A stretch of 31,300 bases of DNA from a virus, in IMG/VR virus record IMGVR_UViG_3300018416_000065, positions 1 through 31,300 of that record; one strand, written 5' to 3'. The translations under genes and the position numbers were made by a program. Position 1 is the first letter of the stretch. Every line of letters begins with the position of its first letter. The notes beneath the pieces are model-generated. The model saw nothing but the letters and a program-made list of their open reading frames with translations, ran no database searches and was not told where the DNA came from. Positions 1-31,300 of this stretch are shown here, one piece after another.

Positions 1-2
1 CA

Positions 3-2570
3 CGTTTGGCTCTCCAGTTTGGTAAATATGTAGCGAAGAGCATTGGGTCACGCTTCAGCGACAAGGCTACCAATGAACGTGCTTTGAACCACATTCTCAC
101 TTCTACAAATACTGCCCGTGCTGAAATACTTAAAGAGATAGAAAACCTCAAGAAAACTGGGGATGTTGATCAGGCTATTATCGATGAGCTTACCGCTCAA
201 GCTGATGCATTCACTCCAGAACGTCTTATGGCTGACCTTGAGGCGGGTCTTGCATCAGCTACTGAGGGCCGTCCTATGGTTAGAGCAAATCTACCATCAG
301 GAACTCTATCGGGTAACCCTGCCCTAGCCGCTATCCAACGTAAGATGATGGGTGATAGCCCAGAGTTTAGTGCAGCGGTAATGAACGAAGTTAGTGCTAC
401 GCTTGATAGTATGATGGCGGCATCCGATTTACTGGCACGGGCTGGTAATACTGAAGCTGCTGATGTCTTACGCAAGAAAGCATTCCAACAGGCTATTGAT
501 GCTACTCTAGCACGATCCACGGGTGAGGTATCAGAGCGGCTTAAAGCATTCTCTGGCACAGATAACTTTAGAGCCTCTCAGTTAGCACAAGGCACTCTGT
601 TTGAAGCTAAAAACAATATGCGGGATATGGAGACGTTCCTGTGGGATCGTATTGATAAAAAGGCTCCAATTAATGGTACTAACATAGGCAAGGCCATTGC
701 TAGTATTAGAGAGAACAAGTTACTAGATGGTATGACCATAGCTGGTGGTGGGCAAATAGATGCCGCTATCAATATTATTTCTAGTAAAATTCAACGTGGT
801 GAACCCCTATCCACTGGAGAAGTACTTAAGTTTCGTTCCATTATGCTTGAACAAGCTAGGAGAGCGGCTGGAGCAGATGATTATGGTCAGGCGGGTATCT
901 TTGATGCCTTGGCTACATCCGCAGTAGATGATCTGTCTGCTCTTGATGGAGCGGCTGGAGATACTATTAGTTTAGCTAGAGCCTTCAGTTCTGAATTAAA
1001 TCAACGCTTCACGCGGTACTTTCCCAAGGACGTTCTCTCTAGAGAAGTTAAAGGTGGAACTACTATCAGAGAAGAACAGGTTCTGTCTGAAGGATTTGGT
1101 TCTGGTGGAGATGCAGCCGCATTGAACTTCGCGGAATTGCGTACAGCAGCTACTGATGCAACTACCTTTGCTGATGATATTTCTAATCTTAAGGCAAGGG
1201 ATGAGGCAGAGCTAAACGCCAGTAGTCTTGGAGATGACGGCTCTCGCTTACCCGCCACTCAATCCGATAACGTAGCCAATCCTACAGATGTTGATCCATC
1301 TAAGATGATGCCTACTGATGATGATATTATCCCAGAAATTAAAGTAACGGGTATTGGGGATGATACTTTATTAGACCCAGAAAATCCTATTCCTGAGTAT
1401 ACCATCTATGGAGCAAACAGACCTCGCCCAGATGCTCCTGAAGTAGAGGCCACAGATGAATTTAAGTTAAACGAAGGTGGTGAAAGCACAGAAGTAGTTA
1501 TAAGGGATGACGTTAAACAAGACCTTGGCGCACAGATGTTTACTGCTCAAGAGGATTTCCTACGGTCTACTGTCTACAAGTTACGTGATCCTTCAACAGG
1601 ACAAATATCTGCCAGACAGATTGATGAGTACTTGGCTAATAACGCCAGACTACTAAACGACTTTCCAAACCTACGTCAGGAATTGATTGGCTACGCTGAT
1701 GCTGAACGAACAGCCGCCCGTCTTGTAGAAGATTTATCCAGAGCGCGTTCCTCAGAGAAACTGCCTAATGCAATATCAGATACCCTGACCAGTGATAATC
1801 CTACAGAGTCATTCGCTAGACTAGCAGCCGAAGCGCAGGGTCTACCTGATGCAATGACCGACTTTAGATTGGCTACAATGGATGTTCTGTTTGCAGCCTC
1901 TAGAGGTGCAGACGGCAACCCAGATTTCGTTAAACTGGCGAACAACATGGGTAAACCACTCAGTGGACGTACTGGTGATTTGACTATCATGGACTTGATG
2001 GTGCAAAACAATGTTATCTCCCCCCAAGAGCAAGAGACACTTGGTCAGATGGTTGCTGAAGGTATTCGTATACAGCGATCTCTCACAGACCCTAATGTAT
2101 TCAATCAAGTAATACAGGGAACCCCAGACATACAGAAGAACGTAGCCAGAATTATTGGTGCTAACTTGGGTGTAATGTTTGGTCGTGGGGATGCTAGTCT
2201 ACAGGCTGCTGCAATTGGTTCTGAGTTTGTTAAACGCCAGATCGATAAGCTACCACTGGCTGCGGATACTAAAAGAGTTGAAACTCTTATGCGTAACCCT
2301 GCTCTACTTCTGGAATTACTTTCTAAGAATCCGGCTAGAGCAAAGTCAGGTATGCAGACTGCTAAGGAACTTCTGGCTAAGTATCAAGGAAGCGGCATGA
2401 GTAATGCTGAAATAGCTAGAGAACTTGCCAAGCAGGGAGCCTTGGCTGCTGGAGATGCAGCAGTAAGTAATATGAGAACATCTACTGTCGGTGCATTGCA
2501 GGGCGATAGTAGAGATGAAGAGCCACCAGAAGTACGGTCACTTGATGAACAGATGATGAATCTACAATAA
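3..2570 (+). CDS. Large virion protein, probably internal/ejection protein (5' partial)
   Basis: The reading frame is open at the left edge, so the true start is probably outside the window; a TTG at 6 is only the first possible start inside it. About 854 residues are visible, mostly hydrophilic and helical, with an acidic low-complexity stretch in the middle (roughly residues 405-500, rich in D, E and P). I see no signal peptide, no clear membrane segment and no enzyme motif. Its size, strand and place at the end of a late + strand module, just before two terminators, suggest a structural protein such as the internal virion proteins of podoviruses. That role is inferred from context only; no family was recognised. 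Confidence 0.7.
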   Translation, partial: RLALQFGKYVAKSIGSRFSDKATNERALNHILTSTNTARAEILKEIENLKKTGDVDQAIIDELTAQADAFTPERLMADLEAGLASATEGRPMVRANLPSGTLSGNPALAAIQRKMMGDSPEFSAAVMNEVSATLDSMMAASDLLARAGNTEAADVLRKKAFQQAIDATLARSTGEVSERLKAFSGTDNFRASQLAQGTLFEAKNNMRDMETFLWDRIDKKAPINGTNIGKAIASIRENKLLDGMTIAGGGQIDAAINIISSKIQRGEPLSTGEVLKFRSIMLEQARRAAGADDYGQAGIFDALATSAVDDLSALDGAAGDTISLARAFSSELNQRFTRYFPKDVLSREVKGGTTIREEQVLSEGFGSGGDAAALNFAELRTAATDATTFADDISNLKARDEAELNASSLGDDGSRLPATQSDNVANPTDVDPSKMMPTDDDIIPEIKVTGIGDDTLLDPENPIPEYTIYGANRPRPDAPEVEATDEFKLNEGGESTEVVIRDDVKQDLGAQMFTAQEDFLRSTVYKLRDPSTGQISARQIDEYLANNARLLNDFPNLRQELIGYADAERTAARLVEDLSRARSSEKLPNAISDTLTSDNPTESFARLAAEAQGLPDAMTDFRLATMDVLFAASRGADGNPDFVKLANNMGKPLSGRTGDLTIMDLMVQNNVISPQEQETLGQMVAEGIRIQRSLTDPNVFNQVIQGTPDIQKNVARIIGANLGVMFGRGDASLQAAAIGSEFVKRQIDKLPLAADTKRVETLMRNPALLLELLSKNPARAKSGMQTAKELLAKYQGSGMSNAEIARELAKQGALAAGDAAVSNMRTSTVGALQGDSRDEEPPEVRSLDEQMMNLQ

Positions 2571-2576
2571 AGAAAA

Positions 2577-2606
2577 CCCCCTGTAGATGTGCGCTACAAG
2601 GGGCTT
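2577..2606 (+). terminator. Hairpin terminator after the late gene
   Basis: A 10-bp stem (2577-2586 with 2594-2603, one mismatch) is followed by CTTTC, seven bases after the stop codon of the large virion gene. The short T run makes it weaker than the next terminator, and it may act in both directions. Confidence 0.6.
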
Positions 2607-2667
2607 TCAACCAACTAGCAAGGTGACCACTCAACTTCAACCTTACACCTGTATTTATACTTTATAG

Positions 2668-2702
2668 CGCCCCTAGCGTCAACCGCTAGAGGGCTTTTTT
2701 TT
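2668..2702 (+). terminator. Rho-independent terminator between convergent modules
   Basis: The stem GCCCCTAGCG pairs with CGCTAGAGGGC around loop TCAAC and is followed by eight T. It would end + strand late transcription just before the convergent RNR gene. The opposite strand has no T run after the hairpin. Confidence 0.85.
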
Positions 2703-2707
2703 ATGCT

Positions 2708-4453
2708 TTATTCACACTTTCTTAGGCCCGTAGAAGGGTCATAGTAACAGGCTCCACCTTCCTCTATGAAGTCGGTAGTATCCTCTACAATCTCCTCTTC
2801 AGCAACGTCCTCAGAGGTCGATGCGTTAAGAATACCGTACCGTTTACCACTAGCTCGAAATGTCGTGCAGCCTGAGCTACCGCCATCGTAGGCTTCCATG
2901 TAAACTCTCTTGAAATCTTCCCAAGAAACATCATCACCCACATTGCACGTTTTACTACAGGCAGAGTCCACATAGCGTGATGCTACGTTGAGAACTTTAA
3001 CGTGATCAAACACTGATAGTTCATCCGCAGTCTTACCCTTTACGCCGAACTCACGATAGCCGTAGTCATCTACCCGTTCTACTTTAGGTCCATCAAAGGT
3101 TTGGATAGTTCTATCGTAGTAATGGGAGAAGACGGGTTCAATGCCGCTGGATACGTTGTCTGCTGATAGTGAAATAGTTCCTGTAGGTGCGACTGATAGA
3201 AGATGGCTATTACGGATACCGTGAAGAGAGATAAGATCACGAATATTTTCAGGCAGAGTTTTAGCAAAGTCAGAATCCAGATACATAGGGTTGAAGAGAG
3301 GGAATGCACCCTTCTCAAGGGCTAATTCAACAGAGGTCAGGTAGCAGCCGTTACGGATCACTTCCATGATTGTCTCTAGCTGACGAATGAACCCATCAGA
3401 ACCATACTCAAAGCCCATAGCTTCGATAGCATTGGCTACCCCAGTTACTCCTAGCCCCATACGGCGCTTGTTCTTAGCCTCTTGCTCTTGCTCTGGCAGA
3501 GGATACGTGGCCCTATCAACAACATTGTCCATTGCACGTACAACGTGTGGAATGTCGTTCTTTAACATATTCATATTAAACACATATTTGCCATCGTGCT
3601 TAACAATATATTGCGTCAGATTGAACGATCCTAGCAGACAGGCTCCATAGGGTGGCAGCGGCTGTTCTCCACAGGGATTAGTGGCTGCAATCTTCTCACA
3701 GTACCACAGGTTATTCTTCTTATTAATTCTATCAATGAACAGGATTCCGGGTTCTGCCCAATCCCACGTTGATCTTAGAATATCATCCCACAGCGCACGG
3801 GCTGAGACTGTCTTGTATATACGGTCTTCAAATACAAGGTCAAAGTCACTGTCAGATTTAACAGCTTCCATGAAGTCATCTGTAACCCCTACTGAGATAT
3901 TAAACTGGGTTAGGTCAGTGCTGTTGTTCTTTGCACGAATAAACTTCTCGATATCGGGGTGATCCACCCTTAGTACGCCCATCTGAGCGCCGCGGCGGTG
4001 TCCTGCTGAGGCTATAGTCTTACAGATGCTATCAAAGATACCCATAAAGGACAGAGGGCCACTAGAACGGCTCTCTAGGCTCGTAATGAGCGCCCCATGA
4101 GGCCGTAGTGTACTGAAGTCGTAGCCAATGCCACCACCCAGTTGCATTGTACGTGCAGCATTCTTAGCAGCATCCATAATACCGCTCATACTGTCTTCAA
4201 TAGTACCGCTAACAAAACAGTTATATGGCGTCACCTTACGCGGTGCGCCCATAGCAGATTGCACACGCCCTGCCGGAAGAAAACGCTGGTTAGATAAAAT
4301 GTGCCGGAAGTTATCAAAATGACTTTCATTGTCTTTCAAGGCTTCAGCTACGCGGGTCATTGCTTCGCGGAATGTCTCCCCCTCACTACGATACTTCATA
4401 GCGTGGATTTCTTCAGAGATATTCAGAGTTGGTCCGTATTCGTTTCTTATCAT
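2708..4453 (-). CDS. nrdJ: Adenosylcobalamin-dependent (class II) ribonucleoside reductase
   Basis: Reduces ribonucleotides to deoxyribonucleotides for phage DNA synthesis, using a radical made from vitamin B12 coenzyme, so no small radical subunit is needed. At 581 residues it is a compact class II enzyme with no ATP-cone. The active-site N-x-C-x-E is at N259, C261 and E263 (NPCGEQPLP). An N-terminal redox Cys lies in YNCFV (C79), and the C-terminal tail carries C569 and C580, fitting the cysteines that pass electrons to the active site. The family block PTGTISLSADNVSSGIEP is present. The ATG forms a TAATG overlap with the MazG gene. It is the last gene of the leftward operon and ends beside the terminators. 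Class II is inferred from overall similarity and from the lack of an nrdB-like neighbour. Confidence 0.93.
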   Translation of the reverse strand: MIRNEYGPTLNISEEIHAMKYRSEGETFREAMTRVAEALKDNESHFDNFRHILSNQRFLPAGRVQSAMGAPRKVTPYNCFVSGTIEDSMSGIMDAAKNAARTMQLGGGIGYDFSTLRPHGALITSLESRSSGPLSFMGIFDSICKTIASAGHRRGAQMGVLRVDHPDIEKFIRAKNNSTDLTQFNISVGVTDDFMEAVKSDSDFDLVFEDRIYKTVSARALWDDILRSTWDWAEPGILFIDRINKKNNLWYCEKIAATNPCGEQPLPPYGACLLGSFNLTQYIVKHDGKYVFNMNMLKNDIPHVVRAMDNVVDRATYPLPEQEQEAKNKRRMGLGVTGVANAIEAMGFEYGSDGFIRQLETIMEVIRNGCYLTSVELALEKGAFPLFNPMYLDSDFAKTLPENIRDLISLHGIRNSHLLSVAPTGTISLSADNVSSGIEPVFSHYYDRTIQTFDGPKVERVDDYGYREFGVKGKTADELSVFDHVKVLNVASRYVDSACSKTCNVGDDVSWEDFKRVYMEAYDGGSSGCTTFRASGKRYGILNASTSEDVAEEEIVEDTTDFIEEGGACYYDPSTGLRKCE

Positions 4454-4941
4454 TATTTTGGCTCCACTAAGTCGGAAAGGTTTGGATATTTATAGTTCGG
4501 GCCTTTAACGACTTTCCCTGCCCCATTCTTGATAGGTTTGCCGTCTAAGCCTAGCTTGGAAAGGTTGGAGTGGTGGACACGGCGTATGGCTACGTCTAAA
4601 TCCCATCCATAGGTGGCTGCATAGCCATAAAGTACATACGCAAGGTCAGCTATCTCCTTGAGCATGTTGTCTGGTTTATTGTCTGCACTTGCTTCACAGA
4701 CTTCCCCATATTCTTCTGAAATCAAAGACCAACGAAGGGTTTCCAGATCAGCGTCCTTCTGCCATTTTTGGTCAAGTGGTTGCTCCATGCGAACAGCAAA
4801 ATCACGCACCATCTCGTATGGTGTCATATGATTAACAACCCAGTCAGGTTCTACGCTATCCCAACCAGCTTGGTTCAATTCTTTTTTATCTAAAGGTTCA
4901 GCGAGTGAGGCTACGGCGTCAATATCTTCTTGTGTGATCAT
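4453..4941 (-). CDS. MazG-like nucleotide pyrophosphohydrolase
   Basis: An all-alpha NTP pyrophosphohydrolase of the MazG / phosphoribosyl-ATP pyrophosphohydrolase-like group, expected to cleave nucleoside triphosphates to monophosphate and pyrophosphate. The metal-binding pattern EExxE followed by ExxD is visible: EEYGE near residue 91-95 and EIAD near 111-114. The N-terminal 85 residues and the C-terminal tail GPNYKYPNLSDL are outside the core. Phage copies have been proposed to adjust host nucleotide pools or the alarmone ppGpp; the substrate cannot be read from the sequence. It overlaps the upstream DUF3310 gene by ATGA and the RNR gene by TAATG, so the three are probably translated together as a nucleotide metabolism group. 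Confidence 0.85.
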   Translation of the reverse strand: MITQEDIDAVASLAEPLDKKELNQAGWDSVEPDWVVNHMTPYEMVRDFAVRMEQPLDQKWQKDADLETLRWSLISEEYGEVCEASADNKPDNMLKEIADLAYVLYGYAATYGWDLDVAIRRVHHSNLSKLGLDGKPIKNGAGKVVKGPNYKYPNLSDLVEPK

Positions 4942-5231
4942 TCTTCTAGTTCCTCAATTAAACGGTCCAAGTACCAGCGGCACTTCTTTAGGTCTTCCAG
5001 CCCATTCTTGTAGGGCCATCTCCAGAGATATTTGAAAGCATTCTGCCAACAGTATGCAGCGTGAGGCTCAACCTTAGCCCCCTCTGACATAGCTTCCATT
5101 GCGTCAATGCATTCAATAGCGGATGAGTTGTAGTGAGGTGGCTTATTAACCATATCCCTACGGTTAGCCTCAGAGCGTTCCAGAGCGGCCCTCTTCTCCG
5201 CTCTGGTCATTTCACGGATAGTATCTTGCAT
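4938..5231 (-). CDS. DUF3310 family small phage protein
   Basis: The 97-residue protein matches the DUF3310 (SaV-like) pattern: VNKPPHYNSSAIECIDAME in the middle and FKYLWRWPYKNGLEDLKKC followed by RWYLDRLIEEL at the C-terminus. The family is common in tailed phages and is often labelled nucleotide kinase, but there is no P-loop here and I do not accept that activity from sequence. The N-terminal 25 residues are charged. TGATG and ATGA overlaps link it to its neighbours. Placement next to MazG and RNR suggests a part in nucleotide or DNA metabolism. Confidence 0.85.
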   Translation of the reverse strand: MQDTIREMTRAEKRAALERSEANRRDMVNKPPHYNSSAIECIDAMEAMSEGAKVEPHAAYCWQNAFKYLWRWPYKNGLEDLKKCRWYLDRLIEELEE

Positions 5232-5587
5232 CAGTGTAGCTTCTTCTTGAAGTCCACTACGTTGCCGTCTTTATCCTTCCGCTTCTCCCTGACAATCTCC
5301 AACAATTCTTCGTCAGGCTCGAAAGTTATTTCATCCTCGTCATCGTCATCGATGATAGAGCGAAGAGTAGCAACTTCACGAAGCAGAGCGCCTTGAAAGG
5401 CCAGTGTTTCGATCTCACATTTGATCTTATATGTCAGACCGTTGATAGCATCCAAGTAGAACATCACTTGGGCTTCTTCCATCGTAGCACTGAGATTATG
5501 GGATATCTCAAGGTCAACGATATCGGTGTCCTGATCTATTTTAATATCAAGACGGATGCTGTTTGCATCAATTTTTGATTTTGGCAT
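5231..5587 (-). CDS. Hypothetical acidic protein
   Basis: 118 residues, not recognised. The first half alternates charged and hydrophobic residues as in beta strands. The middle (about 35-75) looks helical, an acidic run IDDDDEDE sits near residue 80, and the tail is lysine-rich. It lies between the PD-(D/E)XK nuclease gene (two bases away) and DUF3310 (TGATG overlap), so it belongs to the replication/recombination operon. Its function is unknown. Confidence 0.8.
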   Translation of the reverse strand: MPKSKIDANSIRLDIKIDQDTDIVDLEISHNLSATMEEAQVMFYLDAINGLTYKIKCEIETLAFQGALLREVATLRSIIDDDDEDEITFEPDEELLEIVREKRKDKDGNVVDFKKKLH

Positions 5588-5589
5588 GA

Positions 5590-5937
5590 TTACTTTCTAG
5601 CGGTTAGTTTGAAGAAATGTTCTGCGTCAAGGAGCGCCAAAGGCTTCTGGCGATCCCCCTTTATAATGGCTAAAGGTTCTGCACCCTTGGGGCAGTTCTC
5701 AGTTGCCTGTTCCATGATTTTATAAACAGCAAATGCTTTGTTAGACTTACACTCTACTGAGTAAGGGAAGCAGCGTCTGGCAGCGGGTGATAGGAGAAGG
5801 TCTTCACCCCCAGCCCCCATAGAAGTACTGCGAATATCGCCGTCTTCTAACTTGGGGAACGTAGAGTATAATTTATCTCTAACCCACTGCTGTAGCCGCC
5901 TACCTTTAGCCTTGGCACTCTGAGCCTTTATAGCCAT
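5590..5937 (-). CDS. PD-(D/E)XK nuclease-like protein
   Basis: A 115-residue protein with a short nuclease-like core: GGEDLLLSP (E45, D46), a beta strand leading to VECK (E62, K64), and an amphipathic helix with EQA (Q78). This D-x15-E-x-K spacing fits the PD-(D/E)XK metal-dependent nuclease fold, seen in phage resolvases and VRR-NUC-like enzymes. A basic N-terminus (KAQSAKAKGRR) could bind DNA. It overlaps the end of the RecE-like gene by ten bases, so a shared role in recombination or branch cleavage is likely. Assignment rests on motif and context; the exact subfamily is unclear. Confidence 0.7.
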   Translation of the reverse strand: MAIKAQSAKAKGRRLQQWVRDKLYSTFPKLEDGDIRSTSMGAGGEDLLLSPAARRCFPYSVECKSNKAFAVYKIMEQATENCPKGAEPLAIIKGDRQKPLALLDAEHFFKLTARK

Positions 5938-6698
5938 GAGGGTAACTCAATGATGCTATAGTCACCCCATCCTGTGTCATACTTCTCTTCTTCCTTAGCA
6001 TCAGCAATGATAGCCAAGGTACGGTGCATTCTCTCAGTAGCATTGTCTAAAAGACCTTCACTGACAGTGTGTATGTGAGAGCAGTAAGGCGCAGACTTTT
6101 CTACAGTAATGAAACTGAAGGAGTTTACATCAATCTCAGCCAACTTGCATACATACAGATAGAAAGCAGCCTGAATATCGTAGGCATACTTGAAGCACTC
6201 CCTAGTAAATCCCATAGGACTTGCATCCATAGTGGTTTTTACATCGTAGACTGTCTTTTCTGACTCAATCAGTAAATCCGGCCTAGTCTTTAGCTGCAAC
6301 CCAGTATTAGGACAGGTAGCAAAGACACTTACCTCGTTTACCCTGTCATTATGGCGTAGCAGAGCCTTACAGTGCTTGTTCTGTAGCGTTGTACGGGCCA
6401 TCTTCTTGGCTACCGCATACTCTACCTCTGTCAGAAGTACTTGGTCTTCATTCAGAGTCTCTTTCATGCTTATGAAAGCCTTAGAACTCTTTGTCTTTGG
6501 CCCTCGCACAACAAGGTCACGATCTTCTTCTAGAAGAAGTGCATGGACGGCTGTTCCCATAGTGAAAGCAGCGGTCTGTACACGCTTTTCGCCTTTCCAA
6601 TGTGCTAGTGATTTCTTGTACACCGACTTAACGGCAGAGGACGATATACCACTGGTCGAGTGGTATACCGCATTACTCATTCCTTGGACAACGCCCAT
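5928..6698 (-). CDS. RecE/exonuclease VIII-like 5'-3' exonuclease
   Basis: A 256-residue PD-(D/E)XK exonuclease of the exodeoxyribonuclease VIII type, which degrades one strand of duplex DNA ends to expose single strands for annealing. Visible motifs in order are YHSTSGISSSAVK (11-24), GTAVHALLLE with H52, E122, TRPDLL with D141, YDVKTT with D152 and K154, and the helix motif QAAFY (Q176, Y180). The full-length E. coli RecE has a large extra N-terminal region; this gene has only the catalytic part, as in many phages. A single-strand annealing protein is not obvious next door; the 277-residue product at 6699-7532 may serve as partner. Start is at the ATG right after the upstream stop; ATG seven codons in is possible. 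Confidence 0.87.
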   Translation of the reverse strand: MGVVQGMSNAVYHSTSGISSSAVKSVYKKSLAHWKGEKRVQTAAFTMGTAVHALLLEEDRDLVVRGPKTKSSKAFISMKETLNEDQVLLTEVEYAVAKKMARTTLQNKHCKALLRHNDRVNEVSVFATCPNTGLQLKTRPDLLIESEKTVYDVKTTMDASPMGFTRECFKYAYDIQAAFYLYVCKLAEIDVNSFSFITVEKSAPYCSHIHTVSEGLLDNATERMHRTLAIIADAKEEEKYDTGWGDYSIIELPSWL

Positions 6699-7532
6699 TT
6701 AAGCAACGTCTGCCTCTAGCTCTTCAAGTTGATCCATTAGAGCGCCATCAGCAATAGCCTCAGCTTCATCATACTGAGCCTTCTTCCAAGCCTCTTCGAT
6801 GCGCTTATTCTCTCCGGCAACCAATCCAGCAACCGCTTGGATGCTGTTATAGATGTCTTGAGACATTTCAAACGGCTCACCAAACTGAGGCTCAAAGTGC
6901 ATTACATAGTAGGTAGCACCTTTAGCGGATTTCTGTTTCTCAGCTTTGAGAATACTTTCAAAATCCCAAATCATACGGTCGCCCATACGATTAAGAACGT
7001 CATGGTAAAATGGGCCATAGTTCTTACGCTTCAGAGACAAGACACATGGTTGATTTTCTATGGTACGTTCTTCACCACTAGCAGTATTACCAGTATACGA
7101 TACAAGACCCCGCACTACACGGTATCGGTCAATGCCCAAATACTTTTCACGCTCTTGCTCCGTAAAGTTTTTAGACTGCTCATACGTTGGCATATTGCAG
7201 TTATACCCGCCCAACATATCACGGCCTTCATCCTTTGCGTATTGCAGCAAGATAGATTTATTAACCAGTCCTTGTTCACCCCAGTGTTGATACTGTATGT
7301 GATTACTTAATGCTCTTAGCCTCACGCCCTCTTTTGCATAGACGCGATCACCGACAGGCGTATTCAAAAAGAATGCACCCAAGGGGATTTGCACCCCATT
7401 AGCGTCTTCACCCTGTGAATTTATCTTCAGAGTTGGGATGCTTGGTCCTTTGCTACCTGTTTGTGCAGCGCCCAGTGTTGAGGCAATATCTGCAAGGCTC
7501 AGGTCACCTTCTCTAAGAACTAAATCAGTCAT
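6699..7532 (-). CDS. Probable ssDNA-binding or recombination accessory protein
   Basis: 277 residues without a family I can name. It has glycine- and aromatic-containing strands in the first two thirds and ends in an acidic tail (DQLEELEADVA), the pattern of many phage ssDNA-binding proteins that use an acidic C-terminus to contact polymerase and helicase. It sits between the DNA polymerase and the RecE-like exonuclease, where such a protein is expected. It has its own promoter candidate (7559-7588) and the ribosome site AAGGAA six to seven bases before the ATG, so it may be made in larger amounts than its neighbours, as SSBs are. The role is inference. Confidence 0.55.
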   Translation of the reverse strand: MTDLVLREGDLSLADIASTLGAAQTGSKGPSIPTLKINSQGEDANGVQIPLGAFFLNTPVGDRVYAKEGVRLRALSNHIQYQHWGEQGLVNKSILLQYAKDEGRDMLGGYNCNMPTYEQSKNFTEQEREKYLGIDRYRVVRGLVSYTGNTASGEERTIENQPCVLSLKRKNYGPFYHDVLNRMGDRMIWDFESILKAEKQKSAKGATYYVMHFEPQFGEPFEMSQDIYNSIQAVAGLVAGENKRIEEAWKKAQYDEAEAIADGALMDQLEELEADVA

Positions 7533-7558
7533 TCATGTTTCCTTAAAAGTGAGCTTTC

Positions 7559-7588
7559 ATTGTACCCTAATTAGGTGGCGTAAGTCAA
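7559..7588 (-). promoter_or_regulatory. Internal sigma-70-like promoter
   Basis: On the - strand TTGACT (7588-7583), an 18-bp spacer and TACAAT (7564-7559) lie across the end of the polymerase gene, just upstream of the probable ssDNA-binding gene. It would boost the 3' half of the operon. Confidence 0.6.
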
Positions 7589-9736
7589 CTCTAATTCGTG
7601 TTGATCCAGCCAATTAATTCCGGCACTAATTTCGATGTCGAATGGAACAACTGACTTGTAGTTGAACCTCTTTTCCATCTCTTCATCTATCCCCGTCATG
7701 GCGATATGTAGTAGTTCTTTTACCTTTTCTAACTCGTCCTTGTGGCAATCAACCACAATACTGTCATGCACTGTTAAGATTAATTTACTCTTAAGTTTGT
7801 TCTCTCTGAACAGCCTTAGAGCGCGGATACAGGCCAATGGTACACAGTCTCCTGTGGCAAAGCCTTGTATGGGATAATTAACGATCTGCGTGGCATTTGT
7901 TACCCTACCATTTCTGGTACGAACAACATTAGGCCAGAAGTACTGCCGCCCACTAGGAACTTGGACAATACCATTCTTAAGAACCCCCGTCATTAGACGG
8001 TCTTGGTAGCTCCTAAGACCCTCGTAGATGTTAAAGAACTCAGCGAAGTATGTCTGTACGTGTGGTGGCTCTAAAGCACCCTGACCGCCATATAATGGAG
8101 CGAAAGAGTACTGCTTTGCTGCCTGTCTAGCATCCTTACTGACCTCAGAGGGATCACACTGATTAATAATGGAAGCAGTCTGCTTGTGGATGTCCTTTCC
8201 CTCAAGAATATCAGCAATAATCTGACTATCCCTACTTAATTCCCCAGCCATTCTAAATTCTAGGCCAGAGAAGTCTGCCTCAACCACCAGACCGTCATCT
8301 TTAAACCTAGACACGATAGCCTTCCGCACGGGAAAGCCTCTCTTGGGCTGGTTTTGTAGATTGGGATTACTACTACTTAATCTACCAGTGGCAGTGATAC
8401 ATTGATTGAAGTTAGCGTGTAGAAGCCCTGTAGACCGCGTACCTAGTTGTATTCCTTTAACGAAACTATCAAGGTAGGTGCTAATAGCATTCAGGCGACT
8501 GATCTTGGTCAAGAACTCTACCGCAACAGCGTTACCCTTGCCCTCAGCCTGTTGTACAAGCACCTTAATAGTATTCTTGTCAGTCTTAAAGCCGTTGATA
8601 GAAGCATAATAAGGTGACTTAGGCGTCATCTTTAGCCCAGCAGTCTCACCAGTGGCTACATAGATAGCACCAGCACCTGAACAGGTCTTACACTTGGTCC
8701 TGTTCTTATATGGCTCACCCTGAACCCTATACTTCTTGCCCATCTTAGTCTTAGTGACTTGCTTATACTTCTGTATTGATCCTCTACCATTACAGTCTGG
8801 ACACTTTCGAGCCACAGTCTTTTGAACGACAGCCGTAGTTGATCTAACAGCAGCAGAGAACTCCCGTGGCTTCATGCGCGGCGGCATCAAAGACTTACCC
8901 GCAGCATTTGTACCAATGTTGAACGTCTGTTGGTGGGCGTCTCTATTAATTACCTCACGCGAGTAGACCACCTTAGTCATGTCTGCACCACTATTTAAAT
9001 TAATAGGAGTGTCGCCCATGACTTCTTCAACTATCTCGTACAGCCGCTTAGTCAGTTCGTTCTTCTCAGTCTCAAACTGTAGCTCAACCTCTTCAAGAGT
9101 ATCCAGATCAATAGCTGTACCATTACGCTCAATCTCCACCAAGAACATGAGCATCTCGTTCATCAGATCGACTACAGGAATAAGCGACTTATTCTCTTCC
9201 TTCTCGTAATCTTCCATCTGGGCAACGTACAACTCAGCAGTGGTGCGAATATCAGCTTCAAGGTATTCCAGCATAGTGCCAACAGGCATCTCTTCAAAGC
9301 CAGTACCAGACTTGAACAGTTCATCTACAAGATCAGACTTCTTGAGGTTCTCTAGCTTACGCCGGATTCCACATTCCTTGAGCGACAGTGGACGCCTCTG
9401 CCCTTTGGACAGTAGATATTCGCCTATCATAGTGCAGTAAACACTGTCAGGGATACGGAAGCCCATCTCTAGGAGCCAGATAACATCAAACTTTGCATTG
9501 TGGCACACAAGCATAGACGCCTGATCCAAGGCATCCTGAAGCATCTCATGCTCGTCAGGCTCTATAACGTCATGGTGAAAGTATACATCCATATTGACAG
9601 TCATTTCACCGTCAAAGTTCAGGAACCCATATCCCGCAGCAACACACTTGTTTATTTTATTAAACGGGCTGTTGTCTATCTTTCCCTCGTATCTCTCGAC
9701 ACTGGTTTCAAGATCAAGAATTAAGATACTACTCAT
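7571..9736 (-). CDS. Family A DNA polymerase with DnaJ-like zinc finger
   Basis: Replicative polymerase with 3'-5' proofreading. Numbering is from the possible ATG at 9751 (726 residues). The exonuclease motifs are LDLET (D13, E15), HNAKFD (N85, D89) and YLEAD (Y163, D167). The polymerase motifs are A VEADFSG (D493), B R542-x3-K546-x3-F550-x3-Y554, and C VHDS (H662, D663). The residue matching E. coli Pol I F762 is Phe. Between the two parts (about 317-361) sit CPDCNGRG and CKTCSGAG, two CxxCxGxG units as in the DnaJ cysteine-rich domain; this insertion is a known mark of HMO-2011-type phages. I prefer the ATG at 9736 (MSSILILDLET) because GGAG lies nine bases upstream and it overlaps the zinc-ribbon gene's stop; ATG at 9751 lacks a ribosome site. 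Confidence 0.96.
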   Translation of the reverse strand: MSSILILDLETSVERYEGKIDNSPFNKINKCVAAGYGFLNFDGEMTVNMDVYFHHDVIEPDEHEMLQDALDQASMLVCHNAKFDVIWLLEMGFRIPDSVYCTMIGEYLLSKGQRRPLSLKECGIRRKLENLKKSDLVDELFKSGTGFEEMPVGTMLEYLEADIRTTAELYVAQMEDYEKEENKSLIPVVDLMNEMLMFLVEIERNGTAIDLDTLEEVELQFETEKNELTKRLYEIVEEVMGDTPINLNSGADMTKVVYSREVINRDAHQQTFNIGTNAAGKSLMPPRMKPREFSAAVRSTTAVVQKTVARKCPDCNGRGSIQKYKQVTKTKMGKKYRVQGEPYKNRTKCKTCSGAGAIYVATGETAGLKMTPKSPYYASINGFKTDKNTIKVLVQQAEGKGNAVAVEFLTKISRLNAISTYLDSFVKGIQLGTRSTGLLHANFNQCITATGRLSSSNPNLQNQPKRGFPVRKAIVSRFKDDGLVVEADFSGLEFRMAGELSRDSQIIADILEGKDIHKQTASIINQCDPSEVSKDARQAAKQYSFAPLYGGQGALEPPHVQTYFAEFFNIYEGLRSYQDRLMTGVLKNGIVQVPSGRQYFWPNVVRTRNGRVTNATQIVNYPIQGFATGDCVPLACIRALRLFRENKLKSKLILTVHDSIVVDCHKDELEKVKELLHIAMTGIDEEMEKRFNYKSVVPFDIEISAGINWLDQHELELTYAT

Positions 9737-9887
9737 CTTCTTCATCTCCATTCCAGTAAACGACTGTGCTTACTTTGCATTCAGAGCAGCTAAACGTGGA
9801 GTAGAAATCATATACATCATCGTCATGGTCGCCGCCCCAGATCATGGGTTTATTACAGCTTGGACATACATAATTCTCATACGACAT
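9729..9887 (-). CDS. Small zinc-ribbon protein (52 aa)
   Basis: A short gene between helicase and polymerase. The product begins MSYENYVCPSCNKPM and has CPSC (C8, C11) and CSEC (C34, C37), the four cysteines of a zinc ribbon, with an acidic HDDD segment between them and an acidic end (NGDEEDE). It overlaps the end of the helicase gene by 11 bases and the preferred start of the polymerase gene by eight, so it is embedded in the replication operon. It could be a small DNA- or protein-binding accessory of replication or a transcription regulator; no target can be read from the sequence. Confidence 0.75.
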   Translation of the reverse strand: MSYENYVCPSCNKPMIWGGDHDDDVYDFYSTFSCSECKVSTVVYWNGDEEDE

Positions 9888-11094
9888 AGCGGCTCACTTC
9901 TGGCTCCATCATGCACGGGATAGTGCCATGATAGCCGGATAGCTTATTCTTCATTACTGTCAGGAAACGGCTGTTGTCTGGTCCGTCTTCCTCACCGCTA
10001 TTCAATTTACCTATACCAATGATAAGGTCAGCTTCAGCAGCCTTACCAACACGACTGCCTTCCATCATAGTCATGGTCAGTCTTGTGCGGTTCTCAGCTT
10101 CAGCAGACGCCTGTGATATACCAATCAATGCACAATCGTGCTTCTTAGCCGTTTCCCGCAGCCGTCTGTACAGTTCCCGTAACCTCTCATGCCCAGCATT
10201 AAAGTTACCAGCAACAGCCAACTTGTCTGCCTGATCTACTATAACAATGTCAGGGTTTACCTTGGCTATGTAGCTTTCCATCTTCTGGATATCCCATTCT
10301 TGGACATCCTTCATAATCAGATTGTCTTTTATACCAGAGTAACGGGCAACCGCAGCAACAGGGTCAAATTCTATTTCTGGGCGCGTAAGACCAGTATAGG
10401 ATTGTATGGCGCGTAACTTAGTACGCTTGGTGCTTTCTTCATTGCCCAAGTACAATACCTTAGCACCTTGCTGGCAGAATCCCCCCGGTGCAGCACACAG
10501 AGACACGATGAAAGCAGACTTCCCTGTCTCAGGACAGGCAAACACTACAGCAAATTCACCAGCACCTATTCCATATACGTGACGGCTCAGGGTTTCGATA
10601 TTGAACTGCCATCTGTTTTCATCTGATGTAACAGCCAATAGCTCGTAGATATCATCCGTTGTTGGCTCACCAAAATCATCTGGTAGGTAGCCCTCAGCTA
10701 CACGATCCAGAAGCATATTAAGTTCATCCATTGCCTCTATCGTACCTTCAGACATACGGATGCCCAGATTGGCAATGTCTAAGCCAACGTGCTGACGCCA
10801 TAGGTTCTCTATGACATCCTTGGCAATCTCAGGCTTTATGTCTTCAGCATTGGCAGTGGCATTGATTGTATCTTCAATCTCCGCAGTCCATGCAGCGGTA
10901 GATGTAGGGTTGTTAGACTTCCAGAAAGCAAACAACTCCAATGGAGTGATGTCTTGAGCAAACTTATCGTGCGAGGCAATGATTGTCTCGTACAGTTCTT
11001 TCAGACTATCCTCGAATAGTGATGCGCGTAGCTTGGCCTTGTTTTGTTCAAAGAAATCGAACTTCAAACAGTTCTTAAGGAGAGAATGGTCCAT
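9877..11094 (-). CDS. DnaB-like replicative helicase
   Basis: 405 residues with a RecA-type ATPase domain in the C-terminal half. The P-loop is ACPETGKS (186-193), with Ala in place of the first Gly of the usual GxxxxGKS. NEES follows (219-221), Walker B is IVIVDQ (D287), and the H4/sensor segment is GISQAS (Q328). The N-terminal half is helical and probably replaces the DnaB N-terminal domain. It should unwind DNA ahead of the polymerase, working with the separate primase at 11557-12324; in T7 both functions sit in one protein (gp4). Expression starts from the promoter at 11118-11147, with AGGA eight bases before the ATG. First gene of the main replication operon. Confidence 0.88.
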   Translation of the reverse strand: MDHSLLKNCLKFDFFEQNKAKLRASLFEDSLKELYETIIASHDKFAQDITPLELFAFWKSNNPTSTAAWTAEIEDTINATANAEDIKPEIAKDVIENLWRQHVGLDIANLGIRMSEGTIEAMDELNMLLDRVAEGYLPDDFGEPTTDDIYELLAVTSDENRWQFNIETLSRHVYGIGAGEFAVVFACPETGKSAFIVSLCAAPGGFCQQGAKVLYLGNEESTKRTKLRAIQSYTGLTRPEIEFDPVAAVARYSGIKDNLIMKDVQEWDIQKMESYIAKVNPDIVIVDQADKLAVAGNFNAGHERLRELYRRLRETAKKHDCALIGISQASAEAENRTRLTMTMMEGSRVGKAAEADLIIGIGKLNSGEEDGPDNSRFLTVMKNKLSGYHGTIPCMMEPEVSRYVV

Positions 11095-11117
11095 TTAGTA
11101 AATCCTATAGTTGGCAC

Positions 11118-11147
11118 TTTATAGAGTGTTAAGTGTAACATCGTCAA
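11118..11147 (-). promoter_or_regulatory. Promoter of the helicase-polymerase-RNR operon
   Basis: On the - strand TTGACG (11147-11142), an 18-bp spacer and TATAAA (11123-11118) are followed by the helicase ATG about 24 bases on. It lies just downstream of a terminator, so transcription restarts here. Close to the sigma-70 consensus. Confidence 0.75.
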
Positions 11148-11152
11148 GGATT

Positions 11153-11180
11153 AAAAAAAAGCCCCCATCAGTATGGGAGC
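11153..11180 (-). terminator. Terminator of the primase operon
   Basis: On the - strand GCTCCCAT, loop ACTG and ATGGGGGC are followed by eight T: a strong rho-independent terminator after the 67-residue gene. It separates the primase operon from the helicase operon. Confidence 0.88.
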
Positions 11181-11214
11181 TTAAAAATTTTGAATAAAAA
11201 AACTATACGTTTGG

Positions 11215-11418
11215 TTAGTTGCTGCGAAACTTCATCTTGGAGATGTCAGGAGCAGCGTTGCCGCGTCTTTCCCGCATTTCAATCTGATAATGCACCACTC
11301 TCTTGTTGCCAGATATTAAATTCTTAATGGCATCTTCTAGCTTGGCTTCTTCTTCAGCAGCTTCTCTGAAGCCGCCATCTACATCGTAGTCCAATAGGCA
11401 AATTGCTCTTACCTTCAT
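11215..11418 (-). CDS. Hypothetical charged protein (67 aa)
   Basis: 67 residues, not recognised. It starts with a short beta-like stretch (KVRAICLLDYDVD), then an acidic helix (about 17-33) and a basic C-terminal half. AAGGAA lies seven bases before the ATG, and a strong terminator follows the stop, so it is the last gene of the primase operon. No function can be given. Confidence 0.72.
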   Translation of the reverse strand: MKVRAICLLDYDVDGGFREAAEEEAKLEDAIKNLISGNKRVVHYQIEMRERRGNAAPDISKMKFRSN

Positions 11419-11443
11419 GCACCTATTCCTTATAATAAATTAA

Positions 11444-11557
11444 TTAAAAAAATGAGTTAAGTATTTTAATTAACTTGAGTAGGTGGGCCAGTAGGGAGGC
11501 GAACACCATTGGTAACACGCACTCCAAAAAACCCAATGTGAAAATTACTCTGCACAT
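11444..11557 (-). CDS. Small hydrophobic, probably membrane peptide (37 aa)
   Basis: The ATG shares its A with the primase stop (TAATG), and GGAG lies a few bases upstream, which is good evidence for translation by coupling. The product begins MCRVIFTLGFLECVLPM and is nearly all hydrophobic up to the segment LLKLIKIL, enough for one membrane helix, with few charges (R3, K28, K31). Nothing similar is recognised. It could be a small membrane-active peptide or an early host-takeover factor; that is speculation. It is too short for most gene finders. Confidence 0.55.
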   Translation of the reverse strand: MCRVIFTLGFLECVLPMVFASLLAHLLKLIKILNSFF

Positions 11558-12324
11558 TAGTCTCCTTTAATCAATGTTTCAATTTGGTCAGTACTCATAT
11601 TCTTTAAGTCCACATTGGTTAATCTAACCTTAAGGCTTTTATCAACTTTCCTTGATTGAGCAATAGACTTTAACGCGGCATCTTTGTCAAGAACTAAATA
11701 CTTCTCAGGGTATTTACTAAGTGTTTTCTTAATACCTGTAGTGATGGTAGTACCTAACAGTGCTATACCTACAAGACCGTCCACTCTACTAACAGAACAA
11801 GCAGATGGGGTGTCTTCTACTAGTACAGCTATGTTTCCTAAGCCTACAGGAATACCGTCAGGGAGTTTACCGTAGCTAATCCACTTAGGACCATACTTAC
11901 TAAGTGCGCGTCCTACTGCCCCATGTGATCCTCTATTATAGAATAAGACTCTATCCTCAGCCGGAGCATACTTCACCTTGATCCACTTCTTCTGGTGAGC
12001 TTCAAAACTGTTCACCGACTTCAGGTATTCGATTGCTGGTGGGTGATTTTCTACAGCAGTGACAATCTCTGGTATAGGTCTGCCATTTGATCTATCCCTC
12101 TTCACATTGCTGAGATAGTCTTTGACTGATTGCTTACCACGATTGCCGTGATGTACTCCCTTGCCGTTACATGATGCGCGGTAGCAGTACCATAGAAGTT
12201 TACCGTCTAGCTTAGACAGAGCCAACTTCTTCTCGCCGTAGCAGAATGGACAGGTTATTACTTTTGTATCACCTTCCTTAATAGGAATGGCTTTAATAAT
12301 ATCTAACTGTTCTTGGTAGGTCAT
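11557..12324 (-). CDS. DNA primase, T7-like zinc finger plus TOPRIM
   Basis: 255 residues resembling the primase half of T7 gp4 without the helicase. The N-terminal zinc-binding motif has C25, C28 (CPFC), C47 and C52 (CYRASC), which would read the priming site on ssDNA. The TOPRIM fold has LVED (E170) and LVLDKD (D213, D215) for metal binding. It should make short RNA primers for the polymerase and must cooperate with the separate DnaB-like helicase. It is the first gene of its operon, with a promoter candidate at 12368-12395 and attP just upstream. The small hydrophobic gene is coupled to its stop. Confidence 0.88.
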   Translation of the reverse strand: MTYQEQLDIIKAIPIKEGDTKVITCPFCYGEKKLALSKLDGKLLWYCYRASCNGKGVHHGNRGKQSVKDYLSNVKRDRSNGRPIPEIVTAVENHPPAIEYLKSVNSFEAHQKKWIKVKYAPAEDRVLFYNRGSHGAVGRALSKYGPKWISYGKLPDGIPVGLGNIAVLVEDTPSACSVSRVDGLVGIALLGTTITTGIKKTLSKYPEKYLVLDKDAALKSIAQSRKVDKSLKVRLTNVDLKNMSTDQIETLIKGD

Positions 12325-12367
12325 TTGAGTAGTCCTATGCTATACTGCCCCCGAAAGGCGCAGCCCT

Positions 12368-12395
12368 ATTTTATGTAATAGATTGGGATAGTCAA
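12368..12395 (-). promoter_or_regulatory. Primase promoter
   Basis: On the - strand TTGACT (12395-12390), a 16-bp spacer and TAAAAT (12373-12368) lie between attP and the primase gene. The leader that follows contains a small G/C-rich hairpin (CTGCGCC, TTTC, GGGGGCAG) before the start codon. Being next to attP, transcription here could depend on whether the phage is integrated. Confidence 0.6.
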
Positions 12396-12440
12396 CATCT
12401 AATAGAGAGCTTTTTTAACCAATTTACGGTCACAGTCAAT

Positions 12441-12561
12441 TAAACAAACTACCTGTAAGCTATTGATTTTAAACGATACCTGTTAATCAATTGGTCGTAG
12501 GTTCGATCCCTACCGCCGGAGCCATTCTCAATAAAATCAATAACTTACGGTAGTTTGTTTA
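12441..12561. repeat. Long inverted repeat framing the attP core
   Basis: The arm at 12441-12471 (TAAACAAACTACC, then T, GTAAG, C, TATTGATTTTA) is the reverse complement of 12532-12561 apart from one extra base and one mismatch, so 29 of 31 positions pair. The tRNA-like core at 12480-12524 lies almost exactly in the centre. The arms could be integrase arm-type binding sites, or the whole could form a cruciform or transcript hairpin. No coding is seen between 12325 and 12665. Confidence 0.85.
12480..12524 (+). other. attP: attP core: 3' half of a tRNA-Asn(GUU) gene
   Basis: The 45 bases read as the 3' half of tRNA-Asn: anticodon loop CTGTTAA, then TCAAT, variable loop TGGTC, T arm GTAGG-TTCGATC-CCTAC, acceptor strand CGCCGGA, discriminator G and CCA. 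The 5' half is absent: upstream bases do not pair with the anticodon stem or acceptor strand, so this is no working tRNA. Tyrosine integrases commonly use such tRNA 3' ends, with strand exchange near the anticodon loop; the phage copy restores the host tRNA after insertion. The integrase gene lies about 1.4 kb away, on the far side of thyX. The predicted host gene is a tRNA-Asn whose acceptor stem is TCCGGCG/CGCCGGA, a form typical of alphaproteobacteria. Confidence 0.85.
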
Positions 12562-12584
12562 GGTAAATGGCATGGCATATTAGT

Positions 12585-12605
12585 AAGTGGCACCGTGCCA
12601 TTTTT
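12585..12605 (+). terminator. Hairpin with T run between attP and thyX
   Basis: TGGCA, loop CCG, TGCCA and then TTTTT on the + strand. A wider pairing with GGTAAATGGCA from 12562 is also possible. It would stop + strand transcription running from attP towards thyX, for example from a host promoter in the integrated state. Two further mutually exclusive short stems (CTCTACC/GGTAGAG and CCAAAGG/CCTTTGG) lie at 12613-12664. Confidence 0.5.
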
Positions 12606-12665
12606 ACCATTCCTCTACCAAAGGATAGCGAATCTCTCGGTAGAGTAGTTCTTATAGCCTTTGGA

Positions 12666-13334
12666 TTAGTTAGGTGGCGTAAGCAGAGCTTCCCAAGAAC
12701 TAGGGTATAGCTCACCCATAAGGTTACTAATCTCATTGGCAACCATGCGTGTCTCAGCTTGTGTGTCAGGGGCGCAACGAAGCCTACACATATCCGCAAA
12801 TGCATCTAAACTACCAGACCAGTACCATTCGGTCATCATGCTCTGTGGCAGCACCATACGGGCTTGTTCAGGACATACCCCTACGTCTAGTAGGAACTCA
12901 TACTCAGTCATTGCAATTTCATTAAAGCCGTTGTCAGATACAGTTACGTTACCTGCACTACCTTGCTTCTTATCAGCGCTACGTCCACGCCATACAGTTG
13001 GTGTGTAAAACTCAGGCTCATCGTCCACGTATCTCCTACTTATTTCATTCCAACGTAGGAACTTATGTTTAACTAATTGCCTAGCGACAAACACTGGTGC
13101 TTTAACGTGGAAGGATGCGAAGCAATGTCCGAATGGTGACAGGTGTTTATGCTTCGCAAGATACTTAATGAGCTTCTCATCCCTGTCTTCCAACACTGGT
13201 ATCTCTCCAGCCCAGTTGCCCATATGAATATCATAGGAGCCTATGAAATCACTCTTCTTCCCGAAGGATACCCGTGCTGAATTTACTACGGACAAATCAC
13301 TGCCCATATGTTCGATGTAAGTTGCTTTAATCAT
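12666..13334 (-). CDS. thyX: Flavin-dependent thymidylate synthase
   Basis: Makes dTMP from dUMP using FAD, NADPH and methylene-tetrahydrofolate, supplying thymidylate without DHFR-dependent ThyA. At 222 residues it has the usual length. The signature region is PVFVARQLVKHKFLRWNEISRRY (80-102): the family pattern RHRxxSxNExSxRY is changed to KHKFLRWNEISRRY, so both Arg of RHR are Lys (89, 91) and the first Ser is Arg94. Asn96, Glu97, Ser99, Arg101 and Tyr102 are kept. The C-terminal block ARMVLPQSMMTEWYWSGSL is typical. The gene overlaps its upstream neighbour by eight bases and is last in the integrase operon, ending beside the attP region. Confidence 0.93.
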   Translation of the reverse strand: MIKATYIEHMGSDLSVVNSARVSFGKKSDFIGSYDIHMGNWAGEIPVLEDRDEKLIKYLAKHKHLSPFGHCFASFHVKAPVFVARQLVKHKFLRWNEISRRYVDDEPEFYTPTVWRGRSADKKQGSAGNVTVSDNGFNEIAMTEYEFLLDVGVCPEQARMVLPQSMMTEWYWSGSLDAFADMCRLRCAPDTQAETRMVANEISNLMGELYPSSWEALLTPPN

Positions 13335-13542
13335 TTGTCGGCCTCATCTTAGGTCGTATGGATTGAGACAGTATATCCGTCTGTATACACTGCCCTACTG
13401 CGCTTCTATCAAGGTGATAGATGGGATCGTGATAGGTTAAGAGAGCATCCCCACAGGCACGTTGCGAGGGGAATACTATTTTGCTTTGGAAGTCGTGACC
13501 GTTTAACGTGTAGGTCAATACGAGTATGGTAAAGAACTTCAT
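13327..13542 (-). CDS. Hypothetical small protein, possible N-terminal signal or anchor
   Basis: 71 residues. The first 14 (MKFFTILVLTYTLN) form a short hydrophobic segment after a Lys, like a weak signal peptide or anchor. Two cysteines (C30, C52) could pair outside the cytoplasm. The C-terminus is basic. It starts in a TGATG overlap with the 47-residue gene and ends inside thyX. I do not recognise it. Confidence 0.72.
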   Translation of the reverse strand: MKFFTILVLTYTLNGHDFQSKIVFPSQRACGDALLTYHDPIYHLDRSAVGQCIQTDILSQSIRPKMRPTND

Positions 13543-13685
13543 CAGAAAGGCGGCTCACCATTCTCGTCTAGCTCCGGCATCTTAAACGTGAAGTCACGTT
13601 CAATCTTAGGCTCCTGTTCTTCTTCTACAGGTAGAATGCCCATCAGCCGGAGTTCATGTTCAAGGCCCATTGGTAAATCTTCCAT
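13542..13685 (-). CDS. Hypothetical small acidic protein (47 aa)
   Basis: A short gene between the 69- and 71-residue genes. It starts in TAATG and ends in TGATG, so both boundaries show translational coupling. The product begins MEDLPMGLEHELRLMGI and is acidic (VEEEQEPKIE), ending NGEPPF; this look is like small phage adaptor proteins, but no family is recognised. The G/C-rich, charged coding pattern and tight junctions make it a likely real gene. Confidence 0.65.
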   Translation of the reverse strand: MEDLPMGLEHELRLMGILPVEEEQEPKIERDFTFKMPELDENGEPPF

Positions 13686-13894
13686 TAGGCCACCCTCTCG
13701 TAGACACGTTGTTCCCTTGTGCTAGTCCACTTAGCACCAATCCTGAGAGAGTTTAATTTAGCATTAGGCAACTGTGGCCCCATACATGCAAGGCGGTCTA
13801 CTTTGTTACCGCGAGTGTCGTACACCTCTATGACTTTGTATTTTTGTGAATGATCTAGTTCTAACAGCGGGTTTTTATCATAGTTCAAATCCAC
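13685..13894 (-). CDS. Hypothetical protein (69 aa), GTG start
   Basis: 69 residues, unknown. The start is GTG and overlaps the integrase stop (TAGTG). The protein has a beta-rich middle (YKVIEVYDTRGNKVDRLACM) and a basic C-terminus (KWTSTREQRVYERVA), a possible small nucleic-acid-binding or excisionase-like layout. It follows the integrase directly, where recombination directionality factors are often found, but no winged-helix signature is clear, so that idea is weak. Confidence 0.68.
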   Translation of the reverse strand: MDLNYDKNPLLELDHSQKYKVIEVYDTRGNKVDRLACMGPQLPNAKLNSLRIGAKWTSTREQRVYERVA

Positions 13895-15024
13895 TATAGG
13901 ATACCTCTTTTCTTCATTGCATTGGCTGCTTCGATGTTGCCTTGCTTGGCATACACGACAAGCATACTGGGGTTCTTATGGCCTGTTAGTGCCATTAGCT
14001 CACGGTCTGTACACCCTGCGCGAGAGGCATGGGTTGTACCCGTCCTTCGCAAATCATTTAACCAAATAGGTGTATACTTCTGAGAGCCATCCTCATTGTA
14101 GTGTCCGGCTAGAGGAACTTCTGGCAGACCATAATCTTTAGCCAATCTTCTAAACGACTTGACTGCGCGGTCTTGGGTGTAAGGTTTACCTGTGCTTTCT
14201 TCGCGTAAAATGAAATTGTCGTTGTTGCTGATACTATGCAACTCCAGACGTTTTCTTATGGATGGTGATACAGGAATAGACATACGAGTGCCAGTCTTTT
14301 CTTGCGTAAACTCAAAGCAATCTGTATCTAAATCGATGTTGCTCCACTGTAGTTTTCGAACATCTACAACACGCTGACATAGCTCATACAACATGGTGAT
14401 CATAGTACCCATGCTAGGTCTACCATTCTCATCACAGAACTTGATCATGCCAGTGATATGTTCGTCAGGCCATAAGACTTCACGGTCAGGCAGCTTTGGT
14501 AGTTTTAATAAGGAGAATGGGTTACTCTTGGCCTTTCCAGACCGAAGAGCTTCATTCCATACCAGCTTTAGCACCTTCACTGTGTGATTGGCTTTGTGTG
14601 TGGATACGTCAGACTGTATGTGTTGGTACAGTTTCTGGGCGTAGTTGTAGTCCACATTCGACACAAGCATTCTGCGAAATGTTGTGTTGCTTACGACAAC
14701 TTCAAGAACGTGTCTAAGGTGACCAAGGTATGATCTCTTAGTGCTTTCAGTCTTAATGTTGAGATAGGCATTAGATTGCTTGTAGGAGTTAACCATAGAC
14801 TCTACTGATCGATCATCTACGGTGACTTCCACATGATCATTAGCCAACCAAGCCTCATACTTACGCCGCCACTCGTAGCCACGCTCGTTAGCCTCAGTCT
14901 TAGTGTCATACGTCTCCCGAACTAACGCGGGAAACGCCTCAAGAAGTTTAGGGGTGGGTCTAACATCGTAGACCCGTTTGTTTTTGATATCTCGATATCG
15001 TACATAAGGAGCTTTAGCCATCAT
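13894..15024 (-). CDS. int: Tyrosine-family integrase
   Basis: Site-specific recombinase, expected to insert the phage into the host tRNA-Asn gene through the attP at 12480-12524. Numbered from the ATG at 15036 (380 residues): an N-terminal arm-binding-like region with basic residues (1-75), a SAM-like core-binding domain (about 77-180), and the catalytic domain with R222 (ELCQRVVDVRKL), K247 (QEKTGT), D-L-R330, H353 (GHKNP) and nucleophile Y362 (VVYAKQG). The His of the usual HxxR is Asn327 (LNDLRRTGTT). I place the start at 15024, where ATGA overlaps the upstream stop; ATG at 15036 or 15021 is also possible. It heads no operon of its own but is third in the leftward early operon. Confidence 0.93.
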   Translation of the reverse strand: MMAKAPYVRYRDIKNKRVYDVRPTPKLLEAFPALVRETYDTKTEANERGYEWRRKYEAWLANDHVEVTVDDRSVESMVNSYKQSNAYLNIKTESTKRSYLGHLRHVLEVVVSNTTFRRMLVSNVDYNYAQKLYQHIQSDVSTHKANHTVKVLKLVWNEALRSGKAKSNPFSLLKLPKLPDREVLWPDEHITGMIKFCDENGRPSMGTMITMLYELCQRVVDVRKLQWSNIDLDTDCFEFTQEKTGTRMSIPVSPSIRKRLELHSISNNDNFILREESTGKPYTQDRAVKSFRRLAKDYGLPEVPLAGHYNEDGSQKYTPIWLNDLRRTGTTHASRAGCTDRELMALTGHKNPSMLVVYAKQGNIEAANAMKKRGIL

Positions 15025-15332
15025 GCATTCACACATTGGCGGTTGTAGTTAATGAAATAGGCGATGCTTATCTCGTAGCTATCCACATCATGGGCGTAAA
15101 CGGCTTCTAAGGAACTTGCTACGGCCTGAACCTTCTGGAAAACCATTTCTTCAGAGAAATCTCTATCGTATCCGAAGTTCATTGGTATGGCAGTCAGCAC
15201 CTCTTTCCAGTGCTTGTATTTTGTGCATTCCTTATCTGTAGGATTAGTCTTCTCCCAACGGTTTTCATAGACAAACACTACGGCATCGTTGTGATCCCAG
15301 ACTTTTACTTTGTAGGTCTTATCCGCAATCAT
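15021..15332 (-). CDS. Hypothetical protein (103 aa)
   Basis: 103 residues, not recognised. The N-terminus is beta-like (YKVKVWDHNDAVVFVYENRW), followed by a helical region that holds most of the charges. It overlaps the upstream gene by ATGA and the integrase start in the same way. Placement at the front of the early operon suggests an early regulatory or host-takeover function; nothing in the sequence proves it. Confidence 0.75.
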   Translation of the reverse strand: MIADKTYKVKVWDHNDAVVFVYENRWEKTNPTDKECTKYKHWKEVLTAIPMNFGYDRDFSEEMVFQKVQAVASSLEAVYAHDVDSYEISIAYFINYNRQCVNA

Positions 15333-15694
15333 GCCGCTTCTCCTTTAGTAACATCGATTAAGATGTAGCAATTACGATATGGGAAGTTATCAGTAATCCC
15401 AGTATAGTGAGAGAAGGTAACGGTATCACCAGCCGCAGCTTTCTTGGTGATGTTTTTGATAGACAAGAGCTTATCGCCCCTTGGTCTAAGATAGAAGCGA
15501 ACTTCAGAGGGTGAATCGTCAGTATACTTGGATTCAAAAGCCACACGCGGCTTCCTACCGTTCAGGCGGTTCCACTCTAGGTCATCATAATCAACAGGTA
15601 GATACTCTTTAACAAAATCAACGACAGACTTGTTCGCATCGATGATAGACTTATTCAGCATACGCTGAGTGATCTTAATGGTAGCAGTTTTCAT
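15329..15694 (-). CDS. Hypothetical protein (121 aa), first gene of leftward early operon
   Basis: 121 residues. The first 35 form helices with alternating charges (TQRMLNKSIIDANKSVVDFVKEYL); the rest looks beta-rich, with RVAFESKY, EVRFYLRPRG and DTVTFSHYTGI. Family unknown. It is the first gene after the promoter candidate at 15727-15755 and has AAAGGA about nine bases before the ATG, so it should be among the earliest and most expressed products. A transcription or anti-host role is possible but only by position. Confidence 0.75.
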   Translation of the reverse strand: MKTATIKITQRMLNKSIIDANKSVVDFVKEYLPVDYDDLEWNRLNGRKPRVAFESKYTDDSPSEVRFYLRPRGDKLLSIKNITKKAAAGDTVTFSHYTGITDNFPYRNCYILIDVTKGEAA

Positions 15695-15726
15695 GTCAGA
15701 GTCCTTTAGCTAGTTTGACTGCTAAC

Positions 15727-15755
15727 ACCTAAAACGCCACCTAGTACATTGTCAA
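15727..15755 (-). promoter_or_regulatory. Leftward early promoter
   Basis: On the - strand a perfect TTGACA (15755-15750) is followed 17 bp later by TTAGGT (15732-15727), a poor -10 box. A repeated AGGTG lies in and after the spacer. A perfect -35 with a weak -10 suggests an activated or repressible promoter for the integrase-thyX operon. Confidence 0.55.
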
Positions 15756-15776
15756 TAAAAAAGTTAACAGTGCGCT

Positions 15777-15804
15777 AAAAAAGATTTCCCCACGCGGGAA
15801 AGTG
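15777..15804 (-). terminator. Hairpin terminator, copy 1 of a 28-bp repeat
   Basis: On the - strand TTTCCC, loop GCGTG, GGGAAA, then TC and six T, six bases after the stop of the 66-residue gene. The same 28 bases recur at 16103-16130. Besides ending transcription, the dyad TTTCCC/GGGAAA could be an operator. Confidence 0.72.
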
Positions 15805-15809
15805 TATGT

Positions 15810-16010
15810 TTAACCCCCTACCACCATAAAACAGTTATAGCCCATAGAAGTACTCAAGTTGTCTTCATCTGGCATAGCAATAGCAGCCTTCATCTTTTCG
15901 GAATAGATAATAGCATATGGTCTATTGTTCTCCCTTGATCCCGCAATGGCATCTTGAAGTGCGTAAGATAACTCAAGGGCTTGGTGAAGGTTTATTTGCT
16001 TACAGGTCAT
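15810..16010 (-). CDS. Hypothetical protein (66 aa) in the control region
   Basis: I place the start at 16010 because GGAG lies five bases upstream; a longer frame to 16064 has no ribosome site. The product begins MTCKQINLHQALELSYALQD and is a mixed helical-then-beta small protein with no recognised family and no clear helix-turn-helix. It is a single-gene transcript with its own promoter region (repeat at 16058-16076) and terminator (15777-15804), placed between the divergent early and accessory operons. That is where phage repressors or Cro-like regulators sit, so a regulatory role is worth testing but not shown. Confidence 0.68.
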   Translation of the reverse strand: MTCKQINLHQALELSYALQDAIAGSRENNRPYAIIYSEKMKAAIAMPDEDNLSTSMGYNCFMVVGG

Positions 16011-16057
16011 AGTAGCTCCTAACTGATTGGTTAATTGTGGGAATAGTAGTGATAAAT

Positions 16058-16076
16058 AATACAACCTAAGAGTGTG
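16058..16076. repeat. Operator-like repeat A
   Basis: AATACAACCTAAGAGTGTG; matches repeat C (18489-18507) at 18 of 19 positions and shares AATACAACC with repeat B (16261). It lies about 50 bases upstream of the 66-residue gene, where a promoter or operator is expected. Confidence 0.6.
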
Positions 16077-16102
16077 TGGTCAATAGCAAAGTATCGTTTT
16101 GA

Positions 16103-16130
16103 AAAAAAGATTTCCCCACGCGGGAAAGTG
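16103..16130 (-). repeat. Copy 2 of the 28-bp hairpin repeat
   Basis: Identical to 15777-15804, including the A run, so it is also terminator-like on the - strand. No - strand gene ends here; it may close a short untranslated transcript from about 16260, or serve as a second protein-binding site 326 bp from the first. Confidence 0.75.
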
Positions 16131-16140
16131 CATAGCTTCC

Positions 16141-16168
16141 CTGACCTATACAATCCCCAATGTAATAT
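16141..16168 (+). promoter_or_regulatory. Possible promoter of the accessory operon
   Basis: CTGACC (16141-16146), a 16-bp spacer and TAATAT (16163-16168) on the + strand. The transcript would carry a leader of about 190 bases before the first gene, including a 15-codon ORF at 16204 and the hairpin at 16315-16337. Moderate match only. Confidence 0.35.
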
Positions 16169-16257
16169 AGCCAATGGACTTCTGGTAAGGCATAGGCATG
16201 GGCATGAAAAAATCCACTCAACCAATAGTAGATCACCTTCTAGTTGATTAATTAAAT

Positions 16258-16282
16258 GGCAATACAACCAACTAAGTGATTG
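16258..16282. repeat. Operator-like repeat B with 10-bp palindrome
   Basis: GGCAATACAACC as in repeat C, then a shifted CTAAGTG; the perfect palindrome ATTGTACAAT follows at 16279-16288. It lies upstream of the accessory operon. Weaker match than A and C. Confidence 0.4.
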
Positions 16283-16314
16283 TACAATTCGCCAATAGCT
16301 GATAGACAAACGGC

Positions 16315-16337
16315 AGACGCCACACTTGCGTCTTTTT
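16315..16337 (+). terminator. Terminator or attenuator ahead of the accessory operon
   Basis: AGACGC, loop CACACTT, GCGTCT and a run of five T, only 27 bases upstream of the first accessory gene. It either ends a short leader RNA or attenuates transcription into the operon. Confidence 0.65.
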
Positions 16338-16363
16338 GAAACCAACTGAAAGGAACCACTTAA

Positions 16364-16567
16364 ATGGGTTTAACAATTGAACAACTCGCAGCAATGGAAA
16401 ACGTGACGCACTCACGCACAATTCCGGCAGATATTTCTGCGCTGCTCAATGCATCTTACTTTAGTGAGAGCCGTCAGGAACAAATCCGCATTGGCGATTT
16501 AACCCTGCCGCATTTCATCAGAGTGATGCGGAAAGCGTCTGCGCCATCAGTATTGCACAGAGGCTAA
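16364..16567 (+). CDS. Hypothetical protein (67 aa), accessory island
   Basis: 67 residues, with a helical first part (LTIEQLAAMENVTHSRTIPA) that loosely resembles small DNA-binding proteins, and a basic C-terminus (RVMRKASAPSVLHRG). AAAGGA precedes the ATG by about nine bases. First gene after the attenuator-like hairpin. Codon use is richer in G/C than in the surrounding phage genes. No family recognised. Confidence 0.62.
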   Translation: MGLTIEQLAAMENVTHSRTIPADISALLNASYFSESRQEQIRIGDLTLPHFIRVMRKASAPSVLHRG

Positions 16568-16649
16568 TCTACTACTGGGGTCTTTATCATTTATGGTTCG
16601 ATGGTTTGGCCTTTCTCTTTTGAACCAACAGCATTTGGAGAATAAAAAA

Positions 16650-16880
16650 ATGCTTAATAAACCAACTCGCAAATATGTCCGCAAAGCAATCCGCATTCAG
16701 TCAGCCAAGAGCTATTCAACTCTGGCTCGATTAGAATTTGCGATGCGAGGGCATGAACTTGACCACTTGCCACACGTTAAATTTGAAAATGGTGGGCGCT
16801 GGTATGCAATCTTTGAGGGATATTCACTATCACCCGCTGCGCGTTCCCGCGTTGAAACGAATATGTTCAAGGTGGTCTAG
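16650..16880 (+). CDS. Hypothetical basic protein (76 aa)
   Basis: I place the start at 16650, with GGAG ten bases upstream; an upstream ATG at 16593 has no ribosome site. The product is basic in its first 25 residues (NKPTRKYVRKAIRIQSAK) and ends FEGYSLSPAARSRVETNMF. A nucleic-acid-binding role is possible. It is not recognised. It is separated from the DUF932 gene by a structured leader. Confidence 0.62.
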   Translation: MLNKPTRKYVRKAIRIQSAKSYSTLARLEFAMRGHELDHLPHVKFENGGRWYAIFEGYSLSPAARSRVETNMFKVV

Positions 16881-16894
16881 GAGGGTTTAACTAG

Positions 16895-16960
16895 TGCAGC
16901 CGATAGCCCGTGTATTTTTGGGCTTTGTGCGGATCGGCTGCATCAGGGTGAACCTTCACC
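16895..16960 (+). ncRNA. Structured leader RNA before the DUF932 gene
   Basis: A perfect 10-bp stem TGCAGCCGAT (16895-16904) / ATCGGCTGCA (16933-16942) encloses a second perfect stem AGCCC/GGGCT (16905-16909 with 16920-16924). A third stem GGTGA/TCACC follows (16947-16960). No T run follows, so it is not a terminator. The gene starts 38 bases after it. It could be a cis-regulatory RNA, a ribosome-protein-type autoregulation site, or a DNA origin/binding site. I cannot match it to a known riboswitch. Confidence 0.55.
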
Positions 16961-16997
16961 AACCAACTAAATGTAACACTCAAACTTGGAGGCAAAT

Positions 16998-17948
16998 ATG
17001 CCATTTGATAATATCGTAAACTTCAACTCAAAAGCAGTTCAATTCCCATCTCTGGACAAGACTGCGTTTCACGCAAAGCACGTTGATCTGGGCTATCAGT
17101 TCGAGCAACAGCCAATGGACGTTCCGGCTGATCTAGCACGGGCTGTGATTAGAACAGACAATGGCGCGGCTCTTGGATTAACTGGCAATCGCTACGGGAT
17201 AGCCCAAAACCAAGACGTTCACGATGTTCTGGTTCAATCGCTCGAACAGGCGCTGCCATCATCTTACCTCAAGGACATCGAACTGGAAGAACAGGTTTCC
17301 GGCAATGGCGCATTCTGCAAAACCACATATCGTTTCCCATCAGCCGCAGAACCAATTCGCCAATTGCGGAACGCGACAGGTTTTAAAAGTGATGTCTATG
17401 GTAAGCAGCACAAAGAGACATGGCTCGAACTACAGTTCTCTTGGATCAATTCATTCGGTGGTAAAACGCCGTTGATCATCGAAAGCGGGGTGCGTGATGT
17501 TAGCTGCCTCAACAGCCTGACCACCGCCTACAAAGACGGCTCTGAAAAGCAGCGGCACACTTCCAAATGTGATCCGGCATTGTTTGCCGCGTTCATTGAG
17601 GAACAGGCTGCAAACTTCAAGACACGCATTGAGGTATGGCAACAATGGGCAGAGCGCTCGATCACGCCGGATCAGGCAGAGGCCACGTTGACGGCTGCCG
17701 GAGTATCGCCACGCCTGACGGGTCAGCTAATGCGTACATTCGAGGCAGAAGCTGTGCAGCGTGGGCAATCAGTTTGGGCATTGGCCTCAACTCTGACCTA
17801 CTGGTCCAGTCATAATTCAGACGACTACGGGGTGCGCGGGTCTAAGAATAAAGACAATGTTGCCGCGTCACTGCATCAGCGCAGCACTAAGGTTAATCAG
17901 ATAATGCAATCAGACGCATGGCAGCAAATTGCTGCGGTGGCTGCATAA
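16998..17948 (+). CDS. DUF932 phage/plasmid-like protein
   Basis: 316 residues from the ATG at 16998, which has GGAGG five to six bases upstream. The sequence fits DUF932 (TIGR03299-type): a central beta-rich part with LELQFSWINSFGG, then VRDVSCLNSLTTAY and a conserved RHTS, and a helical C-terminal part ending in repeated Gln/Asn-rich segments (HQRSTKVNQIMQSDAWQQI). Members occur on plasmids and phages; the biochemical function is unknown. It is the largest gene of the accessory island and is coupled by TAATG to the next gene. Its G/C-rich codon use differs from the phage replication genes and suggests separate acquisition. Confidence 0.72.
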   Translation: MPFDNIVNFNSKAVQFPSLDKTAFHAKHVDLGYQFEQQPMDVPADLARAVIRTDNGAALGLTGNRYGIAQNQDVHDVLVQSLEQALPSSYLKDIELEEQVSGNGAFCKTTYRFPSAAEPIRQLRNATGFKSDVYGKQHKETWLELQFSWINSFGGKTPLIIESGVRDVSCLNSLTTAYKDGSEKQRHTSKCDPALFAAFIEEQAANFKTRIEVWQQWAERSITPDQAEATLTAAGVSPRLTGQLMRTFEAEAVQRGQSVWALASTLTYWSSHNSDDYGVRGSKNKDNVAASLHQRSTKVNQIMQSDAWQQIAAVAA

Positions 17949-18250
17949 TGACCTACCAGAAACATCAGAAACGTGCGCGGGATATTTCCCGCCGCGTTAA
18001 CCAACTGCGCCGCAAAGAGACGCGGCTGCTCGACGCCATTAATCAAATTGAAAGGGAGAAAATGAACCCAGCATTGCGCGAACAAATCTTGGCTGAATGC
18101 CTCAAGCACATGGGCAATCGTGAGGCCGAACACTTGACCGATTGGCTCTGCCTTATGGGGCAAGGCATGGAACCTAAAGAGGCTGCGGCGGCTGCTCGAA
18201 AAAAGAACGGGATGCCGCCTATTGGGGGATCAGACAATGCAGGGTCATGA
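17948..18250 (+). CDS. Hypothetical basic helical protein (100 aa)
   Basis: Start at 17948 in TAATG coupling with the DUF932 stop. The first 40 residues are strongly basic and heptad-like (HQKRARDISRRVNQLRRKETRLLDAINQIEREK), probably a coiled coil or DNA-binding helix. The C-terminal part has an Ala-rich helix (KEAAAAARKKNG). The product may partner DUF932, since the genes are translated together. Family not recognised. Confidence 0.68.
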   Translation: MTYQKHQKRARDISRRVNQLRRKETRLLDAINQIEREKMNPALREQILAECLKHMGNREAEHLTDWLCLMGQGMEPKEAAAAARKKNGMPPIGGSDNAGS

Positions 18251-18425
18251 GGCACGATTGGCGATGTTCAAAGAAATGAACAAATGGAACTATCGGCAAC
18301 GGGCGATGGACCTCGTTGATGATGGAATAATTGATTGCCGCATGGCGCTGCTTACTTGTCTGCGGCATATGTCACAGGGTGACATCAAGGACATGCTGAC
18401 AGGCAATGAACTGATCGAAGACTAG
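18237..18425 (+). CDS. Hypothetical small helical protein (62 aa)
   Basis: Start at the ATG at 18237, overlapping the previous gene by 14 bases. The product is all-helical with many Met residues (RLAMFKEMNKWNYRQRAMDLVDDG, split by aromatic residues) and ends LTGNELIED. It is the last gene before the terminator at 18451-18476. Unknown function. Confidence 0.6.
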   Translation: MQGHEARLAMFKEMNKWNYRQRAMDLVDDGIIDCRMALLTCLRHMSQGDIKDMLTGNELIED

Positions 18426-18450
18426 ACCCAACAAAATCCTGCCCCAACTG

Positions 18451-18476
18451 GCCTCGCTTCGGCGGGGTCTTTTTTT
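18451..18476 (+). terminator. Terminator of the first accessory operon
   Basis: CCTCGC, UUCG-type tetraloop and GCGGGG, then TCT and six T. Stable rho-independent terminator, 26 bases after the stop of the 62-residue gene. Confidence 0.9.
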
Positions 18477-18481
18477 GTGCC

Positions 18482-18513
18482 AGTCGGCAATACAACCTTA
18501 GAGTGTGCCGACT
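18482..18513. repeat. Inverted repeat around operator-like repeat C
   Basis: AGTCGGCA (18482-18489) and TGCCGACT (18506-18513) are perfect inverted copies 16 bases apart, and the spacer holds repeat C (18489-18507, one mismatch to repeat A). A likely protein-binding site between the two accessory operons. The rest of 18514-18750 is noncoding leader with a promoter and short stems such as GGGCAC/GTGCCT. Confidence 0.6.
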
Positions 18514-18608
18514 AAACCACAGGTTACAAAATGAGCAAAAATCGCCTGTGAACGCCTGTTAGCAGTTTTTATGAACTCAGATATGCCAGAACCTAAACAG
18601 CACTGTAC

Positions 18609-18632
18609 GGCGCTTATATCGCCTCTTAGGGT
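18609..18632 (+). repeat. 24-bp control repeat D
   Basis: GGCGCTTATATCGCCTCTTAG and following bases, shared with 19827-19850 at about 20 of 24 positions. It contains the dyad GGCG/CGCC and overlaps the -35 region of the promoter at 18626-18655, as an operator would. Confidence 0.65.
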
Positions 18633-18655
18633 GCATTTAGTTAATTGGCTATAAT
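18626..18655 (+). promoter_or_regulatory. Promoter of the second accessory operon
   Basis: Perfect TATAAT (18650-18655), with TTAGGG 18 bp upstream as a poor -35. The -35 falls inside repeat D, suggesting activator dependence or repression. The 18751 gene starts about 95 bases further on. Confidence 0.55.
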
Positions 18656-18750
18656 GCCAATAATAGATTGCACAATAGTGATCCGGCTGATATCCACGGG
18701 TCACGGGCACCTGTGCCTGATCGAAACTTAACCAACGAAGGACCATATCA

Positions 18751-19011
18751 ATGACAGATCAAATTGAAATGAATGTAGTACAAAACGCCAATGGTTTTGA
18801 CTGGGACATCCAAGTGAAAAACGCAGAAGGTCAGTGGATCACCCAAGGCCATTTTCGTGACTGTGAATTTGGACGTTTCACTTTTGACAGTAAAAACGAG
18901 GCACTTAGAAAAGCATATTTTGACCTCGCATTAAGTGATGAGGAATATGACTGTTCGAGCGGTCATTATATGTCGCAAGTTTTTCGCGCTGCTTATGCGG
19001 AGGTGAACTAA
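18751..19011 (+). CDS. Hypothetical protein (86 aa)
   Basis: 86 residues: a beta-rich N-terminal half (GFDWDIQVKNAEGQWITQGHF, interrupted by Gly) followed by a helix (SKNEALRKAYFDLALSDEEYD). It is acidic. AAGGA lies about nine bases before the ATG. First gene of the second accessory operon, joined by TAATG to the next. I do not recognise the family. Confidence 0.68.
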   Translation: MTDQIEMNVVQNANGFDWDIQVKNAEGQWITQGHFRDCEFGRFTFDSKNEALRKAYFDLALSDEEYDCSSGHYMSQVFRAAYAEVN

Positions 19012-19268
19012 TGTCTGGACCGAACCTGAACCTACTCAATGAGATAGCTAAAGACATCTACAGCCTTGGAGACGTTCACCAGATCGTCAAACTGCGGGAT
19101 GTTAAAGAGGGTGAATATTTTCGCCGGAAACCCACGGCTGCTAAAGAGTACATTCGTGAGCATTACAATAGATCCGACAAAACATTTACCTGCACTGATG
19201 CTGATGACATCGGGCGCTGCATATTCCTGAAAGCAGACACCCTCGTATGTGTGGAGCGTTACCTATGA
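19011..19268 (+). CDS. Hypothetical protein (85 aa)
   Basis: 85 residues starting in TAATG. Pattern LNEIAKDIYSLGDVHQIVKL, then RDVKEGEYFRRKPTA and YNRSDKTFTCTDADDIGRCIFLKADTLV: the middle resembles a small beta-barrel of the kind where a protein lays out recurring charged strands; this is only an impression. Two neighbouring Cys (C60, C69). It overlaps the next gene by ATGA. Unknown function. Confidence 0.68.
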   Translation: MSGPNLNLLNEIAKDIYSLGDVHQIVKLRDVKEGEYFRRKPTAAKEYIREHYNRSDKTFTCTDADDIGRCIFLKADTLVCVERYL

Positions 19269-19591
19269 AAACCATTCAAAAGCATATTGGCCCCGATCAT
19301 AAAATCTCAATTCACGAGAACCACAATGGCAATTGGGAATTGGCCCTGATGGATGCACACTCAGAGACAATTGGCTTTGTGCCACCTCAATTCTGGGCAT
19401 ACTCAGAAAACGGCGAAAAACTGCTCTATCTGGAGAGTCAGGCTGATGACGATGATGACATCATCCACTGCGTCAGAATTGACCAATTGCCAAAGCTCTG
19501 GGAAGCCGCACGGCGTTATGCTTTTGCAATGTCTATGGCACGGGCAAAAGAGCAGCGTGACCAGCCCATCACTGTTTCGAGGGTGCGCTGA
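19265..19591 (+). CDS. Hypothetical protein (108 aa)
   Basis: Start at 19265 (ATGA overlap). 108 residues with beta strands (HKISIHENHNGNWELALMD), an aromatic segment (VPPQFWAYSENGEKLLYLES), an acidic run (ADDDDDI) and a C-terminal helix (LWEAARRYAFAMSMARAKEQ). No enzyme motif. It ends in TGATG coupling with a tiny membrane peptide gene. Confidence 0.66.
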   Translation: MKTIQKHIGPDHKISIHENHNGNWELALMDAHSETIGFVPPQFWAYSENGEKLLYLESQADDDDDIIHCVRIDQLPKLWEAARRYAFAMSMARAKEQRDQPITVSRVR

Positions 19592-19668
19592 TGCTGGGTG
19601 ATCTGATAGGCGGCTGCTGCCTCATGATTATCATGGTGGCGCTGCTCTACGCTCCGCTGATGTTCTAG
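19591..19668 (+). CDS. Tiny membrane peptide (25 aa)
   Basis: ATG shares bases with the previous stop (TGATG). The product begins MLGDLIGGCCLMIIMVALL and is one hydrophobic helix with two adjacent Cys and a single acidic residue. A terminator follows 24 bases after the stop, so it closes the operon. Coupling and position favour a real gene; function unknown. Confidence 0.5.
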   Translation: MLGDLIGGCCLMIIMVALLYAPLMF

Positions 19669-19692
19669 GCTCCTAACAAATCAAACAAAGAG

Positions 19693-19717
19693 AACCGGCT
19701 TTCGAGTCGGTTTTTTT
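19693..19717 (+). terminator. Terminator of the second accessory operon
   Basis: AACCGGC, loop TTTCGA, GTCGGTT and a total run of seven T. One mismatch in the stem. Strong rho-independent terminator. Confidence 0.88.
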
Positions 19718-19826
19718 GTGGCCGATAACCAGAAATCAGTATGCCCTCACGCTCGATATAAGGCTCACTGATGAGGCAAAGCAGACTGATGCACATTTAT
19801 ATCCAAACAATTTGCCCCTACTCAGT

Positions 19827-19850
19827 GGCGCTAATATCGCCTCTTAGAGG
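19827..19850 (+). repeat. 24-bp control repeat E
   Basis: GGCGCTAATATCGCCTCTTAG and following bases, near-identical to repeat D at 18609. It ends in the palindrome CCTCTTAGAGG, and TACAAT follows directly at 19851. Marks a possible third transcript start. The stretch 19718-19826 holds no gene I can support. Confidence 0.65.
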
Positions 19851-19890
19851 TACAATACTTTAGGTAGTACAGTGGCAAATTACGCACCTT

Positions 19891-20085
19891 GTGGTTGATT
19901 GCTCAGGGCATGGGGCTGATGGTACACGGCGCTGCGCTTCACCCTGCACTATTGAATTTGTCAGACTGTCGGACGGGCGCGTGATGGGGTCGAGTGCTGG
20001 ATTTTCTCCGGCTGATGGTCGGCTGCGGCTGATGGATTGCATCCCGTGCCATAATTCTTTGGGCAGCATTCTTTTAACCCCATGA
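19891..20085 (+). CDS. Doubtful ORF with paired cysteines (64 aa)
   Basis: GTG start without a ribosome site; 64 residues with CASPC and CIPC, and the phrase FVRLSDGRVMGSS. It lies downstream of repeat E and keeps the G/C-rich composition of the island. It could be a small zinc-binding gene, a leaderless gene, or chance open frame over a noncoding RNA. I list it because 19718-20437 otherwise has no supported gene. Confidence 0.3.
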   Translation: MVDCSGHGADGTRRCASPCTIEFVRLSDGRVMGSSAGFSPADGRLRLMDCIPCHNSLGSILLTP

Positions 20086-20355
20086 TTTTATTGAATTATT
20101 CTGGATGAGCCTATCACCTATCCAGTCACAGGTTATTAAATTGTCTAATGATTTCAATGGTTTAACTATATGACCGTATCCCTTGCCCGAAACCCTTAGC
20201 CTACCCCCGCCAGTGCCACCCCCACCCCCCCGGTAGCCATATACAGCCCCGACATATTTTGGGTATTTTACAACCGTAAAGCCACCAAGCCTCTTACTAC
20301 GTCTGCGAAACTGTAAAGACCCTACATCTAGTAGCCAGTTAAAAAATATTACCAT
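20074..20355 (-). CDS. Doubtful glycine-rich ORF (93 aa)
   Basis: On the - strand, alone among + strand genes. 93 residues, basic, with YRGGGGGTGGGRLRVSGKGYG in the middle; the sequence GFTVVKYPKYVGAVYGYRG looks protein-like, but no ribosome site precedes the ATG. It could be a lone accessory gene divergent from the endonuclease VII operon, a gene remnant, or chance. Family not recognised. Confidence 0.4.
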   Translation of the reverse strand: MVIFFNWLLDVGSLQFRRRSKRLGGFTVVKYPKYVGAVYGYRGGGGGTGGGRLRVSGKGYGHIVKPLKSLDNLITCDWIGDRLIQNNSIKSWG

Positions 20356-20372
20356 GTAAAGCGTTTCAGGGG

Positions 20373-20401
20373 TTGAAGCACAGAGTGGCGTATGTTATGT
20401 T
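20373..20401 (+). promoter_or_regulatory. Promoter before the endonuclease VII operon
   Basis: TTGAAG (20373-20378), a 17-bp spacer and TATGTT (20396-20401), 36 bases before the ATG of the 108-residue gene. Reasonable sigma-70 match. Confidence 0.5.
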
Positions 20402-20437
20402 GGTATCACCACTTAGTTAATTGTTGAAAGAGACACT

Positions 20438-20764
20438 ATGAGTGATGACTTGGGGCAAGACGCCACATTGTTTGAAGACGGAATACCTATCTGGTTAGAC
20501 TTGGAATTTGAGATAGATGATGACGGGATGTTTAACGTCCTGATTTATCTCATTGTGGATGAGTTTGAAGAGAAGGTCATCCGTAAGCCTCTCTATGAGG
20601 TTATAGACTATATTTTAGATGATGAAACCGATTACTCAAGGCTATATGCAGTAGCCAATGAGATGGTTAGAGAATCTGAGCGACTAAGGGAAAAAGCGCA
20701 AATAATAGAAGACAGTACCGCTAATGTATCTGATCTATTTGACGCGCCTTATGACCCAACTTAA
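20438..20764 (+). CDS. Hypothetical acidic protein (108 aa)
   Basis: 108 residues, very acidic, with repeated Asp/Glu (LEFEIDDDGMF, YILDDETDY) and a C-terminal helix (NEMVRESERLREKAQII). Acidic small proteins encoded beside DNA enzymes may act as DNA mimics or inhibitors, but there is no specific evidence. GAAAGAGA lies before the ATG. It overlaps the endonuclease VII gene by 14 bases. Confidence 0.75.
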   Translation: MSDDLGQDATLFEDGIPIWLDLEFEIDDDGMFNVLIYLIVDEFEEKVIRKPLYEVIDYILDDETDYSRLYAVANEMVRESERLREKAQIIEDSTANVSDLFDAPYDPT

Positions 20765-21167
20765 TCTGTTTGATGAAGAGTGGTTAAGCCTGACCTCTTT
20801 CGAGGGGGAGTCTAAGGTGTGTTCTAAGTGCCATGAAGAAAAGCCCTTGTCTGCATTTAGCAATCACTCTGGAGCTAACTACCTTAGACCTGAGTGCAAG
20901 AGTTGCAATAATGAACTCAGTAGAGTGCGAAATGATCTTAGGGCTAAGTACGGTATGCCGGATGAGGACTACACCTGTCCTATCTGCCTGAAGTCTGCTG
21001 AGGAAGTAGATGGTAAAGGCGGTAAGGCTGGGCCTTGGGTTGTGGATCACTGCCACCATACAGATACGTTTAGGGGTTGGCTATGCCATAGCTGCAACCG
21101 TGGTATAGGTGGGTTTGAGGATAATATAATACAGCTAAAGAGAGCTATTAAGTACTTAGGTGCATAG
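20751..21167 (+). CDS. Recombination endonuclease VII
   Basis: Holliday-junction and branched-DNA resolving nuclease of the T4 gp49 family, used to clear DNA before packaging. From the ATG at 20751, 138 residues. The N-terminal part has CSKC (24-27) and CKSC (49-52), an extra zinc knuckle. The endonuclease VII core has CPIC (76-79), the catalytic VDHCHHTD (D99, H100, H102), FRGWLC and CHSCN (C112, C115, N116), where the four Cys bind zinc and D/H/N form the HNH-like active site. The family's C-terminal ILxxA-like helix follows (IIQLKRAIKYL). The frame continues past the TAG into a DUF1127-like stretch. Confidence 0.92.
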   Translation: MTQLNLFDEEWLSLTSFEGESKVCSKCHEEKPLSAFSNHSGANYLRPECKSCNNELSRVRNDLRAKYGMPDEDYTCPICLKSAEEVDGKGGKAGPWVVDHCHHTDTFRGWLCHSCNRGIGGFEDNIIQLKRAIKYLGA

Positions 21168-21179
21168 CGGGTACAGAAT

Positions 21180-21251
21180 TTGTCCGACAAGGACTTAAAT
21201 GATATGGGGATTAGTCGAGGGGAAATCTATGACAGGGTATATCGGCGGTAA
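21180..21251 (+). pseudogene. DUF1127-like peptide in frame after endonuclease VII
   Basis: In the same frame as endonuclease VII, after its TAG and four codons, the sequence reads LSDKDLNDMGISRGEIYDRV to a TAA at 21251. This is the conserved core of DUF1127 (YjiS-like) proteins of alphaproteobacteria. A TTG at 21180 could start a 23-residue peptide, or it could be a remnant or a read-through tail. The rest of 21252-21346 has no gene. Confidence 0.4.
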
Positions 21252-21346
21252 ACGCCTCTAGCCTTTTACTATAGTATACGGCCCCGAAGACAACTTCATT
21301 TTATCATAAAAACAACCAACCGTCAATTACACACTGGCTAAAAAAC

Positions 21347-21360
21347 CAGTTAATTAACTG
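21347..21360. promoter_or_regulatory. 14-bp palindrome next to the late promoter
   Basis: CAGTTAATTAACTG is a perfect palindrome ending one base before the -35 box TTGACC. The position suits an activator or repressor site controlling the late operon. Confidence 0.55.
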
Positions 21361-21390
21361 TTGACCTTACCACTGATTTAATGTTACAAT
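21361..21390 (+). promoter_or_regulatory. Late operon promoter
   Basis: TTGACC (21361-21366), an 18-bp spacer and TACAAT (21385-21390), the best + strand promoter in the window. It precedes the string of structural genes. A 7-codon ORF at 21404 with GGGG upstream overlaps the first gene's ribosome site. Confidence 0.75.
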
Positions 21391-21416
21391 GAAGGGGTAG
21401 GTTATGAAAGGTGTTT

Positions 21417-21674
21417 ATGTCTTTTAACCTATACTATATTCGGGCTGCTATTCAGGCCCGTACAGGCCAAGTTCTCAAGTTTGATAAGATACGTCAACTC
21501 CTTCTAGAAGAGGGCTTAGTATCTCAACAAGAGTTGGATCGTAATCCAATGGCAAAGGAGTTCGACGGATACGGACGATACTTTGCCACCGAAGACTGTT
21601 CAGTAACAGTTCCCCCTGACCCCAAGCGTTTTATAGCAGAATTACTTGACGAAGAGTTTGATGAAGGAGAATAG
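21417..21674 (+). CDS. Hypothetical protein (85 aa), first late gene
   Basis: Start at ATG 21417 with AAAGG five bases upstream. 85 residues; helix-turn-helix-like N-terminal half (YYIRAAIQARTGQVLKFDKI then LLLEEGLVSQQEL) and an acidic end (ELLDEEFDEGE). It could bind DNA or be an early-late regulator, as the pattern of Arg/Lys in the second helix allows; I cannot assign a family. Confidence 0.65.
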   Translation: MSFNLYYIRAAIQARTGQVLKFDKIRQLLLEEGLVSQQELDRNPMAKEFDGYGRYFATEDCSVTVPPDPKRFIAELLDEEFDEGE

Positions 21675-21676
21675 CA

Positions 21677-21823
21677 ATGCCTCAAGGTAAAGGAACTTAT
21701 GGCTCTAAGGTGGGCCGTCCTCCAAAGAAGAAGAAACCAGCCATGATGGGTGGTGGCATGGCCCACAAGAAGGGTAAGCCAAAGATGATGTACGGCGGCA
21801 TGGCTGCTAAGAAGAAGAAGTAA
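21677..21823 (+). CDS. Small Lys/Gly/Met-rich basic protein (48 aa)
   Basis: Begins MPQGKGTYGSKVGRPPKKKK and continues with GGGMAHKK and YGGMAAKKKK. Such short basic proteins are frequent in marine podoviruses, next to packaging genes; their role is unknown, possibly binding DNA or capsid. It has two copies of a G-G-x-A motif seen in larger virion proteins of this window. It follows the previous stop by two bases and starts the next gene in TAATG. Confidence 0.75.
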   Translation: MPQGKGTYGSKVGRPPKKKKPAMMGGGMAHKKGKPKMMYGGMAAKKKK

Positions 21824-22014
21824 TGTGGATCGGGGTTATCCTGATCTGTGCTTCACCCGTAGATGCTAGTAGTTGCGATGTCTTAGTTCGCACTAGTGGC
21901 GGGTTCTTTACTCAGGATACTTGCATAGCTCAAGTCAGAGACGATCTCAGCAATATGAATGTTCAGAACGTCTACACTCGTTACAAATGCTTTGAGATGC
22001 AAGGCTCAGTCTAA
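21823..22014 (+). CDS. Small secreted-like Cys protein (63 aa)
   Basis: Starts in TAATG. The first 16 residues (MWIGVILICASPVDAS) look like a signal peptide with a cleavage-like ASS. The rest has three cysteines (CDV, DTCI, YKCF), suggesting a periplasmic fold with disulfides. Similar short proteins are usual in HMO-2011-type and pelagiphage genomes. A role at the host envelope, for example in lysis or superinfection exclusion, is a guess. Confidence 0.66.
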   Translation: MWIGVILICASPVDASSCDVLVRTSGGFFTQDTCIAQVRDDLSNMNVQNVYTRYKCFEMQGSV

Positions 22015-22038
22015 ACCAACTAAATAATCAAGGCCACT

Positions 22039-22503
22039 ATGTTAGCAGAAACCTTAGCAGTCGTTTCGGCGGCTAATGCCGCTATATCACAAGTCAAGAC
22101 TCTCATAGGGCATGGAAATGATATTTCCTCTATGGGGCGGCACTTGGGTGCTATCCTGACTGCTGAGGAAACTCTCAAGGCTCAGGGAGACGTAAAGAAG
22201 AAGTCACTCTTTTCTACGGCTCTGGGTAAGGATGAGGACTCTTTTGAAGAGTTTATGCAGCTTGAGAAGATTAAAGAGGCTCGTAAGGAAATAGAGTCCA
22301 TGATGCGCTTATATGGGCGTCCGGGGCTTTATCAGGACTGGGTAAATTTTCAGGTTGAGGAACGTAAGCGGAAGAAGGCTGAGGCAGAAGAAAGAGCAAA
22401 GGCCAGAGCATTTATCATGGAAATCATACAGTGGTGTATTGTGTTCCTGATTGTTGCTGGTGGTTGTGCAGGGTTAATTTGGTGGGCGTGGACTTTTAGA
22501 TGA
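22039..22503 (+). CDS. Coiled-coil protein with C-terminal membrane anchor
   Basis: 154 residues. N-terminal 40 are Ala-rich, the middle (about 55-125) is a charged helix/coiled coil, and the last 25 residues hold one membrane helix (IIQWCIVFLIVAGGCAGLIWW). This tail-anchored layout resembles spanin- or holin-associated proteins, but the family is not known to me. It overlaps the next gene by ATGA in the late operon. Confidence 0.7.
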   Translation: MLAETLAVVSAANAAISQVKTLIGHGNDISSMGRHLGAILTAEETLKAQGDVKKKSLFSTALGKDEDSFEEFMQLEKIKEARKEIESMMRLYGRPGLYQDWVNFQVEERKRKKAEAEERAKARAFIMEIIQWCIVFLIVAGGCAGLIWWAWTFR

Positions 22504-22751
22504 CACTGATATCCCACTTTCCTTTACCTAGTATGCCCTTCCAAACTCATGTGAATATTGTTTTTGAAAATGGCGTAGGTGAGCAAGTAGAGAAGAAGGT
22601 ACGGGCTGGAGAAGCGGGTTCTGTAGAACCGATTGATGAGCATACCCCAGTCGAGAACCTCAAGTTAGTTGACCAACGATACGCATATAACCCTGACCCT
22701 AATAAGCTGAGAACACCTACAGGCCAGATAGTGGACTTCGTAGTAGCATGA
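22500..22751 (+). CDS. Hypothetical protein (83 aa)
   Basis: 83 residues, beta-rich and acidic, with VNIVFENGVGEQVEKKVRAG and TPTGQIVDFVVA. No motif. It is coupled by ATGA on both sides to the membrane protein and to the Cys/Lys-rich gene. An ATG eleven codons in is another possible start. Unknown function. Confidence 0.7.
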   Translation: MTLISHFPLPSMPFQTHVNIVFENGVGEQVEKKVRAGEAGSVEPIDEHTPVENLKLVDQRYAYNPDPNKLRTPTGQIVDFVVA

Positions 22752-22993
22752 CCAAGCGTTTAGATAAATCGAAGATGGCCTGTAACAAACCACGGCGTAC
22801 TTCGGGGGGCAGCAAAAAGTTTGTAGTTAAAGCCTGTCAGGACGGCAAGGAGAAGATAGTTCGCTTTGGCGATCCTAATATGAAAATTCGTAAGAGTAAT
22901 CCTAAAGCCCGTAAATCATTCCGCGCACGACACAAATGCTCCACTGCTAAGAACAAGCTCTCTGCGCGGTATTGGTCCTGTAAGAAATGGTAA
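22748..22993 (+). CDS. Small Cys/Lys-rich conserved phage protein (81 aa)
   Basis: 81 residues, very basic, with ACNKPRRTSGGSKKFVVKAC, DGKEKIVRFGDPNMKIRK, RARHKCSTA and YWSCKKW. This string is a well-preserved small phage protein found beside packaging genes in marine podoviruses. Four Cys and many Lys/Arg suggest zinc-dependent nucleic-acid binding. The ATG at 22775 (MACNK) is an alternative start. First of three consecutive small basic proteins of this type. Confidence 0.78.
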   Translation: MTKRLDKSKMACNKPRRTSGGSKKFVVKACQDGKEKIVRFGDPNMKIRKSNPKARKSFRARHKCSTAKNKLSARYWSCKKW

Positions 22994-22997
22994 TCTG

Positions 22998-23150
22998 ATG
23001 GCTGCTAAGAAAAAGAAGGCGAATGACGCCTGTGTGAGAAAAGTAAAACGGCGGTACAAGAAGTGGCCTTCAGCATACGCTTCAGGTGCTGTTGCTAAGT
23101 GCCGAAAAGTTGGTGCGAAGAACTGGGGCAATAAGAGCAAGAAGAAGTAG
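22998..23150 (+). CDS. Small Lys-rich conserved phage protein (50 aa)
   Basis: Begins MAAKKKKANDACVRKVKRRY and continues KKWPSAYASGAVAKCRKVGA. The motif C-x3-K-x8-WPSAYASGA-x3-CRKVGA recurs in cyanophages and other marine phages. Two Cys and about 18 Lys/Arg. Function unknown; presumably binds DNA or acts in head assembly. It follows its neighbours by a few bases. Confidence 0.75.
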   Translation: MAAKKKKANDACVRKVKRRYKKWPSAYASGAVAKCRKVGAKNWGNKSKKK

Positions 23151-23151
23151 C

Positions 23152-23385
23152 ATGGCGGTACGGAAATCTAAAAAAGGAGCCGCCTTAAAGAAGTGGTTTA
23201 AAGAGGATTGGCGTGACGTAAAGACGGGCAAACCCTGTGGTCGTTCGGGTAAGGGCGATAAACGAAAAGGATACCCTGCCTGTCGCCCTGCTTCCCAAGC
23301 AAAAAGTAAATCAGCCAAAAGTGCAGCGCGGAAGAAAACAAGTCCGAAGCGCATTAGCTGGGGCAAAGCAAAGTATAAGGGGTAA
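23152..23385 (+). CDS. DUF5872-like basic protein (77 aa)
   Basis: Start at 23152, right after the previous stop. MAVRKSKKGAALKKWFKEDW, then VKTGKPCGRS and KGYPACRPAS: the W-x-D-x-x-TGKPCGR ... YPACRP pattern of DUF5872. It ends in a Ser/Lys-rich tail. The three adjacent genes share basic charge and Cys pairs and may have arisen from related small modules. Its biochemical role is not established. Confidence 0.78.
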   Translation: MAVRKSKKGAALKKWFKEDWRDVKTGKPCGRSGKGDKRKGYPACRPASQAKSKSAKSAARKKTSPKRISWGKAKYKG

Positions 23386-23387
23386 CC

Positions 23388-23654
23388 ATGTCTGATAATC
23401 GTCTACATCGGATTGAGGAAAAAGTGGATAAACTAGCTGAAGCTATGGTTGAAATGGCTCGTATGGAAGAGCGGCTAGTTTCAGCTTTTAAGAGGATGGA
23501 CAACCTCGTTGAGTACCAATCCAAGATGGATACCCGATTAGATGAAATGGAGAAACAGGCAATAGTTCGCGGTCAGAAGATTGCGTTTGCTGAGAGGTTT
23601 TTCTGGATGGTGGCTACAGGCGCAGTTGGCCTAGCCTTTGTATTTCTGAGGTAG
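23388..23654 (+). CDS. Holin-like protein, coiled coil plus one membrane helix
   Basis: 88 residues: heptad-like helix (about 3-62, RIEEKVDKLAEAMVEMARME) then one membrane segment (FFWMVATGAVGLAFVFL) ending in Arg. The arrangement recalls XhlA-type hemolysin/holin accessory proteins and is usual before the terminase genes in this phage type. It should sit in the inner membrane with the coiled coil in the cytoplasm. The endolysin is not found in the window. Confidence 0.65.
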   Translation: MSDNRLHRIEEKVDKLAEAMVEMARMEERLVSAFKRMDNLVEYQSKMDTRLDEMEKQAIVRGQKIAFAERFFWMVATGAVGLAFVFLR

Positions 23655-23657
23655 AAT

Positions 23658-24029
23658 ATGACTGAGAAAAAATACACAGATAAACAGCTTATGTTTCTGG
23701 AAGCCTTGATGTCTGAAGAGTGTCGAGGCAGTTTGCGTATGGCTATGGACGCTGCTGGTTATTCCAAGGAAACAAGTATTTCATCTGTAGTTGGTCCTCT
23801 GAGAGAAGAGATTAACGATAAAGCCTCAATGACATTGGCTATGAACGCACCTAAAGCGGCGTGGAGCATGGTGGACGTACTTAATGACCCCAGTGCTATG
23901 GGAGCTAGGAACACAGTGGCAGCAGCCCGTGAAGTCCTAGACCGCACAGGTTTGATTAAGAAAGAGCAAGTAGAAGTTAAAAATACAGGCGGGGCAATGT
24001 TTATATTGCCGCCGAAGAGTGAAGATTGA
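23658..24029 (+). CDS. Terminase small subunit
   Basis: 123 residues. An N-terminal DNA-binding part (YTDKQLMFLEALMSEECRGS, then LRMAMDAAGYSKET) resembles the helix-turn-helix of small terminases, followed by a helical oligomerisation part with repeated REVLDRTGL and the tail MFILPPKSED. It should recognise phage DNA and pass it to TerL. The gene ends within the TTG start of the large subunit (TTGAG), so the two are coupled. Confidence 0.85.
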   Translation: MTEKKYTDKQLMFLEALMSEECRGSLRMAMDAAGYSKETSISSVVGPLREEINDKASMTLAMNAPKAAWSMVDVLNDPSAMGARNTVAAAREVLDRTGLIKKEQVEVKNTGGAMFILPPKSED

Positions 24030-25897
24030 GCATTTGGTTAAATAAAACCAGACCAAACAAAACTGCTAAGATACCATACGCCTACAAGCCTTCTGAAGAT
24101 GATCCACTTGTATTAGTGGCTGACGATGAAAAAGCCGTACTTGTAGAAGAGGCATTGGACTACTTAGAGGATGGTCACTCCAGTCGTAAGACCGCTGAAT
24201 GGCTGACTAGTAAGACAGGTGATAAGATTAGTCACCAAGGTCTGATACATATATGGAAGGACAGACGGGGCAAAGACTCTGACAATCCTTCTAAGAGATT
24301 GAAGGAATTAGAGAAGGCTAACCGTAAGCGTAAGCCAAAGACAGCCGCTGAGAAGAAGCTCAGTGCAGCCAAGCGTAAGCAGTCTGATGCTAAGAGACGC
24401 CTCACAGTAGCTAGAAAAAAGCTAGAGGAACTACAGCCTACTCAAGAGTTGGAGACTGCCAATCTAGACTTCTCTGTGATTGAGAGCGAGAGACAAAAGA
24501 AGGAAGTAGTATTTGCACCAAACGCTGGTCCTCAGACAGAGTTTTTGGCGGCTTCTGAAAGAGAAGTGCTATATGGGGGCGCTGCTGGAGGTGGTAAGAG
24601 TTACGGATTACTTGCTGATCCTATGCGCTATTTTGATAACCCTAACTTCAACGGGATCATATTAAGGCGCACGAATGACGAACTCCGCGAACTCATTTGG
24701 AAATCACAAGAACTGTACCCCAAAGCATTTCAAGGAGCAAAGTGGCAAGAGAAGAAATCACAGTGGACGTTCCCGTCAGGAGCGAAACTCTGGCTCACGT
24801 ACCTCGAAAGGGATCAGGACGTTTTACGATACCAAGGTCAGGCATTCACGTACATTGCGTTTGACGAACTGACCCAATATGCCACCCCCTTCGCGTGGAC
24901 GTATATGAGATCACGACTTCGTACAACGGACCAGTCTTTGCCTATATACATGAGAGCCACTACTAACCCCGGAGGTCCGGGGCATGGTTGGGTTAAGAAG
25001 ATGTTTATTGACCCTGCCCCCGTGAATAGAAAGTTTATTGCTAAAGACTTAGATAATGGAGAGGACTTAGTTTATCCTCAAGGACATGCAAAGGCCGGAG
25101 AGCCGTTGTTTTATAGACGGTTTATACCAGCATCTCTCTACGACAACCCCTACCTAACAGAGGACGGTGCGTATGAAGCAAACTTGTTATCATTGCCGGA
25201 GATGCAAAGAAGGCAGTTGCTGGAAGGAGACTGGGGCGTGGCAGACGGAGCCGCGTTTTCAGAGTTCAGAACTTCCATCCATGTCATCGAACCCTATGAT
25301 ATTCCAAGTGACTGGATCAGATTTAGGTCGTGTGACTTTGGATATTCTTCTTTTAGTGCTGTTCATTGGTTTGCTATTGATCCCAGCTACGGCACACTGA
25401 TCAACTACAGGGAATTATACCTGAGTAAGCATACTGGCAGAGACTTAGCCAAGGCCGTACTGGAAGCTGAAGGCTCAGAGTCAATCCAATACGGGGTACT
25501 CGACTCCAGTTGTTGGCATAATCGGGGCCAGATTGGTCCTTCTATAGCCGAAGAGATGATTGCTATGGGCTGTAGATGGCGTCCAAGTGATCGAACCAAC
25601 GGCGCACGTATAGCAGGAAAGAACCGACTACACGAAGTTTTAAAGGTTGACGAAGTAACTGAACTTCCGGGGATACAATTCTTTAATACGTGCAGACAGA
25701 TCATTGCAGATTTGCCTGTACTGCCGTCAGACCCAAGAGGAACTGATGATATTGACCCCAGATACGCAACTGACCACGCATACGACAGCGTAAGGTACGC
25801 AGTTATGAGTAGACCTAGAGCCTTCTCTCCCTTCGATTGGGGGAAAGGCGTTCCACAACAGAGTTGGCAACCCGCTGACGCAACATTTGGGTACTAA
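24026..25897 (+). CDS. Terminase large subunit with N-terminal HTH extension
   Basis: ATP-driven DNA packaging motor and headful nuclease. Start is TTG at 24026. The first 160 residues are unusual: a recombinase-like helix-turn-helix (SSRKTAEWLTSKTGDKISHQ, 52-71) and a strongly basic helical run (95-135). The motor has Walker A GGAAGGGKS (184-192), Walker B YIAFDE (D280, E281), and coupling motif ATTNPGG. The RNase H-like nuclease has CDFGY (D437), VLDSS (D493) and TDHAYDSVRYAV (D583, D587). About 623 residues, longer than typical enzymes because of the extension. It overlaps TerS by four bases. Confidence 0.95.
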   Translation: MSIWLNKTRPNKTAKIPYAYKPSEDDPLVLVADDEKAVLVEEALDYLEDGHSSRKTAEWLTSKTGDKISHQGLIHIWKDRRGKDSDNPSKRLKELEKANRKRKPKTAAEKKLSAAKRKQSDAKRRLTVARKKLEELQPTQELETANLDFSVIESERQKKEVVFAPNAGPQTEFLAASEREVLYGGAAGGGKSYGLLADPMRYFDNPNFNGIILRRTNDELRELIWKSQELYPKAFQGAKWQEKKSQWTFPSGAKLWLTYLERDQDVLRYQGQAFTYIAFDELTQYATPFAWTYMRSRLRTTDQSLPIYMRATTNPGGPGHGWVKKMFIDPAPVNRKFIAKDLDNGEDLVYPQGHAKAGEPLFYRRFIPASLYDNPYLTEDGAYEANLLSLPEMQRRQLLEGDWGVADGAAFSEFRTSIHVIEPYDIPSDWIRFRSCDFGYSSFSAVHWFAIDPSYGTLINYRELYLSKHTGRDLAKAVLEAEGSESIQYGVLDSSCWHNRGQIGPSIAEEMIAMGCRWRPSDRTNGARIAGKNRLHEVLKVDEVTELPGIQFFNTCRQIIADLPVLPSDPRGTDDIDPRYATDHAYDSVRYAVMSRPRAFSPFDWGKGVPQQSWQPADATFGY

Positions 25898-25899
25898 AT

Positions 25900-28056
25900 A
25901 TGGCTTTAATGGACAAACCTACCCCTGAAGATATGAATGAATCCGCTGAAACGGTGGCCTTGGAAGAAGATGGCAACGTAGAAGAGGAAAATATCACATA
26001 TTCTGGGGCAGTTGCCTTTGTAAATTCACAGTTTACCCGTGCAAAAGACGCACGATTTACTGATGAAGACCGTTGGCTGGACGCATATCGCAATTATCGC
26101 GGTTTATACTCGTCTGAAGTCCAATTTACGGACACTGAGAAGTCAAAAGCATTCGTTAAGATCACTAAAACCAAAGTTCTGGCGGCATTTGCCCAGTTGG
26201 TGGACGTATTATACGCCGGATCGAAGTTTCCACTGGGTATTGAGGCCAGTAAGTTCCCTAAAAACGTAGTAGACGCAGTTTCGTATAATCCTAACGCTCT
26301 TACGAGTGAAAAAGTGCAAGATAAAGTCGGTGTATCCTATGATGTGCCAGAATCTATTGTACGTCCAGAGATTGCTAGAGACTTAGGGCTGTTTAAAGAA
26401 AAACTTGCCCCTGTTCAGGATGATTTACAGCTAGGTGCAAGTGCTATTGAGGGGGCTATTACATTTGAACCCGCCAAAGTAGCCGCCATGAAGATGGAAA
26501 AGAAGATGCACGATCAGTTGGATGAGACTGACGCGCAGAAACATCTACGATCAGTGTCTTTTGAGGCTGTACTCTTTGGTACGGGCGTAATGAAGGGTCC
26601 ATTTGCCCAAGACAAGGAATATCCGCGCTGGGATAAGGACGGTAACTACGATCCTATGTTTGAGACGATCCCTAAAGTGGAATACGTCAGTATATGGGAT
26701 TTTTACCCTGATCCAGACGCACGTAATATGTCTGAAGCCGAATATTCCATTCAACGCCACAGATTAAACCGCTCTCAGCTACGCAGCCTTAAAAAGCGTC
26801 CGCATTTCCGTACGGAAAGTATTGAATTAGCTGTAGAGGCTGGTTCTGACTACATACGTGAGTACTGGGAAGATACCCTAGAGGATGACTCCAATAACGG
26901 CGCTATGGACCGCTTTGAGGTCTTAGAGTACTGGGGCATCCTAGATACAGAGTTGGCTGAGGAAGCCGACATTGAGATACCGCGTGAATTAGAAGATCAA
27001 GACGAAGTACAGGTCAATATCTGGGTCTGTAATGGTCAAATCCTACGTCTGGTACTGAATCCCTTCACCCCTACCCGCATTCCGTATCTAGCCGTACCAT
27101 ACGAATTAAACCCCTATTCATTCTTTGGTATAGGTGTTGCGGAAAATATGACCGATACGCAATTATTGATGAACGGCTTTATGCGAATGGCTGTAGATAA
27201 TGGCGCTTTGAGTGGAAACCTACTCATAGAGGTAGATGAAACGAACTTGGTTCCGGGGCAGGATATGTCTGTGTATCCGGGCAAAGTGTTCCGTAGACAG
27301 GCAGGAGCGCCCGGACAGGCCATCTTCGGCACGAAATTTCCTAATGTTTCCCAAGAGTTACTGATGATGTTCGACAAGAGCAGACAACTTGCGGATGAGG
27401 CTACAGGGATACCTTCCTACACGCACGGTTCTGGTGCTGTTGGGGGCATTGGTAGAACTGCTGCGGGTATGAGTATGATGTTGGGTGCTGCTGCACAGAA
27501 TATTAAGGCTGTAGTCCGTAACATTGATGATTACTTGTTAGCTCCACTAGGTAAGTCACTCTTCGCATTTAATATGCAGTTTAACTTTGATGAAGAGTTT
27601 ATTGGAGACTTGGAAGTCAAAGCCAGAGGAACGGAAAGCCTGATGCGGAATGAAGTACGCAGTCAGCGTTTGCTTCAGTTTATGCAGATGACGGCTAACC
27701 CCGCAATGGCTCCGTTTGTGAAATATGATTACATTCTACGTGAGTTGGCGGCTTCTATGGACTTGGATGAAGAGAAGATACTCAACGATCCAAGAGAAGC
27801 GGCACTCCAACAGAAAATGATGGCTGAGATACAGGCGCTTATGCCTGAGCAACCAGCCCCACCCCAAGGCCAACAGCCTCAAGGTGGTCCACCCCCAGTA
27901 TCTGATCCAACAGGAAACGGTGGTGGCAATATAGGTGCAGGAGCCGCTCCAGAGCCAGATGCAGCCGGATTTACTGGTGCTGGTGGTGGAGCCAACGGCG
28001 GCAACGTACCACCTCAGCAAGGCCAACAAGTACCACCTAATGGGGCAATGCAATAA
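25900..28056 (+). CDS. Portal protein
   Basis: 718 residues, forming the dodecameric ring at the head vertex through which DNA passes. Identification rests on length, position directly after TerL, and portal-like blocks such as VEYVSIWDFYPDPDARNM, TGIPSYTHGSGAVGG and AAQNIKAVVRNIDDYLLAPL, as in T7-like and HMO-2011-type head-tail connectors. The C-terminal 75 residues are Pro/Gln/Gly-rich (PPQGQQPQGGPPP) and probably flexible. Start at ATG, two bases after the TerL stop. The next gene starts in TAATG. Confidence 0.92.
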   Translation: MALMDKPTPEDMNESAETVALEEDGNVEEENITYSGAVAFVNSQFTRAKDARFTDEDRWLDAYRNYRGLYSSEVQFTDTEKSKAFVKITKTKVLAAFAQLVDVLYAGSKFPLGIEASKFPKNVVDAVSYNPNALTSEKVQDKVGVSYDVPESIVRPEIARDLGLFKEKLAPVQDDLQLGASAIEGAITFEPAKVAAMKMEKKMHDQLDETDAQKHLRSVSFEAVLFGTGVMKGPFAQDKEYPRWDKDGNYDPMFETIPKVEYVSIWDFYPDPDARNMSEAEYSIQRHRLNRSQLRSLKKRPHFRTESIELAVEAGSDYIREYWEDTLEDDSNNGAMDRFEVLEYWGILDTELAEEADIEIPRELEDQDEVQVNIWVCNGQILRLVLNPFTPTRIPYLAVPYELNPYSFFGIGVAENMTDTQLLMNGFMRMAVDNGALSGNLLIEVDETNLVPGQDMSVYPGKVFRRQAGAPGQAIFGTKFPNVSQELLMMFDKSRQLADEATGIPSYTHGSGAVGGIGRTAAGMSMMLGAAAQNIKAVVRNIDDYLLAPLGKSLFAFNMQFNFDEEFIGDLEVKARGTESLMRNEVRSQRLLQFMQMTANPAMAPFVKYDYILRELAASMDLDEEKILNDPREAALQQKMMAEIQALMPEQPAPPQGQQPQGGPPPVSDPTGNGGGNIGAGAAPEPDAAGFTGAGGGANGGNVPPQQGQQVPPNGAMQ

Positions 28057-28271
28057 TGGAAAAAGACTTATACCGTTCACTTCTTCCTTTGGTGAACGAC
28101 AAAACGAGTATGGAGCTTCTCATACAATATGCAGAGGCTCGAATACCGTCACTTCATAACGCCTTGGAACAAGCACAGACGATAGAAACTGTACGCAACA
28201 TGCAAGGCAGAATTGCAGAACTCCGTAGGTTTAAGACCTTACGAGAAGAAGTATTGGAAGGTTCTAAGTAA
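28056..28271 (+). CDS. Small helical protein after portal (71 aa)
   Basis: 71 residues, all-helical (SMELLIQYAEARIPSLHNAL, TVRNMQGRIAELRRFKTLRE). It starts in TAATG with the portal stop and ends in TAATG with the next gene. Small helical proteins in this place may act as scaffold or portal chaperones; not proven here. Confidence 0.72.
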   Translation: MEKDLYRSLLPLVNDKTSMELLIQYAEARIPSLHNALEQAQTIETVRNMQGRIAELRRFKTLREEVLEGSK

Positions 28272-30607
28272 TGGGCATTTATGAGCGTTTATTTGGCGGT
28301 GGCAGTGAGGTCGAAACTGAAGATGCTTTCATGGGGTATACTGCTGAGACAGCAGCCCAAGAAGCAGAAAAACTGGCAGTAGACGTTCCAGAGATTAGTT
28401 GGAAAGACGTAGGCAATGTAGCCTTAGACTTCACCCCTATCATAGGAGACATCAAAGGCGGTTACGACACCGTTAAATTGATTGGGGAAGAGTTAGATAA
28501 GGAAAACCCAAACTATTACCTGATTGGTGCAATGGGCGGTCTAGGGGCCGTAGGCACAATTCTTGGGTTAGTTCCGGGGGCTGGTGACGCCGCACAGAAG
28601 GCTATCATGCAAGGCACAAAGATGATGGCTGAAAAAAGCGGTCAACTTGCGGGAGACGTTACTGGTATAGCTAGGGCCGTAAAAGACGGCGATATAGAGT
28701 TTCTTAGGAGCTATCGTGATCCATCCACTACTCAGGGCGTAGGTGCTGACGTAGTTAAGAAGCCTGTTAATAAAGCTACAATTGCAGAGCTTGATCCAAC
28801 CACTATGCGGGATGGAACAAAAAGACAGGGCTATTATGAAAACAAGCCCCCGAATTACATTGAAGACATTGAGGTACAGACTAGGGATACTGGGGAGCTA
28901 ATACCCGAAAAGCCGTTAGTTATTGATGATCTACAGGATACTACACTTATACCGTTACCCGCTGATAGATCAGATACAGGAAAAGAGCTACTTGGAATTA
29001 AGGGTGGAGCTAAAGACTACACTTTCACTAATCCAATATACTTAGGCGGCGGCGATGGATTTATGCGTGATCCTTATACTGGGGCATTTGCCTCTATGCC
29101 GAATGTCGTAAAAGAACAGACTGACCTTGCCAAAAAAATAGCGGATGAAGGTGGTGACCCAAGGGTTATATTCACAGCAATGGGTCCACAGGGCGTAGAC
29201 TTTAATGACATGATGACCAGCACGGCTATGGATATGATCCGGCAGGATTTACCCGACATTAAAAAGGCTGATGTTGATCAACTAGATAATTGGATAAGAA
29301 CGAATATAGACCGTGACTTTCCGGGGATGGCAGACTCTGGCGCAGAGCAATATTTAATTGATAATGTTTCGGGAACTCGTAGGCGTTTAATATGGCAAGA
29401 ACTTAATAGAGGTGAGTATACCAAAAAAGGTTTCCCAAATATGGGGGATGCCAGAGTGGGAATTACAAAGCCCTCACTTCTTACCACTCCTTCGTTAGAA
29501 GGTACGTCTGTAGCTAAGATTAGCACACAAGGCTCTGAATTATACGGCCCAGTAAAGCAACATAAAACTTATTCTGCCCAGTTTGGACCCACGGGTGCAG
29601 AGGGATATGTAGGTACTCTTGGTGCATTACCCTACGAGATACTTCATAGAGACTTTTTTGAAGCCCGTAGACTACAAGGAAAGCCATTAGGATCAGACCA
29701 ACGTGCTTTAACTATGGGCAAGTTTGGTACTAATGTTGACCAACAGATGGTTGATGAAGCCAACGAATATACAAATCTTATTGATCAGGCTGAACGAGAT
29801 GAATATCGAAGAAATATATCTCAAATGCGGCAGGATCGTACACAATATAAGTTTGGAGACAATGGTGGCCCACCCCTAAATGATCCACCTATAGAAAATC
29901 AAATGGCTACAGCATTTGGCGATGAGCTAGAGATTGGAACTAGCCAATTCAATATGGAAAACCCTAACGTAGTTCTAAAGAACCATACCATAGATGACTT
30001 AGAAGCTATTGATTTAACTAAAAGTACAGCGGGTGGCCCTACGAAAAATGCTATGATCAACGCCCCTGTAGAGGAAGGTGCAGAGAAGTCGGTTCGTTTA
30101 AACCTAAACTCCAAGATTGATCCTGATGGTCCATCAGCACCTTTTAATAGGTTGCAGACAGTTCACCCAATAAACTCAAAAGGAGTTCCTAACTATAGTA
30201 AGGCAGAGTCCTATCTACCCGCAGTTACCTTAGAAAACGGTACATTTCACGTAGATCAGAAAAAACGAAGAGCTATAGCTGAAGATGGTAAGAAAGTTCC
30301 TGCTATGTCTGTTCAAGGCAATGTTACCTCACAGAGAAATGTTCTTAATGAAATGGATGATACAGTTGTAGAAGTGGGCATTAATCCCTTCGACAAACAC
30401 CTCTTTATAGATATGAATACAGGTCAGGCAGTCAAAGGCTTTGATATTGCTACAGTTTATAGAGACAGGGTTTACGCAAAAGGCGTGACGTACTGGAAGA
30501 AAGCTGAAGCTCCTGAACCCTTACCCGCTAAAGGGGATACTCCTATCGTAAACCAAGTTAGGTATGCCTTTAACAAAGGCGGCTTTGCCTCGCCAGTAGG
30601 ATACTAA
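28271..30607 (+). CDS. Large virion-associated protein with glycine-zipper segment
   Basis: 778 residues. Near the N-terminus (83-104) is a Gly-rich hydrophobic stretch, IGAMGGLGAVGTILGLVPGAG, similar to glycine zippers that insert into membranes; it follows DFTPIIGDIKGGYDTVKLIG. The rest is a long hydrophilic region without a recognised domain, ending NKGGFASPVGY. A late gene after portal, so likely a structural or ejected protein able to meet the host membrane. This is inferred from features and position. Confidence 0.62.
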   Translation: MGIYERLFGGGSEVETEDAFMGYTAETAAQEAEKLAVDVPEISWKDVGNVALDFTPIIGDIKGGYDTVKLIGEELDKENPNYYLIGAMGGLGAVGTILGLVPGAGDAAQKAIMQGTKMMAEKSGQLAGDVTGIARAVKDGDIEFLRSYRDPSTTQGVGADVVKKPVNKATIAELDPTTMRDGTKRQGYYENKPPNYIEDIEVQTRDTGELIPEKPLVIDDLQDTTLIPLPADRSDTGKELLGIKGGAKDYTFTNPIYLGGGDGFMRDPYTGAFASMPNVVKEQTDLAKKIADEGGDPRVIFTAMGPQGVDFNDMMTSTAMDMIRQDLPDIKKADVDQLDNWIRTNIDRDFPGMADSGAEQYLIDNVSGTRRRLIWQELNRGEYTKKGFPNMGDARVGITKPSLLTTPSLEGTSVAKISTQGSELYGPVKQHKTYSAQFGPTGAEGYVGTLGALPYEILHRDFFEARRLQGKPLGSDQRALTMGKFGTNVDQQMVDEANEYTNLIDQAERDEYRRNISQMRQDRTQYKFGDNGGPPLNDPPIENQMATAFGDELEIGTSQFNMENPNVVLKNHTIDDLEAIDLTKSTAGGPTKNAMINAPVEEGAEKSVRLNLNSKIDPDGPSAPFNRLQTVHPINSKGVPNYSKAESYLPAVTLENGTFHVDQKKRRAIAEDGKKVPAMSVQGNVTSQRNVLNEMDDTVVEVGINPFDKHLFIDMNTGQAVKGFDIATVYRDRVYAKGVTYWKKAEAPEPLPAKGDTPIVNQVRYAFNKGGFASPVGY

Positions 30608-30608
30608 T

Positions 30609-31300
30609 ATGGACCCTCTAGTAGAACACCATCTATTTAACATTGCCAATAACAAGGCGTTAGAAAACGAAGATGGTACACTGTCTACAGTGAAGGGCAT
30701 CATTGTTGATATAGACGGCACTCAAACCCTCATTCCATCTATCTGGGATGGAAAGGAAGTAGACACGCAGACTGCCATAGAGAACGCTAATAAGTCTGGG
30801 GTTAATTGGCAACGAGCGTTTGGAGATAGTGCTGTAGATACTCTCAGAGAGATTGAGATCGAAAACAAAAAGCAGATGTTGGACACCACAACGCCTGAAG
30901 AAGCTCAGTCTAAATTAGATGAATACTATGAAGAACTGGACAGCATCCCTGTTGGCGAAAGAGTTGGAGTTAGAGAGGTTGGTAAGCTGGGGCTTATGGG
31001 CCTTATGCTTGGCGGTCAGAAGCTAGGATTCAACATGGGTCCAGTATGGGAATCTATTAAAGGTCAGGGTTTTGCTCTTGGTGGCTTGGCCTCAAACACT
31101 AAGGGAATAACCACAGAGGAAGGTTTAGAAATGGCTAAAAAGGCATTTGTACGAGACGATAAGAAAGCTGACCTAAACGGCGACAATGAGCTTTCTGATT
31201 ATGAAAAAGCACGGGGAGACGCTGTACAAAAGGCTATGGTTGATGACCCTGAACAGGACGAAAAGTTTTCAGCGGCACACGGCGGTATGGCCTGTGGCTG
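30609..31300 (+). CDS. Virion protein with EF-hand-like loop (3' partial)
   Basis: ATG two bases after the previous stop; the frame stays open to the right edge, giving 230 residues. The N-terminal part (GIIVDIDGTQTLIPSIWDGK) is a conserved phage stretch, followed by a helical region, a glycine-rich segment (LGLMGLMLGGQKLG), and an EF-hand-like Ca-binding loop (D188, N190, D192, E194, S196, E199). GGLAS and HGGMA motifs recur. Probably a late structural protein; the remainder is outside the window. Confidence 0.72.
   Translation, partial: MDPLVEHHLFNIANNKALENEDGTLSTVKGIIVDIDGTQTLIPSIWDGKEVDTQTAIENANKSGVNWQRAFGDSAVDTLREIEIENKKQMLDTTTPEEAQSKLDEYYEELDSIPVGERVGVREVGKLGLMGLMLGGQKLGFNMGPVWESIKGQGFALGGLASNTKGITTEEGLEMAKKAFVRDDKKADLNGDNELSDYEKARGDAVQKAMVDDPEQDEKFSAAHGGMACG

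Follow-up and report, generated by a model that had tools for sequence, protein, structure and literature searches.

The 3′ half of a tRNA-Asn gene as the probable attachment site of a temperate HMO-2011-type roseophage

The window, by which we mean the whole stretch of 31,300 nucleotides of viral DNA analyzed here, carries CTGTTAATCAATTGGTCGTAGGTTCGATCCCTACCGCCGGAGCCA at positions 12480–12524 (+ strand), which by sequence match corresponds to the last 45 nt of a tRNA-Asn(GUU) gene, from the anticodon loop to CCA, and is treated as the putative attP core. Its parts follow in order as the anticodon loop CTGTTAA, the first base of which is the start of the core, the 3′ strand of the anticodon stem, the variable loop, a T arm with 5/5 pairs, the acceptor strand CGCCGGA, G73, and CCA. 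No complete tRNA was detected in the window by ARAGORN or Rfam, and the core thus stands without a 5′ half, as claimed in the sequence-only reading of this DNA. The core sits in a 341-base gap between a DNA primase gene (11557–12324, − strand), with attP directly upstream of it as in relatives, and thyX (12666–13334, − strand), which lies between attP and the gene for a 380-aa tyrosine integrase (13894–15036, − strand; PF00589). The integrase gene was found to be 1370 bp from the core, matching the earlier figure of 1.4 kb. The integrase gene looks intact: the catalytic residues R222, K247, R330, H353, and Y362 were all present, and the first His of its HxxR box, variable across the family, is Asn. 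A structural model of moderate quality (whole-model mean pLDDT, 67.8) predicted a beta-beta-beta-alpha N-terminus (pLDDT, ~80) that would resemble an arm-binding domain, as would be expected, and the integrase profile matched no PDB sequence. A 69-aa open reading frame adjoining int (13685–13894, − strand) is kept in near relatives and had no family match; from its position, it is a candidate excisionase. Neither a repressor nor an excisionase was recognized among the open reading frames scanned.

The hallmark of HMO-2011-type phages is a DNA polymerase A with an inserted DnaJ-like domain carrying two CXXCXGXG motifs (PMC9038755, PMC6918029). The polymerase of the window (7571–9751, − strand; assigned by Pfam and motifs) has this hallmark in the form of CPDCNGRG and CKTCSGAG. 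Its primase, helicase, and polymerase resembled those of HMO-2011-type isolates in direct comparison, and TerL and the portal protein were identified by Pfam only. The best DNA match of the window was CRP-738, in agreement with the integrase tree, and judging from these sequences the phage would fit subgroup III. In subgroups I and III, an integrase is reported for most members, with CRP-3 cited as the demonstrated case (PMC9038755).

The core was identical to the tRNA-Asn of Rhodobacteraceae at 45/45 positions, whereas the best non-Asn tRNA among the other tRNAs recovered from the same host genomes, a tRNA-Lys, matched at 30/45; at the sequence level, an exact match over 45 nt rules out chance. 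Bacterial genome contigs yielded at least 119 stretches with an exact copy, under titles that named Rhodobacteraceae genera, roseobacters, and a few metagenome-assembled genomes labeled only as Alphaproteobacteria. The earlier prediction of a host tRNA-Asn beginning with TCCGGCG and sharing the identical 45-base 3′ end was borne out, as this 5′ end was found upstream in 105 of the 123 exact copies examined (TCCGGCG...CGCCGGA-GCCA), with a further two cut by locus ends and one carrying TCCGGTG. The full host gene, TCCGGCGTAGCTCAGCGGTAGAGCAGTTGACTGTTAATCAATTGGTCGTAGGTTCGATCCCTACCGCCGGAGCCA, was called as tRNA-Asn(gtt) by ARAGORN. As a separate observation, the other 15 of the 123 copies are tRNA-Asn 3′ ends without a 5′ half (L017, L018, L021, L022, L052, L057, L058, L065, L072, L075, L094, L100, L102, L108, and L112); they resemble scars of other integrated elements, which suggests that, in Rhodobacteraceae, tRNA-Asn serves as a hot spot of integration.

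Matches with up to three mismatches to the core were found in 4 of the 289 alphaproteobacterial genomes sampled, and all were Rhodobacteraceae (Pseudooceanicola batsensis and three that reappear in the Rhodobacteraceae sample). Within that family, the gene or a close allele was present in 120/149 genomes. These distributions point to a member of Rhodobacteraceae as the phage host and no finer than family, since most of the family has the same allele; the host prediction made from the core therefore holds for the family and for nothing below it.

The core or an allele of it was found in 34 IMG/VR loci with HMO-type genes, in one copy each and with position and orientation relative to the primase as in the window. 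The DNA outside the core has largely diverged among these relatives while the core is conserved, and their integrases, where the contig includes one, are 47% to 100% identical to that of the window (mostly 58–70%). Most phage core variants are exact host Rhodobacteraceae tRNA-Asn alleles: that of L224 (T for G in the variable loop) is exact in host genomes G381, G325, and G311, and that of L221 and L222 (GACCCC with CGTCGGA) in G305 and G386. The cultured HMO-2011-type roseophage CRP-738 (MZ892992; host, FZCC0089) carries the core at 2934–2978, upstream of the primase, with two changes that are paired in the T stem (GTTGG/CCAAC). This allele, also found in L228 to L232, occurred in 2/296 genomes of the family (G476 and G492), both with a complete tRNA-Asn carrying it according to ARAGORN. 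In two loci, L225 (IMGVR_UViG_3300020409_000031) and L226 (IMGVR_UViG_3300029319_000066), identity with tRNA-Asn begins at position 36 and the first four loop bases are absent, which may reflect a different exchange point or a decaying site. A T-arm scan of the fetched locus of L227 (IMGVR_UViG_3300012953_002512) found no tRNA core, though its integrase falls in the Asn clade, so its attP would be elsewhere or lost. The same scan found no core in the stretches examined of the subgroup I phages HMO-2011, CRP-1, CRP-2, and CRP-207, suggesting that their sites lie elsewhere or are of another type.

The core is flanked by an inverted repeat with arms of about 30 bases, including a 17-nt ungapped part, the left arm being TAAACAAACTACCTGTAAGCTATTGATTTTA (12441–12471, + strand) and the right arm reading TAAAATCAATAACTTACGGTAGTTTGTTTA on the + strand (12532–12561, − strand). 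None of 2,000 shuffles scored as well. L226, CRP-738, and L124 likewise have a strong repeat, which is weak or absent in the other lineages. The arms of the repeat are likely binding sites for the integrase or accessory proteins. Upstream of the core, relatives repeatedly show a GTAAGYYATTGATTTTAAA-like motif, and in the majority of 10 distinct lineages GTAAGYYATTGATTTTAAA and, farther out, GTTAACAG occur at constant spacing. The window counterpart of the latter is GGTCACAG (12428–12435), with GTTAACAG/GATAACAG at the equivalent distance from the core in other lineages, fixed at 45–52 bases upstream in diverged ones; it may be an accessory attP site or a primase promoter. On the other side, a second inverted repeat (AAATGGCATGG/CCGTGCCATTT) was noted at 12565–12603 of the window, and the TGGCATGGCA motif is shared by many relatives on the downstream side of attP.

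The integrase tree resolves two sister clades, the tRNA-Asn clade (support, 100/99) and one with CRP-3 (MK613345), CRP-235, and CRP-212 (98/96). In the place and orientation corresponding to those of the core, these three phages carry CCTGAAGGTCG..CCCGCAACCA; this is the 3′ half of a tRNA-Met(CAT) of the initiator type. Integration of CRP-3 into the tRNA-Met(CAT) of FZCC0040 was demonstrated in 2019 with hybrid sequencing reads and PCR (PMC6918029). In this one tested case, the tRNA 3′ half at this place predicts the target correctly, because CRP-3 has the fMet half and integrates at tRNA-Met. Integrated relatives at a site other than tRNA-Asn had been named as a possible objection; none with the attP of the window was found, and the published position of CRP-3 at tRNA-Met fits the attP rule, as its own attP has the tRNA-fMet fragment. 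The T stem GTAGG, common to the Asn and fMet cores, was considered as a cause of target switching, and this idea was abandoned on finding a different T stem in the single host fMet gene recovered.

Collectively, the exact core, the roughly 35 relatives that carry it at the same place, the inverted repeat, and a sister fMet clade that includes the integrating CRP-3 make it very probable that the site serves a temperate HMO-2011-type roseophage as its functional attP, with integration itself argued by homology with CRP-3. The claim of a temperate-phage attP in the sequence-only reading was thus upheld by the exact host gene and the shared core position. We assign a probability of about 93% to the reading of this site as attP in a temperate HMO-2011-type podophage that has a host in Rhodobacteraceae (Roseobacter group) and an integrase that recombines the core with host tRNA-Asn. 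The integrase would bind arm sites flanking the core and recombine it with the identical 3′ part of the host tRNA-Asn(GUU) gene, presumably with the exchange point at the anticodon loop or directly 3′ of it. The phage copy would replace the displaced host 3′ half, so that the tRNA gene would stay intact on the thyX/int side, and a tRNA half-copy would be left on the primase side.

The stretch identical to the target tRNA opens at position 32 in the window and in the majority of relatives, whereas L225 and L226 match from 36 onward and the fMet clade from 35 or 39; in every case, the start falls within the anticodon loop or immediately 3′ of it, which places the exchange there or farther 3′. 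A variant compatible with this attP reading puts the exchange in the T arm instead. The varying start of identity, at a similar distance from an upstream ATTGAT motif, speaks for this variant, but identity starts at C32 in 9/10 distinct Asn-type flanks, as expected if the anticodon loop lies in the overlap, and we regard T-arm exchange as rather unlikely.

Our searches for prophages with attL/attR at tRNA-Asn, proposed earlier as a check, were negative throughout. A close integrase relative was found in 0/395 Rhodobacteraceae genomes; no HMO-type polymerase was found in these 395 genomes, the matches listed all being host-type with ≤32% identity over the C-terminal region; HMO-type genes or phage flanks occurred near host tRNA-Asn in 0/130 loci (with one short chance RNR match); and all 34 HMO loci with the core in IMG/VR were in the free attP form, with no joined forms. 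Twelve genomes congeneric with a single-cell genome of small assembly size also yielded no integrase relative. These prophage searches were run without a positive control genome. Judging from genome sizes, streamlined pelagic roseobacters are probably few among the genomes sampled; a rare lysogen could thus have been missed, and the absence of attL/attR is not decisive. A phage of temperate ancestry that has kept its site and integrase and is now effectively lytic would account for the lack of lysogens in the 395 host-family genomes, the absence of a recognizable repressor, and the attP form of every contig. However, across lineages whose integrases mostly share 58–70% identity with that of the window, the core either shows 100% conservation or equals a host allele, the catalytic residues are in place, the experimentally tested relative CRP-3 integrates (PMC6918029), and lysogens of oligotrophic hosts are under-sampled, leaving such a relic improbable. 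That the core is the remnant of a complete translational tRNA-Asn gene, of a kind that exists in some phages, and no recombination site at all can be practically dismissed, as a 5′ half was found in 0/34 related loci, the anticodon loop is invariably where the copy begins, the flanking motifs recur, and an integrase is nearby.

The HMO-2011-type phages rank among the most abundant groups of marine phages. The earlier reading had held that such phages are mostly studied as lytic and that lysogeny would matter; lysogeny is not new here, having been shown for CRP-3 in 2019 (PMC6918029). In the portions of the HMO-2011-type literature covered here, CRP-3 has the only demonstrated integration site, and a tRNA-Asn target appears to be unreported for the group. 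The term attP is absent from the main text of PMC9038755, in which CRP-738 is named in the isolate table only and no attachment site is described for it, and none is annotated in MZ892992. For a second clade, our result names the target at the sequence level, tRNA-Asn, and the host at the family level. A broader suggestion, less likely than not, is that a widespread tRNA-Asn clade exists apart from the fMet clade, that attP alleles such as the rare GTTGG/CCAAC follow host tRNA alleles closely enough to narrow the host below family, and that free attP dominates owing to very rare or short-lived lysogeny. The cultured pair of CRP-738 and FZCC0089 allows a direct lysogeny test.

In tyrosine integrases of the P22, HP1, and P4 type, the attP core is the 3′ part of a tRNA gene, which is restored upon integration. 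A tRNA-half attP with an integrase is a known kind of site, by which many phages enter the bacterial chromosome and leave it unbroken; the site in the window is an ordinary, well-supported attP that differs from these systems only by ordinary variation, namely, its tRNA-Asn target and HMO-2011-type genome. CRP-738 shares with the window the gene order around int and primase, the tRNA-Asn core upstream of the primase, and an integrase of 66% identity, but differs in the two paired T-stem changes and in having no thyX between attP and int. CRP-3, CRP-235, and CRP-212 are likewise HMO-2011-type phages with a tRNA 3′ half as attP at the same place and in the same orientation, whereas their core is of the fMet type, their integrases are 31–35% identical to that of the window, and tRNA identity starts 3′ of its start in the window. 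The CRP-810-type phages, also a marine roseophage group, integrate at a tRNA, as confirmed there by experiment and proposed here from sequence, but they form a separate phage family with a tRNA-Thr target and a 13-bp core (PMC11288001).
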